Assembly (NCBI GenBank): GCA_036489885.1 | Contig: DASXEW010000001.1 | Coordinates: forward strand, 1-64,000 | Length of the DNA: 64,000 nucleotides | Source of the DNA: Candidatus Baltobacteraceae bacterium | GTDB taxonomy: Bacteria; Vulcanimicrobiota; Vulcanimicrobiia; Vulcanimicrobiales; Vulcanimicrobiaceae | Reading direction: 5' to 3' | Shown: positions 1-64,000 of the stretch, piece by piece | How the letters are laid out: every line of letters begins with the position of its first letter | Position numbering within the stretch: position 1 is the first letter of the stretch | Position numbers and translations under genes: made by a program | The notes under the pieces: model-generated | Seen by the model: only the letters and a program-made list of their open reading frames with translations | What the model was told of the DNA's origin: nothing | The model's database searches: none

Positions 1-289
1 CTCAGAGATCGACTATGCGGGCGCATTCAGCGCAACGATGACTTGCACGGAGAATCCGGCTGGTCAGTCACCGGGCGCAAATGCGTTCGTTGCGCAGTTC
101 ACGGGCGGTGGAACGACCTCATCGCAGACGCCTTCGAGCGCAGGCGGCTCGGTAGCGTTCAGCGTCGACTCTGGAGCGGAGACGGGAACATGTTCGGTCG
201 CGGTAAGCGATACGAACGGCAATAGCTCGACGGAAACGATCGACGTTTCGTCCAGCAGCCTAACGGTGACCGGGAAACAGCGAAACTAG
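1..289 (+). CDS. C-terminal part of a secreted Ig-like/adhesin-type protein (partial)
   Basis: The frame is open from the window edge (base 2 onward) to a TAG at 287-289, so the gene starts outside the window. The visible 95 or so residues are rich in Ser, Thr, Gly and Ala, have two Cys (CTE and CSV) and a beta-strand-like pattern ending in SLTVTG, as in bacterial Ig-like repeats. A similar composition is seen in the small lipoprotein at 10111-10533, so both may be cell-surface proteins. The role is unknown. It converges with the next gene, with 2 bases between the stops. Confidence 0.5.
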   Translation, partial: SEIDYAGAFSATMTCTENPAGQSPGANAFVAQFTGGGTTSSQTPSSAGGSVAFSVDSGAETGTCSVAVSDTNGNSSTETIDVSSSSLTVTGKQRN

Positions 290-291
290 AC

Positions 292-933
292 TCAGCCGTA
301 CAAGAACGTGAAGCCGGCCTCTTGCGCGAGTACGATCGCTGCAACGCCGGCCGGGACGAGCAGTGCGCCCGGTATGAGGTTGCGGCTAAGATCCGTGTAG
401 ACTTGCTTATCGTTGAGGCTCTGCTTGGCCGCGACGAAACGTGACATCGCGTGCAGCGCATTGTTGCAGACGATCCACGAAACGCCGCGTCGTGTCAGCG
501 TTTGAATCGACGCATCGTCCTCCGATCTTGGATTCGGGCGAAAGAACGGGTTCTGCGGCGTATGCAGCATGTCGGGAAGCCCGTCTGTCGACGCATCAAG
601 AATATCGAAGAGTTTGTACTTATCCCACATCGCATCGTTTGTTGCGGCCAGGAGTGATGAGCCGTAGAAGACGACCGCGACGTGGAGCGCTCCCGGGCCT
701 TGACCGAAGGCCGTCTCGAACGCGTTAATTCCGTTCATCGCGTGCCGTAAGGGGGCGCCGCGGTCGATCTTAACCGCGGCAATCACCTGTTTGTGTCGCG
801 AGGGCTTGTGCAGCACGCTTTCGATGGCTGGGATTTTGCTTACGCCTTGCGCGATGGCCGGTCCGGTCGCCGCAAGGAGCGCGGTCCCGGCCAAGAATGC
901 TTCACGCGTTGACTTCAGGCTCGAATTTTTCAT
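292..933 (-). CDS. Exported DsrE-family-like protein
   Basis: This 213-residue protein has an N-terminal export signal (basic MKNSSLKSTR, hydrophobic stretch, cleavage region GPAIAQG near residue 29), followed by a DsrE/F-like alpha/beta fold: HVAVVFYGSSL, a single Cys in SWIVCNNAL, and the closing PAGVAAIVLAQEAGFTFL typical of this family. DsrE proteins handle sulfur atoms or act as small-molecule or protein partners; the exported versions are uncharacterised. It starts 21 bases after the permease stop, so it is probably the last gene of an operon with the binding protein and permease, which makes a sulfur-compound role plausible but unproven. The ATG at 933 is the first start after the permease stop. 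Confidence 0.65.
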   Translation of the reverse strand: MKNSSLKSTREAFLAGTALLAATGPAIAQGVSKIPAIESVLHKPSRHKQVIAAVKIDRGAPLRHAMNGINAFETAFGQGPGALHVAVVFYGSSLLAATNDAMWDKYKLFDILDASTDGLPDMLHTPQNPFFRPNPRSEDDASIQTLTRRGVSWIVCNNALHAMSRFVAAKQSLNDKQVYTDLSRNLIPGALLVPAGVAAIVLAQEAGFTFLYG

Positions 934-954
934 GGCGGCGGCTTCGCGGCAGCC

Positions 955-1698
955 CTAGTTGAGCCCGCTAAACCGCGCGAAACGGCGTTCTGCCAGGCTC
1001 ACGATTGTAAAGAAAACGATAGCCAGCAGCGACGAAACGAAGACCGCTGCGTAAAGCCGCTCGGCGTGATAGTTGAAGGTCGACTCAATGATCAGCGCGC
1101 CCAGGCCTTTGTTCGTGCCGATCCATTCACCGACGAGCGCGCCGATGACGCTGGCTTGCGCCGCAATCCGTAAGGCCGCGAACAGATAGGGCACCGAGCG
1201 AGGCAGGCGCAGATGCCAAAAAATCTGTACGCGCGTCGCGTTCAGCGAGCGCACGAGGTCGAGTTCGCTTGCCGTTGGCGATTCGAGCCCGCGAATCATA
1301 TTGACGAGCGTCGGGAAGAAGCACACGATTGCCGCGACAACGACCTTCGGAAACATGCCCAGGCCGAAGATCAACACGACGATCGGCGCCAGCGCGAGAA
1401 TCGGTATCGTGTTGAAGAAGAGCACGATCGGGAAGTACGCCAAGCGTAGGTAGCGGTTCGCGACGAACAGGATGGCAACGACTATTGCAGCACCGTTGCC
1501 GAGCAGAAATCCGAAGAAGCTTTCCAGCGCCGTTGGAATGGTGTTGCTTGCAATGAGTTTTCGCTCGCGAACGAGATCGTCGAAGACCGCGACCGGCGCC
1601 GGCACGATGTAGTGTGGCACACCGAAGACCGTGACCACGAGCTGCCATAGGAGCAGCAGCGTGATCGCGCCGATCGCGGGGAAGAGCCACTGTTTCAA
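955..1698 (-). CDS. ABC transporter permease, SsuC/TauC type
   Basis: The protein has 247 residues and about six hydrophobic segments. The conserved EAA-type loop is visible as SLNATRVQIFWHLRLPRSVPY around residues 155-175, the signature by which the permease contacts its ATPase. This family imports sulfonates, taurine, nitrate, thiamine precursors or related compounds. It starts with TTG at 1698, and TTGA overlaps the stop of the upstream binding protein, so translation is probably coupled. No ATPase gene lies in or next to the operon, so the ATPase must be encoded elsewhere or shared with another transporter. The substrate cannot be read from the sequence. Confidence 0.85.
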   Translation of the reverse strand: MKQWLFPAIGAITLLLLWQLVVTVFGVPHYIVPAPVAVFDDLVRERKLIASNTIPTALESFFGFLLGNGAAIVVAILFVANRYLRLAYFPIVLFFNTIPILALAPIVVLIFGLGMFPKVVVAAIVCFFPTLVNMIRGLESPTASELDLVRSLNATRVQIFWHLRLPRSVPYLFAALRIAAQASVIGALVGEWIGTNKGLGALIIESTFNYHAERLYAAVFVSSLLAIVFFTIVSLAERRFARFSGLN

Positions 1699-2708
1699 CC
1701 GCGTTTTGCGCGGACCGTGTCGCGAAGGATCTTCATCGAGTAGACGTCTTCGACACGGAGTGAGTTTTTCAGAAGCCCGACCGCTGCATAGGCGCGCATT
1801 TGCGCGGCGAGCCGCTCGGGACGAAACGTTCCCCAGCCGTCGCGCGCGGTGTCTTTATCAAAGGTGAGACGCAAGACCGTGGGCATGATGCGCTTCTCGA
1901 CGCTCGAGTCTAGCTCGGGATATTCCGCCGCGGCAATATCGACGGCGTCGCTCGGGTACTGGTACGTCCAATCCCAGCCTTGTGCGAGCGCTCGAATGAA
2001 ACGAGCGAGCTGGTCGGAGCTTTTCGCGATCGCATCGTCTGTTGCGAAGTACGTATCGCCGTAGGACGGCAATCCGGCCGACTCCATCGAGAGCGAAACG
2101 AGCGGACCTGAGAAGATCGACATCTCTTTCGCGTTCGTGATCCATCCCGTAATCGCGTCGACGCGCCCGGCTGCAAGCGGCGTCATGTCGGCGCCGACGT
2201 CGGTTACGGCGACCTTCGCGGGATCGATGGCATTTTTCGCGAGGATCGCCTCGAGAACGTAGCGCGCCGTCGGTTGGATGCCGATGCGTTTGCCGATCAT
2301 GTCGTGCGGGCTGCGAATCGGATTCTTCGGCAGCGAATAGAACGCGAACGGCGCGACGCGCAAGCCGGCGGCGATGATCTTGATCGGAATCCCCGAGTTG
2401 CGCGCAAACATGACTTGTCCGGAATCGGAAAGTTGCCCGAGCTGCGCGTGCCCGCTGATGACCGGTGCGGCCGCCGTCGCGTTCGGTCCACCGGGCGAGA
2501 GCTCGACGTCGAGCCCGGCGTCGCGGAAGAACCCGCGTTTCAGCGCGACAACGTCGCCGATTTGTCCGTTACTCATCAGCCAGTCGTATTGTATGACAAC
2601 CTTCGCCGCAGCGGTCGCACGCGCGGGCAGCATCAGCGCAATACCGCAGGCGCCGGCGAGGAATCGAGAGCGTGGGAGCACGCGATCATACTTCGAGGAA
2701 GCCGGCAA
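1695..2708 (-). CDS. ABC transporter substrate-binding protein (SsuA/ThiY/NMT1-like)
   Basis: This periplasmic binding protein has 337 residues from TTG 2708, or 328 from GTG 2681, which places the signal peptide (PRSRFLAGACGIALMLPARATA) right at the N-terminus and may be the real start. The mature part shows the NMT1/SsuA pattern: QYDWLMSNGQIGDVVALKRGFF, then ELSPGG, DSGQVMFARNSG, LIGKR-like MIGKRIGIQP, and the lobe-2 GRVDAITGW. Related proteins bind sulfonates, nitrate, or pyrimidine and thiamine precursors. It is the first gene of the leftward operon with permease and DsrE-like protein. A small inverted repeat GGCAA/TTGCC (2704-2717) covers the TTG start. Confidence 0.8.
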   Translation of the reverse strand: MPASSKYDRVLPRSRFLAGACGIALMLPARATAAAKVVIQYDWLMSNGQIGDVVALKRGFFRDAGLDVELSPGGPNATAAAPVISGHAQLGQLSDSGQVMFARNSGIPIKIIAAGLRVAPFAFYSLPKNPIRSPHDMIGKRIGIQPTARYVLEAILAKNAIDPAKVAVTDVGADMTPLAAGRVDAITGWITNAKEMSIFSGPLVSLSMESAGLPSYGDTYFATDDAIAKSSDQLARFIRALAQGWDWTYQYPSDAVDIAAAEYPELDSSVEKRIMPTVLRLTFDKDTARDGWGTFRPERLAAQMRAYAAVGLLKNSLRVEDVYSMKILRDTVRAKRG

Positions 2709-2829
2709 ATTCTTGCCAACTTGTCGTGGATTAGATCGCCTTACGCGTCATTCACATGCCGACAAACGAAGCGACGTCAAGACGCCGGGCGTAGCTGACA
2801 GTTGGTCTGGAGGGCGCCTCGGGCCACTT

Positions 2830-2874
2830 GTGTCACCCTGAGCGTAGTGAGCGAAAGCGAACGCAGTCGAAGGG
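2830..2874 (+). repeat. Left 45-bp inverted repeat flanking the serpin gene
   Basis: This element begins GTGTCACCCTGAGCGTAG and ends GTCGAAGGG. Its reverse complement recurs at 4010-4054 with 42 of 45 bases identical (counted by hand). It is the CACCCTGAGCG branch of the repeat family found elsewhere in the window. It ends 10 bases before the serpin ATG, so the repeat replaces the normal promoter and ribosome-binding region. Confidence 0.85.
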
Positions 2875-2883
2875 CGCGCCGCG

Positions 2884-3985
2884 ATGCCTAAAGGCCGAGC
2901 ACCTGTCTTCGGGCTCTTGTTGTGCTTCGCGCTCGTGACTGGCGCGACTGCTTCGGCTGAGGCTCCGCGGAAGAGCTTCGCCGATGTCGTCGCGCGGCTT
3001 TATGCCGACAAGACCTTCGTTGTGTCTCCGACCAGCCTGAACGTCGTGTTGCACATTGCAAAGGATGCTTCTCGCGGGCGCACCGCTGCGGAGATTGAGC
3101 CGCTGCTTTTCGACGATGCAATGCAAGCAAGAAATGCGACGCAAGATAAGTGGCGTCAGTTTCCTCAACGGTTCCGGCGTATGGATTTCAAGACAGTTTC
3201 CAGGGTCTCGGAAATTCAACGCGCGCTTTGCGCGCAAATACGGGGGAACTGTCTCTCGGGTGAGCTTTGCGAACGGCGAAGGGCAGCAGGCCATAGGGAT
3301 GTGGATCTCACGCTTATCTAGCGGCGATCTGCGCGGATTCCCAATCGATCCTCGGACGCTCTTCGTGATCGCAAACATTCAAGTGTTCGATGGAAACTGG
3401 GCCTCACCGTTCGATTCGAAAGACACGAGGCCCGACACGTTTCACGGCCGGAATGGTGACGAAACTGCACAGATGATGTGGGGGCACGGCGTGTCGTCGT
3501 ATCGCGCCGGCAAGTTTGGAGAGGTCGCGGCGCTCGATTACAACGGACCGTACAGGCTGCTCTTGTTTCTTCCGAAAAACTCAACGGATCCACCGCTGCA
3601 GACTTTCTTGAAGCAGGAATTCGGTGGAACGTTCCAACCCTGGAAAACGTCGATCGTGTTGCCTCGACTGCATTTGAACACACCGGAGCTATTGACCCGA
3701 TCGCTCGAGGATTTGGGAATGAAGTCGGCGTTTGGAAGTGACGCTGATTTTGCACCAATGCTCGGAGCGGCCGAACACGGTTATGGATTCATGTTCCAGG
3801 ACGTCGATTTGACGTTCGACGAGCATGGTACCGTCGCCAAAGCATTAACGGAATTTCCCAGGGTTAAGGGACTGCTCCCCATGCGCCCGATTCGCTTCGA
3901 TCGTCCGTTTGCATTCGAAATCGTCCGAACCGGCGATCATCCAGTGACACTCTTCGAGGGTCAGGTACTGGACGTGCAGTCGTAG
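2884..3985 (+). pseudogene. Serpin-family protease inhibitor, frameshifted
   Basis: The gene opens in one frame with a signal peptide (PVFGLLLCFALVTGATASA) and serpin N-terminal features (FVVSPTSLNVVLHIA, GRTAAEIEPLLF), then homology jumps to the next frame somewhere in 3110-3150 and continues to 3985 with NGSGVWISRQF, FVIANIQVFDGNWASPFD, LPRLHLNTPELL, DVDLTFDEHGTVAKA and DRPFAFEI. These correspond to the serpin helix-A/strand core, the F-[N/D]-W-PF motif, and the E-x-G-T hinge before the reactive loop. About 20 residues usually found between EI..L and the SIAN-like strand also seem to be missing, so a small deletion may have caused the shift. It could be a decayed gene, a sequencing error, or, least likely, a programmed shift; no slippery run is visible. 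Inverted repeats flank it. Confidence 0.75.
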
Positions 3986-4009
3986 CTCGGCCTTGGACGA
4001 TTGAGGCGG

Positions 4010-4054
4010 CCCTTCGACTACGTTCGCTGCCGCTCACTACGCTCAGGGTGACAC
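4010..4054 (-). repeat. Right 45-bp inverted repeat flanking the serpin gene
   Basis: This is the reverse-complement partner of 2830-2874, starting 24 bases after the serpin stop codon at 3985. The three mismatches are clustered, AA/GC in the centre and one C/T. Together the pair encloses 1.2 kb containing only the serpin gene. Confidence 0.85.
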
Positions 4055-4093
4055 AGGGGAGGGTTCCCCTTCCATCATTTTACAGGCGATAGG

Positions 4094-4123
4094 TTGACAG
4101 CCACCCGGGCCGTGGGGTAAGGT
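4094..4123 (+). promoter_or_regulatory. Promoter of the leu/ilv operon
   Basis: A perfect -35 box TTGACA (4094-4099) is followed after 18 bases by TAAGGT (4118-4123), a fair -10 box. Transcription would start near 4129-4131, only 2-4 bases before the leader-peptide ATG at 4133, and no Shine-Dalgarno sequence precedes that ATG, so the leader message would be nearly leaderless. Confidence 0.6.
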
Positions 4124-4132
4124 CGGCTGTAC

Positions 4133-4189
4133 ATGAGAAACCGCGCTATCGGCCTCATCCTCGTCCTTACGGGTTCGTCTACGACGTAG
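4133..4189 (+). CDS. Branched-chain amino-acid leader peptide of the leu operon
   Basis: This 18-codon frame encodes MRNRAIGLILVLTGSSTT and stops with TAG at 4187-4189. Codons 6 to 12 read Ile-Gly-Leu-Ile-Leu-Val-Leu, followed by Thr, so six of seven consecutive codons require Ile, Leu or Val. It sits between a promoter and a factor-independent terminator ahead of leuA. In known attenuators (E. coli leuL, ilvL) ribosomes stall at such codons when the charged tRNA is scarce. The peptide is inferred to be a control device with no function of its own. There is no Shine-Dalgarno sequence; initiation from the 5' end of the transcript is the simplest reading. Confidence 0.75.
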   Translation: MRNRAIGLILVLTGSSTT

Positions 4190-4245
4190 CCGCTAAGCGA
4201 CGTTTGCCTTCACAGGCCCTTCGCCCAGCGGCGAGGGGTTTTTGT
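4189..4245 (+). terminator. Attenuator: antiterminator strand plus factor-independent terminator
   Basis: The terminator stem is CCCTTCGCC (4217-4225) with GGCGAGGGG (4230-4238), nine pairs with one G-U, loop CAGC, followed by TTTTTGTTTT. An exclusive alternative is visible: GCCGCT (4189-4194) pairs perfectly with AGCGGC (4227-4232), which would remove the loop and the start of the 3' arm. GCCGCT begins at the last base of the leader stop codon, so a ribosome that reaches the stop would cover it and allow termination, whereas a ribosome stalled at the Ile/Leu/Val codons about 20-40 bases upstream would leave it free and allow read-through into leuA. This is the textbook attenuation geometry; the pairing was found by eye and not folded. 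Confidence 0.7.
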
Positions 4246-4268
4246 TTTATAGGGAGCTGCGAACGACC

Positions 4269-5525
4269 ATGGACCGCGTGATCATATTCGACACGACCCT
4301 GCGCGACGGCGAACAATCGCCGGGTGCGGCGATGACCCCATCCGCACGACTTCGGATTGCGCAGATGCTCGCGGATGCGAAAGTCGACGTGATCGAAGCG
4401 GGCTTCCCCGCAGCCTCGCCGATCGTCGTGCAGAGTGTTGCAGAGATCGCCCGGCATGTCCGGGGCGCCTCGGTTGCGGCACTTGCACGGACGACGCCCG
4501 GCGACGTCGACGCCGCGTGGGAAGCGCTCAAAGATGCAGAAGCTCCGCGCATCCACACGTTCCTCGCGACCTCGAACCTGCATCTCGAACACAAGCTGCG
4601 CATCTCGCACGATCAGGCCGTCGAGGCGACGGCCGAAGCCGTACGGCGCGCTAAGAAATATTGCTCGGACGTCGAGTTTTCGGCGGAAGACGCCACACGC
4701 TCGAACTGGGATTTCCTCGTTCGCATCTTTTCGGCCGCGATCAAAGCCGGCGCAACGACGATCAGCTTCCCCGATACGGTCGGTTATACGATGCCGCAAG
4801 AGTATGCCGCGTTGACGAGCTATCTGCTCGAACGCGTGGAGGGAATCGAGAACGCGGTGATCAGCGTTCACACGCACGACGATCTCGGCTTCGCCGTTGC
4901 AAACGCTCTCTCGGCAGTGCAAGCCGGAGCGCGTCAAATCGAGTGCACGATCAACGGAATCGGTGAGCGCGCCGGAAATTGCTCGCTCGAAGAAGTCGTC
5001 GTCGGCATGCGAGTCCGTAAGGACATCTACAACGTCGACACACGCTTCGACACGAGTGCGCTGCAAAAGATCTCGCAGCAGGTCGCTCGCGCCACGCGCA
5101 TGCCGGTGCAAAAGAACAAGGCCATCGTCGGTGCGCACGCCTTCATGCACGAATCGGGGATTCACCAAGACGGTATTCTCAAGCACAAAGGCACGTATGA
5201 GATCATCGAGCCGAGCTCGGTCGGCGTCGAGCAAACGAAATTCTCGATCTCGCGCAACTCCGGGAAGCACGCCGTGCTGGCACGCGTGCGCGACATCGGG
5301 TTCGTCTTCGACCGCGCTGCCGAGACGAAATTCTTGGACGCCTTCGGCAAGCTCGCGCAGACCCGGAGAGTCGTCTCCGACGGCGAATTGGTGCGGCTCG
5401 CACAGGAAGCCACCGGGGCATCGCTCATTCGGCCGCCTGGTCGCTTAGAGGAAATCCCGGCGTCCGGCGATCACCATGCGGGTCGTGAATTCGCGAGCAA
5501 CGCGATCATGACGAGCTTTACCTAA
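4269..5525 (+). CDS. leuA: 2-isopropylmalate synthase lacking the C-terminal regulatory domain
   Basis: LeuA condenses 2[14 protein letters not shown] with acetyl-CoA in the first committed step of leucine synthesis. The 418 residues show DTTLRDGEQSPG (8-19), HTHDDLG near 201 with the metal-binding His residues, NGIGERAGNCSLEEV near 229, and HESGIHQDGILKH in the linker. The start is ATG 4269, with AGGGAG 12 bases upstream; an in-frame TTG at 4242 lies inside the attenuator and is unlikely. Bacterial LeuA is usually about 510 residues with a LeuA_dimer domain that binds leucine. Here the protein ends about 30 residues after the second subdomain (NAIMTSFT) and ilvC starts 8 bases later, so that domain is absent, not shifted out of frame. 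A homocitrate- or citramalate-type activity is possible, but the operon argues for LeuA. Confidence 0.9.
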   Translation: MDRVIIFDTTLRDGEQSPGAAMTPSARLRIAQMLADAKVDVIEAGFPAASPIVVQSVAEIARHVRGASVAALARTTPGDVDAAWEALKDAEAPRIHTFLATSNLHLEHKLRISHDQAVEATAEAVRRAKKYCSDVEFSAEDATRSNWDFLVRIFSAAIKAGATTISFPDTVGYTMPQEYAALTSYLLERVEGIENAVISVHTHDDLGFAVANALSAVQAGARQIECTINGIGERAGNCSLEEVVVGMRVRKDIYNVDTRFDTSALQKISQQVARATRMPVQKNKAIVGAHAFMHESGIHQDGILKHKGTYEIIEPSSVGVEQTKFSISRNSGKHAVLARVRDIGFVFDRAAETKFLDAFGKLAQTRRVVSDGELVRLAQEATGASLIRPPGRLEEIPASGDHHAGREFASNAIMTSFT

Positions 5526-5533
5526 GGGGAATC

Positions 5534-6547
5534 ATGCAAGCCTATTACGATAAAGACGCCGATTCGAGCGTTCTTGAAAAAAAGCGCATTGCCGTTATCG
5601 GTTACGGCAGCCAAGGGAACGCGCAGGCGCGCTGTCTTGCAGACTCAGGGCTCGACGTCGTCGTCGGACTTCGCGAGGGTTCGTCATCGTCTGATACGGT
5701 GAAAGGCCACGGCTTGGCCGCGAAGAGCATTCCCGACGCGGTCCGCGGCGCGGATGTTGTGATGATCCTCATCCCCGATGAGGAGCAAGCGGTGATCTAC
5801 GCGCGCGATATCGCGCCGAATCTCAAAGACGGCGTGTATCTCGGATTCTCGCACGGCTTCGCGATTCGTTTCGGAACGATTGTCCCCAAGACAAACGTGA
5901 ACGTGTTCATGGTGGCCCCCAAAGCACCGGGACGGCTCGTGCGCTCGGAGTACGAAGCAGGTCGCGGCACGCCTTCGCTGATCGCGGTCCATCAAGACCC
6001 CGCGAAAAACACGCGCGCGATCGCACTCGCGTACGCCGTCGCGATTGGTGCCGGCAAAGCCGGCATCATCGAGACGACATTCTCGGAAGAGACCGAAACC
6101 GATCTGTTCGGCGAGCAAGCCGTGCTGTGCGGCGGAGTCTCGGAGCTGATCCACGCGGGATTCGAAACGCTCGTCGAAGCCGGCTACGCGCCGGAGATGG
6201 CGTACTTCGAGTGCTGCCACGAGATGAAGCTGATCGTCGACCTCATCTACGAACGCGGCATCGAAGGCATGCGCAACGGCGTGAGCAACACGGCAAAGTA
6301 CGGTGATTATACGCGCGGGACGCGCATCATCACCGAAGAGTCGCGCAAAGCAATGCGCAAGATGCTTGAAGAGATTCGCAGCGGCGCGTTCGCGCAGGAG
6401 TGGGTCGCCGAGCATGCGGCCGGCAAACCTCGCTTCGATGAATTTCGCAAGAAGGGGCACGCCCATCCGATCGAATCGATCGGACGCCGTCTGCGTGCGA
6501 TGATGCCGTGGATGCCGAAAGAAAAGGAGCCCGCCTCGGTTTCCTAA
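5534..6547 (+). CDS. ilvC: Ketol-acid reductoisomerase, class I
   Basis: This enzyme rearranges and reduces acetolactate or acetohydroxybutyrate with NADPH in valine, leucine and isoleucine synthesis. The 337 residues carry the nucleotide motif GYGSQG (23-28), VAPKAPGRLVRSEY, and the two acidic metal clusters ETDLFGEQAVL near 188 and FECCHEMKLIVDLIYERG near 225. The length is that of class I enzymes. AAGGGGA ends 4 bases before the ATG and serves as its ribosome-binding site. The stop TAA overlaps the leuC ATG by one base (TAATG), so translation is coupled. Control is expected to come from the attenuator ahead of leuA. Confidence 0.97.
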   Translation: MQAYYDKDADSSVLEKKRIAVIGYGSQGNAQARCLADSGLDVVVGLREGSSSSDTVKGHGLAAKSIPDAVRGADVVMILIPDEEQAVIYARDIAPNLKDGVYLGFSHGFAIRFGTIVPKTNVNVFMVAPKAPGRLVRSEYEAGRGTPSLIAVHQDPAKNTRAIALAYAVAIGAGKAGIIETTFSEETETDLFGEQAVLCGGVSELIHAGFETLVEAGYAPEMAYFECCHEMKLIVDLIYERGIEGMRNGVSNTAKYGDYTRGTRIITEESRKAMRKMLEEIRSGAFAQEWVAEHAAGKPRFDEFRKKGHAHPIESIGRRLRAMMPWMPKEKEPASVS

Positions 6548-7899
6548 TGGGTCGTACGCTTTTACAAAAAGTCTGGGATGCGCACGTCGTCGAGGAGCTT
6601 CCGGGCGATAACGCGCTGCTTGCCATCGATCGCATCATTGCAATCGAAATCACGACGCCGCAACCGGCGGCAGAGATCGCCGAACGTTTCGGCGATCGTC
6701 TGTTCGATGCGTCGTCGATCGTCGCGATCATCGATCACATCTCGCCTGCGAAAGACACCGAGACGGCCATTCAAGCGCAGGCGCTGCGCAAGTGGGCCAA
6801 GGCGCATGACGTCGTGTTTTACGACGTCGGCAACAACGGCATCTGTCACGTCGTCATTCCCGAACGGGGTTGGGTCGAGCCGGGGATTACGCTCATTTGC
6901 GGCGATTCGCACACGTGCACGCACGGTGCGTTCGGTGCTTTTGCGCTCGGCATCGGTTCGAGCGTACAGTGCGGCGCGATGCTGGCCGGCGCGATCATTC
7001 AAAAGCGGCCGAAAGTCATCCGGATCAACGTCGAGGGCAAGCTTCACCCGGGCGCGACCGCAAAAGATCTCGCGCTTACGGTAATCTCGACCCTCGGATT
7101 TCAGGGCGGGACCGGTGCGGTTCTCGAGTATCACGGCAGCGCGATTCGCGCGCTCTCGATGGAAGAGCGCATGACGCTCTGCAATATGGCGATCGAAGCC
7201 GGCGCAACGACCGGAATGATCGAGCCGGATGAAACGACGATTGAATATCTGCGCGGACGTGAAGCGCAACCGAAGGGTGAAGCCTTCGAGAAGAAAGCGG
7301 CATTCTGGCGCACGCTGCGCGCCGATCCAGACGCGGTCTACGTGCGCACGCTGGATATCGACGCTTCGAAGATTCGAACTGTCGTTTCGTGGGGCACGAA
7401 TCCCGGTGAATCCGTTTCGATCGATTCCGTGGTGCCGAACGGTGACGCGTCAAGTCTCGAATACATGGATCTCAAGCCGGGGACGCCGATGCGCGGCATC
7501 GAGATCGATCAAGCCTTCATCGGCTCGTGCACGAACGCGCGCATCTCCGATTTGCGTGCCGCTGCAGAGATTTTCAAGGGCCGCAAAGTTGCGGTACCGA
7601 CGATTGTTACGCCGGGCTCGCAAGCCGTAAAGCGTCAGGCCGAACGCGAAGGATTGCACGACGTCTTCCAGGATGCGGGGGCGCTGTGGACGCACTCGTC
7701 GTGCGGTCCGTGTCTGGGCATGTCGATGGGCGTGGTCGCACCTGGGATGCGCATCATCTCGAGCACGAACCGCAATTTCCGCAATCGCATGGGGACGGGC
7801 GGCCGCGTGCATCTGGCGACGCCGGTCGTCGTTGCGGCGAGCGCGATTCTCGGCCGCATCGGAACACCCGACGAACTGCCCGTGGAAGTACCGGCATGA
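6547..7899 (+). CDS. leuC: 3-isopropylmalate dehydratase large subunit
   Basis: LeuC carries the 4Fe-4S cluster and, with LeuD, isomerises 2- to 3-isopropylmalate. The 450 residues show HVVIPERG, GDSHTCTHGAFGAFALGIG with the first cluster Cys, IGSCTNARISDL, and SSCGPCLGMSMG with the other two Cys. The start ATG 6547 shares a base with the ilvC stop and gives MGRTLLQKVWDAHVV, the normal LeuC beginning; a longer in-frame start inside ilvC (6508) would add an unrelated tail. The stop overlaps leuD by the ATGA arrangement. Confidence 0.97.
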   Translation: MGRTLLQKVWDAHVVEELPGDNALLAIDRIIAIEITTPQPAAEIAERFGDRLFDASSIVAIIDHISPAKDTETAIQAQALRKWAKAHDVVFYDVGNNGICHVVIPERGWVEPGITLICGDSHTCTHGAFGAFALGIGSSVQCGAMLAGAIIQKRPKVIRINVEGKLHPGATAKDLALTVISTLGFQGGTGAVLEYHGSAIRALSMEERMTLCNMAIEAGATTGMIEPDETTIEYLRGREAQPKGEAFEKKAAFWRTLRADPDAVYVRTLDIDASKIRTVVSWGTNPGESVSIDSVVPNGDASSLEYMDLKPGTPMRGIEIDQAFIGSCTNARISDLRAAAEIFKGRKVAVPTIVTPGSQAVKRQAEREGLHDVFQDAGALWTHSSCGPCLGMSMGVVAPGMRIISSTNRNFRNRMGTGGRVHLATPVVVAASAILGRIGTPDELPVEVPA

Positions 7900-8438
7900 T
7901 CGTCGCCGGCTCCGTCGTGGCATTGCCGCAAGAAAATCTGGACACCGATCAGATGTATCCCGGCAAATATTTGTCGCTGATCACGCGCAAAGGGCTGGGA
8001 CGTCTGCTTTTCGAGGCATTTCCGGCTGGTCGAGACCTGTTCGAGAAAAACCGCGACGCGTCGATCTTCGTGACCGGCGACAACGTCGGCTGCGGCAGCT
8101 CGCGCGAGCATGCTGTCTGGGCGCTTTCAGATTGGGGAATTCGCGCCGTAATCGCGCCGTCGTTCGCGCGCATCTTCCACGAGAATTGCTATTCCAACGG
8201 TGTCGTTCCGGTCATACTGACGGATAAAGCCGCTTTCGAGCAGTGCCTTTCGGCGAAAGCGCTCGAGATCGACGTCGACAATGAAGTCGTCCTCAAGGCT
8301 GGCCGTGAGATTGCGCGCTTCGAGCTCGACCCGCTTCGGAAGGATTTCATCCTTCATGGTGGATTTCTGGAATATCTAGCCACCAAAGTTGACCAGGTTC
8401 GCGCCTGGAGAACGCGCGAGATCGCAGCGTCAAGATAG
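7896..8438 (+). CDS. leuD: 3-isopropylmalate dehydratase small subunit
   Basis: LeuD is the swivelling small subunit of isopropylmalate isomerase. The 180 residues show NLDTDQMYPGKYL, FVTGDNVGCGSSREHAVWAL (the substrate-specificity loop region) and SFARIFHENCYSNGVVPV. It begins with ATG 7896, overlapping the leuC stop (ATGA). It is the last recognisable gene of the operon: leuB, ilvB/ilvN and ilvD are not in the window. The C-terminus (RAWRTREIAASR) is less conserved than the core. Confidence 0.96.
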   Translation: MIVAGSVVALPQENLDTDQMYPGKYLSLITRKGLGRLLFEAFPAGRDLFEKNRDASIFVTGDNVGCGSSREHAVWALSDWGIRAVIAPSFARIFHENCYSNGVVPVILTDKAAFEQCLSAKALEIDVDNEVVLKAGREIARFELDPLRKDFILHGGFLEYLATKVDQVRAWRTREIAASR

Positions 8439-8511
8439 GTGGGCCGGGCCCCACAGCAGATGCATTGATGGCTTGCTCACGATTGATTCGCGAAGCTGCA
8501 ATCTCACGAGC

Positions 8512-8764
8512 TGTCATCCCGAGCGTAGCGCCGCGCACCAGTGTCATCCCGAGCGTAGCGCTCCGCACCGCTGTCATCCCGAGCGTAGCGCTCCGCAGGA
8601 GTGCGAAGTCGAGGGACCGTTCCGATCACGCAGGCCGCGAAGCGTTGGTACAAGTTCACTGCCACGATCGTGACCGCAGCCTTTAGATTTCGTTGCGCAA
8701 CCCGAACGATTCTCGCGGTCCCTCGACTTCGGGCCACTGCGTGGCCCTCCGCCCGGGATGACAA
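8512..8764. repeat. Tandem 30-bp repeats and inverted partner in the 8439-8850 intergenic region
   Basis: The 412 bases between leuD and the CoA transferase contain no gene. Three tandem 30-bp units start at 8512, 8542 and 8572, each opening TGTCATCCCGAGCGTAGCGC, the last continuing into GTGCGAAGTCGAGGGACC (to 8618). An inverted relative, from GGTCCCTCGACTTCGGG to CGGGATGACA, lies at 8717-8764, with about 100 bases of no visible meaning between the arms. The units have no spacers, which excludes a CRISPR array. The same family occurs at 14137, 21710 and 63814. Confidence 0.85.
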
Positions 8765-8850
8765 GGACGTAATCGTGCCCTGAAGCGGCCCTTTGCGCGG
8801 CATCGTTGGTAAGCGGAAATCGAACGCGCGCCACGTAACTTTCGCGACGG

Positions 8851-10056
8851 ATGAGTGAACCAACCGGACCACTTAAAGGGCTGCGTGTCTTTGACTTAAC
8901 GCGAGTGCTCGCAGGTCCGACCTGCGCACAGATGCTCGGCGACCTTGGCGCCGACGTCATCAAAATCGAAAAGCCCGGATCCGGCGACGACACGCGCGGA
9001 TTCGCGCCGCCATACATTGAGGGTACGCAGGAGAGCGCGTATTTCGTCGGCGTCAATCGCAACAAACGGTCGCTGACGCTCGACATCGCAAAGCCCGAAG
9101 GGCAAGAGATTGCGTTGCAGCTCTTGGCGACGTGCGACATCTTGGTCGAGAATTTCAAAGTCGGCGGACTCGACCGCTACGGTCTAGGATACTCGCAACT
9201 GAGGAGCCGCTTTCAGCGGCTCATTTATTGCTCGATCACGGGATTCGGGCAAACGGGTCCGTACGCGCCGCGCCCGGGTTACGACAGTCTCATACAAGCG
9301 ATGGGCGGCGTAATGAGCGTAACGGGCGATCCGAACGGCGAGCCGCAAAAGGTCGGCGTTCCGGTTGCGGATTTGTTCGCCGGGCTATATGGATGTATCG
9401 GCATTCTCGCGGCATTGCGGCATCGTGACGCAACAGGTGAAGGACAACAGATCGACATCGGAATGCTCGACGCGCACGTTGCGTGGCTCGCGAATCAAGC
9501 CATGAACTATCTTGCGACGGGCGAGAACCCACCGCGCCTCGGTAACGACCATCCGAACATCGTTCCGTATCAAGTCTTCGCCACGGCCGACGGCTACGTA
9601 ATGCTCTCGGTCGGAAACGATCCAACCTTCGAACGCTTTTGCAAAGCATTCGGTATCGCGCATCTCTTGCAGGACGAGCGTTTTGCCACCAACGCTGCGC
9701 GCGTCAAGAATCGCAAGTTCGTAACGGAAACGCTCGAGCCGGTGTTGCGCGCGCATACGACCGCGTGGTGGGTTGAGAAGCTCGAAGAACAATCGATCGG
9801 CGGCGGCCCGATCAACAAGCTGCGTGACGTCTTCGAAGATCCGCAAATCAAAGCGCGCGACGTCCTACGCAGCATGCGTCACGCGACCGGCAAAGATGTA
9901 CCCGTCGTCGCGAATCCCGTTCGTCTTTCCGCAACGCCGCCCGATTATCGCATTGCACCACCGCTGCTCGGCGAGCACACGGAAGACATCTTACGTGGCG
10001 AGTTGGGGCTCGCCGAAGCGCGGCTGTCCGAGCTAAGGAAAGCCGGCGTCATCTAG
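8851..10056 (+). CDS. Class III (CaiB/BaiF) CoA transferase
   Basis: Members of this family move CoA between carboxylic acids through a covalent aspartyl-CoA intermediate. The 401 residues start PLKGLRVFDLTRVLAGP and contain LGADVIKIEKPGSGDDTR, NRNKRSLTLDI, SITGFGQTGPYAPRPGYD and GVPVADLFAGLYG, whose Asp near 175 is the expected nucleophile; the closing PLLGEHTEDIL is also typical. Length is normal for the family. The substrate cannot be told; there are no pathway neighbours, since the gene stands alone between repeats and a lipoprotein. The ATG 8851 has no good Shine-Dalgarno sequence. Confidence 0.92.
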   Translation: MSEPTGPLKGLRVFDLTRVLAGPTCAQMLGDLGADVIKIEKPGSGDDTRGFAPPYIEGTQESAYFVGVNRNKRSLTLDIAKPEGQEIALQLLATCDILVENFKVGGLDRYGLGYSQLRSRFQRLIYCSITGFGQTGPYAPRPGYDSLIQAMGGVMSVTGDPNGEPQKVGVPVADLFAGLYGCIGILAALRHRDATGEGQQIDIGMLDAHVAWLANQAMNYLATGENPPRLGNDHPNIVPYQVFATADGYVMLSVGNDPTFERFCKAFGIAHLLQDERFATNAARVKNRKFVTETLEPVLRAHTTAWWVEKLEEQSIGGGPINKLRDVFEDPQIKARDVLRSMRHATGKDVPVVANPVRLSATPPDYRIAPPLLGEHTEDILRGELGLAEARLSELRKAGVI

Positions 10057-10110
10057 GTCAGGGCATTGTCAAGAGGAGGGGATTGCTTGGTATACAGAAT
10101 CCCAGCCCGC

Positions 10111-10533
10111 ATGAGGAAGGAAATTTTTGCCGTCGCGGTCGCGGCCCTCATCGCGGGTTGTGGCCCCCAGAACTACGCTCCTAACTATGCCGTGTTCTTG
10201 AACACGTCCGGCTCAGCGCTTCTGAACGACCCCCCAGGGTCTCAGAACCTCACCCTGACGTTTACCGCTATCGGTGCCGGCGGAGCCCAGACCGTCACAG
10301 TTAACCAGGGACCGGCAACGGGCAACACCGTTTTTACCGCTGGGACCGGGGGCGGCTGCGGTAGCGTTGCCTCGATCGCCGGCTCAGCCACGGCCAGCAC
10401 GTCGGCCGGTCCGAGCGGCTCGTTCGTCGTGACGCCAGTTGCAATCGCGCCGGCGGGCACGTGCACGTTCTCGATTAGCTCGAGCATACCGGGCAAGTCG
10501 GCGACGATCACGGTCGATACTTCAGGCGCCTAA
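10111..10533 (+). CDS. Small Ig-like lipoprotein of unknown function
   Basis: The 140-residue product starts MRKEIFAVAVAALIAGC, a lipoprotein signal with lipobox LIAGC and Cys at residue 17. The rest is Gly, Ser, Thr and Val rich with beta character (LTLTFTAIGAGG, TCTFSISSSIPGKSATITV), like a bacterial Ig-like domain, with two further Cys that could form a disulfide. ATG 10111 is preferred over upstream in-frame codons because it places the signal peptide at the N-terminus. A possible promoter, TTGTCA (10066) and TATACA (10091), has a long 19-base spacer. The stop overlaps the convergent GNAT gene by 4 bases. Confidence 0.65.
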   Translation: MRKEIFAVAVAALIAGCGPQNYAPNYAVFLNTSGSALLNDPPGSQNLTLTFTAIGAGGAQTVTVNQGPATGNTVFTAGTGGGCGSVASIAGSATASTSAGPSGSFVVTPVAIAPAGTCTFSISSSIPGKSATITVDTSGA

Positions 10534-11375
10534 CCTAACTCCCAAGTCGTAATCCCGTAGACGCTCGCGAGAGCGACCGTGGGGGGTGTGCCGCGCCACA
10601 TGCGCGCGCACGCAATCTCGGGTTTCATGCCGCGTTCGTCCGCAAGGCCGAGCGCGGTCAAGTTTGGCTCGGGGATGTCGAGCAGCCAGGACGAGCGCGT
10701 CCGTTGCGCGATCGTGTCGAACAAGATTGCAGCGACGTCGATCCGCGATGCAAAGAGCGGTCCGATCTTGGTGCCGTCGCCGTACTCGCGTCCAACGCCG
10801 TAGCCGACGATTTTCCCGCTATCGAGGGAGCGCGCAAAGAGCGCGACGACATCCGGCTGTGCGACCCAGCTTTGTAAGAACGCTGAGCGTTTCGAGCCGA
10901 AGCGTTGCACGTCGTAGTCTTCGATCTCATCATCGAGGACGCGCAAACGCTCGAGCGTAATCTTGCTTTCGAAATGAGCGCGTGGCTCACGCGCATCGTA
11001 GCGAAATCGTCGACTGAGAAAGCTGCGCGCAAAGCCCTCTTTTTCGTAGCGCGCTTCTTGTGCGGGCACGGCGTCAAGCCCAATGGGAAGATCCTGCAGA
11101 TGATGCATCGCGTGGTCCCATAAGGCGGCGCCGTATCCGCGCCGGCGTTGATCCTCGCGGACGATGAACAATCCGATGAACCCGAAGGTCTCGTAGCGGA
11201 CGGCCGAGATGCAACCGACGATCTCGCCATCCAGATCCGCGCCAAAAAAACCGTCGTTGTCGGCTGCATAAAAAGGTACCGCATCGTATAGTCCGGGAGT
11301 CCAGCCCTCGGCAGCGGCGAGCTTCAAACAAACGCCGATCTCGTCTCGTTCAAGCGTTCGGATCCTCAGGGACAT
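10530..11375 (-). CDS. Tandem GNAT-domain acetyltransferase
   Basis: The 281-residue product has a first GNAT domain with GEIVGCISAVRYETFGFIGLFIVREDQRRRGYGAALW, where QRRRGYG (near residue 84) is the acetyl-CoA pyrophosphate loop, and a second, weaker GNAT-like half (GKIVGYGVGREYGDGTKIGPLFA, WLLDIPEPN) from about residue 135. This two-domain layout is common for uncharacterised acetyltransferases. The ATG at 11375 gives MSLRIRTLERDEIG, the normal family start; the frame is open further upstream but into the next gene. The stop overlaps the convergent lipoprotein gene by 4 bases. Confidence 0.8.
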   Translation of the reverse strand: MSLRIRTLERDEIGVCLKLAAAEGWTPGLYDAVPFYAADNDGFFGADLDGEIVGCISAVRYETFGFIGLFIVREDQRRRGYGAALWDHAMHHLQDLPIGLDAVPAQEARYEKEGFARSFLSRRFRYDAREPRAHFESKITLERLRVLDDEIEDYDVQRFGSKRSAFLQSWVAQPDVVALFARSLDSGKIVGYGVGREYGDGTKIGPLFASRIDVAAILFDTIAQRTRSSWLLDIPEPNLTALGLADERGMKPEIACARMWRGTPPTVALASVYGITTWELG

Positions 11376-11379
11376 GTTT

Positions 11380-13086
11380 TCAGGTTGTCGCGAGCAGCGT
11401 TGTCCCCACCTGGTTTCGCCCGCGCGATTTTGCCGCGTACAGCGCTTCGTCGGCCGCATCAACCAATTCGAGTGGATTATCGCGCGTGCTCGGGCGGATG
11501 CGCGCAACGCCGAGGCTAATCGTCACGATCCCATTCGGGTTGGTCGGATGTGGAATCGCAAGCTCGGCGACGGCGACGCGCATGCGTTCCGCGACGACCG
11601 CGATATCATCGTCCGTCTTGGTGACGAGGATTCCGCCGAATTCCTCACCTCCATAGCGCGCGAGAAAATCACCGTTGCGCATCATCGAAGCGGCGCAGGC
11701 TTGCGCAATCTTCGTGAGACATAAATCGCCCTCGACGTGACCTTCCGCATCGTTGTATTCCTTGAAGTGATCGACGTCGATCATGATGACGCCAAGCGAC
11801 GTTCCGGCGCGAAGTGTGCGTGCCCATCCGATTTGCAATTGATTGTCGAAGGCACGGCGGTTGGGAATTCCGGTAAGCGGGTCGAGCTCCGCGAGCACTT
11901 GCAACTCCGCTCGGCTGAGTTTCAGGTTTTCGTTTTCGCGCGCGATCTCGTTCATGCGGTCTGCGAGTGCGACGGTGAGCCAGAGTGCTTCCCAGGCAAC
12001 ACCGATCGCGTAGAGATCGACGACGATTTTTGGAACGGGCAATGCCAGCGACTCGACGACGATGTTGGTCGTCACGCCGACGAGCACGCCAATGCTCCCC
12101 ACGATGAAGAAACGTGCGCCGCGATAGCCGCGCCGGGCCGCGCGGTAGCCGGCGGCGACAATCGTAAGCAACAGCAAGATGAGAAACGCAAGCGTAACGT
12201 CGTCGATCCACGGCGGGCGTGCCGGAAACAAGCCCGCAACCAGATCGAGCGCGCTGAGCCCCACAAGAACGATCATCGCCCGGGCGACCTTGGGATCGAA
12301 TTCGGGCAGCTCGAGGAAGACGCGTGCAAAGTACGCGGTCATCGCGAAGTAGAACCACCCGAAGAATTCGTGAATGAGCTCGCGCGAGAATGGCGTGCTC
12401 GGGATGTAGCGCCATGCGACGTCGTCGGTGACGAGGACGAGTAGCGCCGTCGCCACGGTCAATGTGTAGATCAGCAGCGGCGGTTGACGCAACACGACGA
12501 ACATCAAGAGATTGAAGAGCGCGATTGCAAGGAAGAAGCCGCCGTAACTCGGCGCCATCGACCATTGGAGTTTCAGCGCTTTTGCCAGCAACAAGATCGA
12601 GGGCGAACTGAGATGGTAGCCGGTGAGCGCGCGCAGATAGCACGTGCGATCGTACGCGCCGTCCGGCAAAACCAGAATGTGGTCGGTTAGTGATTTTTCA
12701 GGAGAATCGTAACCGCCGCTTTCATGGGAGAGCGTACCGTTGCCGGCATCGCAATACAGGTCGACTCGTCCGATGATTCCCGGCCAGACGATCGCGTACG
12801 TATCCGCGGGCGAGCGGCCTTCGAGACGGAATCGATACCACACCGGCGTCTGTTGCGCGTCGTTGCCGCTTGGGATCCGTGCATCGCGCGACCAACTCGT
12901 CGTAGTTTGCGTAATCTCGTCGATCCCGGCTTTTTCCGTGAGATCGACATGCGCGTCGGCGGTTCCCAGCAACGGAATGCGCGTTGACGGTTTGAGCTCG
13001 AGTGTCGACGCAGTAGCGACCGCCGTCGCGGCGATTTGCAGCGACCAAGCAACGAGCACGAGCACGAGGAGCCGTTTAATGGGCAC
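11380..13086 (-). CDS. Membrane diguanylate cyclase (7TMR-DISM plus GGDEF)
   Basis: The 568-residue protein makes cyclic di-GMP. It begins with a signal peptide (to about 27), then a 7TMR-DISM-type extracytoplasmic domain (about 30-170, WYRFRLEG, IGRVDLYCDAG), seven membrane helices (about 180-375), a short coiled coil (MNEIARENENLKLSRAELQ), and a GGDEF domain with DPLTGIPNRRAF, DVDHFKEYND, and the catalytic RYGGEEF (GGEEF 479-483). RNGD at 470-473 is the RxxD inhibitory site placed correctly before it, so product inhibition is expected. The signal sensed is unknown. The GNAT gene starts 4 bases after its stop, suggesting co-transcription. Confidence 0.93.
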   Translation of the reverse strand: MPIKRLLVLVLVAWSLQIAATAVATASTLELKPSTRIPLLGTADAHVDLTEKAGIDEITQTTTSWSRDARIPSGNDAQQTPVWYRFRLEGRSPADTYAIVWPGIIGRVDLYCDAGNGTLSHESGGYDSPEKSLTDHILVLPDGAYDRTCYLRALTGYHLSSPSILLLAKALKLQWSMAPSYGGFFLAIALFNLLMFVVLRQPPLLIYTLTVATALLVLVTDDVAWRYIPSTPFSRELIHEFFGWFYFAMTAYFARVFLELPEFDPKVARAMIVLVGLSALDLVAGLFPARPPWIDDVTLAFLILLLLTIVAAGYRAARRGYRGARFFIVGSIGVLVGVTTNIVVESLALPVPKIVVDLYAIGVAWEALWLTVALADRMNEIARENENLKLSRAELQVLAELDPLTGIPNRRAFDNQLQIGWARTLRAGTSLGVIMIDVDHFKEYNDAEGHVEGDLCLTKIAQACAASMMRNGDFLARYGGEEFGGILVTKTDDDIAVVAERMRVAVAELAIPHPTNPNGIVTISLGVARIRPSTRDNPLELVDAADEALYAAKSRGRNQVGTTLLATT

Positions 13087-13210
13087 CGTTTGCTTGCTTG
13101 ATTCGCCTCAGGGAGGGCATCGTACCCGCTGGACGAACAACGCGCGGTCCCGCTGCCCGCATTTTGTGGGCCGCCGCCTATCTGGTGGTGTCCGTAGAGG
13201 GAAAGGTACA

Positions 13211-13546
13211 GTGGCAAAAACTCCCGCGACTGACTACGAAGTCACGTATATCTTGCGTCCGCACTTAGAAGAAGCGGATGCTGAAGCTCAAGTCACGCAC
13301 ATCGCCGACCAGCTCCGCCAAACCGGCGGTGAAGTCGCCGGCGAGATCGACCGGCTCGGGAAGCGCCGTCTGGCGTACGAGATCGGCGACTCCCGCGAGG
13401 GCTATTACGTGGTGATGCGCTTCAAGAGCGACGCCGCGCAAGCCAAGGAGCTCGAGCGGTTGCTGCGTCTGAACGAGAACGTCATCCGGGCGCTCTTGAT
13501 CCGCCGGGAAGAGTTTAAGGAAGCTCCAGCGCCCGTCCCGGCATAG
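13211..13546 (+). CDS. rpsF: 30S ribosomal protein S6
   Basis: S6 sits on the platform of the small ribosomal subunit next to S18. The 111 residues show YEVTYILRPHLEE, GGEVAGEIDRLGKRRLAYEI, GYYVVMRFKSD and LNENVIRALLIR, the standard S6 pattern. The start is GTG 13211, preceded by GAGGGAAAGG; the frame is open far upstream but conserved sequence begins here. It is followed by ssb as in most bacteria. rpsR (S18), usually next to ssb, is not present. Confidence 0.96.
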   Translation: MAKTPATDYEVTYILRPHLEEADAEAQVTHIADQLRQTGGEVAGEIDRLGKRRLAYEIGDSREGYYVVMRFKSDAAQAKELERLLRLNENVIRALLIRREEFKEAPAPVPA

Positions 13547-13562
13547 TGCCAGGCACCTGGCA
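13547..13562. repeat. Short palindrome TGCCAGG-CA-CCTGGCA
   Basis: This 16-base element has perfect 7-base arms and starts on the base after the rpsF stop codon. The identical 16 bases recur at 59449-59464. It could form a small hairpin between rpsF and ssb, but no T-tract follows, so it is not a terminator. Confidence 0.7.
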
Positions 13563-13667
13563 TTGCCGGGGAGCAGTTTGTGCACATAAAGTACTGCGCG
13601 TCGCCGAATGGGCTACACTCGCCGGCGCATCTGAATCGTTGCAATTAGAACGAGAAGGGAACGTAGC

Positions 13668-14126
13668 ATGGCTGGATCATTCAACCGCATCACGATCGTG
13701 GGAAACCTCGTACGCGATCCGGAGATTCGTTACATCAACAGTGGCGCTGCCGTCACGAAATTCACGCTGGCGGTTAATCGCCGCAGCAAGCAGCAAGAAG
13801 AGACCGACTTCATCGATTGCGTTGCATGGGATAAGCTCGCTGAAACCTGCAACACGTATCTGAAAAAGGGCATGAGCGTGCTGTGCGACGGACGTCTTTC
13901 GATTCGCTCGTACGAAACGAAGGAAGGCGAGAAGCGCAAAGCCGCCGAGGTCGTCGTCAACGTGATGCAAATGCTCGATCGTGCGAACAAATCGTACGGT
14001 GAGAACGGATCGTACTCAAACGGTAACGGCAACGGGCACGCGAATGGCAACGGTGAGAGCGTGAAACAATTCACGCCCCGCGGCGAAGGTTCTGAAGAAG
14101 AACTCGAAGACGAAATTCCGTTTTGA
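13668..14126 (+). CDS. ssb: Single-stranded DNA-binding protein
   Basis: SSB coats single-stranded DNA during replication and repair and recruits partners through its C-terminal tip. The 152 residues have an OB fold (1-105) with FNRITIVGNLVRDPEIRY, FTLAVNRRS, DFIDCVAWDKLAE and YLKKGMSVLCDGRLSIRSYE, a Gly/Asn-rich linker (about 112-135, GNGNGHANGNGE), and the acidic tip EEELEDEIPF. AGAAGGGAACGTAGC before the ATG gives a good ribosome-binding site. It is 121 bases after rpsF. Confidence 0.97.
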   Translation: MAGSFNRITIVGNLVRDPEIRYINSGAAVTKFTLAVNRRSKQQEETDFIDCVAWDKLAETCNTYLKKGMSVLCDGRLSIRSYETKEGEKRKAAEVVVNVMQMLDRANKSYGENGSYSNGNGNGHANGNGESVKQFTPRGEGSEEELEDEIPF

Positions 14127-14136
14127 CATTTTAGCT

Positions 14137-14280
14137 TGTCATCCCGAGCGTAGGCGCGCAGCGCCGAGCGTCAACTTTGTCATGGTGAGCGTAGCGCCCG
14201 CAGGGCGCGTAGTCGAACCACAGCGACAATGTGTCATCCCGAGCGTAGGCGCGTAGCGCCGTAGTCGAGGGACAGCGACA
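14137..14280 (+). repeat. Three degenerate copies of the TGTCATCCCGAGCG repeat
   Basis: Copies begin at 14137 (TGTCATCCCGAGCGTAGGCG), 14178 (TGTCATGGTGAGCGTAGCGC) and 14231 (TGTCATCCCGAGCGTAGGCG). The last ends GTAGTCGAGGGACAGCGACA and runs directly into the terminator at 14286. The last copy plus terminator closely matches 21710-21792. Confidence 0.8.
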
Positions 14281-14285
14281 ACCAC

Positions 14286-14313
14286 GAGGCCCGGTCGAAA
14301 GGCCGGGTCTTTT
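14286..14313 (+). terminator. Factor-independent terminator after ssb
   Basis: GGCCCGGTC (14288-14296), a GAAA tetraloop, and GGCCGGGTC (14301-14309) form nine pairs with two G-U pairs, followed by TTTT. It would end rpsF-ssb transcription. The same sequence recurs at 21766 and 29724. Confidence 0.75.
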
Positions 14314-16507
14314 AAACCACCGACGCTGGAGACAGCCTTACCGATACCAGTTCGCATGAAGCTGGTAGGTTTCGGCGCCGAATTCTCCCCGCGAGTTCGC
14401 GGGAGCGAGACGGCCAAAGATTCAAGTGAAACTGCATTGGAAGGTGCGGAATCGGGGTCGGATCCCAGTTTGCACGTCGATGGATGAGACGGCCATCAGC
14501 GTACCAGCGCAACTCGTTCGGTGACCACTCGATCGCGTAGGCGTGGAAGTCTTTTGTCGCATCAAAGCCGAGATCCACAAGGATCGGCGCTCCACGGTAT
14601 CCGTAATCGAATCGAGCACCATCATTTCCAGGATTATAATAGACGTTTGTAAGTATCTGTCGCGGAAACTTACCTACAAACTCAATATCAATTTCTTGTC
14701 GGGGCGAGTCGCGATGGAGAAACACTCCTGTGACCAAACCCAGGGCGCGCGAAGGTCTCAAGACCGCCTCAAAGCGGCCGTACAGAAAGCTCGCGCGCGA
14801 AGACAAAGCGGCAGAACTATATTTTCGAACGCCTAGGTCTTCCTGACGCAGAACGATCTGAGCGGGCGCGGAATTGCTTGTAATGAAATTTGATGGCCTA
14901 AACAGGGCGAGGTTCCCGGTAAATGTGTCGTCTCGTAACTTCCACAGTGAGGAATTCGTCCTCCGAAAATCATCGAAGAACTGGATTGATTTGATTTCCG
15001 GCGTAGGCTCGGGTTTTTCCGCTGTAGGTACGCCGCTCCAACGGGCTCGAGGCGTCGCGACCCAAGGCGCATCGTCACATCGCAGCTTACGGATATGCAC
15101 GAGGTCTTTGGTGTCGGATCCCTCGTCGTCGGCTGTCTCATGCAAAAGCCGTTGTCCTTCGTCCTCGCGGTAGGGATACGAACTAGGTGGCGGCACGCAA
15201 CGAAGAAACTCACAAACGAGTTTCCACATCCTCGGTGCGTCGGACGGGAGCATTAGGGTGCGCGCACCCCACGCTTGTGCGCACTCGTCAAGGCGATCGC
15301 CTGTCGTCGACAAAAGAGCGTCGAGAGGTTTGACGATCTCAGAACCCTCGATCGTCAGGATCAGACGACCATCGGGGTACAGACTGGCTAGCTGATCAAC
15401 GTTGTCCATGAGATTAGTAACGTTCACGTACGCGTCGAACACGCGACTAGAATCACGTTGCATGAGCCGCTGCATCTCGGTACGTGGAAGTCGATCAATG
15501 TCACTGCAACAACGGTATCCGAGCATCGAAAGCGCCATCGCAAGTGAGGACAATCCTGATTGGGGAGTTCCGAACGCGAAAATCGGAGCAAGCGTCGGCC
15601 GTCCGCGGAAAAGCCCCGGCGTTTCGCTGTTCAGGACCCCGGCCCGAGAGAGAGTCGGAAGAGCCGAATAGAAGTTCGTTGACCGCTCGTCACGCCGCTG
15701 GCCGATCACAGACCTCATTGTTGCATAGACTTTCAGATTCGCAAGCTGGTGGTTCATCCATAGATCGACGGGACCACGGACTGGGAGCCGGCGCAATAGT
15801 CTTTGTGCTCCGCTCTTCGAGAGTACATATCCCGACAGATTCCAGAGGCCTCGAAACGGCACGAACAAAGACGGGGAGACCCGAACCTTCTCAGCGCCGT
15901 AATCAACCTCGGTATAAGAGACATAGAGAAGATCGAAAAGGTGCGTTTGTCTATCAGCAGCGGGTAATTCGGCCCACGCTTGATCGACAACACGCGCAAA
16001 TCGCGGATGAAACCAGACATCGTCTTCCAGGACCAGCGCGTATTCGTATTGGCCGGAAGCGATATTCTTCCAGGCATTGATATGTGAGCAGGCTACCGCC
16101 ATTTCTTGCGGGCTCATGTTGATGCGCTCATCCAGATCAAGGCGCGCGGGCGATGCTAGTGGATGAGGATCCACAAACAGTTGCTCGCCGAGAGTGTACC
16201 TGCAGTCGACGAGGTCCTTTGGCCATTGGCCGTTGTTCTGGTGAGCATCCACGGCTGAAATTCGAGTAGAGCGCTGCGAAAGCGGCAAACCCGACGCGTC
16301 AAGTACGTGATCGAGTTCATCTACTATTCGCTGCCAGCGTCTGAGTTGGCGATCGAGGTTGATTACGAAAATGTGTTCTATCGCCGCACCATGGATAGAA
16401 TAATCTCGAAACGTTTTGCTTCGTTGGCTACCTAAAAGGCGGCGCGTCTGTAAGGCTATACTGTACGCTAATCCAATGGTTCTGCCCGGGAACCGGAACG
16501 GATTCAC
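14312..16507 (-). CDS. Three-domain fusion: GT25-like glycosyltransferase, sulfotransferase-like domain, GH16 glycoside hydrolase
   Basis: The 731-residue protein joins three recognisable parts. Residues 43-290 resemble family 25 glycosyltransferases: IEHIFVINLDRQLRRW, the CSHINAWK-type helix, and ALVLEDDV with the acidic EDD at 161-163. Residues 304-450 resemble sulfotransferases: PIFAFGTPQSGLSSLAMAL in the position of the PAPS-phosphate loop, LTIEGS, and the late MWKLVCEFLRCVPPPSSYPY; the usual R-S/T-G-T loop is altered to PQSGLSS, so catalysis is uncertain. Residues 507-728 are GH16, with active-site EIDIEF (605-610) complete and HLNLWPSRSRELAG near the end. It starts with GTG 16507 and has no signal peptide. 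Base composition is lower in GC than the flanks, suggesting transfer. A role in making or trimming a modified surface polysaccharide is inferred. Confidence 0.8.
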   Translation of the reverse strand: MNPFRFPGRTIGLAYSIALQTRRLLGSQRSKTFRDYSIHGAAIEHIFVINLDRQLRRWQRIVDELDHVLDASGLPLSQRSTRISAVDAHQNNGQWPKDLVDCRYTLGEQLFVDPHPLASPARLDLDERINMSPQEMAVACSHINAWKNIASGQYEYALVLEDDVWFHPRFARVVDQAWAELPAADRQTHLFDLLYVSYTEVDYGAEKVRVSPSLFVPFRGLWNLSGYVLSKSGAQRLLRRLPVRGPVDLWMNHQLANLKVYATMRSVIGQRRDERSTNFYSALPTLSRAGVLNSETPGLFRGRPTLAPIFAFGTPQSGLSSLAMALSMLGYRCCSDIDRLPRTEMQRLMQRDSSRVFDAYVNVTNLMDNVDQLASLYPDGRLILTIEGSEIVKPLDALLSTTGDRLDECAQAWGARTLMLPSDAPRMWKLVCEFLRCVPPPSSYPYREDEGQRLLHETADDEGSDTKDLVHIRKLRCDDAPWVATPRARWSGVPTAEKPEPTPEIKSIQFFDDFRRTNSSLWKLRDDTFTGNLALFRPSNFITSNSAPAQIVLRQEDLGVRKYSSAALSSRASFLYGRFEAVLRPSRALGLVTGVFLHRDSPRQEIDIEFVGKFPRQILTNVYYNPGNDGARFDYGYRGAPILVDLGFDATKDFHAYAIEWSPNELRWYADGRLIHRRANWDPTPIPHLPMQFHLNLWPSRSRELAGRIRRRNLPASCELVSVRLSPASVV

Positions 16508-16550
16508 GGGAAGCCAAAATGAGTCGTGCGGTTCAGCCGAGTTTTCAGTG

Positions 16551-17399
16551 TCATCGCACTATGCGCCGCCTATTTGACAGCCGCCAGTTTCTTGCGTCAG
16601 CGCGATAACTCAGTGGCCAAACGCTCGTAGCAAAATCATCCCAATTCGATATAACCATAAGCGCTAAGCTAGTCCTAGTCTCGTCACAAACGAGCGCCTG
16701 AGCGACAAGGCTCGCTGTGAGGTTACCTGGTCCGGTCGTAGATTGAATCTCAGGCAGGTTTCCGGGCGCCGCCGCCTCTGTAAGGAGCTGCGTTGATCGC
16801 TCAAGGGCACGAAGAATAACAGGATCCCGTGCCGGAGCGATCAGTGGGTTATTGTTGAAATAGAAGATCCACTTCGTGGAATCTGCCCCAGATCTGGTAA
16901 ATACGTCTCGATGTACCATCGTGTCAGACAAGACGTCGTAACAAAGCGGATGAAGTTTCAGACGTCCGTCCCTGAAGAGTACGTCTAAACATCGACCATT
17001 GTAAACGTCGTCGGCATCAACATAACATCCCCCACGCAAACCGATGTAACACAAGCGAAAGTAGTCAGACCGCATTGCGGGATGGTAGCAGCCAGCGAAT
17101 GCTTTAAGATGCCGAGGCTCGAGATTATCTGCGACGAAACGCTGTGCCGACGAATCATCAAAATACAAAAGTTTAAACCCTGCATCACGAAGTGGATGCC
17201 ACGACTCCATACAGCGTTGGACGTCGTTCGGGATGTCGAGCGGATCGTGCCAAAACTGAATGATTGTCCTGGGAACTACCATGCTTCTGGACCGATCGTC
17301 CGCTCGCGAGTCTCCTTCGCCTTGTACGAGATTGCGTACAACACTCGAACGAAAGCCGTCGTCTTCTGAGCGCCTAATCGCCGAAGACTCATGATTCAT
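16551..17399 (-). CDS. Och1/mannosyltransferase-like glycosyltransferase (DXD sugar-binding family)
   Basis: The core VPRTIIQFWHDPLDIP, ESWHPLRDAGFKLLYFDD, HPAMRSDYFRLCYIGLRGGCYVDADD is the Gly_transf_sug pattern, with DADD as the metal- and nucleotide-sugar-binding acidic motif. Residues 190-280 are less conserved. ATG 17399 gives 282 residues; ATG 17279 (MVVPRTIIQFWH) would start at the usual family N-terminus and drop 40 hydrophilic residues, and may be the true start. It lies upstream of, and in the same direction as, the three-domain enzyme, 43 bases apart, so both probably act on the same glycan. Confidence 0.8.
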   Translation of the reverse strand: MNHESSAIRRSEDDGFRSSVVRNLVQGEGDSRADDRSRSMVVPRTIIQFWHDPLDIPNDVQRCMESWHPLRDAGFKLLYFDDSSAQRFVADNLEPRHLKAFAGCYHPAMRSDYFRLCYIGLRGGCYVDADDVYNGRCLDVLFRDGRLKLHPLCYDVLSDTMVHRDVFTRSGADSTKWIFYFNNNPLIAPARDPVILRALERSTQLLTEAAAPGNLPEIQSTTGPGNLTASLVAQALVCDETRTSLALMVISNWDDFATSVWPLSYRADARNWRLSNRRRIVR

Positions 17400-17430
17400 C
17401 TGATTCGAGTGCGCCCTACGCTTCTTTCGT

Positions 17431-17784
17431 TCATTTGTGGATCTTTACCAGCTCGGTCCATTTAGTTATCGATCCGTCGCTATAGCGGTAAATCCAGGTG
17501 AATGATTTAACCGCGCCATCGCTTATGCGGCGAAGCGTTTCTGTCGGAACGCGCTGCCACTGCGATGTAACTTGCTCGGTCCACTTTGGCATATCGGTTG
17601 CGATCGTTTCGCCAGACTCTAAAGCCTCTTCAAGCGTCTCGGATACCAATGCCGGCCCAGGCGCTCCGTTCACCGCGTTCTGATTCGCCACTTCGGTAGT
17701 GGACAAAAACTTGGGCGCAAGCGCAGCAACAGGCGTGGCCATCACCCCGAGTCCCACGCGACGCAAGAGATCATGTCGGTTCAT
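17431..17784 (-). CDS. Small protein with Tat-like signal, unknown function
   Basis: The 117 residues start MNRHDLLRRVGLGVMATPVAALAP, a twin-arginine-like signal (RR at 8-9), followed by a mature part with no family I recognise; it contains PKWTEQVTSQWQRVPTETL and ends YRYSDGSITKWTELVKIHK, a repeated KWTE motif. It sits in the low-GC island between a carbamoyltransferase remnant and glycosyltransferases, so it may belong to a glycan or secondary-metabolite locus. No function is proposed. Confidence 0.5.
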   Translation of the reverse strand: MNRHDLLRRVGLGVMATPVAALAPKFLSTTEVANQNAVNGAPGPALVSETLEEALESGETIATDMPKWTEQVTSQWQRVPTETLRRISDGAVKSFTWIYRYSDGSITKWTELVKIHK

Positions 17785-17794
17785 AATTTCACTC

Positions 17795-17929
17795 TCACAA
17801 GCTCAGCTGTGACATCCTCAAGGGCGTCCGTCTTCGAACGGTAGTTTCTCGAAGATACGAAACTTCGGGCGCAACATACGGAGTCATTTTGTTGGATTCA
17901 GATACAAGGCCTCCAGTTGGTCCGCGCAT
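17795..17929 (-). CDS. Possible small peptide with YxxP motif
   Basis: An open frame ends with TGA 10 bases before the ATG of the Tat-like small protein. From ATG 17929 it encodes 44 residues, from ATG 17887 only 30, beginning MTPYVAPEVSYLRETT. The YxxPxV pattern resembles leader regions of lasso and related peptides that are bound by PqqD-like recognition domains, but no such modifying enzymes are nearby and no Shine-Dalgarno sequence precedes either ATG. It may equally be non-coding sequence of a decayed island. Confidence 0.25.
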   Translation of the reverse strand: MRGPTGGLVSESNKMTPYVAPEVSYLRETTVRRRTPLRMSQLSL

Positions 17930-18026
17930 GTCGCCGCGGTTTGATTTCGAACGCAAGCCGGAGTGTCGACAGTTCTGGTTCTCTTGAAACCACCGGATTT
18001 GGCTCACGTCAAAACGCGGAATCCAT

Positions 18027-18995
18027 TCACGACTCGACACCTAGTGAATTCGGCATCCTTAGGTATGTTTGATAATTCTCCGACGCTTTCAAGAGATAGG
18101 TCCGCCCCTCGATCACAAACCCATCCAAATCGTGCGTCACGGAATATTGCGAAAGGTCATCAACCTGGTTTATAAATCCCCTTCCCTTGAAATTCAGAGA
18201 AGTATTACATAGGACGCCGTATCCGGTTCGTGCTTTGAATGCGATAAGCAGGTCGTACAGATTTCGATTGGTCGCAGACGACACTGTCTGAATTCGAGCA
18301 GTACCGTTCACGTGGGTAACAGCTGCCAGCGCGTCTGTACTTACACGATGCGTAAAAAGCATGAATGGACTTGCTTGATCGCAGCCAAACCATTTGGCAG
18401 CGTCTTCTTCTAAGCAAACAGGAGCAATCGGGCGAAATTGCTCGCGTTGCTTAATTTCATTTAGCCGCACTCTGGTGCTTTCTTGAAAGGGTGCAGCAAG
18501 AATCGATCGGTTGCCGAGCGCACGCGGGCCAATTTCGTATTTCCCGCTCACCCATCCAATAATGAGATCGTTAGCCAACATGTCGGCGATCAATTCATAG
18601 CTCGTCTCGTAGAAATTGTATTGCGCTAAATCGAAAGAGCCGGACGTGATGAAACTCAGGCCAGAGTAAACGTTCCAGTCAATTTTCGCATTTCCAGTAA
18701 AATGCAATTGGGCGTCGATGGCCGTCCCGATAGCTGAACCGGAATCGTTGGCAACCGGAGGCACGAAGACCTCAGGAAAAAGACCGGTCTCTTTCCACTT
18801 GGTGTTCCAATCACAATTCAGACCGCATCCACCTGCGATAACCAGAGGAAGTCCTTTCTTCAGCTTCGATTTCGCGAAGTGGTAGAATACATCAAATATC
18901 TTGTCGCTAAAAATACCTGCGAAGTTGCGAAATGCCGGATCGTCCAGCACCCACGCCATCCTCGCCTCAATGGAATGGCACTGGAGTTTTTCTAA
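18027..18995 (-). pseudogene. Carbamoyltransferase (NodU/CmcH/TobZ family), 5' half missing
   Basis: The frame carries the second half of the Kae1-like domain (LVIAGGCGLNCDWNTK, FVPPVANDSGSAIGTAI) and the YrdC-like C-terminal part (GWVSGKYEIGPRALGNRSILAAP, RPIAPVCLEED, LCNTSLNFKGRGFINQV). Full-length enzymes have about 550 residues; only some 310-320 remain here. The frame stays open a few codons upstream of ATG 18959 and then meets TGA at 19005-19007, inside the end of the neighbouring regulator gene. The first 230 or so residues, with the metal-binding His motif, are absent, so the carbamoylation activity should be lost. Family members O-carbamoylate sugars or antibiotics. Confidence 0.8.
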
Positions 18996-20929
18996 CGCGA
19001 CGAGTCACGTAGGCGATAACCGATACCGGAAATTGTTTCGATGAGGTTTGCGTGTTCGCCGAGCTTCCTGCGAAGGGAGCGCACAACTACGTCGACGACG
19101 TTGCTGGCAACATCGGCACTTTCTCCCCAAACGTCGCTAAGAATATCTTCGCGGTTCACCGCATTGCCCGCGTGCTGTAGTAGATAGTGCAGCGTATCGA
19201 ATTCGCGCCGCGTCAACGATGTGCGCCGTGAGCCGACGACTAGTTCGCGAGCGCCAAAATCGAGGAGACTACTCGTTGCGATGCCGAGTTCGGCAGCGAC
19301 GAGTTTTGCAAACCAGCCGTCGACGGATTCTGGCCCGAAGTCGAGCATCGCGGTGAGATAGACCTGATCAGCGATGATCGTTGTGCACGAGTCCAGGACT
19401 ACAAAGCCGAGCTGCGTTGCTGTGGCAGCATACGGTGCGATGTCGCGGAGCGTAAGATAGACGCGCCGCAAGTGTGGACGGTGCGCCATATAGGCGCGCT
19501 TGATGTCGAGCCAGCATGCTGCCTGAACGGCGCTTGGTGCTTCGCCTTCAGTGCTCGACAACCAGCGACGTAGGAAGAGAACGCGCTCGCCCGGCGCGAC
19601 CGGGTTGGCGGCCAAATGCGCACTCCACTGCGCGAGGACAGGGTCGTCGACGGTCGGTGCGATGCTGAGGCTCGCGGCTTCGAACAGGATATAGTAACCG
19701 GCGACGGCGCCTTCGCGTTCACGCGCGACACTGAATCCCTGCGGTCCTTGGTGCCACCATGCCGCCGTTAGATGCGCCGCGTCGCAGCCGTCGTGCCGCT
19801 CGGCGATCGCTAGGATCGCCGCTTCATCGACGGCGCGAGCGGGCTCGACCGCGAAACGCTGCGCGCCGGACGGGAAAAATGCTTCACGCACGACCGGATT
19901 CTCGAGTAGATATAAGAGATCGGCGGTAGATCGCCACAGCTCCGCCGACGGAGCCGTTCGCAGTTCTCGAATCAAGTGGCCCCAAGACGCGCGGCGGAGG
20001 TTGAGGTAGCGTTTCGGATCCGAGGAGCGCAGTTCGCCCGCGATCGCGTCGCGCACGCTATCGTGCAATTGCAAACCATCGCGCGAGAGCCGCATCAGCG
20101 GCAGAGACCGAAGTCGTTCATAGACGTCGCTGGGTGCGACATCGGGGAGCATAGCGCCGAGTAGCGGCGCAGTGACGGTTCGCAGGAGTGCAGCTGCCTC
20201 AACGGCTCGCCGCGTGATCGGGTCGCGAATCTCTGTTAAATGCCGGCGCGCAAGCTCGCCGACAATCCGGTGAAAGGCCAGTTCTTCGAGTTCGGGATCG
20301 TCAACGCGTTGCAGCGTGATGGCAGCGAGCGTTAGGGCAAGCGGATGGCCGCGCGCGATTCGATTGACGCGCGCAGCTTGCGCCGCTTCGATCCCCGCGG
20401 CCGTCAGAAGCGACACGGCATCGCTATCCGAAAGCGGAGCGAGTTCGAGCGTTTGGAATGCGCCACGCCACGGCATCTGCAACCATGCCGAAAGCGGCGG
20501 ATCGCGTCCGCCGAAGACGACGTGTACGTTCGGCGGCAAAGCGGTGACGAACGACAGGCGTAGCCATGTGTCGAGTAAACGCAGCGCATCGATGTCGTCG
20601 AGAACTAGTGCCACACTTCCGAGCTCGCCGAGACGCTCCGACGCATCCTCGAGGGTGGCGATATCGCGCCGCACCGCGAGGCTGAGCTTATGTAGGAGAG
20701 CAGCCTCAGTCGGTTCGACGAGCCGACCGTCGATGCGCACGACCGCTGCGCCGGCAGAGCGCCGGTGCTCCGCGAACGTATCGAGAAGCCGCGATTTTCC
20801 CATCCCACCGATTCCGGTCACAAACGTGATCGAAGGTATAGGTGCCGTCGTAAGGCGTTCGAGCCGTGCCAGCTCATCGTCGCGCCCGACGAACGGAAGT
20901 TCGTCGTAGCGCGACCCGATCGCGATCAC
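18992..20929 (-). CDS. STAND-type ATPase regulator with C-terminal OmpR-like winged helix
   Basis: The 645-residue protein has a P-loop ATPase near the N-terminus (FVTGIGGMGKSRLL, VALVLDDIDAL, FGGRDPP), a helical arm (about 180-340), a middle region with a GNAT-like look (GAVAGYYILFEA, about 400-540), and a C-terminal Trans_Reg_C domain (LTRREFDTLHYLLQHAG, NREDILSDVWG, NVVDVVVRSLRRKL, ETISGIGYRL). Regulators of the AfsR/SARP type carry the winged helix at the N-terminus; here the order is reversed. GTG 20929 is chosen because GTGA overlaps the tautomerase stop; an upstream in-frame ATG lies inside that gene. It probably senses a ligand or stress and controls transcription; targets are unknown. 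Confidence 0.8.
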   Translation of the reverse strand: MIAIGSRYDELPFVGRDDELARLERLTTAPIPSITFVTGIGGMGKSRLLDTFAEHRRSAGAAVVRIDGRLVEPTEAALLHKLSLAVRRDIATLEDASERLGELGSVALVLDDIDALRLLDTWLRLSFVTALPPNVHVVFGGRDPPLSAWLQMPWRGAFQTLELAPLSDSDAVSLLTAAGIEAAQAARVNRIARGHPLALTLAAITLQRVDDPELEELAFHRIVGELARRHLTEIRDPITRRAVEAAALLRTVTAPLLGAMLPDVAPSDVYERLRSLPLMRLSRDGLQLHDSVRDAIAGELRSSDPKRYLNLRRASWGHLIRELRTAPSAELWRSTADLLYLLENPVVREAFFPSGAQRFAVEPARAVDEAAILAIAERHDGCDAAHLTAAWWHQGPQGFSVAREREGAVAGYYILFEAASLSIAPTVDDPVLAQWSAHLAANPVAPGERVLFLRRWLSSTEGEAPSAVQAACWLDIKRAYMAHRPHLRRVYLTLRDIAPYAATATQLGFVVLDSCTTIIADQVYLTAMLDFGPESVDGWFAKLVAAELGIATSSLLDFGARELVVGSRRTSLTRREFDTLHYLLQHAGNAVNREDILSDVWGESADVASNVVDVVVRSLRRKLGEHANLIETISGIGYRLRDSSR

Positions 20930-21162
20930 CCTACGGAGGCGGGCGCTTTTCCGGCGGCAAGGGCCTTTACGGCATCGGTCGTCAAAACTTGCCCGCCGAT
21001 TCCCCAATCGCCGCTTTCGATTTCGTCGACTTTCACCCAGGTTACGCCGCGCATGTTTTCGCCCTCGATCGTCACCATCGCATCGGTCAAACGGGAAATC
21101 ATCAGTCGCTTTTGCTCGGGCGAGAACACGCCCTTAACTACACTCACCTGAATCAGTGGCAT
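20926..21162 (-). CDS. 4-oxalocrotonate tautomerase-family enzyme
   Basis: The 78 residues begin MPLIQVSVVKGVFSPEQKRLMISRLTDAM, leaving the catalytic Pro as residue 1 after Met removal, and continue GVTWVKVDEIESGDWGIGG, the family's central hairpin. Such small hexameric enzymes tautomerise enols or dehalogenate small acids. AAAGGAG precedes the ATG by 9 bases, one of the clearest ribosome-binding sites in the window. The stop overlaps the start of the STAND regulator, so both are made together, an unusual pairing. Confidence 0.85.
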   Translation of the reverse strand: MPLIQVSVVKGVFSPEQKRLMISRLTDAMVTIEGENMRGVTWVKVDEIESGDWGIGGQVLTTDAVKALAAGKAPASVG

Positions 21163-21290
21163 CGCGTTGTACTCCTTTGCCGCGAAACGTCCGACACAAT
21201 CGTCGGGAATCCCCCGAGCATACGCGCTTCTCCCGCGGTCTTCATGACGGAGTTATGACGTGGAGAAGCTCACCTGCCTGGTAAGCATAG

Positions 21291-21410
21291 TTAGCCAGCA
21301 GCCGAGTCCCGAAGCTCTCGTTCGTTTGGCGGTGGCGGATCATCGTTCGCCGGAGCCGGCGCGAGCAACGTCACGATGCTGCAGAGTGCGAACACCGGAA
21401 ACGGTTGGGT
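21291..21410 (-). pseudogene. Possible 3' fragment of a membrane protein
   Basis: On the minus strand this stretch reads TQPFPVFALCSIVTLLAPAP followed by an acidic Pro-rich tail and a TAA at 21293-21291, which looks like the last membrane helix and tail of a transporter. No start and no upstream continuation exist; the sequence to the right is the monooxygenase remnant. The assignment rests only on hydrophobicity. Confidence 0.3.
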
Positions 21411-21640
21411 GACGATGTCGCGCTGTTCGCAAAGATCCGGCTAAGTCTCGAAAGTACGGGGGCGATCGCCTCGCGCATTTCGGCGGAACCGGATTGGCGG
21501 GTGCACTCTCACGATGCGCGTGTTGAAGCGAATCAACGATCCAAAATTAAAGTGATCGACAAACCGTTCGAAGTATTGCGACACGGCGAGTCATATCCGG
21601 GTTGTGCGACCGCGCGCTGCGAACGCCTCCTCTCCGGCTG
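21411..21640 (-). pseudogene. Collapsed copy of the flavin monooxygenase gene
   Basis: Four blocks, in the same order, match separate parts of the intact gene at 21791-23107: 21414-21458 matches its 3' end (TCTCGAAAGTACGG), 21461-21484 matches 21932-21953, 21486-21577 matches about 22757-22850 (GTGATCGACAAACCGTTCGA identical), and 21578-21640 matches the 5' end near 23088-23150 (GAGTCATATCCGGG). Together about 230 of 1317 bases remain, so the copy lost its interior in at least three deletions. No product is expected. The alignments were made by eye. Confidence 0.75.
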
Positions 21641-21709
21641 TCGCGCCAGGATTTCGGCAGTCATTCGGTGTGAAAAGATGGTCCATTGTGAGTCAACGCC
21701 GTTTTGACT

Positions 21710-21755
21710 TGTCATCCCGAGCGTCGACGCGCAGCGCCGTAGTCGAGGGACAGCA
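21710..21755 (+). repeat. TGTCATCCCGAGCG repeat copy
   Basis: One copy, TGTCATCCCGAGCGTCGACG to GTAGTCGAGGGACAGCA, directly precedes the terminator at 21766, giving a repeat-plus-terminator block like the one after ssb. Confidence 0.75.
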
Positions 21756-21765
21756 ATAATCTCGA

Positions 21766-21792
21766 GACCCCGGTCGAAAGGCCGGGTCTTTT
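21766..21792 (+). terminator. GAAA-loop terminator copy with a bulge
   Basis: CCCCGGTC, GAAA, GGCCGGGTC and TTTT repeat the hairpin found at 14286 and 29724, with one extra C. The T-tract is on the plus strand although no plus-strand gene ends here, and the leftward monooxygenase gene ends within it, so it looks like a block carried here with the repeat. Confidence 0.55.
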
Positions 21793-23107
21793 ACTGTTTA
21801 ACGCGGCGTGCACGCTGTCGCGCTGCCCGCAAAGACACAGCTAGCTCTCGAAAGTACGGCACGGGCTCTTCCTCGATCGTGTGGCGCAGAGTCGAGGGGT
21901 AATGGCGTTCGACCCACGCTTTCTTTCGAGCGATTGCCTCCCGCATTTCGGTGTGACTCGGTAGCGCGGCTTTGCCGCTTTCAACTGCAACGAGCCACGG
22001 CGCTTGTCGCTCGTAAGCTTGATTGGCGGATCCGTTGACATTCAGCAACCCGATGAAATAGAGTCCGGGCCAATCGGGATGGATCATCCGGTTATAAAGC
22101 TCGACCACGTTGTTGCGCACCGGAAGAATGTCTTCGGATAAGAACGGAAGCTCAATCTTGTATCCGGTTGCGGCGATCAGCGTGTCGAACTCCTCGACCG
22201 TCCCATCCGCAAACGTTATATGGCGTCCCTCGATAGATGCGATATCGTCCTTCACTTCGACGCGCCTGTATGCGATATGCTGAACGATCGTTGCGTTGCT
22301 CATGGTGTGAGCGCGCCCTCGCCGCGTCTGAAATCCGAGTCGTTCCATTGGACCATGGATGAGGTAGGTCAACGTTCGCGTGATCTTGCGGCCGATCCAT
22401 TGCGGAATCAACGGATGCGCCAACCATACGGTCATGTCCGTAAAGGGTCTACCGAAGATCAATTTCGGAACGATGAGGACGCCGGACCGCGCAACGAGGA
22501 CGGTCCGAGGATTGACGCTCGCGAGGTCAGCCGCGATGTCGAGGCCGCTATTACCCGCTCCAACGACGCAGACGCGCTTCCCGAGGAAGTTTTCCGGCCG
22601 TCTGTAGTCGTGTGAGTGAAGATACTCGCCGCCGAACGCGCGGTATTTGTCGGCGTGCAGCGGCGAGCTCAGATGCCCGCTGGCCACCACCACAGCATCG
22701 AAGGCCTCGCTCGTTCCGTGCTCCGTCTCAACAATCCAGGCCGAGCGCTCGCGGGGAACCGGATTCGCGGGATGCACGCTCTCGATGCGCGTGTTGAAAC
22801 GAATCAGCGGTCGAAGATCAAAGTGATCGACAAACCGTTCGAAGTACGCGTGCATATCGCGGTGATCGGGAAAGAGCTGCGCGTCCGGCGGAAACTCGAA
22901 GTCCTTGAATTTCGTCAGGCTCTTCGCCGTGTTGATGTGCAGCGTTCGATAGGCAGCTGAGAGGCCGTTGTCATTCTCGAAGCACCACAAGCCGCCAACC
23001 TTGCTGCCGATCTCAAAGACCGTGACCCCAAATCCGGCTTCCTTGAAATACCGCGCCGCGCAAAGTCCCGAGGCTCCGGCGCCTACGATTGCGACACTGC
23101 GAGTCAT
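21791..23107 (-). CDS. Flavin-containing monooxygenase (FMO-like)
   Basis: The 438-residue enzyme should use FAD and NADPH to oxygenate a soft nucleophile (N or S) or a ketone. It shows the FAD motif VGAGASG at residues 8-14, FEIGSKVGGLW, the FMO signature FGGEYLHSHDY (F-x-G-x3-H-x3-Y), the NADPH motif VGAGNSG, and ATGYK. Length fits class B FMOs. ATG 23107 is the only start consistent with the first motif. The C-terminal tail is strongly basic (RAARQRARRVKQ). A decayed tandem copy lies immediately downstream. The substrate is not predictable. Confidence 0.93.
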   Translation of the reverse strand: MTRSVAIVGAGASGLCAARYFKEAGFGVTVFEIGSKVGGLWCFENDNGLSAAYRTLHINTAKSLTKFKDFEFPPDAQLFPDHRDMHAYFERFVDHFDLRPLIRFNTRIESVHPANPVPRERSAWIVETEHGTSEAFDAVVVASGHLSSPLHADKYRAFGGEYLHSHDYRRPENFLGKRVCVVGAGNSGLDIAADLASVNPRTVLVARSGVLIVPKLIFGRPFTDMTVWLAHPLIPQWIGRKITRTLTYLIHGPMERLGFQTRRGRAHTMSNATIVQHIAYRRVEVKDDIASIEGRHITFADGTVEEFDTLIAATGYKIELPFLSEDILPVRNNVVELYNRMIHPDWPGLYFIGLLNVNGSANQAYERQAPWLVAVESGKAALPSHTEMREAIARKKAWVERHYPSTLRHTIEEEPVPYFRELAVSLRAARQRARRVKQ

Positions 23108-23182
23108 ATCCGGGCTGTGCGACCGTGCGCTGCGAACGCCTCCTGCCTGGGGCCGCGTTCCGGGTTTGGGTAAAACTCCAAC

Positions 23183-24841
23183 GTGCCAACGTTACCATTA
23201 CGCGTGGCCGGCGCGGCAGTCGTCGTGTTTTTGCTCGCCGTCGTGGCCGCCCCGTTCCTCATTCCGGTCGATCGTTATCGACCGCTCTTAACGTGGGCCA
23301 TTGAGCGCGCGACGGGGCGCGATGTCACGATCGACAAACTGCAGTTCTACCTGCTGCCGACGACGCGGATTCGAGCCATCAACGTTCACATGCGAAATCC
23401 TCGGAGCTTTCCAGCCGGAGACGCGCTTGTCGCCGAATCCGTCGACTTGGGGATCGACCTGCCCGCACTGCTCTCGCGTCGGCTCGATATCACGTACATC
23501 GCGCCCTCGGGCGTAGAGCTCAACATATTGCGCAATGTCGCAGGGCATACAAATTTCAGCATCGTGCAGTCCAAATCCACGCAGGCGCAACTCTTCACTC
23601 CCGGCTTCAGCGTAGATCAAATTGGTAACGTCGCTGTGAAGAATGCACGCATCACCCTAACCGACTTGGTCCGGGGAGTGCCAACGCCGGTGCTTTCGTT
23701 GAACGGCGTGAGCGGGAATGTGAGCGCCATCGACCCGCACGCGTCGAATTGGGCACAAAAGCTGGTGATCGTCGCAAACTTGCGCGGCGCGCAGTTGACG
23801 ACGCCCCTGATCGATCGGCCAATCGATTTTCGCAGCGGAGATCTCGAGATTAAGAACGGGGAGGCACGCAGCAGTTTTGTGCTTGCAGCCGCCGACGAAG
23901 ATCTTGCCGGAAGCGTGGCACTGGCGCATTTGGACCCGTTTTCAATTACGTTTGACGTTCGCGGTCCGTCGCTGGACGTAGCGGCACTCGCGGCAGTCTT
24001 GCGACCCGGTTCGGGCGGTGTGGGGTCGACTGCGGCGCATTTGCTAGCACGCGGCACGATCGGATTCGACAAGGTGACCTTCGGAAGTCTCGAGGCGACG
24101 AAATGGCGTTCACAACTTGCGGCTTACACCCATGCGCTGCGCCTCGACCAGGCGACGTTCGAAGCATACGGCGGAGCAGTGCGCGGCTCGGCGTCGCTTG
24201 ATACCGCAAATCCATTGCCGACGAACGTCAATGCGAGGATTCGAGGCATGAGGGTCGCGGACTCTCTCGCGGTACTCCGTGTTGGCGGCGGCAACGTCAC
24301 CGGCTTGCTCGATGCGGATTTCAAACTTACGACGCAGCTCGCGCACGATCCCGAAGCTGCGCTCGCGGGTTCGGGCACGTTCAGCGTGCGCAACGGCACG
24401 TTCTCGCATCTCAATGCACTGGCGGGCGATTCTCGCTTCAGCTACTTCGGTGGCGACGTGCGTGTAGCGAACGAACGCGCGTACAGCGACCGGTTGCGAC
24501 TCGTCACGTCACACATGAAGGCCGTGAGCCGCGGCAGCTTTGGTTTCGATAAATCACTTTCGTATAGCGGCGTAGGCGTAATTGGCGCGGCGAGCGCTGC
24601 GGCCTTCGCGCCCGTGCCCGCGGAGCTGCGGCTCGTCCTTGCGAACGCGCTGCGACAGAACGCCGGCTCGTCTCGGGTGCGTGCGCGGTTCGTATTGCGC
24701 GGAACGCTCGACAACCCGCAATTCTCGCTTGCCGGAACGCCGCAATTGTTGAACGCGTCGAGCGCGCTGCAAGCGTTGCCGCAGACGTCGTCGCAGCTTC
24801 AGGATATCTTGAAGCAGATTCCGGGCCTCAGCTTGCCGTGA
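23183..24841 (+). CDS. AsmA-family envelope protein
   Basis: The 552 residues start with a membrane anchor (LRVAGAAVVVFLLAVVAAPFLIPVDRYRPLL) and the typical AsmA opening ERATGRDVTIDKLQ, followed by long beta-rich sequence (LDITYIAPSGVELNI, VKNARITLTD, the FDKVTFGS region, VRNGTFSHL) and a C-terminal AsmA_2-like part (LRGTLDNPQFSLAGTP). AsmA proteins lie in the periplasm, anchored in the inner membrane, and are thought to help move lipids to the outer membrane. It starts with GTG 23183. The gene stands alone between divergent and convergent neighbours. Confidence 0.85.
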   Translation: MPTLPLRVAGAAVVVFLLAVVAAPFLIPVDRYRPLLTWAIERATGRDVTIDKLQFYLLPTTRIRAINVHMRNPRSFPAGDALVAESVDLGIDLPALLSRRLDITYIAPSGVELNILRNVAGHTNFSIVQSKSTQAQLFTPGFSVDQIGNVAVKNARITLTDLVRGVPTPVLSLNGVSGNVSAIDPHASNWAQKLVIVANLRGAQLTTPLIDRPIDFRSGDLEIKNGEARSSFVLAAADEDLAGSVALAHLDPFSITFDVRGPSLDVAALAAVLRPGSGGVGSTAAHLLARGTIGFDKVTFGSLEATKWRSQLAAYTHALRLDQATFEAYGGAVRGSASLDTANPLPTNVNARIRGMRVADSLAVLRVGGGNVTGLLDADFKLTTQLAHDPEAALAGSGTFSVRNGTFSHLNALAGDSRFSYFGGDVRVANERAYSDRLRLVTSHMKAVSRGSFGFDKSLSYSGVGVIGAASAAAFAPVPAELRLVLANALRQNAGSSRVRARFVLRGTLDNPQFSLAGTPQLLNASSALQALPQTSSQLQDILKQIPGLSLP

Positions 24842-24910
24842 AATCCAATGTACGATCGTGACAACGACCACCGGAGATCCGCTGACGTTCGCGCACGGCG
24901 CCCTGCGGAT

Positions 24911-25699
24911 TCAGCGACTCGTCGGGCGCGACCGACCGGCCTCAACTCGAACGGTTCTTTCTTTGGCTAGTGCTACACGATGCTTTCGTATTGAGAAGCC
25001 GACCAATTCCTTACAGCGGTCTTCGACCGTATCATAACACTCGCAAGCGCAAGCCTGAAGTCGTTCTCGGTCTCGAACAACGATGCGGCCACGGGTATAT
25101 TTTATCAACCCGGCTTGCTGCAACGTGGACGCTGCCAGGGTTACCCCTGCCCGTCTTACCCCAAGCATGAGCGACAAAAATTCTTGGGTGAGGGGGATGT
25201 CATCTCCGCGAACACGATCGTGCGCCATAACGAGCCATCGTGCAAAGCGTTGCTGGATTGTGTGCAGCCGATTGCAGGCCGCGTACTGAGAGACCGAATC
25301 GAGTATCGCTTCGGCATACATGTCAAAAGGTCGCCGCGATGCTAAGCCGTCTCCGATAATTTCGACCATGGCTGCCCCAGAAATTCTAAGGGACGTCCCA
25401 CTGATCTGCGCGTAAAGATTACTGGCAGATGTCGCACCGGTTAGCAGGAGTGGAAAGCCTGTCATCCCTTCTCTGCCAACGATACCGACTTCAATGGAAT
25501 CTCCATCTTTCATCGTGGAGACATTCGAGATGATGCCCTCAATCGGGAAATAGGCGTAGTCTACGCTCCCGCCTTTATGGTATACCGCGTCACGTACGCT
25601 CAAGGCGACCGTTGCGGCACGCTTTTGGATATGGCGCCGCGTGTTCTCAGGAAGACTATCGAGAAAAACATTTCCAGTGGCCGAATCATCGAGGCTCAT
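24911..25699 (-). CDS. Crp/Fnr-family transcription regulator
   Basis: The 262-residue protein has a cNMP-binding-like domain (about 1-140: YHKGGSVDYAYFPIEGIISNVSTMKDGDSIEVGIVGREG) and a winged helix (LTQEFLSLMLGVRRAGVTLAASTLQQAGLI). The cAMP-contacting residues of true CRP and the Fe-S Cys of FNR are not seen. This subtype, with VGREGM and the closing YTRGRIVVRDRERLQ, is common in soil bacteria and of unknown ligand. Three Cys cluster at CACECYDTVEDRC. The ATG 25699 is the first possible start. A weak promoter (TTCAAC, CATAGA) may lie near 25770-25797 on the minus strand. Confidence 0.85.
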   Translation of the reverse strand: MSLDDSATGNVFLDSLPENTRRHIQKRAATVALSVRDAVYHKGGSVDYAYFPIEGIISNVSTMKDGDSIEVGIVGREGMTGFPLLLTGATSASNLYAQISGTSLRISGAAMVEIIGDGLASRRPFDMYAEAILDSVSQYAACNRLHTIQQRFARWLVMAHDRVRGDDIPLTQEFLSLMLGVRRAGVTLAASTLQQAGLIKYTRGRIVVRDRERLQACACECYDTVEDRCKELVGFSIRKHRVALAKERTVRVEAGRSRPTSR

Positions 25700-25947
25700 G
25701 TGCCGACCTGCCGTCGGGGCATAGAAAGCCGACGAAGCGAAGGACTACTCGGCAGTGAACCGCACGAGTCTATGATCGCGGGCTCGACCCGTTGAAAATG
25801 AGGTTCGAGTAACACTAGGCTTGCAGAGACATTCATCACCGCCCCTGCCGGAGTTAGCTGCTGGGCGCGGCTTGGAAAAAGCCAGGGACGTGAGGGTTGT
25901 GCCAAGCGAGTAAACTTTTCGCCGAGAGGCAACCATCAGGCGAGCAA

Positions 25948-26025
25948 GCGGGTTCTGCTGCTCGGTTACCCTACCCGCGCGATCTTTCGTAAGAGCGATC
26001 GACACCGCGCTCCTTTTACGAAAGA
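25948..26025 (+). promoter_or_regulatory. Two hairpins in the 5' region of the DEAD-box helicase gene
   Basis: The 338 bases 25700-26037 hold no gene. Hairpin 1 is GCGGGT (25948) with ACCCGC (25973-25978). Hairpin 2 is TCTTTCGTAA + GAGCG (25983-25997) with CGCTC (26008-26012) + TTACGAAAGA (26016-26025), fifteen pairs with a 3-base bulge and a 10-base loop, ending 12 bases before the ATG. No T-tract follows on either strand, so it is not a terminator. No Shine-Dalgarno sequence is visible. A role in controlling translation, perhaps by the helicase itself or by temperature, is inferred. Confidence 0.5.
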
Positions 26026-26037
26026 CTCTACGCAAAA

Positions 26038-27165
26038 ATGGCTACGTTTGCCGATTTCGGCTTGCGCTCACAACTCGTGCGCGCGCTTCAAAAACTTCAA
26101 TTTACACAACCAACCCCCGTCCAAGTCGCCTCCATTCCGCCGGCCATGCTCGGCCGCGATGTGATGGCGAGCGCAATGACCGGCAGCGGGAAGACGGCCG
26201 CATTCGGTCTGCCGCTCCTGAACTCACACCTCGATCCCGCTCGCAAGGGGCAGCGTTCGCTCGTCGTCGTACCGACCCGCGAGCTCGCAGCGCAGATCGC
26301 CGCGCACCTCAAAGCTCTCTCCGGAGATTCCGGAATTCGCATCGTCGCGATCTACGGTGGCGTTGGTTTTGGCGGTCAGAGACACGAGCTCAGACGTGGC
26401 GCGGATATCATCGTCGCAACGCCCGGCCGTCTTCTCGATCATATGACGCAGAAAACCGTCTCGCTTGAGGGCGTCTCGTGTCTCGTTCTCGACGAGGCCG
26501 ACCGGATGCTCGACATGGGTTTTCTTCCGGTCGTCCGCCGGATCGTCAAGGCGCTGCCGCGTAAGCGTCAGACGCTGTTCTTTTCAGCGACGATTCCGCC
26601 TGAGATCATGAACCTTACAAAAGAGATGCTGACCGACCCCGTTCGGGTCGATCTCTCGCCGCCGGCAAAAACGGCGAGCGGCGTGACGCAAACGATCTAC
26701 GCGATCGACCAAAACCAAAAGACGGATCTGCTGGTCGAGCTGCTCAAAGACAACGCGATCTTCAGTGCGCTCGCATTCACGCGCACGAAGGCTCGCGCGA
26801 ATCGCTTAGCCGACGCGCTCGCAAAACACAAGATTCCCACGGAGCGCATCCACGGAAATCGATCGCAAGGTCAACGCACCCGTGCACTCGCCGACTTCAA
26901 GAGCGGGAAATATCGCGTGCTGGTGGCGACCGATATTGCCGCGCGAGGCATCGACATCGAAGATCTCGACCTCGTCGTCAACTACGACGTGCCACTTGCA
27001 CCGGACGACTACGTGCACCGTATTGGACGCACGGCACGAGCCCAGGCTACGGGTGATGCCGTGACGTTCGTTTCACGCGAAGAGCGACCGCAGCTCGCTC
27101 AAATCGAACGTGCCTTGGGCAAAAAGCTCGACCGCGCCGAAGTCCCGGTTTTGCGCCGCCGCTAG
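26038..27165 (+). CDS. DEAD-box RNA helicase (RhlE-like)
   Basis: The 375-residue helicase unwinds RNA with ATP. All core motifs are present: Q-motif FTQPTPVQ, motif I AMTGSGKT, Ia PTRELAAQ, GG, motif II DEADRMLDMGF, motif III SAT, motif IV LAFTRTK, motif V ATDIAARGID, motif VI HRIGRTARA. It stops right after the helicase core (KKLDRAEVPVLRRR), lacking the basic C-terminal extension often found in RhlE or CsdA, so RNA targeting may depend on partners. ATG 26038 begins MATFADFGL. The 5' region carries a strong hairpin. Confidence 0.95.
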   Translation: MATFADFGLRSQLVRALQKLQFTQPTPVQVASIPPAMLGRDVMASAMTGSGKTAAFGLPLLNSHLDPARKGQRSLVVVPTRELAAQIAAHLKALSGDSGIRIVAIYGGVGFGGQRHELRRGADIIVATPGRLLDHMTQKTVSLEGVSCLVLDEADRMLDMGFLPVVRRIVKALPRKRQTLFFSATIPPEIMNLTKEMLTDPVRVDLSPPAKTASGVTQTIYAIDQNQKTDLLVELLKDNAIFSALAFTRTKARANRLADALAKHKIPTERIHGNRSQGQRTRALADFKSGKYRVLVATDIAARGIDIEDLDLVVNYDVPLAPDDYVHRIGRTARAQATGDAVTFVSREERPQLAQIERALGKKLDRAEVPVLRRR

Positions 27166-27209
27166 ACCGAAAATGAGGAGCCGCGCGCCGCGGCTTTGAA
27201 ATCCCCGTG

Positions 27210-28922
27210 ATGCCGTCGTGGTTCGGGCGCGGCCTCATGTTCGTGATCGTTGTCGCGTCGGTTCTCTTTGTGTGTGGCTCCGGGTTTATCGGAGAAGCGC
27301 CGGGCTACTACGGCAGTCTCCCCGTGGCTGCGCTTTCGAACGACAGCTTTCGCCTCGGTGACGTTCCGAAAGGTACGAGCCTTGCCGAAGCGGGGCTGCA
27401 TCCCGGCGAGATGGTTCGCTTCGCCCGTTCCGACCTCGAGACACGCGCGGCCTTACTTACGGCCGTGGTGGGCTCGCGGCTGACGCTGATAGCCGGCGGA
27501 CGGGAAGTCACGCTTGTCGCGCACGCCGGTCCGAAGCAATTTCTTCCGCTCGTTCTCATTGCCGTAAAGCTGGCGTATTTGCTCGTGGCTGGGCTGCTCG
27601 TTCTGCGGCGTTGGGAAACTGCGTCCGTTCGCGCGCTCGTCTTTTTCCTGACGGGTTTTGGACTGGCTCTTGGGCTACCGAACGTAAATCCGATCGTGTC
27701 GTCGGAATTTTCGTTCGCGTTATTCGACGTCGGGGCCATGCTGTTGCTCGTCTGCGCCGGCGCCGCCGCCGCGGAATTCTCCGCACATCTCTCGGACTCG
27801 CCGACCCTCGCGGAACGCCGTCTGGCTTCCGCAGCGGTCGTGACAGCGGGCATGGGTGTCGTCGCGGCCGTGGCTGTACAATTGTTCTTCGCGGTTCAGG
27901 GCGTCGCTGCGCGCGTGCTGATCAGTGTACTTTTTGCGTTGCCGTTTTTGCTCGCGATCGCGACGCTGGTCGTGGGCTTCATTCAAGCGCGTGCCGCCGA
28001 TCGCAGCCGGCGGCTTTGGGTGCTGCTCATCATCGGCGTCGGGATTTCGGGGCCGGCACTCGACTTTATCGTAATTGCGTTCGCTGGATACACTGCGCGC
28101 GTCGATCAGTTCGCGCTCCTCACCGTCGCGATCATCCCCGTCGGCCTTGCGTACGTCATCCTGCGCCATCGCCTGATCGACGTCGGCTTCGTCCTCAATC
28201 AGGCCGCGGTATATGCGGGCGTCTCGATTGTTATCGTCGGCATTCTCGTCATCGTTGAGACGCTGCTTTCCAACTATGTTGCGAGCGCGAGCCATGTCAC
28301 GAACACCGCGGTTCAACTCGGCGTCGCGCTTGCTCTCGGGTTTTCCATCAACGCGATTCACAAGCGAGTCGAGCGTTTCGTCGATCGCGTGTTCTTTCGC
28401 GTGCGTTATGCAGCACAAGCCGCCTTACACGCGTTCGCACTCGACGCGCCGTACGTCACCGATGTGTCGCTGCTGCTGGAACGCTGCGTGCAAAGCGTTC
28501 ACCAGTACGCGCGTGCGACGCGCGCGGGGACCTGGGTTGCGGGCCCGCCCGGGGAGTACACAATGGCCGCCGGAGATTTCCCGGCAGGCGGGCACGTCGA
28601 TTTCAACGATCCGGCGGCGGTCGCCATGCGCGCGCGGCATGTGGTCGTCGATCTGCAGAAGTCGGGGTCGAGCATTCCCGGCGTGCTGGCATTCCCGATG
28701 GTGAGCGGAGGAGAGCTGCTCGGGATCCTGGTTTGCGATGCTAAGGCGGATCAGGAGAGCTACGCGCCCGACGAGCGGGCCTCTCTGGAAGAGGTGGCGA
28801 GCGCCGTGGCGCACGCGCTCGGCGCGTTGCGCATCCAAGACCTCGAGCGGGAGGTTGCCGCCCTGCGCGCCATAGCGGCCGGGCCACGAAAATGGGCTGT
28901 CGGCGGAGGGGCCGAGTCGTGA
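27210..28922 (+). CDS. PDZ-like/7TM/GAF membrane protein
   Basis: The product has about 570 residues. An N-terminal membrane helix is followed by a PDZ-like stretch (SFRLGDVPKGTSLAEAGLHPGEMVRF, about 45-75), seven or so membrane helices (about 110-385) ending in the serpentine-receptor signature LAYVILRHRLIDVGFVLNQAAVY, and a C-terminal GAF-like domain (about 410-545, FPMVSGGELLGILVCDAK) plus a short coiled coil. The same membrane part usually feeds histidine kinases or LuxR-type regulators, but no output domain follows here. GTG 27207 and ATG 27210 are adjacent starts. It ends just before the zinc-ribbon/infA pair. Confidence 0.7.
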   Translation: MPSWFGRGLMFVIVVASVLFVCGSGFIGEAPGYYGSLPVAALSNDSFRLGDVPKGTSLAEAGLHPGEMVRFARSDLETRAALLTAVVGSRLTLIAGGREVTLVAHAGPKQFLPLVLIAVKLAYLLVAGLLVLRRWETASVRALVFFLTGFGLALGLPNVNPIVSSEFSFALFDVGAMLLLVCAGAAAAEFSAHLSDSPTLAERRLASAAVVTAGMGVVAAVAVQLFFAVQGVAARVLISVLFALPFLLAIATLVVGFIQARAADRSRRLWVLLIIGVGISGPALDFIVIAFAGYTARVDQFALLTVAIIPVGLAYVILRHRLIDVGFVLNQAAVYAGVSIVIVGILVIVETLLSNYVASASHVTNTAVQLGVALALGFSINAIHKRVERFVDRVFFRVRYAAQAALHAFALDAPYVTDVSLLLERCVQSVHQYARATRAGTWVAGPPGEYTMAAGDFPAGGHVDFNDPAAVAMRARHVVVDLQKSGSSIPGVLAFPMVSGGELLGILVCDAKADQESYAPDERASLEEVASAVAHALGALRIQDLEREVAALRAIAAGPRKWAVGGGAES

Positions 28923-29095
28923 GAGTGTGCCGGTTGGCCGCCCTGGCAACCCTGGGTGGTTCTCGCGGGTTGTGGGCGCGGGCGGATTCGCCGCGTCATG
29001 CGATCCGGACCTATGCCGACTATCAAGTCGCCAAGACGTCTCGCTACCGTAAAAACGTACACCGAGCGCGTCACTATCTCGACGCCAAGGATACC

Positions 29096-29404
29096 ATGTA
29101 CAAAGACGAGACGCTCCAGTGCGCCGACTGTGCGCAACAATTCACGTTCAGCGCCAGCCAGCAAGAATTCTTCGCCCAGAAGGGCTTCACCAATAAGCCG
29201 ACACGCTGCCAGGATTGCAGAGATGCACGTAAGGCTCAGCGAGGCGGCGGCGGCGGAGGCGGCGGCTCAGCTCGCCCGCAGCGTGAGATGTTTGCCGCCG
29301 TTTGCGCGGCATGCCACAAACCTACCGAAGTGCCGTTTAAGCCGCGAAACGATAAACCAGTATACTGCCGGGATTGCTTCTCGACGCGGCAGACCTCGCG
29401 ATAA
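29096..29404 (+). CDS. Double zinc-ribbon protein
   Basis: The 102 residues hold two Cys4 modules: CADC...CQDC in the first half ([33 protein letters not shown]) and [15 protein letters not shown]...YCRDC in the second, joined by a run of nine Gly. This family of small zinc-ribbon proteins is widespread and of unknown role, perhaps RNA or ribosome associated. ATG 29096 is preferred for the CCAAGGA ribosome-binding site and because conservation begins there. The stop TAA shares a base with the ATG proposed for infA. Confidence 0.8.
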
Positions 29405-29718
29405 TGCGTCGAGGAGGCTCAAGGGGACGAACCTCGCGGACCGCGCGACGCTCCTCCGATACTCCCGCCATCGTGTACCCGCCGAAGGAAGAACCATTGG
29501 AAGTCTACGGAACGATCCGGCAAGTCTTCCCAAGCACGATGTTTTCCGTCGAGCTTGAAAACAACACGACGATCCTCGCGCACATCGCGGGCCGGCTTCG
29601 CCGGCACCACATCCGCATTTTGCCCGGTGATCGCGTCGATGTCGAAATCTCCCCGTACGACCTGACGAAAGGTCGCATAACGTATCGCTATCGAGCCGGA
29701 GAGCCGAAGCGCACGTAG
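29404..29718 (+). CDS. infA: Translation initiation factor IF-1
   Basis: IF-1 binds the ribosomal A site during initiation. The core [39 protein letters not shown] and [15 protein letters not shown] is unmistakable. The start is unclear. ATG 29404 overlaps the upstream stop (TAATG) but adds about 25 basic residues; GTG 29473 gives [14 protein letters not shown], which aligns with the usual MAKED..IE.GT start (81 residues); TTG 29497 has the best ribosome-binding site (AAGGAAG, 5 bases away) but loses that KEE segment. IF-1 is normally 72 residues, so GTG 29473 fits homology best. A terminator follows directly. Confidence 0.93.
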
Positions 29719-29723
29719 TCACG

Positions 29724-29750
29724 AGACCCGGTCGAAAGGCCGGGTCTTTT
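29724..29750 (+). terminator. Factor-independent terminator after infA
   Basis: GACCCGGTC (29725-29733), GAAA loop, GGCCGGGTC (29738-29746) and TTTT form a nine-pair stem with one G-U. It starts 6 bases after the infA stop and is the cleanest copy of the hairpin also seen at 14286 and 21766. Confidence 0.85.
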
Positions 29751-29777
29751 CATAAGGCTATCGAAGAATTCGCGACT

Positions 29778-30134
29778 ATGATAGCTCGCATCGCGTTTCT
29801 GGCTTTCGCACTTTCTCTTACGCTTGGTGTTTCGTCGAGCGCTCAAGTCGCGCCGACACCAGCGGTGAAGCTCGCGAGCGGACCGTTGATTACGCTCTAT
29901 TCACGCGATCTCTATAACGGCCCCAGCCTCAAAGTCGAGGGGATCACGCCGGACGTACACGTGAAAAATTTCCCGTATCCCACGGCATCGTTCGTCGTCA
30001 ATCGTGGACACTGGTTACTCTGCAGTGGCCGTAGCTTTACGGGGACGTGCGTTACGGTCGGTGTTGGAATGTATTCGGCTTCGTTCGCAAACGGCTTCGC
30101 TCAGAGCATTACGTCGCTTCGACCTGTAAACTAG
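29778..30134 (+). CDS. Secreted beta/gamma-crystallin-fold protein
   Basis: The 118 residues begin with a signal peptide (ARIAFLAFALSLTLGVSSSAQ, cleavage near 24). The mature part has a Greek-key crystallin pattern: ITLYSRDLYNGPSLKVEG, SFVVNRGHWLLCSGRSFTGTC and SITSLRPV, with two Cys likely paired. Bacterial members often bind calcium or act in stress and toxin inhibition; the calcium motif (D/N-D/N-x-x-S/T-S) is not evident. The gene is monocistronic after the infA terminator and overlaps the convergent membrane-protein gene by 26 bases. Confidence 0.7.
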   Translation: MIARIAFLAFALSLTLGVSSSAQVAPTPAVKLASGPLITLYSRDLYNGPSLKVEGITPDVHVKNFPYPTASFVVNRGHWLLCSGRSFTGTCVTVGVGMYSASFANGFAQSITSLRPVN

Positions 30135-30858
30135 CGTCCGCGAGAACCCAGGCGGCCGCAGTCATCAAATAGTTCTCGGAGATCTCGGTCCAATTCGAAA
30201 GCAGCATTGGCTGCGCAATCAGGTGCGGGACCCAAACGATGAGCCCAAAGAGTCCTATCATTAGCGCTGATAGCCGGAACGCAAGGATCGCCTGAACGTT
30301 GATGAGCATCGCAATCGCTGCCGCCAAGAACGCAACGGTCGTGGCGATCGTCCAAAATGTCTGATTGGGCGGGATCCACGCCGGCACCAAGCTCGCCGTG
30401 TATTGAAGAAACGCGACTTGCGCCCACGCAAATGAGAGACTGCAGACTCCGAATCCGAGTCGTGCTACGCGGACGATCGTAGCCGGCCGAAGTGTATTCG
30501 TCGCCGTCAACGCGTAGAGCGCCAATGCGCCGCAGGCGACGGAGAAGAGCTCGAAAATCTCGACGTAGGATCCACTGTCGGTTGGATGCGCGAAAATGTC
30601 CTGAAAGCATGCCAGCGAGAATATGAGGTAAATCGTGCCAAGCACGATCGACGCAAGCCGGACCGTTCGCTGATGCATGAGACCGAATCCGGACGCAATC
30701 AGCGCGAGCGCGAAGCACCAGACGATGATCGAAGCGACAGGCATCCAAACCGGCTGCAAGCGCTGCCATATCGTCGAATCATGCCGAATCAACATAACCA
30801 CGCCGGCAACAATCGCCGACAGGCCGAAAAGAATGCGTCCGTATAGCGTCGTTTTCAC
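30109..30858 (-). CDS. DoxX-like integral membrane protein
   Basis: The 249 residues contain about seven hydrophobic segments, starting KTTLYGRILFGLSAIVAGVVMLI, with DoxX-like features (ASGFGLMHQRTVRLASIVLG). No catalytic motif is visible. It starts 6 bases after the marR-type gene and is almost certainly co-transcribed with it. In Gram-positive MhqR/CatR regulons, DoxX-like membrane proteins and VOC dioxygenases are co-regulated in quinone detoxification, which matches this neighbourhood; that role is inferred only from context. Confidence 0.65.
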   Translation of the reverse strand: MKTTLYGRILFGLSAIVAGVVMLIRHDSTIWQRLQPVWMPVASIIVWCFALALIASGFGLMHQRTVRLASIVLGTIYLIFSLACFQDIFAHPTDSGSYVEIFELFSVACGALALYALTATNTLRPATIVRVARLGFGVCSLSFAWAQVAFLQYTASLVPAWIPPNQTFWTIATTVAFLAAAIAMLINVQAILAFRLSALMIGLFGLIVWVPHLIAQPMLLSNWTEISENYLMTAAAWVLADASLQVEAT

Positions 30859-30864
30859 GTCGAC

Positions 30865-31359
30865 TTAACCCGTATCGCCAAGAGCGATCAGCAGCTTGCG
30901 AAGTATGTCGTTCAATTGTTGTTGTTCGCGTAAGGTCAGCACGGAGAGCAGACGCTCTTCGTTTGCGACATGCTTTGTTGTCGCATTGTCGATGAGGGTC
31001 TTGCCTTTCGGCGTCAGTCGCACGAGCGTACCTCGCCGATCGTTTGGATCGGCACGTCGCGCGACGAGCCCAGCTTCCTCGAGCCGGTCGATGCGGTTCG
31101 TCATGGCGCCCGAGGTCAGCATCATTTCACGGTAGAGATCCGTCGGCGAAAGCTGATGGGGCGATCCGTTCCGGCGCAGTGAAGCCAAGACGTCAAACGA
31201 TTCACTCTGAAGCCCGGACGCCTCGTGCGTCGCGTCCAGGAGTGGGCGAAGGGCGGCCGTAGCGCGCTGGATGCGCCCGACGACGGCCATCGGACGGGTA
31301 TCGAGGTCGGGGCGCTCGCGCTTCCACTGCGCGAGAATATGGTCGACGCGATCCTGCAT
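30865..31359 (-). CDS. MarR-family transcription regulator
   Basis: The 164-residue regulator shows the MarR winged helix: FDVLASLRRNGSPHQLSPTDLYREMMLTSGAMTNRIDRLEEAGLV, wing ADPNDRRGTLVRLTPKG, and a helical dimer interface at both ends. Its ATG at 31359 sits inside the first of two 18-bp operator-like repeats shared with the divergent VOC gene, so autorepression is likely. The effector is unknown; phenolic or quinone ligands are typical. Confidence 0.92.
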   Translation of the reverse strand: MQDRVDHILAQWKRERPDLDTRPMAVVGRIQRATAALRPLLDATHEASGLQSESFDVLASLRRNGSPHQLSPTDLYREMMLTSGAMTNRIDRLEEAGLVARRADPNDRRGTLVRLTPKGKTLIDNATTKHVANEERLLSVLTLREQQQLNDILRKLLIALGDTG

Positions 31360-31376
31360 ATCTTGATGTTAAGACA
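31359..31376. promoter_or_regulatory. Operator-like repeat 1 (MarR box)
   Basis: TATCTTGATGTTAAGACA differs by one base from repeat 2 at 31402-31419 and is an imperfect palindrome (TATCTT/AAGACA) like known MarR operators. It covers the first codon of the MarR gene and the likely -10 region (TAACAT on the minus strand) of its promoter. Confidence 0.7.
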
Positions 31377-31377
31377 C

Positions 31378-31407
31378 TTGACAGGTGGTTCCTGGTTTTG
31401 GTATCTT
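31378..31407 (+). promoter_or_regulatory. Promoter of the VOC gene
   Basis: TTGACA (31378-31383), 18-base spacer, TATCTT (31402-31407). The -10 box is the left arm of operator repeat 2, so a bound repressor would block it. Transcription would start near 31413, about 7 bases before the ATG, giving a very short or absent leader. Confidence 0.6.
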
Positions 31408-31419
31408 TATGTTAAGACA
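31402..31419. promoter_or_regulatory. Operator-like repeat 2 (MarR box)
   Basis: TATCTTTATGTTAAGACA, 17 of 18 bases identical to repeat 1, ends on the base before the VOC ATG at 31420. The repeats are 43 bases apart, about four helical turns, so two dimers would lie on the same DNA face. Confidence 0.7.
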
Positions 31420-31824
31420 ATGAGCATTAAGATATTAGCGGTCGACCACATCGTTTTCAACGTCGCTGACATCGAGAGAAGTCTCGAATTCTACTCGCGC
31501 GGACTCGGATTGCGAGCTGAGCGAGTGGCTGAATTCCGCGCCGGGAAAGTGCCGTTTCCATCCGTGCGCATCAACGCCGAAACGATCATCGATTTCTTCC
31601 CACCCTCATATCACAAAGCCGCACCCGGCGGGCAGAACGTCAACCACATCGCGCTCACGCTCGAAAACACGCCCACCCAGATCGAAGCTTTTCTCAAAGA
31701 GCAGGGGATTGAGATCGCTCGGGAGATGACCGGAAACTTCGGCGCTCGGGGCGATACCGCGCACGCGTTTCACGTCTTCGATCCGGACGGAAACATGCTG
31801 GAGCTGCACGCATATGCCGACTGA
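31420..31824 (+). CDS. VOC-family (glyoxalase/dioxygenase-fold) protein
   Basis: The 134 residues begin MSIKILAVDHIVFNVADIERSLEFYSRGLGL and contain VNHIALTLEN and AHAFHVFDPDGNMLELHAY, giving the expected metal ligands His (DHIVF), His (NHIAL) and Glu (MLELH). VOC enzymes include glyoxalase, extradiol dioxygenases and fosfomycin-resistance proteins. The divergent MarR gene and shared operators suggest an inducible detoxification enzyme, perhaps for quinones or catechols. ATG 31420 has no Shine-Dalgarno sequence and is close to the predicted transcript start. Confidence 0.85.
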   Translation: MSIKILAVDHIVFNVADIERSLEFYSRGLGLRAERVAEFRAGKVPFPSVRINAETIIDFFPPSYHKAAPGGQNVNHIALTLENTPTQIEAFLKEQGIEIAREMTGNFGARGDTAHAFHVFDPDGNMLELHAYAD

Positions 31825-31873
31825 TTTTCGAGAAGACAAAGAAGAGGGCGCCTTTTCGTAAAAGACGGAGCTT

Positions 31874-32389
31874 GTGCAAACATCTTCGTTTCAGCGTCTG
31901 ATAGCGGACGTCCGAACGACGCTGGCTTCGGGGCTGCGCGATCAGGCTGCCGGCCGGGTTGCGAGCGTCCTAGAACCATATCTTAGCGATTTGGGATTGC
32001 TAGAAGCAGAGAGCTTACAGCCCGATCCAGAGCGCTATCGACAATACGTTCTTCACGTTGAGCCCGAGGGTTTCTTCACGATTGCAGCGCTCGTCTGGCT
32101 TCCGGGACAAAAGACGCCGATCCACGACCATATCTCCTGGTGCACGGTCGGCGTCTATCAAGGTTGCGAGCTCGAAGTGCAATACGCGCTGGAATCAACA
32201 AGCGTGAAGAGTGCGCCGACGGCTACGTGCTCGGCTCTGCGTAAGGCCGGAGAAGTGCAAGCACTCACTCCGGGTGCGGACGTACATGAAGTCGCGAACC
32301 CGGGTCCTGGAATTGCGATCTCATTGCATATCTACGGCGCAGACCTCAACGAGATCGGCTCCAGCATTCGGCGTTCGTACCAGCTGTGA
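31874..32389 (+). CDS. Cysteine dioxygenase-family thiol dioxygenase
   Basis: The 171-residue cupin shows TPIHDHISWCTVGVYQGCELEVQY with the first two iron-binding His (HDH), and DVHEVANP and ISLHIYGADL for the later conserved His residues. Family members oxidise cysteine or 3-mercaptopropionate to the sulfinate with O2. GCELE occupies the position of the loop that carries the Cys-Tyr cross-link in mammalian enzymes, but substrate cannot be assigned. It starts with GTG 31874 (CGGAG upstream) 49 bases after the VOC gene, and GTGA overlaps the next gene. Confidence 0.82.
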   Translation: MQTSSFQRLIADVRTTLASGLRDQAAGRVASVLEPYLSDLGLLEAESLQPDPERYRQYVLHVEPEGFFTIAALVWLPGQKTPIHDHISWCTVGVYQGCELEVQYALESTSVKSAPTATCSALRKAGEVQALTPGADVHEVANPGPGIAISLHIYGADLNEIGSSIRRSYQL

Positions 32390-33072
32390 ATTCCTTGGGT
32401 CAACCAATCGGCGACGCGCTTCCAAATTGGACTCCGCGCCCTCTTCCGGACGGGAAGGTTCTCACCGGAAGATATTGCCGGCTCGAACGCCTCGAGGCGC
32501 GTCACGGTGACCAGCTGTATGCCGCCGCGTCAGAAGACGACGCCTCCGCTTTTACGTACCTGTTCTACGGCCCGTTCGCGAGCCGGGCAGAATTCGACGA
32601 ATGGTTGCGAGGCGCATGCGCATCGCAAGATCCGTTATACTATGCAATCGTCGAGAGCAGCGGAACCGTCGTTGGTTTCGCGAGCTACCTTCGCGTCGAG
32701 CCGAAAATCGGCGTCATCGAGGTCGGCAACGTGTACTTCTCGCGCCGTTTGCGGCAAACTCCGGCCGCGACCGAGGCCATGTATCTGATGATGCGGCACG
32801 TCTTCGTGGATTTGGGATATCGCCGCTATGAGTGGAAGTGCGATTCGCGAAACGCACCCTCACGGAAAGCGGCGGACCGTCTTGGCTTCGTCTTCGAAGG
32901 AATATTTCGGCAAGCAACCGTCTATAAGGGACGCAACCGCGATACTGCTTGGTTCTCGGTCATCGACAAAGAGTGGCCGAAGGTCGGCGCCGCACTCGAG
33001 CAGTGGCTCGACCCCGCCAACTTTGATGCGGGCCGTCAGCGCAAATCGCTAACCGCATTGCGCGGGAGTTAG
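32386..33072 (+). CDS. RimJ/RimL-like GNAT acetyltransferase
   Basis: The 228 residues follow the ribosomal-protein acetyltransferase layout: LTGRYCRLERLEARHGDQLY, FYGPFASRAEFDEWL, VGFASYLRVEPKIGVIEVGNVYFS, RRYEWKCDSRNAPSRKAADRLGF, EGIFRQATVYKGRNRDTAWFSV. The substrate is usually the N-terminus of a protein or a small amine. GTG 32386 overlaps the dioxygenase stop (GTGA), so both are made together. Confidence 0.88.
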   Translation: MNSLGQPIGDALPNWTPRPLPDGKVLTGRYCRLERLEARHGDQLYAAASEDDASAFTYLFYGPFASRAEFDEWLRGACASQDPLYYAIVESSGTVVGFASYLRVEPKIGVIEVGNVYFSRRLRQTPAATEAMYLMMRHVFVDLGYRRYEWKCDSRNAPSRKAADRLGFVFEGIFRQATVYKGRNRDTAWFSVIDKEWPKVGAALEQWLDPANFDAGRQRKSLTALRGS

Positions 33073-33077
33073 CGCCT

Positions 33078-33788
33078 CTAGCTCGGTGCGAAGCCGGCAT
33101 GGCGCCAGAGCGGTGCACGGCGCGGAGCGCTGAGCGACGAAACAAACGCGCGTGCAGCATCGGGTGATGCCGCACGGGTCAAGACAGCGGCGGAATAGGT
33201 GATGTAATTCTGGACTCCGGCGGGGAACGGGCCTACGAGCGCGACACCCTTGACGGGGACGATCTCGGTGATGTTTTGTGCGCACAGCTCGGCCTTACCG
33301 CGCGCGACCAAATCGCACGAGTGTCCGCCTGGGACAAGCGTTTCCTTGGGTGCAACGGTGGCCGCGATTCCCATCCGCACGAGCATGTGCTTGAAGTATA
33401 TGCCGCTCGACGCGCCCGCTTTCGGATCGGTCGCAGCGATCGAGCGCGCGGCGAGCAACGTTCGTTTCAAAGCCTCGGTCGATGAAATGTCGGGCAGCGG
33501 TGCGCCGGCGCGCACACCGATCCCCATCCCGCTGCGACCCAGATCCGCTCGCGTCCCGGGGACGATCGCGCGCCGCCGCGTGAGGGACTTCATCGCCTTT
33601 CCGGAGACGATGACGACGTCGGCTGCTTCGTGGCGCGCGAGTTGCAGTTGAATCTGCCCAACCGTTCCCACACGCACGATAACTGCGCGACTGGTTTGAT
33701 GTCCAAACTCAGCCGCGATACGGTCGACGACCGACGACGTCGCGCCGGCGCAAAGAATGACGAGCGGAAGAAGAGCGAATGCGAGCAT
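33078..33788 (-). CDS. ModA-like periplasmic substrate-binding protein
   Basis: The 236 residues resemble the molybdate-binding family: CAGATSSVVDRIAAEFG, VRVGTVGQIQLQLARHEAADVVIVS, VPGTRADLGRSGMGIGVRAGAPLPDISS, GASSGIYFKHMLVRMGI and LVARGKAELCAQNITEI. ATG 33788 is preferred over TTG 33818. The N-terminal hydrophobic run (MLAFALLPLVILCAG) merges with the first strand of the fold, so whether it is exported and cleaved is unclear. No permease or ATPase is near. Oxyanion binding is only one option, since this subgroup is often uncharacterised. Confidence 0.7.
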   Translation of the reverse strand: MLAFALLPLVILCAGATSSVVDRIAAEFGHQTSRAVIVRVGTVGQIQLQLARHEAADVVIVSGKAMKSLTRRRAIVPGTRADLGRSGMGIGVRAGAPLPDISSTEALKRTLLAARSIAATDPKAGASSGIYFKHMLVRMGIAATVAPKETLVPGGHSCDLVARGKAELCAQNITEIVPVKGVALVGPFPAGVQNYITYSAAVLTRAASPDAARAFVSSLSAPRRAPLWRHAGFAPS

Positions 33789-33892
33789 ATTAACGCATGT
33801 ACGCCGGTATGACAACAAGAACCGCCGGTATCCTCTTCATGACGGCGCCCATTCGAGGAGGCGCGCCCGCTTCCCGGCCTAAAACAGATCGC

Positions 33893-34900
33893 ATGAGCTA
33901 CACGCGCAAAGCTTTCGTCGGCGCCGCGTCGGCGTTTGCGTCCATAGGGTTCCTCCGTCGTCCGGTGGATGCGGCGGAGTTCAGTCTCAAGCTCGGTTTC
34001 GACCAGCCGGTCAATCACCCGATGACGATTCGCGCGTCACAGGCGGCCGATAAGGTCAAGCAAGAGTCGGGCGGCCGCCTTGAGGTGCTCGTGTTTCCGA
34101 ACAATCAGCTGGGCGGCGACAGCGCGATGCTCACGCAAGTCCGTTCCGGTGCAACGCAGATGGTATTGATGTCCGACGGCATCCTTTCCAACGTCGTTCC
34201 CCTTGCAGCCATAGAGAACGTCGCGTTTGCGTTTTCGACCTACAAGCAGGCTTTCGATGCGATGGACGGTTCGCTCGGCGGCCAGATGCGCGTCGCGATC
34301 GCGAAAGCCGATTTGTATCCCTTCGCAAAGATTTGGTGCTCGGGGTTCAAGCAAGTTGTCAATAGCGTTCGACCGCTCAACGCGCCGAGCGACTTCAAGG
34401 GTTTGAAGTTCCGCGTGCCTCCGTCTCCGATGGAGACGGCGCTGTTCCGCGCGGTTGACGCGTCTGCCGTTCCGATCAATTTCGCGGAGACGTATGTGGC
34501 GATGCAGACGCATCTCGTCGACGGCGCATCCCTCCCGATTGCGACGGTTGAAACGTCGAAGTTCTACGAGGTTCAGAAGTATCTAACGAAAACCAATCAC
34601 ATCTTCACCGGATACTCGCTGATCGCGCACGCGCCGACATGGCAAAAATTGCCGAAAGACCTTCGGGAAATGGCGGAGCGGCACTTCAATGTCGCGGGAC
34701 TCTTGCAACGCAGCGACATCATCGGACTCGACGACCAGGCGGAATCAAAGCTGATCGGCGAGGGCATGCAGATCGCGCACGTCAACATCGCCCCGTTTCG
34801 TCGGGCGATGCACGACGGCGGCTTCTACAAAACATGGAAGGAGCAGTTCGGAAGCGATGCGTGGGGCGCGCTGGAGAAATCGGCAGGGACGCTGACCTGA
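33893..34900 (+). CDS. TRAP transporter substrate-binding protein, DctP type
   Basis: The 335 residues have a signal peptide (MSYTRKAFVGAASAFASIGFL) and the DctP pattern: KLGFDQPVNHPMTIRASQAADKVKQESGGRLEVLVFPNNQLGGD, then GLKFRVPPSPM with the carboxylate-binding Arg near 167, and INFAETYVAMQTHLVDG. Ligands are usually organic acids. The membrane genes dctQ and dctM are missing nearby. The stop overlaps the next gene by CTGA, linking it to two MmgE/PrpD proteins that may metabolise the imported acid. ATG 33893 places the signal at the N-terminus. Confidence 0.9.
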   Translation: MSYTRKAFVGAASAFASIGFLRRPVDAAEFSLKLGFDQPVNHPMTIRASQAADKVKQESGGRLEVLVFPNNQLGGDSAMLTQVRSGATQMVLMSDGILSNVVPLAAIENVAFAFSTYKQAFDAMDGSLGGQMRVAIAKADLYPFAKIWCSGFKQVVNSVRPLNAPSDFKGLKFRVPPSPMETALFRAVDASAVPINFAETYVAMQTHLVDGASLPIATVETSKFYEVQKYLTKTNHIFTGYSLIAHAPTWQKLPKDLREMAERHFNVAGLLQRSDIIGLDDQAESKLIGEGMQIAHVNIAPFRRAMHDGGFYKTWKEQFGSDAWGALEKSAGTLT

Positions 34901-35571
34901 TAAACATCGTCGCGACCTACCGCCGGGGATTACCTTCCGGCGTGCGAGAGGCCGCGGAAAACACACGGCTTGCATGCGCGCAAGCGGCAGCCTCGTCAGC
35001 CGATGATCCCGTCATTACCGCGCTGATGGAGCTTGCCGGAAGCCTCAGCGGGAAAAGCGACCGGTATTACGCTGCGCTGATCGCCGCCGTGGGTGCGCAG
35101 CACTTCCCCGGCGCGGCTCCGTTCGGGGCCTTGATGGCGCTCGGCGAAGCGCTTTCGGAAGACAAGCGGCTCATAGCCTTTGCCGTCGGATGCGAAGTCA
35201 ACGTCCGTCTTGCTGCGGCGCTGCGCGCACAGATGGATCGCGGGTGGGATGCGGCTGGTGTTGCCGGCGTGATTGGCAGCGGCGTCACGGCGGCGCTGTT
35301 GCTCGATGCAGAGGAGATGATGGTCGCGCGCACAATCGGAATCGCGTCGAGCATGACGCTCGGTCAACGCGTCGCAGGTGCGACTGCCAGCGCCCGATTG
35401 ATCGCCGGCAAAGCCTCGTCGAATGGGGTTCTCGCGGCCTTGCTCGCGCAGCGCGATTTCACGGGACCAGCCGGCTTGGAAAGTCCGCGCGGATACAGCG
35501 CGGTCTTCGATGTCGCGAACGTGAGCGCAGCGTTCGCAGATTTTGGCGAGCGTTGGACCTTCGCACGATGA
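34897..35571 (+). CDS. Half-length MmgE/PrpD-like protein
   Basis: About 224 residues match only the helical N-terminal domain of MmgE/PrpD enzymes: QHFPGAAPFGALMALGEAL, FAVGCEVNVRLAAALRAQMDRGWDAAGVAGVIGSGVTAALLL, ASNGV-like SSNGVLAALLAQRDFTGPAGLE. The D-x-x-D-T-H region of the active site and the whole C-terminal domain are missing, so it may be a non-catalytic partner. Conserved sequence extends to the CTG at 34897, which overlaps the upstream stop (CTGA), like the ATGA/GTGA/TTGA starts used elsewhere here; GTG 34942 is the first standard start. ATGA couples it to the full-length gene. Confidence 0.7.
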   Translation: MINIVATYRRGLPSGVREAAENTRLACAQAAASSADDPVITALMELAGSLSGKSDRYYAALIAAVGAQHFPGAAPFGALMALGEALSEDKRLIAFAVGCEVNVRLAAALRAQMDRGWDAAGVAGVIGSGVTAALLLDAEEMMVARTIGIASSMTLGQRVAGATASARLIAGKASSNGVLAALLAQRDFTGPAGLESPRGYSAVFDVANVSAAFADFGERWTFAR

Positions 35572-36842
35572 CCGTTTCCGAACGGCTCGCCGAGTTTGCG
35601 TCCGGACCGCTTGAGCTCCCGCACGATGTCTCGCAGATGGCGAAAGAGATCATCGCCAACGCGCTGGCGCTTGCGCTTGCGAGCTGGGAAGTTGAGCCCG
35701 CTTCGATTGCGTTTGGGATCGTCGAGAGTTTCCGAACTCCCGAGCAGGCAACCGTTTGGGGACGGAACGTGCGCGTCGGCGTTGGTTGGGCCGCTTTGGT
35801 CAACGGTATTGCCGTGCACTTCGAAGATTACGACGATACGCACATGCGCACGCTCTTGCATCCTGGACCGGTGATCGTTCCCGCGGCCCTCGCGATGTTC
35901 GAGTACTGCAACGCATCGAGTCGCGTGTTGCTGGAAGGCGTCGTGCTCGGCACGGAAATTGCAATGCGCATCGGCAACGGCATTAGCCCCGCACATTACG
36001 AGCGCGGCTGGCACGTCACGAGCACGATGGGACGCATCGGTGCGAGCATAGCAGCCGCGCGGATTGCAGGTTTGTCCGCCGAGCAGATGCGCAACTCCAT
36101 CGCAATCGCGGCGCTCGAAACGGGCGGCGTCACGGCGGCACTCGGCACGATGACAAAGCCGTTCCATCCGGGGAAGGCAGCATTCGACGGAATCGAAGCC
36201 GTGCTGTTGGCGCAATACGGCGTCGCGGGAGCGGCGGAGGCAATCGAAGGCGAATCGGGTCTAGCTGCGCTGATGAGCGATCACGTCGACATCGATGTAA
36301 TCCTGGATGGACTCGGCGAGCGTTGGGAGATCCTAACGAACAGCTTCAAGCCGTACTCGTGCGGCTTGGTCAGTCACCCGATCATCGATGCAGCGATTGA
36401 GCTTCGTGGGCGAGTCGCGCCCGAGGAAATCGCCAGCATCGATGTTACCGCGCACCCGCTGGTTCTCGATCTCATGGGGAAGAGGGATCCGCAGAACGGC
36501 CTGGAGAGCAAATTCAGCGCGCATCACTGCGCGGCGATCGGGTTCTTGTACGGCGAGGGCGGACCGAAGCAATTCTCCGATGCCTGTGCACGCGAAGCCA
36601 CGGTGCGTGAACTGCGCGACAAGGTGACGATCGAGCCTTCAGACGGCGTTGCCGTCGGTGGGGTGCGCATGAGCGTGCGCGACCGCAACGGGCGAACCGA
36701 GCACGCCGAAGTTCTGCATGCGACCGGCAGTATCGAAAACCCGATGTCTCCCGCGCAGCTCTCAACCAAGGCTAAAGCACTCTTAGGTGAGCGTTTCGAG
36801 CAATTGCGTCAGCAGCTTTCGAGCTACGGGATAAGTACCTAG
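35568..36842 (+). CDS. MmgE/PrpD-family protein, full length
   Basis: The 424 residues fit the 2-methylcitrate dehydratase/cis-aconitate decarboxylase/iminodisuccinate epimerase superfamily: WAALVNGIAVHFEDYDDTHMRTLLHPGPVIVPAAL, the helix GVVLGTEIAMRIGNG, RGWHVTSTMGRIGASIAAARIAGLS, KPFHPGKAAFDGIEAVLLA and SFKPYSCGLVSHPIIDAAI. The Asp/His and Lys of the active site are present. The neighbouring TRAP binding protein suggests a dicarboxylic or tricarboxylic substrate; the precise reaction cannot be read. It starts with ATG 35568, overlapping the half-length paralogue. Confidence 0.85.
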   Translation: MTVSERLAEFASGPLELPHDVSQMAKEIIANALALALASWEVEPASIAFGIVESFRTPEQATVWGRNVRVGVGWAALVNGIAVHFEDYDDTHMRTLLHPGPVIVPAALAMFEYCNASSRVLLEGVVLGTEIAMRIGNGISPAHYERGWHVTSTMGRIGASIAAARIAGLSAEQMRNSIAIAALETGGVTAALGTMTKPFHPGKAAFDGIEAVLLAQYGVAGAAEAIEGESGLAALMSDHVDIDVILDGLGERWEILTNSFKPYSCGLVSHPIIDAAIELRGRVAPEEIASIDVTAHPLVLDLMGKRDPQNGLESKFSAHHCAAIGFLYGEGGPKQFSDACAREATVRELRDKVTIEPSDGVAVGGVRMSVRDRNGRTEHAEVLHATGSIENPMSPAQLSTKAKALLGERFEQLRQQLSSYGIST

Positions 36843-36898
36843 CTACTAAAATTCTAGTACACGGGATAGCCGTTCTCGACCGCTAATCCCGCGCACTT

Positions 36899-39370
36899 AT
36901 GCGGTCTTTTGCGTGTGCGCTCTTTCTCGGCTTTTGTCTCTACGTTGCTGCGCCAACTCGGGCTGCGGATCTCGATACATACACGCCGTTCACGGCGACC
37001 GCGACCGAGCAAACGGGCCTATTCGGCATTTGGCGCAAGAACGGACACATTTACATCGATCTGACGACCGACCAGCTAAGCAAAGATTTCCTTGAGACGA
37101 TCGTCCCAGGAAACGGTCTGGGCGCTAGTTTCCTCGTTTGGGGCAACACGGATCACTTGCCGGCGATGCTGGTCCGCTTCGAACGCGCCGACGACAAGAT
37201 CGCAATCGTTTGGCCGAACACGTCGTTCATCGGATCGCGCGCGGTCCTGACGAACTTTCCGCAATCAGTCGTCGGCGCCGGGAAGATCGTCGCTGAGGGT
37301 AACGGGCACATCGTGTTCGATGCGTCTCCGCTCTACAAAGACGTTCTCGACCTCGATCACATCATCAATACGGCGCTCAAGACGAAGACGCTCACGGCGT
37401 ACCGGCTCGATCCCGAGCGTACCTATTTCGGAACGGTCAAAGACTTTCCGCAAAACGTCGTCTTCCACGTCGAACAGCTCTGGCAGACACGCGAGCCGCA
37501 TATTCAACCGGATACGGCGCCCGACGCACGTTCGTTACAGATGGATGTGGTTTACAACTTTGCACAGCTGCCGGCAGATTCGTATACGCCGCGCTATGCC
37601 GACGACCGCGTCGGCATCTACGATGACATCTACATGGATTTTGCGCCGCGCACGGATCTCTCAATCGACCGGCGGTTGCGCTATCTCATCCGATGGAATT
37701 TCGCGCCTGCCGATCCCACGAAGCCGTCGCGCGCGACGCATCCGATGGTGTTCTATTTGAGCAACACGATTCCGCAGCGCTTTCGAAAACCGATAGCCGG
37801 CGCGGTCCTGGCTTGGAACGCGGCTCTCGAGCGTGCCGGCATAATCGACGCAATTCAAGTCAAGGATCAGCCGAGCGACGCCAATTGGGATTCGGAAGAC
37901 ATCCGATATAATGTTTTGCGCTGGATCACCGAAGAGCGTTCCAGCTTCGGTGCGGATTCACAGACGCTCTATAATCCCCTGACGGGAGAAGAGTTCAGGA
38001 CCGGAATCCTGATCTCTGCGGATATTGCAGCACGCGCTGCGGCGACTTGGCGCAACGAGGTCGATCCGGTTCGTAACGGACGCACGACCGATCCCGTTCC
38101 CGAGCAGTTCATCGACGAGACCTTCATGTCAACGATTCTGCACGAGACCGGCCACAATCTCGGAATGCAGCACAATTTCATCGGTCATGATGCGTACACC
38201 GCAAAAGAACTACAAGATCCGAACTTTACCGCGAAGAACGGCATCGCGACGACGGTGATGGAGTACGCACCGCTGAACATCTGGCCCCGCGGAACGCCGC
38301 AAGGTGATTTTCACCAAAAGGTACTCGGGCCGTACGATTACTACGCGATGAAATACGCGTACGCCCCGATTCCGGGCGCTACGACGCCGGATTCAGAGCT
38401 GCCGACGCTGGAACGCTGGGCGCAAGCTTGGTCGAATCCGCTTTATCGCTACGCTTCGGACGAAGACACGGCGTGGGCGAACGGCCACGCCGCCGATCCG
38501 CGCGTCGAGCAGGGTGAGCTCACGAACGACCAGCTCGGCTGGACGGAAGTTCAGCTGCGCATGAACCGCGCGCTGCTCGATCGTTACGCGCAGCTGCTGC
38601 CGCGCGCGGGGCGCGCGTACGAAGACGCTTCGCTCGCGTTCGGTAGCACGCTCCAGCGCTACCTCATGCTAGCGTCGAAAACGGCACATTTCATCGGCGG
38701 GCAATATCTCTCGCGTGCGCATCGCGGCGATCCCGGGGCCGATCCGCCGATCTCTCCGGTTCCCCTTGCCGTGCAGCAACGCGCGTTCAGGATCCTTAGC
38801 GCGTATTTATTCTCTGATGAGCACCTGAAGTTCTCGCCCGTGCTACTCGACAAGCTTGGCTATTCGGAGTGGGCCGGCTACGGCTACGTCGAGTGGGATA
38901 CCTACGGCAATCTGCCGTTGTGGGCGTACAACCCGCCGCCGCAGCATGATTATCCCCTCACCGAGCACATCGCGCGGATTCAATCCGCAACGCTTGATCA
39001 GCTTTTGCAACCGCTGGTTCTCCAGCGCTTGGAACGCAATCCGCTCCTAACGCGGGGACATACGCTGAGCATGAGCGGCTTCTTCGATTGGATGCAGGGC
39101 GCGATCTTCAGCGAAATCACCTGGCCGGGCGCGCGAAACATTTCGTTGTTACGGCGCAACCTGCAGTCGATGTACGTCACGAAGCTGCTTGCCGTCGTCA
39201 ACTCGCCGGCAGCCGGCACGCCGTCCGACGCGCAAGCGCTGGCGCGGCTCGAGCTGAAGCGCGTGCAGTCGTCGGCGGAAGCAAAAGCGCACGACGGCGG
39301 ACTTGATGAGGCCACGCAAGCGCATCTCGTGCTCTTGGCGCAACGAGCTGCGGGAACGGCGCCGCGCTAG
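36899..39370 (+). CDS. Large exported zinc metalloprotease (metzincin-like)
   Basis: The 823-residue protein starts with a signal peptide ([21 protein letters not shown]), followed by an N-terminal beta-rich region ([27 protein letters not shown]), then [30 protein letters not shown] and the zinc site [15 protein letters not shown] (HExxHxxGxxH, near residue 415), with a Met-turn-like VMEYAP. It belongs to the zinc-dependent metalloproteases with DUF5117/DUF4953-type regions, probably acting in the periplasm or outside the cell; substrates are unknown. ATG 36899 is the first start. It converges with the chemotaxis receptor, overlapping 4 bases. Confidence 0.88.
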
Positions 39371-40479
39371 CGGGTTATCGCACCGTTTCCGTTCGTCGAG
39401 CTCGGGGCGCCTTGCACGAGACGCTGCAAGGTTAGGCCGAGCACGTCGAGATCGCGAGTCGTCTCTTCGGCTTGACTCGTCGACGCTAGCGTTTTTGACG
39501 ACGTCTGGTTGATCTCGCGCATCGCGCGCTGAATCTGCACGATTCCGACGCTCTGCTGTGAGACGGCGGCGCTGATCTCGGTTGCCATCGTGGCTGCGTT
39601 CGCAATCATCGCGGCAAGTTCGCCGATTACGCCGTCGGCGCGCCGCGCCGTTCCGATCGCGCGGTTGACCGTGTCCGTGCTGTCGATGGACGTGCGAACC
39701 GCGTTTTGCATCGCGCGTTCGATCTCGTTGATCATGCGCTGAACGTCGACCGTCGCTGATTTCGATTGTTCGGCGAGAGCTTTGATCTCGGCGGCGATGA
39801 CGGCGAAGCCGCGGCCCTGTTCGCCCGCGCGAGAGGCTTCGATTGCGGCATTGAGCGCGAGGATGTTCGTTTGTTCCGTCAGCTCCGTGACGACGGCGAT
39901 GATCTCGCGAATTTCCTGTACTTGCGTCGAGAGTCCGAGAATGCTCTTGGCGACGGATTCACTGCGTTCTTTGACGTCGCCCATAACGACGACCGTCTCT
40001 TCGACCACTCGCCGGCCCGTTGCGCCGGAATCGGCGGCACGCGTCGCCGTCTCGGCAACGGTCTTGGCTCGCTGCCGCGAAATTTCAGCGGTGCTCGCAA
40101 TCTCTTCGATCGTCGTGACCGTTTCGGCGACCGCGGCAGCCTGTTCGCGAACGCCCGAGACTTGTTGGCTCGTTACGTTGAGAATCTGCGACGTCGCCGT
40201 CGCGAGCGCGTCGACTGCCGCTTCTACTGGCTTGTTCACGCTGCGAATTAGGGCGAGCGACGCAATAATCAGTATGGCGACCGCCGCGATCGTCCCGAAA
40301 ATGACCGTGTTGATCGCGCCCTGACGATCCGTACCGTATAGCAGGCTTGTGAGCGTGATCACGCCTATCGCGATGAGCGCAATCGGGCCCAATGCTAATA
40401 CGGCCGCGATCTTACGGCCAAGACTCCACTCGGCGAACACGATTGGTTGTCTTTCGCTGCGTTCGGGGAAGCGTCCCAT
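39367..40479 (-). CDS. Methyl-accepting chemotaxis-type signal transducer
   Basis: The 370-residue product has two close membrane helices ([41 protein letters not shown]), no sizeable periplasmic sensor, and a long cytoplasmic coiled coil with the signalling tip [43 protein letters not shown]. With about 15 residues between the helices, it may sense membrane state or a cytoplasmic signal through partner proteins. ATG 40479 gives a compact N-terminus. The divergent MASE4-like gene starts 29 bases away. No che genes are in the window. Confidence 0.9.
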
Positions 40480-40508
40480 GCCGCGCCGAAAATAGCGGTT
40501 GGGGGTGC

Positions 40509-41333
40509 ATGATGCAGCGTTCGCAGCGAGCTTCAGGCAGTAATACGGTCTGGATAGTTGCATTTGTGATCGTCGCGGTCGTTCTGGGCGCGACGTATCT
40601 CTTTTGGGGACACCTCGCGGACGTGATCGGACCGCAGCCTGTATTTTTGCGGATCTATGCCGCGATTATCGGGCCGTGCGAAGTTGCAACCGCGATTCTG
40701 CTGACGCGCCGTGCAATGCGTCTGCATACGCGGCGTGCGACGCTGCTTGCAGCTGCGTATTGCGTATCTGCACCGCTCGTGCTCGAGAACCTCAGCTCCC
40801 TGCCGGGAATCTTAGGACTGCATGGTTTCGCACACCAAACACCGCCGTGGTGCTGGACGGTATGGCACTTGGGCTGGGCGTTGTGCGTGCTCGCGTTCGC
40901 ATGGTTCCCCGATCGGCCTGTGCGACAACCGCTCACGACGATCGGCGCCGCATTCGGATTCGCCGTCCTCTTCGGTCTCGTCGCGGCGCGCGCAGACGCG
41001 TTCCTGCCGCCCGTGCTCGCGGCGGGTGACGTCGTATCGCCGCTGTTGTTTGTCCTCGGTTGGTGTACGATCGGATTGCTGTTGCTTGCGGCTTTCGGTC
41101 TTGCCGCTTATCGCGGTGCAGCGCTGGATGCGTGGCTGCTCGTCGCCGTCTTTGCACTCGCATTGGACGAGGCGTTCGTCCTCACCATGAGCATCCGATT
41201 CTCGATCGGAACGTATTTGGCGCGGACGCTCGGTGCGATCAACTCGATGGCGATGCTTCTACCGGTTGCGTTCGAAAATCAAGGTCAGCCTGAGGCTGCA
41301 CCACAGCTGCACGTCGAGATACCGCGCGCGTAG
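40509..41333 (+). CDS. Stand-alone MASE4-like membrane sensor protein
   Basis: The 274 residues form about seven or eight membrane helices and resemble MASE4, a sensor module normally found fused to GGDEF domains ([30 protein letters not shown]). Here no output domain follows; the protein ends [13 protein letters not shown]. It could pass its signal to the divergent receptor or be an orphan sensor. It overlaps the convergent amidohydrolase by 49 bases. ATG 40509 and ATG 40512 are adjacent; no clear ribosome-binding site. Confidence 0.55.
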
Positions 41334-43048
41334 CGGCGCGGCCGTGTCGGAATACCGTTTGCCGCATCCAATAGGCCGTCGTAGACTTTATGGCCGCTCG
41401 AATAGGTCGCGCGGATTCGCGTTTGCATGACCGATTCGGGCGCAACCTTCATCCAATCCTGATCCATCACGACGAAGTCGGCATATTTACCCGCGGCGAT
41501 CGAACCAATCGCGCCCTCCGAGAAATTCGCATGCGCTGCCCAAATCGTCATCGAGCGCAGCGCTTCGTCGCGACTCATGCGCTGCGCGGGATACCACCCG
41601 CCCGAGGGAACGTTCTCGCCATTTTGCCGTGAGATCGCGGAGTGGAAAGTGCGCAGCGTGTTAACCGGTTCAACCGGCGCGTCCGTACCGTTTGCGATGA
41701 TCACGCCGGTGTTGAGAAGCGAACGCCACGCATACGCGCCTCGAATGCGCTCGGGACCGAGCCGGTCTTGAGCCCATCCCATGTCGCTGATTTGGTGCGT
41801 GGTCTGCATCGACGGAATGATACCGAGCGCTTTGAAACGCGGAATGTCTTGCGGGCTAAGAACTTGAGCATGCTCGATGCGAAGCCGGTAGTCGCCCCGT
41901 CCTACGGTTTTCAGCGCCGTTTCGTACGCATCCAGGACGGTCCGGTTGCCGCGATCACCGATCGCATGCACGCACGTTTGGAATCCGTGGGCAAGCGCGC
42001 GCGTCGCTACGTCGGTGATATGGGCTTGCGTGATGAGTAGCAGCCCGCTGTTTGACGGATCGTCGGAGTACGGTTGCAGCAGAGCGGCCCCGCGTGACCC
42101 CAGCGCTCCATCCGAGAACATCTTGATTGCGCGCACCGAGAGGCGCCCATCATACGCGCCGTGCACGGGGCCTTTCTCGAGATGCGACGCGATAAGCTCG
42201 GCATCGTCGGAGAGCATCGCGTGAATGCGAATCGGGAGCTGGTTTGCGCGCGCAAGCTCCTCGAAGACTGCAAGTGCAGCACCCGTAGTGTTCGCTTCGC
42301 CGATCGCCGTCACGCCGAAACGGCCGGCTTCGGTGCATGCTGCGCGCGCCCATCGTACCAGCTGATCGTGCGACGGCGCGGGCTCGACGGAGTAAATCAA
42401 GCGCATCGCATTGTCGATGAAGACGCCGGTTGGATTGCCGCTCACGTCGCGAAGAATGCGGCCTCCCACCGGATCCCGTGTTGCCTTCGTAATACGCGCG
42501 ACGCGCATCGCTTCGGCATTGACCAGAACTGCATGCCCGTCGACACGCTCCAGAAGCACGGGACGATTGGGAATCGCCGCGCTAAGCGCATCGTGGGTCG
42601 GAAAAGCTTTGCCGGGCCAAAGGTTTTGATCCCAGCCGCCTCCGACGATCCACATATCGGGGGACGCATTGGCAAATGCAACCGTTCGACGTACGACTTC
42701 GTCAAACGACGTAACGTGATACAGATCGACTTCATGCAACGCTTGGCCGACTGCCGTGAGATGCATATGGGCGTCAATGATTCCGGGCAAGATCGTCGCG
42801 TCGCCGAAATCGATGACTTCCGTTTTGGAACCACGCAGTGCGGCTGCGCCGTCGAGCGAGCCCACGTAGACGAAGCGGCCGTTGCGGACTGCGAACGCGG
42901 TTGCGCGCGCAGAAGCCGGCTCAACGGTATGAATCGTTTGCGCGCTCACGATCAAATCTGCATGCGCATCAGCTGCTTGCGCGGCGCGCGCAAGCATCGG
43001 CGTTCCAAGCGCCGTGAGCGATGCTTCCAGGAATCCGCGTCTACGCAT
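41285..43048 (-). CDS. Exported YtcJ-like amidohydrolase
   Basis: The 587 residues begin with a Tat-like signal (MRRRGFLEASLTALGTPMLARAAQA), then ADLIVSAQTIHTVEP and the amidohydrolase metal motif GIIDAHMHL (HxH), GGGWDQNLWP, RIKMFSDGALGS-like IKMFSDGALGSRGAALLQPY, CVHAIGDRGN, RIEHAQ and NGTDAPVEPVN (last metal Asp). These features place it with amidohydrolase_3/YtcJ enzymes; substrates are amides or N-acyl compounds and are not predictable. The C-terminus carries two extra Cys ([12 protein letters not shown]) encoded in the overlap with the convergent gene. Confidence 0.9.
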   Translation of the reverse strand: MRRRGFLEASLTALGTPMLARAAQAADAHADLIVSAQTIHTVEPASARATAFAVRNGRFVYVGSLDGAAALRGSKTEVIDFGDATILPGIIDAHMHLTAVGQALHEVDLYHVTSFDEVVRRTVAFANASPDMWIVGGGWDQNLWPGKAFPTHDALSAAIPNRPVLLERVDGHAVLVNAEAMRVARITKATRDPVGGRILRDVSGNPTGVFIDNAMRLIYSVEPAPSHDQLVRWARAACTEAGRFGVTAIGEANTTGAALAVFEELARANQLPIRIHAMLSDDAELIASHLEKGPVHGAYDGRLSVRAIKMFSDGALGSRGAALLQPYSDDPSNSGLLLITQAHITDVATRALAHGFQTCVHAIGDRGNRTVLDAYETALKTVGRGDYRLRIEHAQVLSPQDIPRFKALGIIPSMQTTHQISDMGWAQDRLGPERIRGAYAWRSLLNTGVIIANGTDAPVEPVNTLRTFHSAISRQNGENVPSGGWYPAQRMSRDEALRSMTIWAAHANFSEGAIGSIAAGKYADFVVMDQDWMKVAPESVMQTRIRATYSSGHKVYDGLLDAANGIPTRPRRYARGISTCSCGAASG

Positions 43049-43076
43049 CCGGTGCCATTCTCCGGGCGGACTGAAA

Positions 43077-43676
43077 ATGCCTGAACGAAATCGCGTTACG
43101 CCCTACGGCGAGATCATCGTGACGCCGCTGCGCGGAAACTGGCTCGGAAATCGGGGCTGTATCCACCGCGGGTATGACATCATACGACCCTGGGCGAGCA
43201 AGCATTGGATAACGTGCGTGCTCGAATACAAAGGCTGGGTCGCGCCGAAATGGGTACCCGGACGTTGGACGGCGCTCTTCTTTTACGACGAAGCGCTGGC
43301 GCTCGCAGCCGGCCACCGTCCGTGTGCACTCTGTCGCCGCTCGGATTACAACCGGTTTGTCGCGGCGTTCGGAATTCGGGGCGCCAATCCGATCGACGAA
43401 CGCCTGCACGCCGAGCGTCTCGATCAACGCCGCAAACGTTTGCACTCTTTTCTGTGGCGTGAGCTGCCGGCGGGCGCCTACGTCGAGATCGACCGCATGC
43501 CGCACGTCGTGCTCGGTGATGCGATCCTCCCGTGGTCGCCGGAGCACGGATACGGCGCACCACGCGAGCGGCCACGCTCCGGCGAAGCTCGACTGATTAC
43601 ACCGCCCTCCATTGTCGCTGCGATTCTGTCCGGATACGCGCCGCAAATCGGAGGACCGTCCAAGAACGAGCGGTAA
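43077..43676 (+). CDS. Conserved protein of unknown function with CxxC motif
   Basis: The 199 residues include TPYGEIIVTPLRGNWLGNRGCIH, the segment FYDEALALAAGHRPCALCRRSDYNRF, and LWRELPAGAYVEID. I recognise this as a conserved protein seen in many soil bacteria, without known function; the HRPCALCRR motif could bind a metal. ATG 43077 starts MPERNRVTPYGE. It is followed after 10 bases by the Dyp peroxidase gene, so the two are likely co-transcribed. Confidence 0.7.
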   Translation: MPERNRVTPYGEIIVTPLRGNWLGNRGCIHRGYDIIRPWASKHWITCVLEYKGWVAPKWVPGRWTALFFYDEALALAAGHRPCALCRRSDYNRFVAAFGIRGANPIDERLHAERLDQRRKRLHSFLWRELPAGAYVEIDRMPHVVLGDAILPWSPEHGYGAPRERPRSGEARLITPPSIVAAILSGYAPQIGGPSKNER

Positions 43677-43686
43677 GGTCGCGCCG

Positions 43687-44592
43687 ATGGAGACTGCGCA
43701 AACTGGGATTTTTGCGTTAGGCGATGCCGCGCACGGATTTTTTGAATTCACGTTGCGGCCCGGGGCCGATGCAGCTGCAGTTGCGACGGCGCTCGTCGCA
43801 GTGCGCGAGCCGCGCTCGACGGTCGGCGGTGCAAATCGCGTCATCGGTTTCCGCCCATCATTGTGGAGTAAGCTTGCGCCGAAGGATGCACCCAAGGATG
43901 TTCGCGATTTCGAGGTGATCCACGGCGCTGCCGGTTACAGCATGCCCGCAACTCAAGCCGACATTTGGGCCTGGTTCTCGGCTGCAAGCTACGACGTCGT
44001 ATTCGACATGGGAACGGAAGCCGTCGCCTCGATCGCGCAAGACGCCGAGCTGACGCGCGAAATCCGCGGCTGGTCGTATCGACATAATCGCGATCTCACC
44101 GGTTTCGAAGATGGAACCGAGAACCCGACGCTCGATGCCGCGCCGGAAATCGTCGTTATGAACGATGGCCCCGGTGCGGGCGGCAGCGTTCTGCTCTTTC
44201 AGATGTGGCAACATCGGCCAAACGCGTTTTCGGATCTGCCACAGGCGAAACAAGAGGGCGTCATCGGCCGCACAAAGCCCGATAGCGTCGAGTTCGATGA
44301 GGCGAAAATGCCGGCGGATTCTCACGTGTCGCGCACGACGCTCGACGTCGGCGGAAAAGAGCTCAAGATCTTCCGGCGCAACGTTCCGTACGGAACCGTT
44401 TCCGATCACGGCACGTTGTTCATCGGGTTCTGCGCGCAGCAAATGCCGCTGCAAAAGATGCTCGAGCAAATGGCCGGCATCGGCGGTCCGCGTGACGCGC
44501 TAACGCTTTATACGGAGGCCCTCACGGGAGCGTACTATTTTATCCCTTCAGTGCAGGCGTTGCGGCGGTTTTGCCCGCCCGATGACGATTAG
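43687..44592 (+). CDS. Dye-decolorizing (Dyp-type) peroxidase
   Basis: This 301-residue heme peroxidase has the GxxDG motif GFEDGTENPT with the catalytic Asp, the proximal-His segment DSHVSRTT, and FRRNVPYGTVSDHGTLFIGFC with the distal Arg. Length fits class B (about 300). It lacks any signal peptide, so it is cytoplasmic or packaged; class B enzymes are often encapsulin cargo, but no encapsulin gene is near and the C-terminus (LRRFCPPDDD) does not match a known targeting peptide. It overlaps the convergent RsbW-like gene by 53 bases. Confidence 0.93.
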   Translation: METAQTGIFALGDAAHGFFEFTLRPGADAAAVATALVAVREPRSTVGGANRVIGFRPSLWSKLAPKDAPKDVRDFEVIHGAAGYSMPATQADIWAWFSAASYDVVFDMGTEAVASIAQDAELTREIRGWSYRHNRDLTGFEDGTENPTLDAAPEIVVMNDGPGAGGSVLLFQMWQHRPNAFSDLPQAKQEGVIGRTKPDSVEFDEAKMPADSHVSRTTLDVGGKELKIFRRNVPYGTVSDHGTLFIGFCAQQMPLQKMLEQMAGIGGPRDALTLYTEALTGAYYFIPSVQALRRFCPPDDD

Positions 44593-44980
44593 CCGCCCGA
44601 ATTTTCTTTTGCAGCCGGATCAACCGGCCGTCTTCGAGCAGCTCCACGTCATCGACGAGCGCGCGCATGATGCCGAGGCCCATGTCGCGCGCATCGAGCG
44701 GACGCTCGAGCCTATTCGGCAGCATCGCGGCGCGCGCACGGCCTTCGATCTCGATCTGAAGCATCGAGTCTTCTAAGCTGCAACGCAGCTCGAAGAAGGT
44801 TTCCTGTGCGAAGCCGTGTTCGACGGCGTTCGTCAGTGCTTCACCAATCGCGCTTTCGAGATCGGACTCGGTACGCGCGTCAAGATGAAGAAGTGCGAGA
44901 TAAACGCGGAAGGCTTGTCGTGCCCGCGTTGCGTGTCGCGGTGTACACGGGAAGCGTACGTTGAGCGGTTGAGGAACCAT
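44540..44980 (-). CDS. RsbW-like ATP-binding anti-sigma/regulatory kinase
   Basis: The 146 residues from ATG 44980 show the GHKL fold in its short form: RQAFRVYLALLHLDARTESDLESAIGEALTNAVEHGF (N-box with Glu and Asn) and ARDMGLGIMRALVDDVEL (G-box). These resemble RsbW/SpoIIAB proteins that phosphorylate anti-sigma-factor antagonists. No sigma factor or STAS gene is adjacent, so partners lie elsewhere. The start MVPQPLNVRF is chosen because upstream residues lack family character. Confidence 0.8.
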   Translation of the reverse strand: MVPQPLNVRFPCTPRHATRARQAFRVYLALLHLDARTESDLESAIGEALTNAVEHGFAQETFFELRCSLEDSMLQIEIEGRARAAMLPNRLERPLDARDMGLGIMRALVDDVELLEDGRLIRLQKKIRAANRHRAGKTAATPALKG

Positions 44981-45049
44981 ACCTGTTACACCCGTGCGAC
45001 AAGGTTCGCTACGGGACGACAAAATGACTCGGTGACGCCTAGCACAAAG

Positions 45050-45907
45050 TTAACCGTGAGCGAGCGCAACAATGCCCACCAGCATGAGTGCAGCCGCCAT
45101 CAGCCGTTGGTGCGCGCGATCACGTTCCTTGAAGAACATGATTCCGAAGAACGTCCCGAACATGATGCTGAGCTCGCGCGCAGGCGCGACGTAGATCACC
45201 GGCGTCCACGTCAGTGCCCATAGGACCAGCAGATAGGCGAGAGGCGAGAGCACGGCGATCCCCGCGGCTTCGAACAGATGCTCGCGATATGCAGCGCGAA
45301 CCTCATCCCAGCGGCGCATCGCGACTGGCGTCATCAATATGAACCGCACGAGATTTCCGCCCCAGTCGTATACGATCGGCGAAAGCGCGAGCGCAGTCAT
45401 CGCATGCTTGTCCCAAAGCGTGTAAACCGCAATTGATAGACCGGTCGCAACGCCGTAAAAAACGGAGGCGCGCGCATTCGCAGTGTTCATGCCGCGGAAG
45501 CTAGCCAGGAAAACGCCGGCAATAATGATCGCGATACCGGCGGCGGCAACCGGCGTAGGACGCTCCCCGAAGAAAATGATTGCGGCAATCGAGGAGAGCA
45601 GCGGCCCCGTGCCGCGCGCCAACGGATACACGACCGACAGATCGCCCGCGCGATAGCCGCGCTGCAGCACGACGAAGTAAAAGAGATGCAACGCGCCGTT
45701 CCCGACGATGAATGCTAGTCCGAGCAGCGTAATCGGCCGGGGGAAAAGGAACCACACGGCGATTGCAACCGGCGCATAGATCGAGGTCGAGATCGCGAAG
45801 CTAAGCCAGATGAATGGCGAGCCACCGCTGGCGCGTTTTGCGAGAAGATTCCAAGTAGCGTGGAGGACGGCGGCGGTGAGGACAAGTCCGAGTGCGAGCG
45901 AGTTCAA
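45050..45907 (-). CDS. EamA/DMT-family transporter
   Basis: The 285 residues form ten hydrophobic helices in two EamA repeats; the first begins LALGLVLTAAVLHATWNLLAKRA and ends IAIIIAGVFLASF, the second ends ALMLVGIVALAHG. LSVVYPLARGTGPLLSSI and the WTPVIYVAPARELSIMFGTFFGIMFF region are typical. Substrates of such drug/metabolite exporters or undecaprenyl-linked sugar flippases vary. It begins with TTG 45907, 7 bases after the ArnT-like glycosyltransferase stop. Some EamA proteins (ArnE/F) work with ArnT, so joint action on lipid-linked sugars is possible. Confidence 0.88.
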   Translation of the reverse strand: MNSLALGLVLTAAVLHATWNLLAKRASGGSPFIWLSFAISTSIYAPVAIAVWFLFPRPITLLGLAFIVGNGALHLFYFVVLQRGYRAGDLSVVYPLARGTGPLLSSIAAIIFFGERPTPVAAAGIAIIIAGVFLASFRGMNTANARASVFYGVATGLSIAVYTLWDKHAMTALALSPIVYDWGGNLVRFILMTPVAMRRWDEVRAAYREHLFEAAGIAVLSPLAYLLVLWALTWTPVIYVAPARELSIMFGTFFGIMFFKERDRAHQRLMAAALMLVGIVALAHG

Positions 45908-45914
45908 TCGCGGC

Positions 45915-47450
45915 TCAAATGTAGTGCTTCATCCTGGGCCAAATCGCTGAAAGCGGCTCGCGAATTCCGCGACAAACCATTACGGGGATATCGGTCTCCC
46001 AGCCAATCGTGTACGGCGCATTGAAGTGCGTCACCAGCTGCGCGCTCTTGAAGATATGTCTGTCAGCCCCGCAGTCGCCCGGGACGTCGATGATCACGTT
46101 TCCGCTGTAGCCGCGCGTTCCCCAAAGCCAGTACTGGTTGTGTCCGCTAATGACCGGAACGTCCGGCGTGAAAAATTCGATTGCGGAGGCTTCACCGTAG
46201 TTGCTGGCGACGACGACGGCTTGCACTCGTTCGTCCGGCGGCAACGAGTCGTAGACGTGTTTGATCGTTTCGGCAAATTGCGGCCATCCGTGCATGTCGG
46301 CCCAATCCTGGGGTAGCGGCGTCGTTTTGCGAACGTGTTCGGTCGCCAGGATACCTTGCGGCGTATGGAGCGCATGCGCGACGTACGCTTGATACGCCAA
46401 GAACGTCTGCTCCGGAAGAACCGGCAGCGAGAATGGGACGAAGATTGGTCCGAGAGCGAGCGCATACACGACGGTTGCGACACGCAGCACACTCAAGTTC
46501 ATAGTCCATCGCTCGATCTGCGTACCGCCGGCCGCGATCAAGATCGGATAGATGTCGGCCGGGTAGTAATGTTTGCCGTGAAAGACGAGCATTTCGAGAA
46601 TCAAGATTACGTATGCGTATCCGAGGAAGCGATTCGGCGCGTCACGGAGGAGCCAAACGAGTCCGATCACCCAAACGGGAAACAGAAATAGGTTCGTGAT
46701 CAATATCTGCTGGACGAGATAGAGTCCCGGACCTGCGACGATGTTCTTGCCGTGCTCTCCGGCTTCGAGCAATTCCCACATCGGAAATCCGTAATGCGCT
46801 TGCCACAGGAAAGCGGGTAGCGCAAGGACGAGCGCGATGCATGCGCCCGCGGCGACCCACGGATTCGCGAGAATGCGCCGCTGCGGCGTAAGCACGAGCC
46901 CCAACAAGAACGCTGCGAGCAAGAAGAGGACGCTATACTTGCTCTCGATCGAGAGCCCGGCAACGAGGCCGAACAACATCCACAATCGGGGATCGGCGCC
47001 CTTGATGATACGTACGATGAAGAGTGCGAGCAGCGGCCACGTCCACAGGCCGACTTCGTCGGGACCAACTTTCATGCCGAAGCTCATCAGGACGCCCGTG
47101 AACAGAAACGTGATCGCCGCCAGCGTTTGGCCGAACGGACCCGCGCCAAATTCCTCGGCTAATAAGCACGTGACGTAGACGCCGCCCGCCGCAAACAATG
47201 CCGGTACGATACGCAGCAGAAAGAGCGAGTGGCCGAAGATTTGGGTGCCGGCAGACAACAGCGGGACGATGGGCGGCTGATCGACATAACCCCACTGCGG
47301 ATGCCGGCCGCAGATGATGAAATACAGCTCGTCCCGGAAGAATCCATAATGGGCATTACCTATGGCGTGGACGAGGAAAACGACGACCGATGAGATAACG
47401 GCGACGCTAAGATGATGGCGCTGCCGGCTCCCGAGGCCCTGAAAGCTCAT
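45915..47450 (-). CDS. ArnT/PMT-type membrane glycosyltransferase
   Basis: The 511 residues have about 11-12 membrane helices and the PMT_2 features FRDELYFIICGRHPQWGYVDQPPIVPLLS, with the catalytic Asp of the first loop (FRDE), SFGMKVGPDE, and GLSIESKYS. The C-terminal 130 residues are a soluble domain (VVVASNYGEASAIEFFTP). Such enzymes move sugars from undecaprenyl-phosphate to lipids or proteins on the periplasmic side. ATG 47450 gives MSFQGLG; the frame is open upstream but overlaps the divergent HdeD gene, with which the first 39 bases are already shared. Confidence 0.85.
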   Translation of the reverse strand: MSFQGLGSRQRHHLSVAVISSVVVFLVHAIGNAHYGFFRDELYFIICGRHPQWGYVDQPPIVPLLSAGTQIFGHSLFLLRIVPALFAAGGVYVTCLLAEEFGAGPFGQTLAAITFLFTGVLMSFGMKVGPDEVGLWTWPLLALFIVRIIKGADPRLWMLFGLVAGLSIESKYSVLFLLAAFLLGLVLTPQRRILANPWVAAGACIALVLALPAFLWQAHYGFPMWELLEAGEHGKNIVAGPGLYLVQQILITNLFLFPVWVIGLVWLLRDAPNRFLGYAYVILILEMLVFHGKHYYPADIYPILIAAGGTQIERWTMNLSVLRVATVVYALALGPIFVPFSLPVLPEQTFLAYQAYVAHALHTPQGILATEHVRKTTPLPQDWADMHGWPQFAETIKHVYDSLPPDERVQAVVVASNYGEASAIEFFTPDVPVISGHNQYWLWGTRGYSGNVIIDVPGDCGADRHIFKSAQLVTHFNAPYTIGWETDIPVMVCRGIREPLSAIWPRMKHYI

Positions 47451-47966
47451 TGGTGGGCACTGCTCTTGCGCGGAATCATCGCACTCCTTTTTGGAGCGCT
47501 GTGCTTCGTTTTGACCGGCGCGGCGATTTTCGCGCTTGTCATCTGGATCGGCGCGTTCTTCGTCATCGACGGAGTGCTGATGATCGTGGGCGCCGTACGA
47601 AGCGCATCGGCGTCGAATATGGGCCACTGGTTGTGGCAGCTGATCGGCGGCATCGCCGGCGTCGTAGCCGGCGTCTTGACGTTTTTCTGGCCGGGCATCA
47701 CCGCCTTTACTCTGGGAATCTTCATCGGCGCTTGGGCGCTCGTCACCGGCGTCTTTGAGTTGATGACGGCCGTACGTTTGCGCTCGGCGTTGCCAAATGA
47801 GTGGCTTTGGATTCTCAACGGCGTCCTATCGGTGCTCTTTGGTTTGTTCGTCTTCGTCTTTCCGGGCGCGGGGCTGGTTGCCGTCGTGTACGTGCTGGGA
47901 TTCTACGCGATTCTCGCCGGTATCGCGATGATCACGCTCTCGTTCCAGCTGAAAAAGGTCGCATAG
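47412..47966 (+). CDS. HdeD-family membrane protein
   Basis: The 184 residues contain six hydrophobic helices in pairs (GIIALLFGALCFVLTGAAIFALVIWIGAFFVIDGVLMIV and repeats), with LIGGIAGVVAGVLTFFWPGITAFTL, the DUF308/HdeD pattern. E. coli HdeD supports acid resistance at high density; the biochemical role is unknown. ATG 47412 or 47415 starts the gene inside the 5' end of the divergent ArnT-like gene. Confidence 0.9.
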   Translation: MMALPAPEALKAHWWALLLRGIIALLFGALCFVLTGAAIFALVIWIGAFFVIDGVLMIVGAVRSASASNMGHWLWQLIGGIAGVVAGVLTFFWPGITAFTLGIFIGAWALVTGVFELMTAVRLRSALPNEWLWILNGVLSVLFGLFVFVFPGAGLVAVVYVLGFYAILAGIAMITLSFQLKKVA

Positions 47967-47967
47967 C

Positions 47968-48264
47968 TCAACCTCCCGACATCGCGCCGATAATGAAGAA
48001 CGGCTCGTCGCCGGTCACTACGGCATCGGGGAGGGGCGTATCCGGCGAATCGTGTGAGATATCGCGCTCGCACGCAAAAAAGCGAACGTACGCGCGGCGT
48101 TTGCGCGTAACGTGATCGCGAATCGCGCCGCGTAACGCCGGGAAGCGATCTTCGATTGCGTCGAGTACGGTACTCGGCGTGGCGCCGCTACCGGCTTCGA
48201 TTACGACTTCGCCGTTGACGCGCGCCAGCGTGCGTAAGTGCGCCGGCAGTACGACGCGGATCAC
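47968..48264 (-). CDS. MoaD/ThiS-like small protein with C-terminal Gly-Gly
   Basis: The 98 residues fit the beta-grasp ubiquitin-like fold: [23 protein letters not shown], the central [21 protein letters not shown], and the terminal [17 protein letters not shown] with the free Gly-Gly needed for adenylation or thiocarboxylation. Relatives carry sulfur for molybdopterin, thiamine or other pathways. GTG 48264 overlaps the stop of the BNR gene (GTGA), so it is coupled to that operon rather than to any moaE or thiG. Function in this context is unknown. Confidence 0.85.
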
Positions 48265-49376
48265 GGCAGCGTCTGTACCTCGACGGAAAGGACGGCGGGC
48301 AGATCGTGCGCGATCGCCTTCCAACTATCGCCGGCATCGGGCGAAACGTAGAGCTGTCCGCCGGTCGTTCCGAAATATACGCCGCACTCATCGAGCGAAT
48401 CGACCGCCATCGCGTCGCGCAGAACGTTCACATAACAGTTGCTTTGAGGTAAGCCTCTGGTCAGCTCTTCCCATTCATTTCCACCCGAACGGCTGCGATA
48501 GACGCGCAACTTTCCTTCGAGTGGGTAGTGTTCCGAATCGCTCTTGATCGGAACGACGTAAATCGTCTCCGGTTCGTGCGCGTGCACGTCGATGCAGAAG
48601 CCGAAGTCGGTCGGAAGGTTACCGCTGACTTCGTGCCAGACGTCGCCGCCGTCATTCGAGCGCATCACGTCCCAATGCTTCTGCATGTACAACACGTCGG
48701 GACGGGTGCGGTGCATCGCAAGCCGATGCACGCAATGTCCGACCTCCGCATCCCGATCGGGGATTTGCTCGGAACGTAAGCCCTTGTTGATCGGTTGCCA
48801 GGTTGTGCCTCCGTCCGTCGTGCGAAACGCACCCGCGGCCGAGATCGCGACGAACATGCGCTTCGGATTCTTCGGGTCGATCAGAACGGTATGCAGGCAC
48901 ATTCCGCCGGCGCCGGGTTGCCAGCTCGAACCGGTGGTATGCGTGCGAAGTCCGGAGAGCTCGCTCCAATTCGTGCCCCCGTCGGTCGATTTGAAAAGCG
49001 CCGCATCCTCAACGCCGGCGTAGATCGTTTCCGGATCCTCGAGCGACGGTTCAATGTGCCAAACGCGCGCAAACTCCCATGGATGCGGCGTGCCGTCATA
49101 CCATTGATGCGTTCCGGGAACTCCGTCGTAAACGAACTTGTTTCCGATCGTGTCCCACGTTGCGCCGCCGTCATTCGAGCGTTGAATCTGTTGACCGAAC
49201 CATGTCGACGTTTGCGACGCCCACAATCGATTCGGATCAGCCGGCGAACCCTTGACGTGATAGATCTCCCAGCCGCCGAAGAACGGTCCAGAGACGGTCC
49301 AATCGGCGCGTTTACCGTCGGCGGTTAGAACGAATGCGCCCTTGCGCGTTCCAACCAGTACGCGTACCTTGCTCAC
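48261..49376 (-). CDS. BNR/sialidase-fold repeat protein
   Basis: The 371 residues form a beta-propeller with repeated Asp-box motifs: [55 protein letters not shown] and [11 protein letters not shown]. It starts [18 protein letters not shown] with no signal peptide, so it is cytoplasmic. Proteins of this kind are annotated as exo-alpha-sialidases, but sialidase catalytic residues (Arg triad, Glu/Tyr pair) are not evident; a binding or scaffold role is as likely. GTG 49376 overlaps the oxidase stop and its own stop overlaps the MoaD-like gene. Confidence 0.85.
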
Positions 49377-50536
49377 ACCGGTGCTCCGTTTCTTGCGATG
49401 ATTTGCATGCCGGCGGCTTGTACGGACGGCGTGCCCGTAAGCCCCAGCGTGACGTCAAGCTCTTTGCGCAGAATTTGGATCGCCTTGGTAACGCCGGCTT
49501 CGCCGCCGGCCCCGAGTCCGTAGAGGAACGCGCGGCCGATCATGCACGAACGCGCACCGAACGCGAGCGCGCGCAAAATATCTTGGCCGGAACGTATTCC
49601 ACCGTCGAACATGACCTCGATCTCACTACCAACGGCCTGCGCTACCGGCTGCAGCGCCGAGATCGACGACGTCGTACCGTCGAGCTGACGGCCGCCGTGA
49701 TTGGAAACGATGATCGCCGACGCGCCCGTCTTCGCCGCGGTTTTCGCATCCTCGACGTCGAGGATACCCTTGAGCACGATCTTGCCGGGCCACAGCTCGC
49801 GTATCCACTCGAGATCTTTCCAATTGAGCGAGGGATCGAATTGCTGCGAAACCCAGGCCGAAAGCGATGTGATGTCGTCCATTCCTTTGATGCGGCCTTG
49901 CAGATTGCCGAACGTCTTGCGCTTGCCGCGCAAGATGCTGATCAGCCACGACGGTTTCGTCGCAACGTCGATCAGATTTGGCAGCGTCACTTCGAGGGGA
50001 ACCGTCAGACCGTTACGGATGTCATTGTGACGCTGTCCGAGCATCGTGAGATCCAGGGTGACGACGAGCGCGCTGCACTTGGCTGCGATGGCGCGTGCGA
50101 TCAGGTCGCGCACGAATCCGCGATCGCGCATCACGTAAAGCTGAAACCAAAAAGGCTTCTCAACCGCCTCGGCAACGTCTTCGATCGAACAAACCGACAT
50201 CGTGCTGAGGGTGAACGGAATTCCGGCGGCCTGTGCGGCGCGCGCAGCGAGAATCTCGCCGTCGCCGTACTGCATGCCGCAGATACCAATCGGCGCCAGC
50301 ACGAGCGGCAGCGAAGCCGCTTGCCCGAGAATCGTCGTGCCCAACTCACGCGACGTGAGATCGATGCCGACGCGTTGACGGAATTTGATGGCTTCGAGGT
50401 CGTCACGGTTTGCGCGAAGGGTTGCTTCCGAGTACGAACCCGCATCAGCGTATTGAAAAAAAGCGCGCGGAACACGCCGCTGAGCGATCGCGCGCAAATC
50501 GTCGATGCAAGCGACGTGTTTTAGATGGTCGGCCAA
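49373..50536 (-). CDS. FMN-dependent alpha-hydroxy-acid oxidase/dehydrogenase
   Basis: The 387 residues show the family signature [11 protein letters not shown] with the catalytic His and Arg (near 285), [49 protein letters not shown] and [39 protein letters not shown]. Members include lactate dehydrogenase LldD, glycolate oxidase, and peptide-modifying enzymes of RiPP pathways. The protein has no membrane-binding loop insertion obvious by eye. It starts with TTG 50536, 6 bases after the Ser-rich protein, and GTGA couples it to the BNR gene. Confidence 0.93.
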
Positions 50537-50542
50537 TCCCGC

Positions 50543-51034
50543 CTAGGCTTGGAAATCGACGATCGATGACCCTGCGGGCGCGCCCGTATAGTTGTTCAAC
50601 ACGGTCTGCGCCTGTTGCTCGCTTTGCGACTCGACCTCGTCGAGCGTCGGGATGTTCGCCGTGGCGTCGGTCGTCGACGAGCCGGTGTTGCTAAGCATCG
50701 TTTGAATCGTCTGAGCTTGCGATTCTTGCTCCTGGGCATCGATCGCGACCCACTGCGCCAGCACGCTGTCGATGTTCAGCGCCGCGTTTTGCGGCGTGTC
50801 GAGCGAGACCGTGAAGAGCTCCTGCAGATCGTAAGCTTGCAGCGCGTCATACTGTTGCGCGTAAGGGTTCTGCGTCGAGGTGCTGCTTGACGTCGAGCTG
50901 GTCGTGCTCGAGCCCGAGCTGCTGGAAGAGGACGACGTTGCCGGTTGCGTCAGTCCGTCGGGCAGATTCCCGGACGGATAGCTGTATTGGGACGGATCCG
51001 GAATCGTGAAACTGTCGACCGGGGTGGAGCTCAT
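50543..51034 (-). CDS. Ser/Thr-rich linker protein of unknown function
   Basis: The 163 residues begin MSSTPVDSFTIPDPSQYSYP, run through a low-complexity stretch of about 25 Ser and Thr (residues 34-54), and end in a Gln/Asp-rich, probably helical region (YAQQYDALQAYDLQEL, QEQESQAQTIQTMLSN). No signal peptide or known domain is seen. AGGGA stands 5 bases before the ATG. It lies between the pump cluster and the oxidase gene and is probably co-transcribed. No function is proposed. Confidence 0.55.
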   Translation of the reverse strand: MSSTPVDSFTIPDPSQYSYPSGNLPDGLTQPATSSSSSSSGSSTTSSTSSSTSTQNPYAQQYDALQAYDLQELFTVSLDTPQNAALNIDSVLAQWVAIDAQEQESQAQTIQTMLSNTGSSTTDATANIPTLDEVESQSEQQAQTVLNNYTGAPAGSSIVDFQA

Positions 51035-51083
51035 ATTCCCTGGGTTCGCGCGGGGCCGCGATCAGGCCCTGTGCGCCCTCGCA

Positions 51084-51257
51084 CTAGCGGGGATAGCCAA
51101 GCATGTAGTCGTTCCAAGCTTTGACCCCGAGCCAGCCGCCGATCATGCCGCCGACTAGGAGGACGAAGAGACCGACCATGAGGGCGTTCTTGATGCCCTC
51201 GCTGTCTCTGTCGAGCCGCAACTCATCGAGATGCAGCCACTCGCGCAAAGGCTTCAT
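51084..51257 (-). CDS. 57-residue single-span membrane protein coupled to the RND pump
   Basis: The frame, too short for most gene finders, encodes 57 residues: a charged N-terminus (MKPLREWLHLDELRLDRDSE), one hydrophobic helix (ALMVGLFVLLVGGMIGGWLG, residues 26-45) and a short tail (VKAWNDYMLGYPR). Its ATG overlaps the RND stop by one base (TGATG). E. coli AcrZ is a 49-residue single-span partner of AcrB; there is no evident sequence similarity, but position, size and topology are alike. An accessory role for the pump is inferred. Confidence 0.65.
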   Translation of the reverse strand: MKPLREWLHLDELRLDRDSEGIKNALMVGLFVLLVGGMIGGWLGVKAWNDYMLGYPR

Positions 51258-54200
51258 CACGCCGGCGCTCCGAGGCCGCGCTCGGTGACTTCAGCCGGCG
51301 GATGCTGCTCTGAATGCTTCTGCTCCTTGGGGATCTTCCAATCGCGCGGTGCGAGCCACATGTAGGCGACCGGGACGAGCAAGAGCGTCAGGACGAGCGA
51401 ACTGAGGACGCCTCCGATGATCACGGTACCGAGACTCGTTCGCGCGCCCGAACCCGGCTCGAAACCCAAAGCCAACGGAATGTTCGCGGCGACGATTGAG
51501 AAGCTGGTCATGATGATCGGGCGGAATCGCGTGTGTGCGCTCTCCTTGATCGCAGCGAGTTTGTCGCGACCGCGTGAGCGCAGAGTGTTCGCGTAGTCGA
51601 CCAGCAGGATCCCATTTTTCGTAGCGATGCCGATCAACAAGATCGAGCCGATCAATGAGAAGAGGTTAAGCGTCTTGTGCGTGATCATGAGCGCGCTAAG
51701 CGCGCCGACGGCCGCGACGGGGACCGAGAACATGATGATGAACGGCGAGCTGTAGCTGTTATAAAGTGCGACCATCAGCAAGAAAACGAGGATGACCGAG
51801 AAGATCATCGAGGCTCCGAGACCCTTGAGCGTTTGATTCATGAACTCTTGAGAGCCGAGCGGGGACGCTTTGACCTCGATGTTCACCGGTAAGTGGAGCG
51901 ATGGCAGCTTCTTGAAGAACGCGTTCTGCACGGATGAGAGAGACGAGCCGGGCACGTAGTTTCCGGTGACGTGTACAACATTGTGGCGATCGGTTCGCGT
52001 CACGATCGGCGGCGTTGGCTCGTAGCGGAAGGACGCGAAATCGCCGAGATGGACGATGGCGCCTGTTTGCGACCGAACCGGAACAGCTGCTAGCGTCTTG
52101 AGGTCGCTGCGCAAATCGAGCGGGTAGATGATCTGAACCTCTTCAAGACCTTGCGGCGTCTCGAATTGCGTAACCTGATTTCCGCCGAAGGCCGCGCCTG
52201 CCGCATTTGCCGCTGCGCCGATATCGACGTTGAGCGCATTCATCTTGGTGCGATCGAAGTCGACCTCGATTTGCGGCGCGAGCTGGCTTCCGGAGCTACT
52301 GACGTGCGTCGCGTTCGGGATGCTTTTGAGGAGCGCTAGAACCTTACGCGAAGCTTCCGTCGGATCGCCTCCGTATATGTCCGAGACGATCATATCGATC
52401 GGCTGTCCATTCCCGCCCGACGTTTGGGTCGAAGGAACCGAGACGGTGTCGGCCTGCGGTATGATCTTACGCGCCATTTGACTGAAGCGCGTCGCCCACC
52501 ACGAAGTGGAATTCTTGCGTTCGTCTTTGAGAAAAACCACGATTTGGCCGACGTTCCCCTGGTACACGAATGCGCCGAAGGAGGCTGAGTATGCGCCGGC
52601 CGACGTGGCTTCGCCGCCAACGTCACCTTGTTGGTCGATTTCCCGCTCGAGCTTGAAGAGATAGCTTTTAACAGTCGCCAGCGGCGTGCCGACCGGAAAG
52701 ACCGACTGGATGTAAATCTGCCCGCGGTCGGTGGTCGGCACGAACTCTTCGCCGACGAGTCCAAGCGGTACGAGTGCGATCGATCCAACGAATGATAGCG
52801 CGCACACCGCTGCGACCAATCCCTTGTGCCCGAGCGCCCACGGTAGCGCGCTATGCACGTACCATTCGCGAACGCGGTCGAAGAAATCACCGAATGCGTT
52901 GATCATTTTCGGCGCTTTCCAGTGCGAGCGCAACGCCCAGAGTCCGGCCAGCGTCGGCGTGATCGTGAACGACACAAACAGTGAGGTGAGCGTTGAGATA
53001 ACGACGACGATCGCGAACTCCCACAAGAATCGACCGACTTGTCCTTGCACGAGCGCGATTGGAAAGAAAACCACGACGTCGACCAGCGTGATCACGACGG
53101 CGGCAGCACCGATTTCCTGGCGGCCGTTGACGGCGGCATCTTCGGGCGACTCGCCCAGATGCGTGAAGTGACGCTCGATGTTTTCCAGCACGACCGTCGA
53201 GTCGTCGACGAGGATGCCGATGACCAGCGACATGCCGAGCAGCGAGATCATGTCGAGCGTCATCCCGAGCATCTTCATGACGGTCATAGCGATTGCAAGC
53301 GACGTCGGGATCGCGATGCAGACGACGATCGCGCTGCGCCACGAGCGCAGGAAGAAGAGCATCGCAATGCCGGTCAGGATCATGGCTTCGGTGAGCGTGC
53401 GGGTTACGAGATCGATCTGCTGTGTCGTGAAGCGCGACTGCGTATTCAGCAGCTTGAATTGCAGTTCAGGAAATTGGCGCTGTATTTGCGGCAGATCGCG
53501 TAAGACGTTCTCGGACGAATCGACTTCGCTTGCGTCCGACGCTTTTTGAATGAAAAGAAACAAACCCGGACGACCGTTGACCTGCGCGAAGCGGCGTTGA
53601 AGCTCGTTGCCTGCAACGACCGACGCAACGTCGCCGATGCGCGTAACGGCGTTGCTCGCGGTCCACGTGTCGACGCCGCCGGGCAGCGAGTTGAGTCCCG
53701 CGTTCGCGCCTCCCGCGCCCGAGACGATGACCGGTAGATTCGCGATCGTGCTCGGCGTGGTAATGTCACCGCGCACGTCGATCGACGTCTCGCGGTTCGG
53801 CGCGTACGCGATACCGCCGGGAACGCGTTGATTGTCGTTCGCGAGCGTATTGATCAAATCGTTGAGGGTTAGATTTCGAGCCGCGAGCTTCGCGGGATCG
53901 GCTTCAACTTCGTAGGCCGGGATGACGTCGCCGCCCACGAAAACGTTCGAAATGCCCTTGATCTGCTGAATGCGGGGAACGATGACGTTGTCGACAAGCA
54001 GCGAGAGCTGACCCGTATTGAGTTTCGGCGAGAAGACGCCGAGGCTGATGACGACCGACTGGCTCGGGTCACGAATCTGAATGACCGGCGGCGTCAGGTT
54101 CGTCGGCAGCTCTTTTTCGGCGGCCTGAACCGCCTTCTGCGTCAACGCAACGTCGGTTGCAATATCGGATCCGAGATAGTAGACTGCGACGATCGAGGCA

Positions 54201-54463
54201 GTGCCCTGCTGCACCGTCGAGTTGATCGTCTGCAGATCGGTCGTGCCGGCGAGCTGTTGCTCGATCGGCGCGACGATGTTGTCGCGCATCTCGGTGACGG
54301 ACGCACCGTTGTATTGCACATTGATTGTGACGGTCGGCTGCGAGACGTTCGGGAAGAGTTGCTTGACGATGACCGCAGTCGACACGATGCCGGCGAACGA
54401 CATCAGGGCGACAATGACGAAAACCAGCGTTGGGCGACTGACGAAGAGCCGAGTGAGACTCAC
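51257..54463 (-). CDS. RND efflux pump, HAE1/AcrB family
   Basis: The 1068-residue inner-membrane transporter starts SLTRLFVSRPTLVFVIVALMSFAGIVST and has the two RND halves with 12 membrane helices and two large periplasmic loops (VKQLFPNVSQPTVTINVQYNGAS; GLVGEEFVPTTDRGQIYIQ). The proton-relay helix 4 shows GMSLVIGILVDDSTVVLENIERH with the Asp pair. It should drive export of drugs, solvents or lipophilic metabolites by proton antiport. GTG 54463 overlaps the adaptor stop (GTGA). The outer-membrane channel is not encoded nearby. A divergent two-component system probably controls the operon. Confidence 0.96.
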   Translation of the reverse strand: MSLTRLFVSRPTLVFVIVALMSFAGIVSTAVIVKQLFPNVSQPTVTINVQYNGASVTEMRDNIVAPIEQQLAGTTDLQTINSTVQQGTASIVAVYYLGSDIATDVALTQKAVQAAEKELPTNLTPPVIQIRDPSQSVVISLGVFSPKLNTGQLSLLVDNVIVPRIQQIKGISNVFVGGDVIPAYEVEADPAKLAARNLTLNDLINTLANDNQRVPGGIAYAPNRETSIDVRGDITTPSTIANLPVIVSGAGGANAGLNSLPGGVDTWTASNAVTRIGDVASVVAGNELQRRFAQVNGRPGLFLFIQKASDASEVDSSENVLRDLPQIQRQFPELQFKLLNTQSRFTTQQIDLVTRTLTEAMILTGIAMLFFLRSWRSAIVVCIAIPTSLAIAMTVMKMLGMTLDMISLLGMSLVIGILVDDSTVVLENIERHFTHLGESPEDAAVNGRQEIGAAAVVITLVDVVVFFPIALVQGQVGRFLWEFAIVVVISTLTSLFVSFTITPTLAGLWALRSHWKAPKMINAFGDFFDRVREWYVHSALPWALGHKGLVAAVCALSFVGSIALVPLGLVGEEFVPTTDRGQIYIQSVFPVGTPLATVKSYLFKLEREIDQQGDVGGEATSAGAYSASFGAFVYQGNVGQIVVFLKDERKNSTSWWATRFSQMARKIIPQADTVSVPSTQTSGGNGQPIDMIVSDIYGGDPTEASRKVLALLKSIPNATHVSSSGSQLAPQIEVDFDRTKMNALNVDIGAAANAAGAAFGGNQVTQFETPQGLEEVQIIYPLDLRSDLKTLAAVPVRSQTGAIVHLGDFASFRYEPTPPIVTRTDRHNVVHVTGNYVPGSSLSSVQNAFFKKLPSLHLPVNIEVKASPLGSQEFMNQTLKGLGASMIFSVILVFLLMVALYNSYSSPFIIMFSVPVAAVGALSALMITHKTLNLFSLIGSILLIGIATKNGILLVDYANTLRSRGRDKLAAIKESAHTRFRPIIMTSFSIVAANIPLALGFEPGSGARTSLGTVIIGGVLSSLVLTLLLVPVAYMWLAPRDWKIPKEQKHSEQHPPAEVTERGLGAPA

Positions 54464-55731
54464 TTCTCGAACGCGACCTTCTCGCCGTCGCCGACGCTGG
54501 ATTGGCCGTCGCTAACAATGCGTGTTCCGGCCGGTACGCCACGCACGACGGCGAGCTTGCCGTCGTCAGCGACTTCGGAAACCTGGAGTGTGTGCACGAG
54601 TCCTTGTTCGTCGACGCTGAGGACGCGATCGCGATTGGGACTTGTGAATGCCGTTACCGGAACGCGCACTCCGTTCACCGAGGGAAGATCGACGTTGCCA
54701 AGGATCGCCATGCCGGGGCGCAGGATTCCGCGCGCGTTGTCGAGCTGGACCTTAACCTGGAAGTTGGTCGACCCGGGGACGATTTGATTCAATATTCCGA
54801 CAACCGGACCGCTGACTTTCTTTCCGCCGAGGTCCGAAACGTTGATGTTTGCCCGCGCGCCTTGAACGATTTGCGCAACCTGTGCGCCCGAAGCTTGGAG
54901 GACGGCGTAGAGCGGGTCGACTTGTTGCAGCGTAAAGAGCTGTCGCGTTCCCGGATACTCGCCCGGATTGAGATTGCGGTTTACGACGATGCCGTCGACC
55001 GGTGAGACGATCCGCGCTTTGTCGATCGAGACTTGGACTTGTTTTGCGCTCGCGAGCGCTTGTGCTTCTTGTGCGCGCGACTGTTGGATCGAGGATTGCT
55101 GCAGACCCGGAGCGCCTACCGACGTGCCGTTGGCTTGCACGTTTGACTGCGCGGAGGACTGATTTGCTTGTGCGGAGCGCAGCGTTTGCTGATCGTTGTG
55201 AACGAGCGTCTCCTGCTGATCGACGGTTTGTTGCGCGATATATCCGCTTGCGAGCAGCTGTTGGTCGCGCTGAAGCGTCAGCGTATCGAAAGCGAGCGTC
55301 TTTTGCGTTTGTTGCACCGCGGCGCTTGCCCCGTGCAATTGATCGACGCCCTGCGATATCGAGAGTTTCCCTTGAAAGACCGTGTGCGAGGTGTTGGCGG
55401 CGTCGGCGCGCGCCGTTGCCAAATCCGATTCGAGCTGTGCGCTCAAGTCGGCGCTGTCGAGTACCGCGATGACCTCGCCCTTGCGCACGTGATCGCCCTC
55501 GTTGACGTAGACGCCATCTGCGGGCTCGGTTAGCGTGGATTGAATCGCCACGTTTTGGTACGGCGCGATGAGGCCCGGCAGGGGCTCGTTAGGATTCACG
55601 AGCCCGCTTGTCGCAAGGGTCGTTGCTACGAACGGCGTTTGTGCGACCGTTTTTGCGGGTTTTGAACACCCGCCCAGTACGAAGAGCGCCGCTAGTAGAA
55701 GAGAGCTCGCGGCACGCGAAATGGGACCCAT
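54460..55731 (-). CDS. Periplasmic adaptor (membrane-fusion) lipoprotein
   Basis: The 423 residues begin with a lipoprotein signal (LLLAALFVLGGCSKP, lipobox LGGC) and have the adaptor layout: a lipoyl half-motif (VNEGDHVRKGEVIAVLD), a long coiled-coil hairpin rich in Gln, Ala and Ser (about 105-235), the second lipoyl half (KARIVSPVDGIVVNRNLNPGE), and beta-barrel and membrane-proximal domains. It bridges the RND pump and an outer-membrane channel. ATG 55731 is chosen because it places the signal at the N-terminus; the frame is open far upstream through the intergenic region. Confidence 0.93.
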   Translation of the reverse strand: MGPISRAASSLLLAALFVLGGCSKPAKTVAQTPFVATTLATSGLVNPNEPLPGLIAPYQNVAIQSTLTEPADGVYVNEGDHVRKGEVIAVLDSADLSAQLESDLATARADAANTSHTVFQGKLSISQGVDQLHGASAAVQQTQKTLAFDTLTLQRDQQLLASGYIAQQTVDQQETLVHNDQQTLRSAQANQSSAQSNVQANGTSVGAPGLQQSSIQQSRAQEAQALASAKQVQVSIDKARIVSPVDGIVVNRNLNPGEYPGTRQLFTLQQVDPLYAVLQASGAQVAQIVQGARANINVSDLGGKKVSGPVVGILNQIVPGSTNFQVKVQLDNARGILRPGMAILGNVDLPSVNGVRVPVTAFTSPNRDRVLSVDEQGLVHTLQVSEVADDGKLAVVRGVPAGTRIVSDGQSSVGDGEKVAFEK

Positions 55732-55834
55732 AAGCACCCATCCATCGTACTCGCCACTATGGGAATCCCCTGGGAAACACGTCAGCATCTTCCAAGGAAC
55801 AGCCGCTACCATCGGGACGGAGCGCCTACTGAAT

Positions 55835-56530
55835 ATGGATTCCACGCCACCGGGAGCCCGCGTTCTGGTCGTCGACGATGAGGTCGCTATCCGGGATCTC
55901 TTGGAGTATGGCTTAGCGCAAGCCGGTTTCGACGTCCGCTGCGCGCGCGACGGACGGGCCGCGCTCGATACGGTGCGCGCGTGGACGCCCGAAGTAATAA
56001 TCCTCGACGTCATGCTGCCTGAGGTTGACGGTTTCACGTTGTTACCGGCCTTGCGGCGCCTGACGGATGTCCCGATCGTGATGCTCAGCGCGAAGACGGC
56101 GACCGCGGAAAAGATTACCGGCCTTTCGCGCGGCGCGGACGATTACTTGGCGAAGCCTTTCGAGCTCGAAGAGCTCGTCGCGCGTTTGCACTCGGCATTG
56201 CGCCGGCCACGTTTGCAGCAGCGCGAGACATTTCGTTATAACGACCTCGTGCTGGACGTCTCGCGACGGGCGGTCTTCCGCGGGAAGCGGCGTATCGAAC
56301 TCTCGACGCGTGAATTCGACTTACTCTTAACCTTCGTTCAGCATCCCGAGCGTGTGTTCACGCGCGCGCAGCTGCTCGATCTGGTCTGGGGCGTCGATCG
56401 CGACGTCGTGCCGAATACCGTGGAAACCTACGTCTCGTACCTGCGAGCGAAGATCGATAGTGGTGAGGAGACGAAGCTGATTCAGACATTGCGCGGCGTC
56501 GGGTACGTCTTGCGGTCGACGCCCGGTTGA
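55835..56530 (+). CDS. OmpR/PhoB-family response regulator
   Basis: The 231 residues have a receiver domain (ARVLVVDDEVAIRDLLEYGL, phospho-acceptor Asp in VIILDVMLPEVDG near 56, Ser in VMLSAK, Lys in YLAKPFE) and a winged helix (LSTREFDLLLTFVQHPERVFTRAQLLDLVWG, NTVETYVSYLRAKI, IQTLRGVGYVLR). It is divergent from the pump operon by 103 bases and followed by its kinase, so it likely controls efflux genes. ATG 55835 gives MDSTPPGARVL. Confidence 0.96.
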   Translation: MDSTPPGARVLVVDDEVAIRDLLEYGLAQAGFDVRCARDGRAALDTVRAWTPEVIILDVMLPEVDGFTLLPALRRLTDVPIVMLSAKTATAEKITGLSRGADDYLAKPFELEELVARLHSALRRPRLQQRETFRYNDLVLDVSRRAVFRGKRRIELSTREFDLLLTFVQHPERVFTRAQLLDLVWGVDRDVVPNTVETYVSYLRAKIDSGEETKLIQTLRGVGYVLRSTPG

Positions 56531-57936
56531 TGCCGAACATCGGACGGCGCTTGCTGCTGATCGCAACCGTGGAAGTTGCGGTCATTCTCGGCGCGCTCGT
56601 CGTTGCGTTCGCGATCTTTGCGTTTAGCTCATACGTTGGTGCGATCGGCGCGGACCTGCGCGCGACGTCGATGCAAATTCAGGACGAAATTCCAACTAAT
56701 GCACCCTTGAATGCGGTCGAGATGGCGCGCGCGGTCGGCAACCGCTACCTGCGCGGCGACGTACTGGTCGTATTTGTCGACGGCTTGCGTCGCGTTTCGC
56801 TTTACCGCAGTCCGCGGCCGGACACAGCGCCCGAGCTGCTGGAGCGGACCCGCGGCGATTTCTCGGCTGATCCGAAAGCGACCGGCCCCTTCGCGCAGCC
56901 GATCCTCGGACTTACGTACGCGTTCGGTCTGCAATGGGTCCGCTCGCGCATCGACGGTGTTGACGTGATCGTACGCCCCAACGACGTCGTCTTGTTTTCG
57001 GCTGTCGATCGCTTCATCTTTCCGCTCATCGTGGCCCTGATTTTTGCGGGTCTCGTTGCCTTCGCAATCGCCCGCATCTTGACCCAGCAAATGCTGCGAC
57101 CGCTCGTCGCGGTGACGGGGGCGCTCGAGCGCTTTGCCTCAGGCGATCTTACGCCGCAGCCGATCGGCGCCGATCCCCGTCAAGAATTCGGCCGCTTGGC
57201 GATTGCGTATAACGGCGCGATCGAACAGATGGAACGCGCATTTGCACAACGCGACAGCGCTAATGCATCGATGCGTCAGTTCATTGCCGATGCCGGTCAT
57301 CAGCTGCGAACGCCGCTCACGGTGATCCGCGGGTTTCTCGGGATTTTGCTTCGGGGAGAGTTGCGAACTCCAAGCGACCGCGAGCGCATTTTGCAGACGA
57401 TGAGCAGTCAGACGCAAATTATGGCGTCCCTCATCGAGAAGCTCATGTTGCTCGAACAGTGGGAAAGCGTCGGTTCGACGAGTGTCGAGCCAATCGACGT
57501 CGGCCAGCTCGTCAGCGACGTCGCGCTTCCCATTGCAGAGGCCAATTCCGAACGCGTACTGCGGATCGCGGCGTATCCTGGGCCGCTTGCGGCTATCGAC
57601 CCGAGCGACCTCACGCACGCGGTGACGAACCTGCTCGACAACGCGCTGAAATACACGAGCGGTGCAATCGATGTCGGGGTCCGTTTCGAGAACGGACACG
57701 TCGCCGTCGACGTCGCCGACCAAGGACCCGGCATCGACTCGGCCGCCGCAGTCCATGTCTTCGACCGGTTCTACCGGGGCGACAACCGCGACGTCCCGGG
57801 CTCCGGACTGGGATTGGCGATTGCCAAACGCGCCATCGAACGAGCCGGCGGAACCCTGACGCTCGAGAGCGAGCCGGGGAGCGGCTCGCGTTTCACGATC
57901 ACGCTGCCGCGAATTGCTGTGACGGCCCCCCTCTAG
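56530..57936 (+). CDS. Sensor histidine kinase
   Basis: The 468 residues have two membrane helices (LLIATVEVAVILGALVVAFA; FPLIVALIFAGLVAFAI) enclosing a sensor of about 115 residues, a HAMP domain (RPLVAVTGALERFASGDLTP), the phospho-acceptor His in ADAGHQLRTPLTVI (near 257), and ATPase boxes N (NLLDNALKYT), G1 (DQGPGI), F (FDRFYRG) and G2 (GSGLGLAIAK). ATG 56530 shares a base with the regulator stop (TGATG). The signal, perhaps envelope stress or pump substrates, is inferred from the neighbouring efflux operon. Confidence 0.95.
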   Translation: MPNIGRRLLLIATVEVAVILGALVVAFAIFAFSSYVGAIGADLRATSMQIQDEIPTNAPLNAVEMARAVGNRYLRGDVLVVFVDGLRRVSLYRSPRPDTAPELLERTRGDFSADPKATGPFAQPILGLTYAFGLQWVRSRIDGVDVIVRPNDVVLFSAVDRFIFPLIVALIFAGLVAFAIARILTQQMLRPLVAVTGALERFASGDLTPQPIGADPRQEFGRLAIAYNGAIEQMERAFAQRDSANASMRQFIADAGHQLRTPLTVIRGFLGILLRGELRTPSDRERILQTMSSQTQIMASLIEKLMLLEQWESVGSTSVEPIDVGQLVSDVALPIAEANSERVLRIAAYPGPLAAIDPSDLTHAVTNLLDNALKYTSGAIDVGVRFENGHVAVDVADQGPGIDSAAAVHVFDRFYRGDNRDVPGSGLGLAIAKRAIERAGGTLTLESEPGSGSRFTITLPRIAVTAPL

Positions 57937-57980
57937 CCTGACAACCCGGTCCGGTGGTACGCTTGGGTCGGGGTGTAAGC

Positions 57981-58637
57981 ATGCTAGCGGAACTCGTCGG
58001 GTGGTATGCCGGGCGCGAGGAAAATCGTCGCAGGTATCCACGTCTTAAACGCGATTACGACGCACAGTATTCACTGGACGCGGGCCACTCGTGGCGCCCG
58101 CTCAAAGGCGTCGATCTGACCGGCGGCGGGATGTGCGCGAACAGCGAGCGCGAGATTCCAAGCGTCATCGTCGATATTGCGATGACGCTGCAGGGTAAGA
58201 ACGTCCGTCTGCGAGCACAGCCGATCTGGCACACGGACGTCTCGCAAGGCAACAGGCGCACCATCTGTTATGGTTTTCAGTTCACGAGCCTCGGTGGCGG
58301 CGATTGGGACGCAATCATGCAGTGGATCACAGGATCCGATTCACCCGAAATGGCGAACATGCCGTCGGCGCGCATCGACGAATCGGAGATCGCCCATCTC
58401 GTACCGCGCGATTTACGCGAACGGCTGCTGAACGAGCTCGTGCAGCGCAATCGCTTGGACCGCAAAACGTCGCCGACCGCGCAGTTCGATTACGGGGGCA
58501 TCACGCATTTGAACGGTCACGCAATGCACAGGTTGACGGTTCATACAAAAATCAAGACGCCGCCGGCCAACGAGATGCGCTATTCGACGCGCTTCTTGTG
58601 CGACGAATCCGGCGATGAAATCGTCGTCGTAAACTAG
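57981..58637 (+). CDS. PilZ-domain protein
   Basis: The 218 residues from ATG 57981 hold the cyclic-di-GMP-binding PilZ signature near the N-terminus: RRRYPRLKRDY (RxxxR) and VDLTGGGM (D/NxSxxG with Thr for Ser), and a beta-barrel to about residue 105 (YGFQFTSL). The second half (PRDLRERLLNELVQRNR, THLNGHAMHRLTVHTK) is unfamiliar. It follows the two-component genes by 44 bases and may respond to the diguanylate cyclase at 11380. GTG 57954 is an alternative start. Confidence 0.75.
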   Translation: MLAELVGWYAGREENRRRYPRLKRDYDAQYSLDAGHSWRPLKGVDLTGGGMCANSEREIPSVIVDIAMTLQGKNVRLRAQPIWHTDVSQGNRRTICYGFQFTSLGGGDWDAIMQWITGSDSPEMANMPSARIDESEIAHLVPRDLRERLLNELVQRNRLDRKTSPTAQFDYGGITHLNGHAMHRLTVHTKIKTPPANEMRYSTRFLCDESGDEIVVVN

Positions 58638-59431
58638 TCGTGCCCGACCGGCGTTAAACTTACTTCGTCGATGATCTCGCCGGCGCGAGTGGTCGCGCGG
58701 TCGAGTGCCTTCGAATCTGCATCGTTCCACGGGCGCGTTCCGTAAACGGAGATCCAGGCGGCCGGTTTCCCGCCGCGAACGATCTCGGATTTTGCGATTT
58801 CCGAACCCTCACCGCCGGCGCGCTTCGTTTCGGCTGCCGGTTTCGACGGCTCGAAGCCGAACGACGCCATGTCGACGTGAATTGCGGCGCGACTCGCGTG
58901 CGTCGCGACGAGTAGTTCCTTCAGAACCTCGGTAATCTCGGCGTTGAAGCTTGATATCATGAGCGGAGGCAACGCGCCTTTCGTGACCTGCGCGTGAAGC
59001 GTGTGCCAGTCGTCGAGATCGTTGAGCAACGTGGCATCCAGAATGCTCTCGTCGTCCAGCCCGACGAACGCGCGCTGAACCTTGGCCATCAGTAACGGCT
59101 TTTTGCGGCGTATGCTCTCGTTGTGCTTGCGAATCGTTTCGGCGTCGAGGTTCTGAGCGTTCTTACGAACCCAGGCTTCGGTCTCCATGTACGTCGGATG
59201 TTGCGTGCTGACGAATTCGATGAATGCGTCACGATCGAATCCGAGCGCATTAGCGGTAGTCTCGTCAAAGCCGCCCGTCCCGTGGCGGTAGCCGGCCGGA
59301 AGCCGGCCACTCGCGTGGAGCAAGACCTTCAGCCACATCCGTGGCAGGTGGCAGACCCCGAGGGGCCCGACCGCCGAGGTGCTGACGATGGGAACGACGG
59401 GCGGCGCGCTGCCGTTTTTCGAGGTTGCCAT
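58634..59431 (-). CDS. DUF5069-domain protein
   Basis: The 265 residues begin with a Pro/Val-rich lead (MATSKNGSAPPVVPIVSTSA) and then the DUF5069 pattern: VCHLPRMWLKVLLHASGRLPAGYRHGTGGFDETTANALGFDRDAFIEFVSTQHPTYMETEAWVRKNA, continuing KHNESIRRKKP. The C-terminal 100 residues are less conserved and include an acidic/basic stretch. Function of the family is unknown. ATG 59431 marks where similarity to coding sequence begins; the divergent thymidine kinase starts 57 bases away. It overlaps the convergent PilZ gene by 4 bases. Confidence 0.8.
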   Translation of the reverse strand: MATSKNGSAPPVVPIVSTSAVGPLGVCHLPRMWLKVLLHASGRLPAGYRHGTGGFDETTANALGFDRDAFIEFVSTQHPTYMETEAWVRKNAQNLDAETIRKHNESIRRKKPLLMAKVQRAFVGLDDESILDATLLNDLDDWHTLHAQVTKGALPPLMISSFNAEITEVLKELLVATHASRAAIHVDMASFGFEPSKPAAETKRAGGEGSEIAKSEIVRGGKPAAWISVYGTRPWNDADSKALDRATTRAGEIIDEVSLTPVGHD

Positions 59432-59448
59432 GGCGGGCCGCCTTTGCG

Positions 59449-59464
59449 TGCCAGGCACCTGGCA
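59449..59464. repeat. Second copy of palindrome TGCCAGG-CA-CCTGGCA
   Basis: These 16 bases are identical to 13547-13562; here the outer bases also pair (G...C), extending the arms to eight. It lies in the middle of the divergent promoter region between the DUF5069 and thymidine kinase genes, so it could be a protein-binding site or a small mobile repeat. Confidence 0.7.
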
Positions 59465-59487
59465 CCTTGCAGCCACACGCTGGGGTT

Positions 59488-60114
59488 GTGGCAAAGCTGT
59501 ACTTCCGCTATTCGGCGATGAACGCCGGCAAGTCGACCGCCCTTCTGCAGGTCGCGCACAACTATGAAGAGCTGGGACGCGAGGTCGCAATCTTCAGCTC
59601 GCATCTCGACGATCGTTTCGGCATCGGGCAGATCACGTCGCGCCTAGGGATTCAGCGACGCGCTGCAACGTTCGACTCCAAGTTCGATTTCTCCGAAGCG
59701 TTCGAATCGCGCTCCGTCGATGAATTCGCGTGCATCCTCGTCGACGAGGCCCAATTTCTCACGCGTGAACAAGTGCGGCAGTTGCACCGCATCGCGCACG
59801 TCGGTGAGATTCCAGTCATCTGCTACGGAATCCGCAGCGACTTCCTCGGCGAGCCCTTCCCGGGAGCCGCGTATCTGCTGACGCTCGCCGATAGTCTCGA
59901 AGAGTTGAAAACGGTGTGCCCGTGCGGGCGCAAGGCGACGATGAATCCGCGCGTCGACGCTTGCGGTAACCGGATTACGCTCGGCGAACAGATCGGCATC
60001 GAAGGCGAGCATAATTATATCTCGCTGTGCGGCGCGTGTTTTTATAAAGACAATGCGGCGGTCCCCCGGCTACGCGCCTTCGGCTCTACCCTAGGGATGA
60101 CAAAAGGGGCTTAA
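59488..60114 (+). CDS. tdk: Thymidine kinase
   Basis: This 208-residue salvage enzyme phosphorylates thymidine. It shows the P-loop AKLYFRYSAMNAGKSTALLQ, ILVDEAQFL with the catalytic Glu, CYGIRSDFLGEPFPGAAYLL (lasso), and the zinc-ribbon Cys pairs CPCGRKA and CGACFYK. GTG 59488 begins VAKLYFRYS, the usual start. The last 17 residues (VPRLRAFGSTLGMTKGA) are encoded by a degenerate inverted copy of the TGTCATCCC repeat, which supplied a new C-terminal end. It overlaps the convergent M20 gene by 29 bases. Confidence 0.95.
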   Translation: MAKLYFRYSAMNAGKSTALLQVAHNYEELGREVAIFSSHLDDRFGIGQITSRLGIQRRAATFDSKFDFSEAFESRSVDEFACILVDEAQFLTREQVRQLHRIAHVGEIPVICYGIRSDFLGEPFPGAAYLLTLADSLEELKTVCPCGRKATMNPRVDACGNRITLGEQIGIEGEHNYISLCGACFYKDNAAVPRLRAFGSTLGMTKGA

Positions 60115-61495
60115 CGCTCTTCGCGTCGCCGAGATCCCAAAAGAGCGACGTCATCATCAGCAACGCTTCACGCGCTACCGACGCGAGCAGATGCTCGTTG
60201 ACCGCGTGCTGCGAGCACGCCGGATAGGAGTGTGGAATCCAGATCGTCGGCAAGCCGAGGTCGTGCGCGAAAACGGCGTTCGGTAACGAGCCGCCGAGAT
60301 TCGGCAAGAGCGCGATGTCTTTGTTCGTTGCACTCGCAAGCGATTCGGCAATCCACGCCACCCACGGATTATCCGGATCGAGACGCGTCGCATCGAAGTA
60401 GCCTTTTTTCGCGCGTTGCAATTGGACGACGGCAAAGCCGCGCGCATCCAGATGCCTGCGAAGCGCGGGCAAGAAACCTTCGGGATCGCTGCCGACGACG
60501 AACCGAAGCGAACAATGCGCGCTCGCTTTTCCGGGAATTGCATTGACCGGCCGCTCGGGATTGCCCGCACCGAAGGCCAAAATCTCGAACGTGTTCCAGC
60601 CGTAGACTTTCTCGGGCGGTGAAAGTCCGGGTTCTCCCCAGTCCGGGTCTATCTCGGGCGAATCGTCGCCTTCGCCGATCGCGAGATCGCGCACCAGCTC
60701 TCGCACGCGTTTGGGCAGCTCGCGCGGAAGCCAGCCGTCGACCAGGATCTGTCCGCGCGGACTCGTTATCGTTGAAAGCGCGTGCGATAAGATCACGGCG
60801 GGATTTGCAAGCGCACCACCCCAGTTGCCCGAATGATGCGAGCCTTCGCGCAGATCGACCGTCATGTCGAAATTGAATGAGCCGCGATTGCCCAAAAAGA
60901 TGGTCGGACGTTCGGCTGTGATGCGCGGACCGTCGGAACCGATGAAGACGTCGGCTGCGAGCGCCGCTCGTTCGCGAATGCAAACGTCGCGCAGACCGGG
61001 TGAGCCGGCTTCCTCGCCGGTCTCGATCAGAACCTTACAGTTGAAGCCAAGGCGTCCACGTGCCCGGACGACGGCTTCGAGCGCCGCGATGTTGATCAGA
61101 TGCTGGCCCTTGTTGTCGGCTGCACCACGGCCGTAAAGACGATCGCCTTCGCGCACCAGCGTCCAGGGCGAAAGGCCCTCGCGCCAACGGCCTTCCATCC
61201 CCATTACGACGTCGCCGTGACCGTACGTCAACACCGTGGGGAGCGACGTGTCTTCGATGCGCTCGGCAAAAAGAAATCCGCCCGCTCGCGGATTCGGATT
61301 GTCCCAGACGCACGCGGTGAAACCGGCGCGCTCGAGTGAGGGCGCAAGCTCGTCTTCGAGATAGGCGCGCATGACGTCCACGCGAACGTCGGCTTGGCTC
61401 TCGGTTGGAATCGCAACGCGGCGCGCGAGATCGGCGACGAAATCTCCGCCGTCGAAATAGGCCGCGGCTAGTTCTAGAGCCCCGTTTCCTGCCAA
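60086..61495 (-). CDS. M20-family metallopeptidase
   Basis: The 469 residues show the M20 zinc pattern: LTYGHGDVVMG (His, then Asp), LYGRGAADNKGQHLI (bridging Asp), IETGEEAGSPGL (catalytic and metal Glu), SDGPR, and the late IPHSYPACSQHAVNEHL (metal His). It resembles dipeptidases and acylaminoacid hydrolases of the ArgE/DapE/CPG2 type. It starts with TTG 61495, overlapping the persulfide dioxygenase by 22 bases on the same strand, so the two are co-transcribed. Substrate unknown. Confidence 0.92.
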   Translation of the reverse strand: MAGNGALELAAAYFDGGDFVADLARRVAIPTESQADVRVDVMRAYLEDELAPSLERAGFTACVWDNPNPRAGGFLFAERIEDTSLPTVLTYGHGDVVMGMEGRWREGLSPWTLVREGDRLYGRGAADNKGQHLINIAALEAVVRARGRLGFNCKVLIETGEEAGSPGLRDVCIRERAALAADVFIGSDGPRITAERPTIFLGNRGSFNFDMTVDLREGSHHSGNWGGALANPAVILSHALSTITSPRGQILVDGWLPRELPKRVRELVRDLAIGEGDDSPEIDPDWGEPGLSPPEKVYGWNTFEILAFGAGNPERPVNAIPGKASAHCSLRFVVGSDPEGFLPALRRHLDARGFAVVQLQRAKKGYFDATRLDPDNPWVAWIAESLASATNKDIALLPNLGGSLPNAVFAHDLGLPTIWIPHSYPACSQHAVNEHLLASVAREALLMMTSLFWDLGDAKSVKPLLSSLG

Positions 61496-62823
61496 GCGTC
61501 CCAGCCGCCGCGCATGTGCACGACATCCGAAAAGCCTTCACGCTGCAGCAAGCTGACGGCGATCGAGCTGCGATAACCGCTCTTGCAGTGTACGGCGATC
61601 GGACGGTTCGGATCGAGGTCGCGCATGGTTCCGATCAGCCGGTTGAGCGGCATGTGCACGGCGCTTGAAAGATGGCCCGACGACCATTCGGCCGGCCGCC
61701 GTACGTCGACGACCTGCACGTCCGGCTTCTTGATGGCGGATGCGAACTCCGGCGGATCGAGGAGTGCCACCGACGCGACCGGCATGTTCGCCGCTTTCCA
61801 GGCTTTCATGCCGCCCGACAAAAATGCCGTCGCGCGGTCGATGCCGACGCGCGCTAATCGCAATTGCGATTCGCGCACGCGCTCTTCGTCTTCGGCCACG
61901 ACGATGACGTCGTTCTCGAGTCCAACGATTGTGCCGGCCCATACGGCAAACTGTCCATCGAGGCTGATGCTGATCGAACCCGGAACGTGCCCCGCGCCGT
62001 ACGCGTCTTCATCGCGTGTGTCCAGGACGATGGCGCCGGCTTCGTGCCGTGCGCGAACGTCCTGCGGTGAGAGCGGCTGAGGTGCTTGCAGCTGATCGAG
62101 CGGCGTTGCGCCTTTGCGATTCAGCTCGACGTCCGTCGCAAAATAACCGGGACGGTCGGGGAGCTCGGAGGTCAATAGTTCGACAAACGACGCTTTGTCG
62201 GGAGCTTGCAGCGCATAATTCGTCTGACGTTCGCGACCGATCGTCGAGCTGCGATCGGTGCTCATCGCGCGACCGCACAGCGAACCCGCGCCGTGCGCGG
62301 GAAATACCGCAACGTCGTCCGGAAGCTTCATGAGCTTGCCGTGCAGGCTGTCATACAACATTGCGGCGAGGTCTTTGGGATCGCCACCCAAATCCGGACG
62401 GCCGACGTCGCCGATAAACAGCGTGTCGCCGGTGAGTACCATCGCCGGCTTTGCCAATTCGTCTTGGACGACGATGCTGATGCTTTCCAGCGTGTGTCCC
62501 GGCGTCTCGAGAAACGCAAGGCGGCAATTGCCGACAAGCAGCTCGTCGCCTTCATGTACATCGACGTGCGGAAACGTCGCGTGGGCACGGGCGCCGAGAT
62601 AGATTTGTGCGCCCGTGCGTGCGGCCAGCTCTTGATGTCCGCTTACGAAGTCGGCGTGTAGGTGCGTCTCGATCACGTAGCAGATCTTGAATCCGTGTTC
62701 TTCGGCTTCGCGCAGATAGATTTCGACGTCGCGTTGAGGATCGACGACGGCTGCGACGCCGTCGGAACCGATGAAATACGATGCATGCGCAAGACAGCTT
62801 AGAAAAAACTGTTGAAAATACAC
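61474..62823 (-). CDS. Persulfide dioxygenase-type fusion: metallo-beta-lactamase plus two rhodanese domains
   Basis: The 449 residues start YFQQFFLSCLAHASY, followed by the metal motif THLHADFVSGH (near 55), ETPGHTLES, LTGDTLFIGDVGRPDL and VFPAHGAGSLCG. Two rhodanese domains follow: the first (LDTRDEDAYGAGHVPGSI) lacks an active Cys, the second (VDVRRPAEWSSGHLSSAVHMPL) has it in AVHCKSGYRSS. The layout matches CstB/BlhA-type enzymes that oxidise persulfides during sulfide detoxification. GTG 62823 is preferred over ATG 62838 because GGAGG stands 6 bases before it and the protein then begins at the conserved motif. Confidence 0.92.
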   Translation of the reverse strand: MYFQQFFLSCLAHASYFIGSDGVAAVVDPQRDVEIYLREAEEHGFKICYVIETHLHADFVSGHQELAARTGAQIYLGARAHATFPHVDVHEGDELLVGNCRLAFLETPGHTLESISIVVQDELAKPAMVLTGDTLFIGDVGRPDLGGDPKDLAAMLYDSLHGKLMKLPDDVAVFPAHGAGSLCGRAMSTDRSSTIGRERQTNYALQAPDKASFVELLTSELPDRPGYFATDVELNRKGATPLDQLQAPQPLSPQDVRARHEAGAIVLDTRDEDAYGAGHVPGSISISLDGQFAVWAGTIVGLENDVIVVAEDEERVRESQLRLARVGIDRATAFLSGGMKAWKAANMPVASVALLDPPEFASAIKKPDVQVVDVRRPAEWSSGHLSSAVHMPLNRLIGTMRDLDPNRPIAVHCKSGYRSSIAVSLLQREGFSDVVHMRGGWDAWQETGL

Positions 62824-62885
62824 GGCTCGCCTCCGCAATGGGATTGCGGTGGTATCCAGGCGCCTAAGGCCGAATTCCCTGCCGC

Positions 62886-63830
62886 GTGAATATCGTGATT
62901 ACCGGCGGCAACGGCTTCATCGGCCGGCGTCTCGTCCGACGCCTCTTAAAGCGTCCTGAGCTAAAGCGGCTCGTCCTTTTCGACGTCGCCGTTCGAGGTG
63001 GCATCGACGACCCACGCGCTGAGGAAATCGCAGGCGACGTAGGTGATGCCGCGACCGTTGCACGCGTCATCGCAACCGGAACGACGAGCATCTTCCATCT
63101 CGGCGCGGTTGTCAGCGCAGGCGCCGAGGCCGATTTCGATCTCGGAATGCGCGTCAATCTCGAAGGCACACGTAACGTCCTTGAAGCCTGCCGGCGGCTC
63201 GGAACTTCACCGCGGCTGGTTTTCGGAAGCAGCGAAGCCGTTTACGGCGGCGCATTGCCGGCCGTGATCGACGACGACACACCGCTCTATCCGCAGACGT
63301 CGTACGGCGCGCAAAAAGCATGCGGCGAGCTCTTGATCAGCGACTACAGCCGTAAGGGCTTCATCGACGGGCGCTCGCTGCGATTCCCGACAATCGTCGT
63401 GCGGCCGGAACCGAACCTCGCGGCGTCGACCTTTACGTCGACGATCATCCGCGAACCGCTTTCGGGTCGCGCGACCGACTGTCCGGTGAGCAGCGATTCG
63501 GTGATGACGTTGATGTCGGTCGAAAAGCTGCTCGATTGCATCGAGCTTGCGCACGAGCTTCCCGCAGCGGAATTCGGAACGCACCGCTCACTCTTGCTGC
63601 CCGCAATTTCCGCATCGGTCAGCGACATCATCGAAGCGGTCCGGCGCGCGGGGGGAGCCCAAGCCGCCAACCGTATTACGATTCGTCCGGATCCGAAGAT
63701 TCAGCGAATCGTCGACACGTGGCCGCGCGCAGTATTCGCGCAACGTGCGACCGCGCTCGGGCTCACAGCCGACGCGAGCGTCGATGCGATAATCGCATCG
63801 TATCTTGCCTCTTTGCCATCCCGAGCGTAG
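62886..63830 (+). CDS. NAD-dependent epimerase/dehydratase, D-erythronate dehydrogenase-like
   Basis: The 314 residues form a short-chain Rossmann enzyme: MNIVITGGNGFIGRRLVRRLL (GxxGxxG), FDVAVRGG, the segment FHLGAVVSAGAEADFDLGMRVNLEGTRNVLEACRRLG, Ser in VFGSSEAVYGG, and YxxxK as SYGAQKACGELL. LRFPTIVVRPEPN and STIIREPLSG point to the DenD-like subgroup acting on four-carbon sugar acids, though the substrate is not certain. GTG 62886 is the start. The last residues and stop (PSRA) come from the first unit of the repeat array at 63814. Confidence 0.88.
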   Translation: MNIVITGGNGFIGRRLVRRLLKRPELKRLVLFDVAVRGGIDDPRAEEIAGDVGDAATVARVIATGTTSIFHLGAVVSAGAEADFDLGMRVNLEGTRNVLEACRRLGTSPRLVFGSSEAVYGGALPAVIDDDTPLYPQTSYGAQKACGELLISDYSRKGFIDGRSLRFPTIVVRPEPNLAASTFTSTIIREPLSGRATDCPVSSDSVMTLMSVEKLLDCIELAHELPAAEFGTHRSLLLPAISASVSDIIEAVRRAGGAQAANRITIRPDPKIQRIVDTWPRAVFAQRATALGLTADASVDAIIASYLASLPSRA

Positions 63831-63910
63831 CGGCGCCATTGTCATCCCGAGCGTGGCGGCGCCATTGTCATCCCGAGCGTAGCGGCGCGCGGCGCCGCGT
63901 AGTCGAGGGG
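63814..63910 (+). repeat. 26-bp tandem repeats at the 3' end of the epimerase gene
   Basis: Three units start at 63814, 63840 and 63866, each with the core CATCCCGAGCG-TGGCGGCG or CATCCCGAGCGTAGCGGCG; the third continues GCGTAGTCGAGGGG. The first unit encodes the last codons and TAG of the epimerase. From 63911 to the window end (90 bases) no gene or signal is seen. Confidence 0.85.
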
Positions 63911-64000
63911 CGCGAGACAGCAATCCGGGTCGCGTAACGATCGTCGCAAATTGCGGGCACGATCGTGCCCTCGGTCTTCTCGCATCGTTTCGCGGCCGGC

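What the first reader, a model, noticed from the sequence alone, without database searches (positions are those of the whole stretch)
14312..16507. Three-domain enzyme: glycosyltransferase, sulfotransferase-like, GH16 hydrolase
A single 731-residue frame carries a GT25-like domain with EDD, a domain with the sulfotransferase PAPS-loop position and characteristic WxxLCxFL ending, and a GH16 domain with intact EIDIEF. I know of no described protein combining these. It would let one polypeptide build, possibly sulfate, and cut or transglycosylate a polysaccharide. It lacks a signal peptide although GH16 enzymes are usually secreted, and the sulfotransferase loop is altered (PQSGLSS), so one domain may be a binding relic.
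Basis: partly seen in the sequence, partly recalled or inferred. Interest (0 to 1): 0.75.

Follow-up and report, generated by a model that had tools for sequence, protein, structure and literature searches.

The report
Mobile glycan cassette with triple-fusion enzyme
The gene is a real, ancient fusion of a sugar-adding domain, a worn-out sulfate-transfer fold and a sugar-chain-cutting domain; with one or two partner genes it travels as a small cassette between very different bacteria, often next to anti-phage defence genes, and its job is unknown.

Summary
One intact 731-aa ORF (14312-16507, -) carries GT25, a sulfotransferase-fold domain and GH16. It is no assembly chimera: full-length homologues (36-54% identity) occur in at least 80 further genomes (154 candidate places), nine plasmids, four E. 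coli chromosomes and a P2-like prophage, under 19 phylum labels. GT25 EDD and GH16 EIDIE residues are invariant (71/71). The middle domain has the sulfotransferase fold but has lost the PAPS-loop Arg/Lys (70/71), the 3'-phosphate Arg/Ser and ~50 residues, so sulfation is unlikely.

In 82 of 83 loci with room, a GT32-type glycosyltransferase gene (window 16551-17399) lies directly upstream, often overlapping by 4 nt, and co-evolves with the fusion (r = 0.90). About half add a NodU/TobZ-type carbamoyltransferase; in this window only its C-terminal half survives (18027-18959). The window copy sits on a ~4.8-kb low-GC island. Flanking genes are rich in defence genes (12+ proteins against 2 of 139 controls). 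The cassette is absent from PADLOC, and I found no paper on it.

Likely mechanism: two glycosyltransferases build a glycan that GH16 trims or transfers, with optional carbamoylation. Biological role unproven; phage or mobile-element conflict is the leading hypothesis.

The parts
14312..16507 (-). GT25 - degenerate sulfotransferase - GH16 fusion protein, 731 aa
15758..16375 (-). GT25 domain, residues 45-250
   Evidence: Pfam PF01755 E 2.5e-14; AF2 model
16019..16027 (-). GT25 EDD motif, residues 161-163
   Evidence: invariant in 71/71
15098..15601 (-). degenerate sulfotransferase-fold domain, residues 303-470
   Evidence: Sulfotransfer_4 in 59/59 members; fold matches SgdX2, Cpz8, 3-OST
15545..15571 (-). 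altered PAPS-loop position GTPQSGLSS, residues 313-321
   Evidence: Arg/Lys at residue 316 in only 1 of 71; solved relatives read GRTG/PRTG
14321..14995 (-). GH16 domain, residues 505-729, lichenase-like
   Evidence: Pfam PF00722 E 5.2e-30; Z 27.9 to 3i4i
14681..14695 (-). GH16 catalytic strand EIDIE, residues 605-609
   Evidence: E605, D607, E609 invariant in 71/71
16551..17399 (-). GT32-type (Gly_transf_sug) glycosyltransferase, 282 aa; near-obligate upstream partner
   Evidence: Pfam PF04488; upstream neighbour in 82 of 83 loci; E. coli copies annotated GT32
17010..17018 (-). DxD motif (residues 128-130) of the GT32-type enzyme
   Evidence: D128 and D130 conserved in at least 97% of 81
17431..17784 (-). 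orphan 117-aa ORF inside the island; not part of the conserved cassette
   Evidence: no family; no hit in plasmids or 59 relatives; absent from the 87 other loci
18027..18959 (-). C-terminal half of a NodU/TobZ-type carbamoyltransferase (YrdC-like domain plus the end of the Kae1-like domain); truncated remnant
   Evidence: 82% identity to residues 234-541 of the 549-aa L036 homologue, residues 1-233 missing, no other copy in the genome; Pfam
14200..18960 (.). low-GC island (approximate limits) between ssb (13668-14126) and a STAND/winged-helix gene (18992-21007)
   Evidence: GC 0.49-0.57 in 1-kb windows against about 0.60 outside

Best explanation
The ORF encodes a genuine, evolutionarily stable multidomain enzyme of a small horizontally transferred glycan-making cassette: GT32-type glycosyltransferase + [GT25 - degenerate sulfotransferase fold - GH16] fusion, with an optional NodU/TobZ-type carbamoyltransferase. 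Shown: the architecture, its conservation, the operon, the catalytic residues, the spread and the island. Inferred: the protein stays inside the cell (no signal peptide); the GT32-type and GT25 domains add sugars in turn to an unknown acceptor; the GH16 domain, of the lichenase/XTH type with a regular EXDXE strand, cuts the growing beta-glycan or moves it to another acceptor; the sulfotransferase-fold domain no longer sulfates and serves as a spacer or ligand-binding scaffold; where present, the carbamoyltransferase caps a hydroxyl. In this genome the carbamoyl step is most likely lost because that gene is truncated. The biological role is open; because the cassette travels with defence genes and on mobile elements, a role in conflict between mobile elements, phages and hosts is the leading hypothesis.
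For: Domains. Full-length homologues across 19 phylum labels, plasmids, E. coli integrative element, P2-like prophage contig. GT25 EDD and GH16 EIDIE invariant in 71/71 (36). GT32 gene directly upstream, same strand, in 82/82 pairs, 4-nt overlap the commonest spacing; pairwise identities of the two proteins correlate, r = 0.90. Carbamoyltransferase present only beside the cassette: 9/9 sampled genomes with an adjacent copy have exactly one, 31/31 without have none. AF2 pLDDT 86.9; GH16 part Z 27.9 to lichenase; middle part Z 10.4 to sulfotransferase SgdX2. Island GC (58).
Against: No activity, acceptor, donor or product is known. The GT32-type gene has no match among PDB sequences and only a borderline Pfam hit (23.1 bits against a cut-off of 23). 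Intracellular location rests on the absence of a signal sequence. A GH16 hydrolase in the cytoplasm is unusual, so export by an unrecognised route is not excluded.
Confidence: 0.6

Rival explanations
1. Anti-phage or inter-element conflict system: the cassette makes a modified intracellular oligosaccharide or glycoconjugate (or modifies a phage or host macromolecule) that blocks infection. This is a more specific version of the best explanation.
For: Flanking genes are rich in defence families: at E 1e-40 the 139 nearest neighbours include PDC-S06 (3), GajB (2), GajA/Old, HmaC, LmuB, BilD, CBASS cyclase, bSEFIR, PDC-S54, type II methyltransferases, against 2 hits (RtcR-like, RT) in 139 random genes of some of the same genomes. 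Shedu nearby in Aliarcobacter, ABC-three-component system in E. coli, GmrSD_N protein in Chloroflexi L036 and DUF262 in Rhizobium and Citrobacter. In L098 it lies on the outer side of the portal gene of a P2-like prophage, the side where P2-like phages of E. coli carry a defence hotspot (PMC9122126). The spread to gram-positive hosts argues against a host-specific role.
Against: Association with islands shows only mobile cargo; the control was chromosome backbone, not other islands. Absent from PADLOC. No sensor, nuclease or obvious effector. In L098 gpA and integrase were not found (101, 102), so only one side of the hotspot is seen.
Confidence: 0.4
2. Cell-surface or membrane glycan modification cargo: the cassette alters a glycolipid, LPS or polysaccharide (serotype-like conversion), with carbamoyl decoration.
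For: GT25 is classically an LPS-modifying family; carbamoyl groups occur on Nod factors and LPS cores (established knowledge); basic N-terminal segment, mean net charge +5.3 in the first 32 residues; carried by plasmids, an integrative element and a prophage.
Against: No flippase, polymerase or transporter recurs next to it. Hosts include Streptomyces, Micrococcaceae, Chloroflexota and a CPR bacterium, which share no LPS core. The GH16 domain would be on the cytoplasmic side.
Confidence: 0.3
3. Active three-step enzyme including PAPS-dependent sulfation, as the first reader suggested as possible.
For: The sulfotransferase fold is retained; a P-loop-like GxxxSGxSS remains in most members.
Against: Loop Arg/Lys replaced in 70/71 (80); solved relatives read GRTG/PRTG there and TxRDxxxW(Y/L)xS at the 3'-phosphate site, where this family is variable and ~50 residues are deleted; in the Rhizobium and Sphingobium copies the loop is gone altogether.
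Confidence: 0.04
4. Assembly chimera or chance fusion of separate genes.
For: None found.
Against: At least 80 independent copies of the same fusion, many in finished or isolate genomes and plasmids.
Confidence: 0.005

Closest known systems
GH16 lichenases / ExoK / XTH-type transglycosylases (EXDXE branch, GH16_21 neighbourhood)
   Same: Fold (Z 27.9), EIDIE catalytic strand, profile hits to BglS and ExoK models
   Different: Fused behind GT25 and a sulfotransferase fold, no signal peptide, far below the NCBIfam equivalog cut-offs
GT25 (LPS glycosyltransferases, procollagen galactosyltransferases COLGALT)
   Same: Pfam GT25 with invariant EDD; weak sequence match to COLGALT1
   Different: Fused, in a mobile cassette, no LPS gene cluster around it
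Sulfotransfer_4 family: SgdX2, Cpz8, schistosome oxamniquine-activating sulfotransferases
   Same: Fold and the W..LC.fL...pP...(F/Y)P ending
   Different: PAPS-loop Arg, 3'-phosphate Arg/Ser and a ~50-residue block are lost
NodU/TobZ/GdmN carbamoyltransferases
   Same: Cassette carbamoyltransferase has Carbam_trans_N and _C; NodU model E 3e-77 for the L036 copy
   Different: Not nodulation-linked; 260 bits against a NodU cut-off of 1000; in this window only the C-terminal half remains
P2-like prophage defence hotspot and defence-island cargo (PMC9122126)
   Same: Location next to the portal gene in one prophage; defence-gene neighbours elsewhere
   Different: None of the three genes matches a PADLOC model; no anti-phage test exists

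Membership tests
GT25 | Pfam Glyco_transf_25 above the curated cut-off | tested here: met
   54.1 bits against 24
GT25 | EDD acidic motif | tested here: met
   residues 161-163, 71/71
GT25 | UDP-sugar transferase activity | not testable with these tools
   needs enzyme assay
GH16 | Pfam Glyco_hydro_16 and beta-jelly-roll fold | tested here: met
   104.6 bits; Z 27.9, rmsd 1.8 over 207 residues to 3i4i
GH16 | catalytic EXDXE (regular strand) or EXDXXE | tested here: met
   EIDIE, E605/D607/E609 in 71/71; motif definition PMC6827312
GH16_21 (licheninase subfamily) | membership by subfamily network or equivalog model | tested here: inconclusive
   best relatives are lichenases, but 108 bits against the BglS cut-off of 300
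PAPS sulfotransferase | sulfotransferase fold | tested here: met
   Sulfotransfer_4 in 59/59; the top 29 structural matches are sulfotransferases, Z 8.2-10.4
PAPS sulfotransferase | 5'-phosphosulfate loop with Arg/Lys | tested here: not met
   Arg/Lys in 1 of 71; solved relatives GRTG/PRTG
PAPS sulfotransferase | 3'-phosphate Arg...Ser and the following acceptor region | tested here: not met
   positions 386-396 variable, ~50 residues absent relative to 5tiz, 9kf1 and 4mua
GT32 / Gly_transf_sug (upstream gene) | Pfam PF04488 above the cut-off, DxD motif | tested here: met
   23.1 bits against 23; D128 and D130 conserved in at least 97% of 81
NodU/TobZ carbamoyltransferase (window gene 18027-18959) | complete Kae1-like N domain plus YrdC-like C domain | tested here: not met
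   residues 1-233 missing in this window; complete (about 540 aa) in most other loci that carry it
Known anti-phage defence system | match to a PADLOC model | tested here: not met
   none of the three genes matches at E up to 1
Anti-phage defence system (candidate) | enrichment among defence genes | tested here: met
   at least 12 distinct defence proteins in 139 neighbours against 2 in 139 controls; control not matched for islands
Anti-phage defence system (candidate) | protection in a plaque assay | not testable with these tools
   experiment

The most novel reading that the evidence does not exclude
The cassette is an undescribed, phylum-crossing class of anti-phage or anti-mobile-element system that works by carbohydrate chemistry: two glycosyltransferases and an intracellular transglycosidase, with optional carbamoylation, make or modify a glycan in the cytoplasm that blocks infection.
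Probability: 0.3. Interest if true: 0.88.

Novelty: new variant of a known kind. Interest (0 to 1): 0.66.

Why it matters
A glycosyltransferase and a likely transglycosidase held in one chain by a worn-out sulfotransferase fold, kept intact across 19 phylum-level groups and nearly always paired with the same second glycosyltransferase, points to a strongly selected reaction that nobody has assigned. The genes are annotated in databases only as 'family 16 glycosylhydrolase', 'glycosyltransferase' or 'hypothetical protein', so the system is hidden. Its place on IncC and IncF plasmids, an integrative element, a P2-like prophage and beside Gabija, Lamassu, Shedu and GmrSD-type genes makes an anti-phage role directly testable with one cloning experiment.

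Tried and rejected
Assembly chimera: rejected. Unique to this genome: rejected; but no full-length homologue in 97 relatives of the same phylum, where only the GH16 part matches, so the gene was probably acquired. Phage genomes: no hit in INPHARED; one P2-like prophage contig in IMG/VR, the other 42 IMG/VR loci match only the GT25 part. The 117-aa ORF as a conserved peptide precursor: rejected, orphan. Carbamoyltransferase elsewhere in genomes lacking an adjacent copy: none. gpA and integrase in the prophage record: not found, uninformative because the record may be a fragment. Amphipathic N-terminal helix: hydrophobic moment only weakly above shuffles (mean z 0.48), so membrane association is not claimed. 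The full-chain structural second look was filled by GH16 rows; the middle domain was therefore folded alone; the GT25 part was not folded alone. An empty insertion site in a relative: not found; G009 has the STAND gene in another context. Paper searches found no description of the fusion or cassette in the open-access library.

Full report
The observation. The ORF at 14312-16507 (minus, GTG, 731 aa) is intact. Pfam gives Glyco_transf_25 (residues 45-250, E 2.5e-14), Sulfotransfer_4 (309-386, E 1.7e-4 on the whole protein; 2.1e-6, above the curated cut-off, on the domain alone) and Glyco_hydro_16 (555-703, E 5.2e-30).

Not a chimera. In the window's own phylum no full-length homologue was found in 97 genomes; matches there cover only the GH16 part. 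A plasmid search found nine records with full-length homologues (37-49% identity): Rhizorhabdus, Citrobacter (IncC), Klebsiella (IncF), four Aliarcobacter, Rhizobium, Sphingobium. A scan of GTDB species genomes found 154 places encoding relatives, of which 80 were kept; nearly all cover almost the whole query (a few are cut by contig ends). Carriers include Pseudomonadota, Bacteroidota, Chloroflexota, Actinomycetota, Acidobacteriota, Planctomycetota, Nitrospirota, Omnitrophota, Campylobacterota and a Beckwithbacteria (CPR) chromosome. In the tree, 19 phylum labels need 29 changes where 18 is the minimum, and the isolates Cupriavidus respiraculi and Haliea alexandrii (different orders) have nearly identical copies. 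MAG mis-binning may explain some other cross-phylum near-identities, such as Fusobacteriaceae with Aliarcobacter and Methylomirabilota with Burkholderiaceae. In E. coli, 4 of 5,426 complete genomes carry it, all on chromosomes; in the two inspected it lies beside a type IV secretion cluster and an ABC-three-component system.

Catalytic residues. In 71 aligned homologues the GT25 EDD (161-163) and the GH16 residues E605, D607 and E609 are invariant. EIDIE is the regular-strand EXDXE form of GH16 (PMC6827312), the form found in licheninases and XTH-type transglycosylases. The AF2 model (pLDDT 86.9) places residues about 505-729 on lichenases with Z 27.9, rmsd 1.8 over 207 residues.

The middle domain. 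Folded alone (pLDDT 88.7), its 29 best structural matches are sulfotransferases (SgdX2 Z 10.4, Cpz8 9.9, schistosome enzymes, heparan 3-OST); adenylate kinases follow just below at Z 8.0 and less, so the fold match alone is moderate, but it agrees with the sequence evidence: all 59 members hit Sulfotransfer_4. Solved relatives read GxGRTG or GxPRTG at the PAPS loop and T(V/I)RDxxxW(Y/L)xS at the 3'-phosphate site, followed by a block of roughly 50-60 residues. This family reads mostly G-x-x-(G/N/D)-(S/T)-G-(L/Q/H)-(S/T)-S, with Arg/Lys at that position in 1 of 71, has no conserved Arg or Ser at the second site and lacks the block; the Rhizobium and Sphingobium copies lack the loop entirely. 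I conclude that the domain is most likely a non-sulfating relic kept as scaffold or ligand site.

The operon. A GT32-type glycosyltransferase gene (window 16551-17399) is the immediate upstream, same-strand neighbour in 82 of the 83 loci with enough upstream sequence (the exception is L084), often with a 4-nt overlap. Pairwise identities of the two proteins correlate with r = 0.90 over 81 loci. A NodU/TobZ-type carbamoyltransferase (about 540 aa) lies beside the pair in 46 of 87 loci, downstream, upstream or divergent. Sampled genomes lacking the adjacent copy have none elsewhere (31/31), and those with it have one (9/9). No other gene family recurs as a cassette partner; tyrosine recombinases (13 loci) and OLD-like ATPases (8 loci) are the next commonest neighbours (the two labels are my reading of the representative sequences).

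The window copy. It lies on an island of about 4.8 kb with GC 0.49-0.57 against about 0.60 outside, between ssb and a STAND/winged-helix gene. Its carbamoyltransferase is a remnant: 82% identity to residues 234-541 of the Chloroflexi homologue, the first 233 residues missing, no second copy in the genome. [quoted passage not shown] A 117-aa ORF between it and the glycosyltransferase is an orphan.

Neighbourhood. Among the 139 genes nearest to the cassettes, PADLOC models matched at E 1e-40 include PDC-S06 (3 genes), GajB (2), GajA/Old, HmaC, LmuB, BilD, a CBASS cyclase, bSEFIR, PDC-S54 and type II methyltransferases: 52 models, which I count as at least 12 distinct proteins. In 139 random genes from 15 of the same genomes 4 models matched, in 2 proteins (RtcR-like, RT) (examples in 77). 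Plasmid and E. coli neighbours add Shedu, an Abi protein, DUF262 and ABC-three-component genes. In the IMG/VR contig L098 the cassette follows terminase, portal and an apparent Dam-like methylase gene of a P2-like prophage; P2-like phages of E. coli carry a defence hotspot between gpA and the portal gene (PMC9122126). The gpA side was not seen. None of the three genes matches a PADLOC model.

Mechanism. Shown: architecture, conserved catalytic residues, operon, loss of sulfotransferase residues, mobility. Inferred: cytoplasmic location; successive action of two glycosyltransferases; trimming or transglycosylation by GH16; optional carbamoylation. The mixed gram-negative and gram-positive host list argues against an LPS-specific acceptor. 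The role in phage or element conflict rests on genomic association only, and the control was not matched for mobile islands.

Verdict. The larger finding is a widespread mobile glycan cassette without an assigned function.

Noticed in passing
window 18027-18959 (-): Carbamoyltransferase gene is truncated at its 5' end (first 233 residues missing), marking the upstream edge of the island.
   Followed up: yes
window 17431-17784 (-): Orphan 117-aa ORF with a twin-arginine-like start (MNRHDLLRRVGLG), no homologue in plasmids or 59 relatives.
   Followed up: partly
window 14137-14166 and 14232-14261: Two copies of a 30-nt repeat (TGTCATCCCGAGCGTAGGCGCG...) at the ssb-side edge of the island, with a second 22-nt repeat pair at 14208/14260; possibly a dispersed intergenic repeat.
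   Followed up: no
window 18992-21007 (-): STAND-type ATPase with C-terminal winged-helix DNA-binding domain next to the island; only one close homologue among 59 relatives (66%, G009, in another context).
   Followed up: partly
window 27000-28500: Strong AT skew (-0.28 to -0.34) over about 1.5 kb within ORF 27207-28922.
   Followed up: no
L098:4847-13845: Complete three-gene cassette beside terminase, portal and a Dam-like methylase gene of a P2-like prophage; nearest cassettes are in Sphingomonas.
   Followed up: yes
L014:11131-11977: In Aliarcobacter butzleri P1200 the GT32 partner gene is split into two ORFs (apparent frameshift) while the fusion gene is intact.
   Followed up: no
L012:12001-14223: In pSWIT02 (CP000701) the fusion gene is annotated only in its C-terminal half, as Swit_4988, although the frame is open over its whole length.
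   Followed up: no
L141:13406-23012: E. coli YF-1 copy lies in an element that also carries UbiD/UbiX, ArdC and glyoxalase III HchA genes.
   Followed up: no
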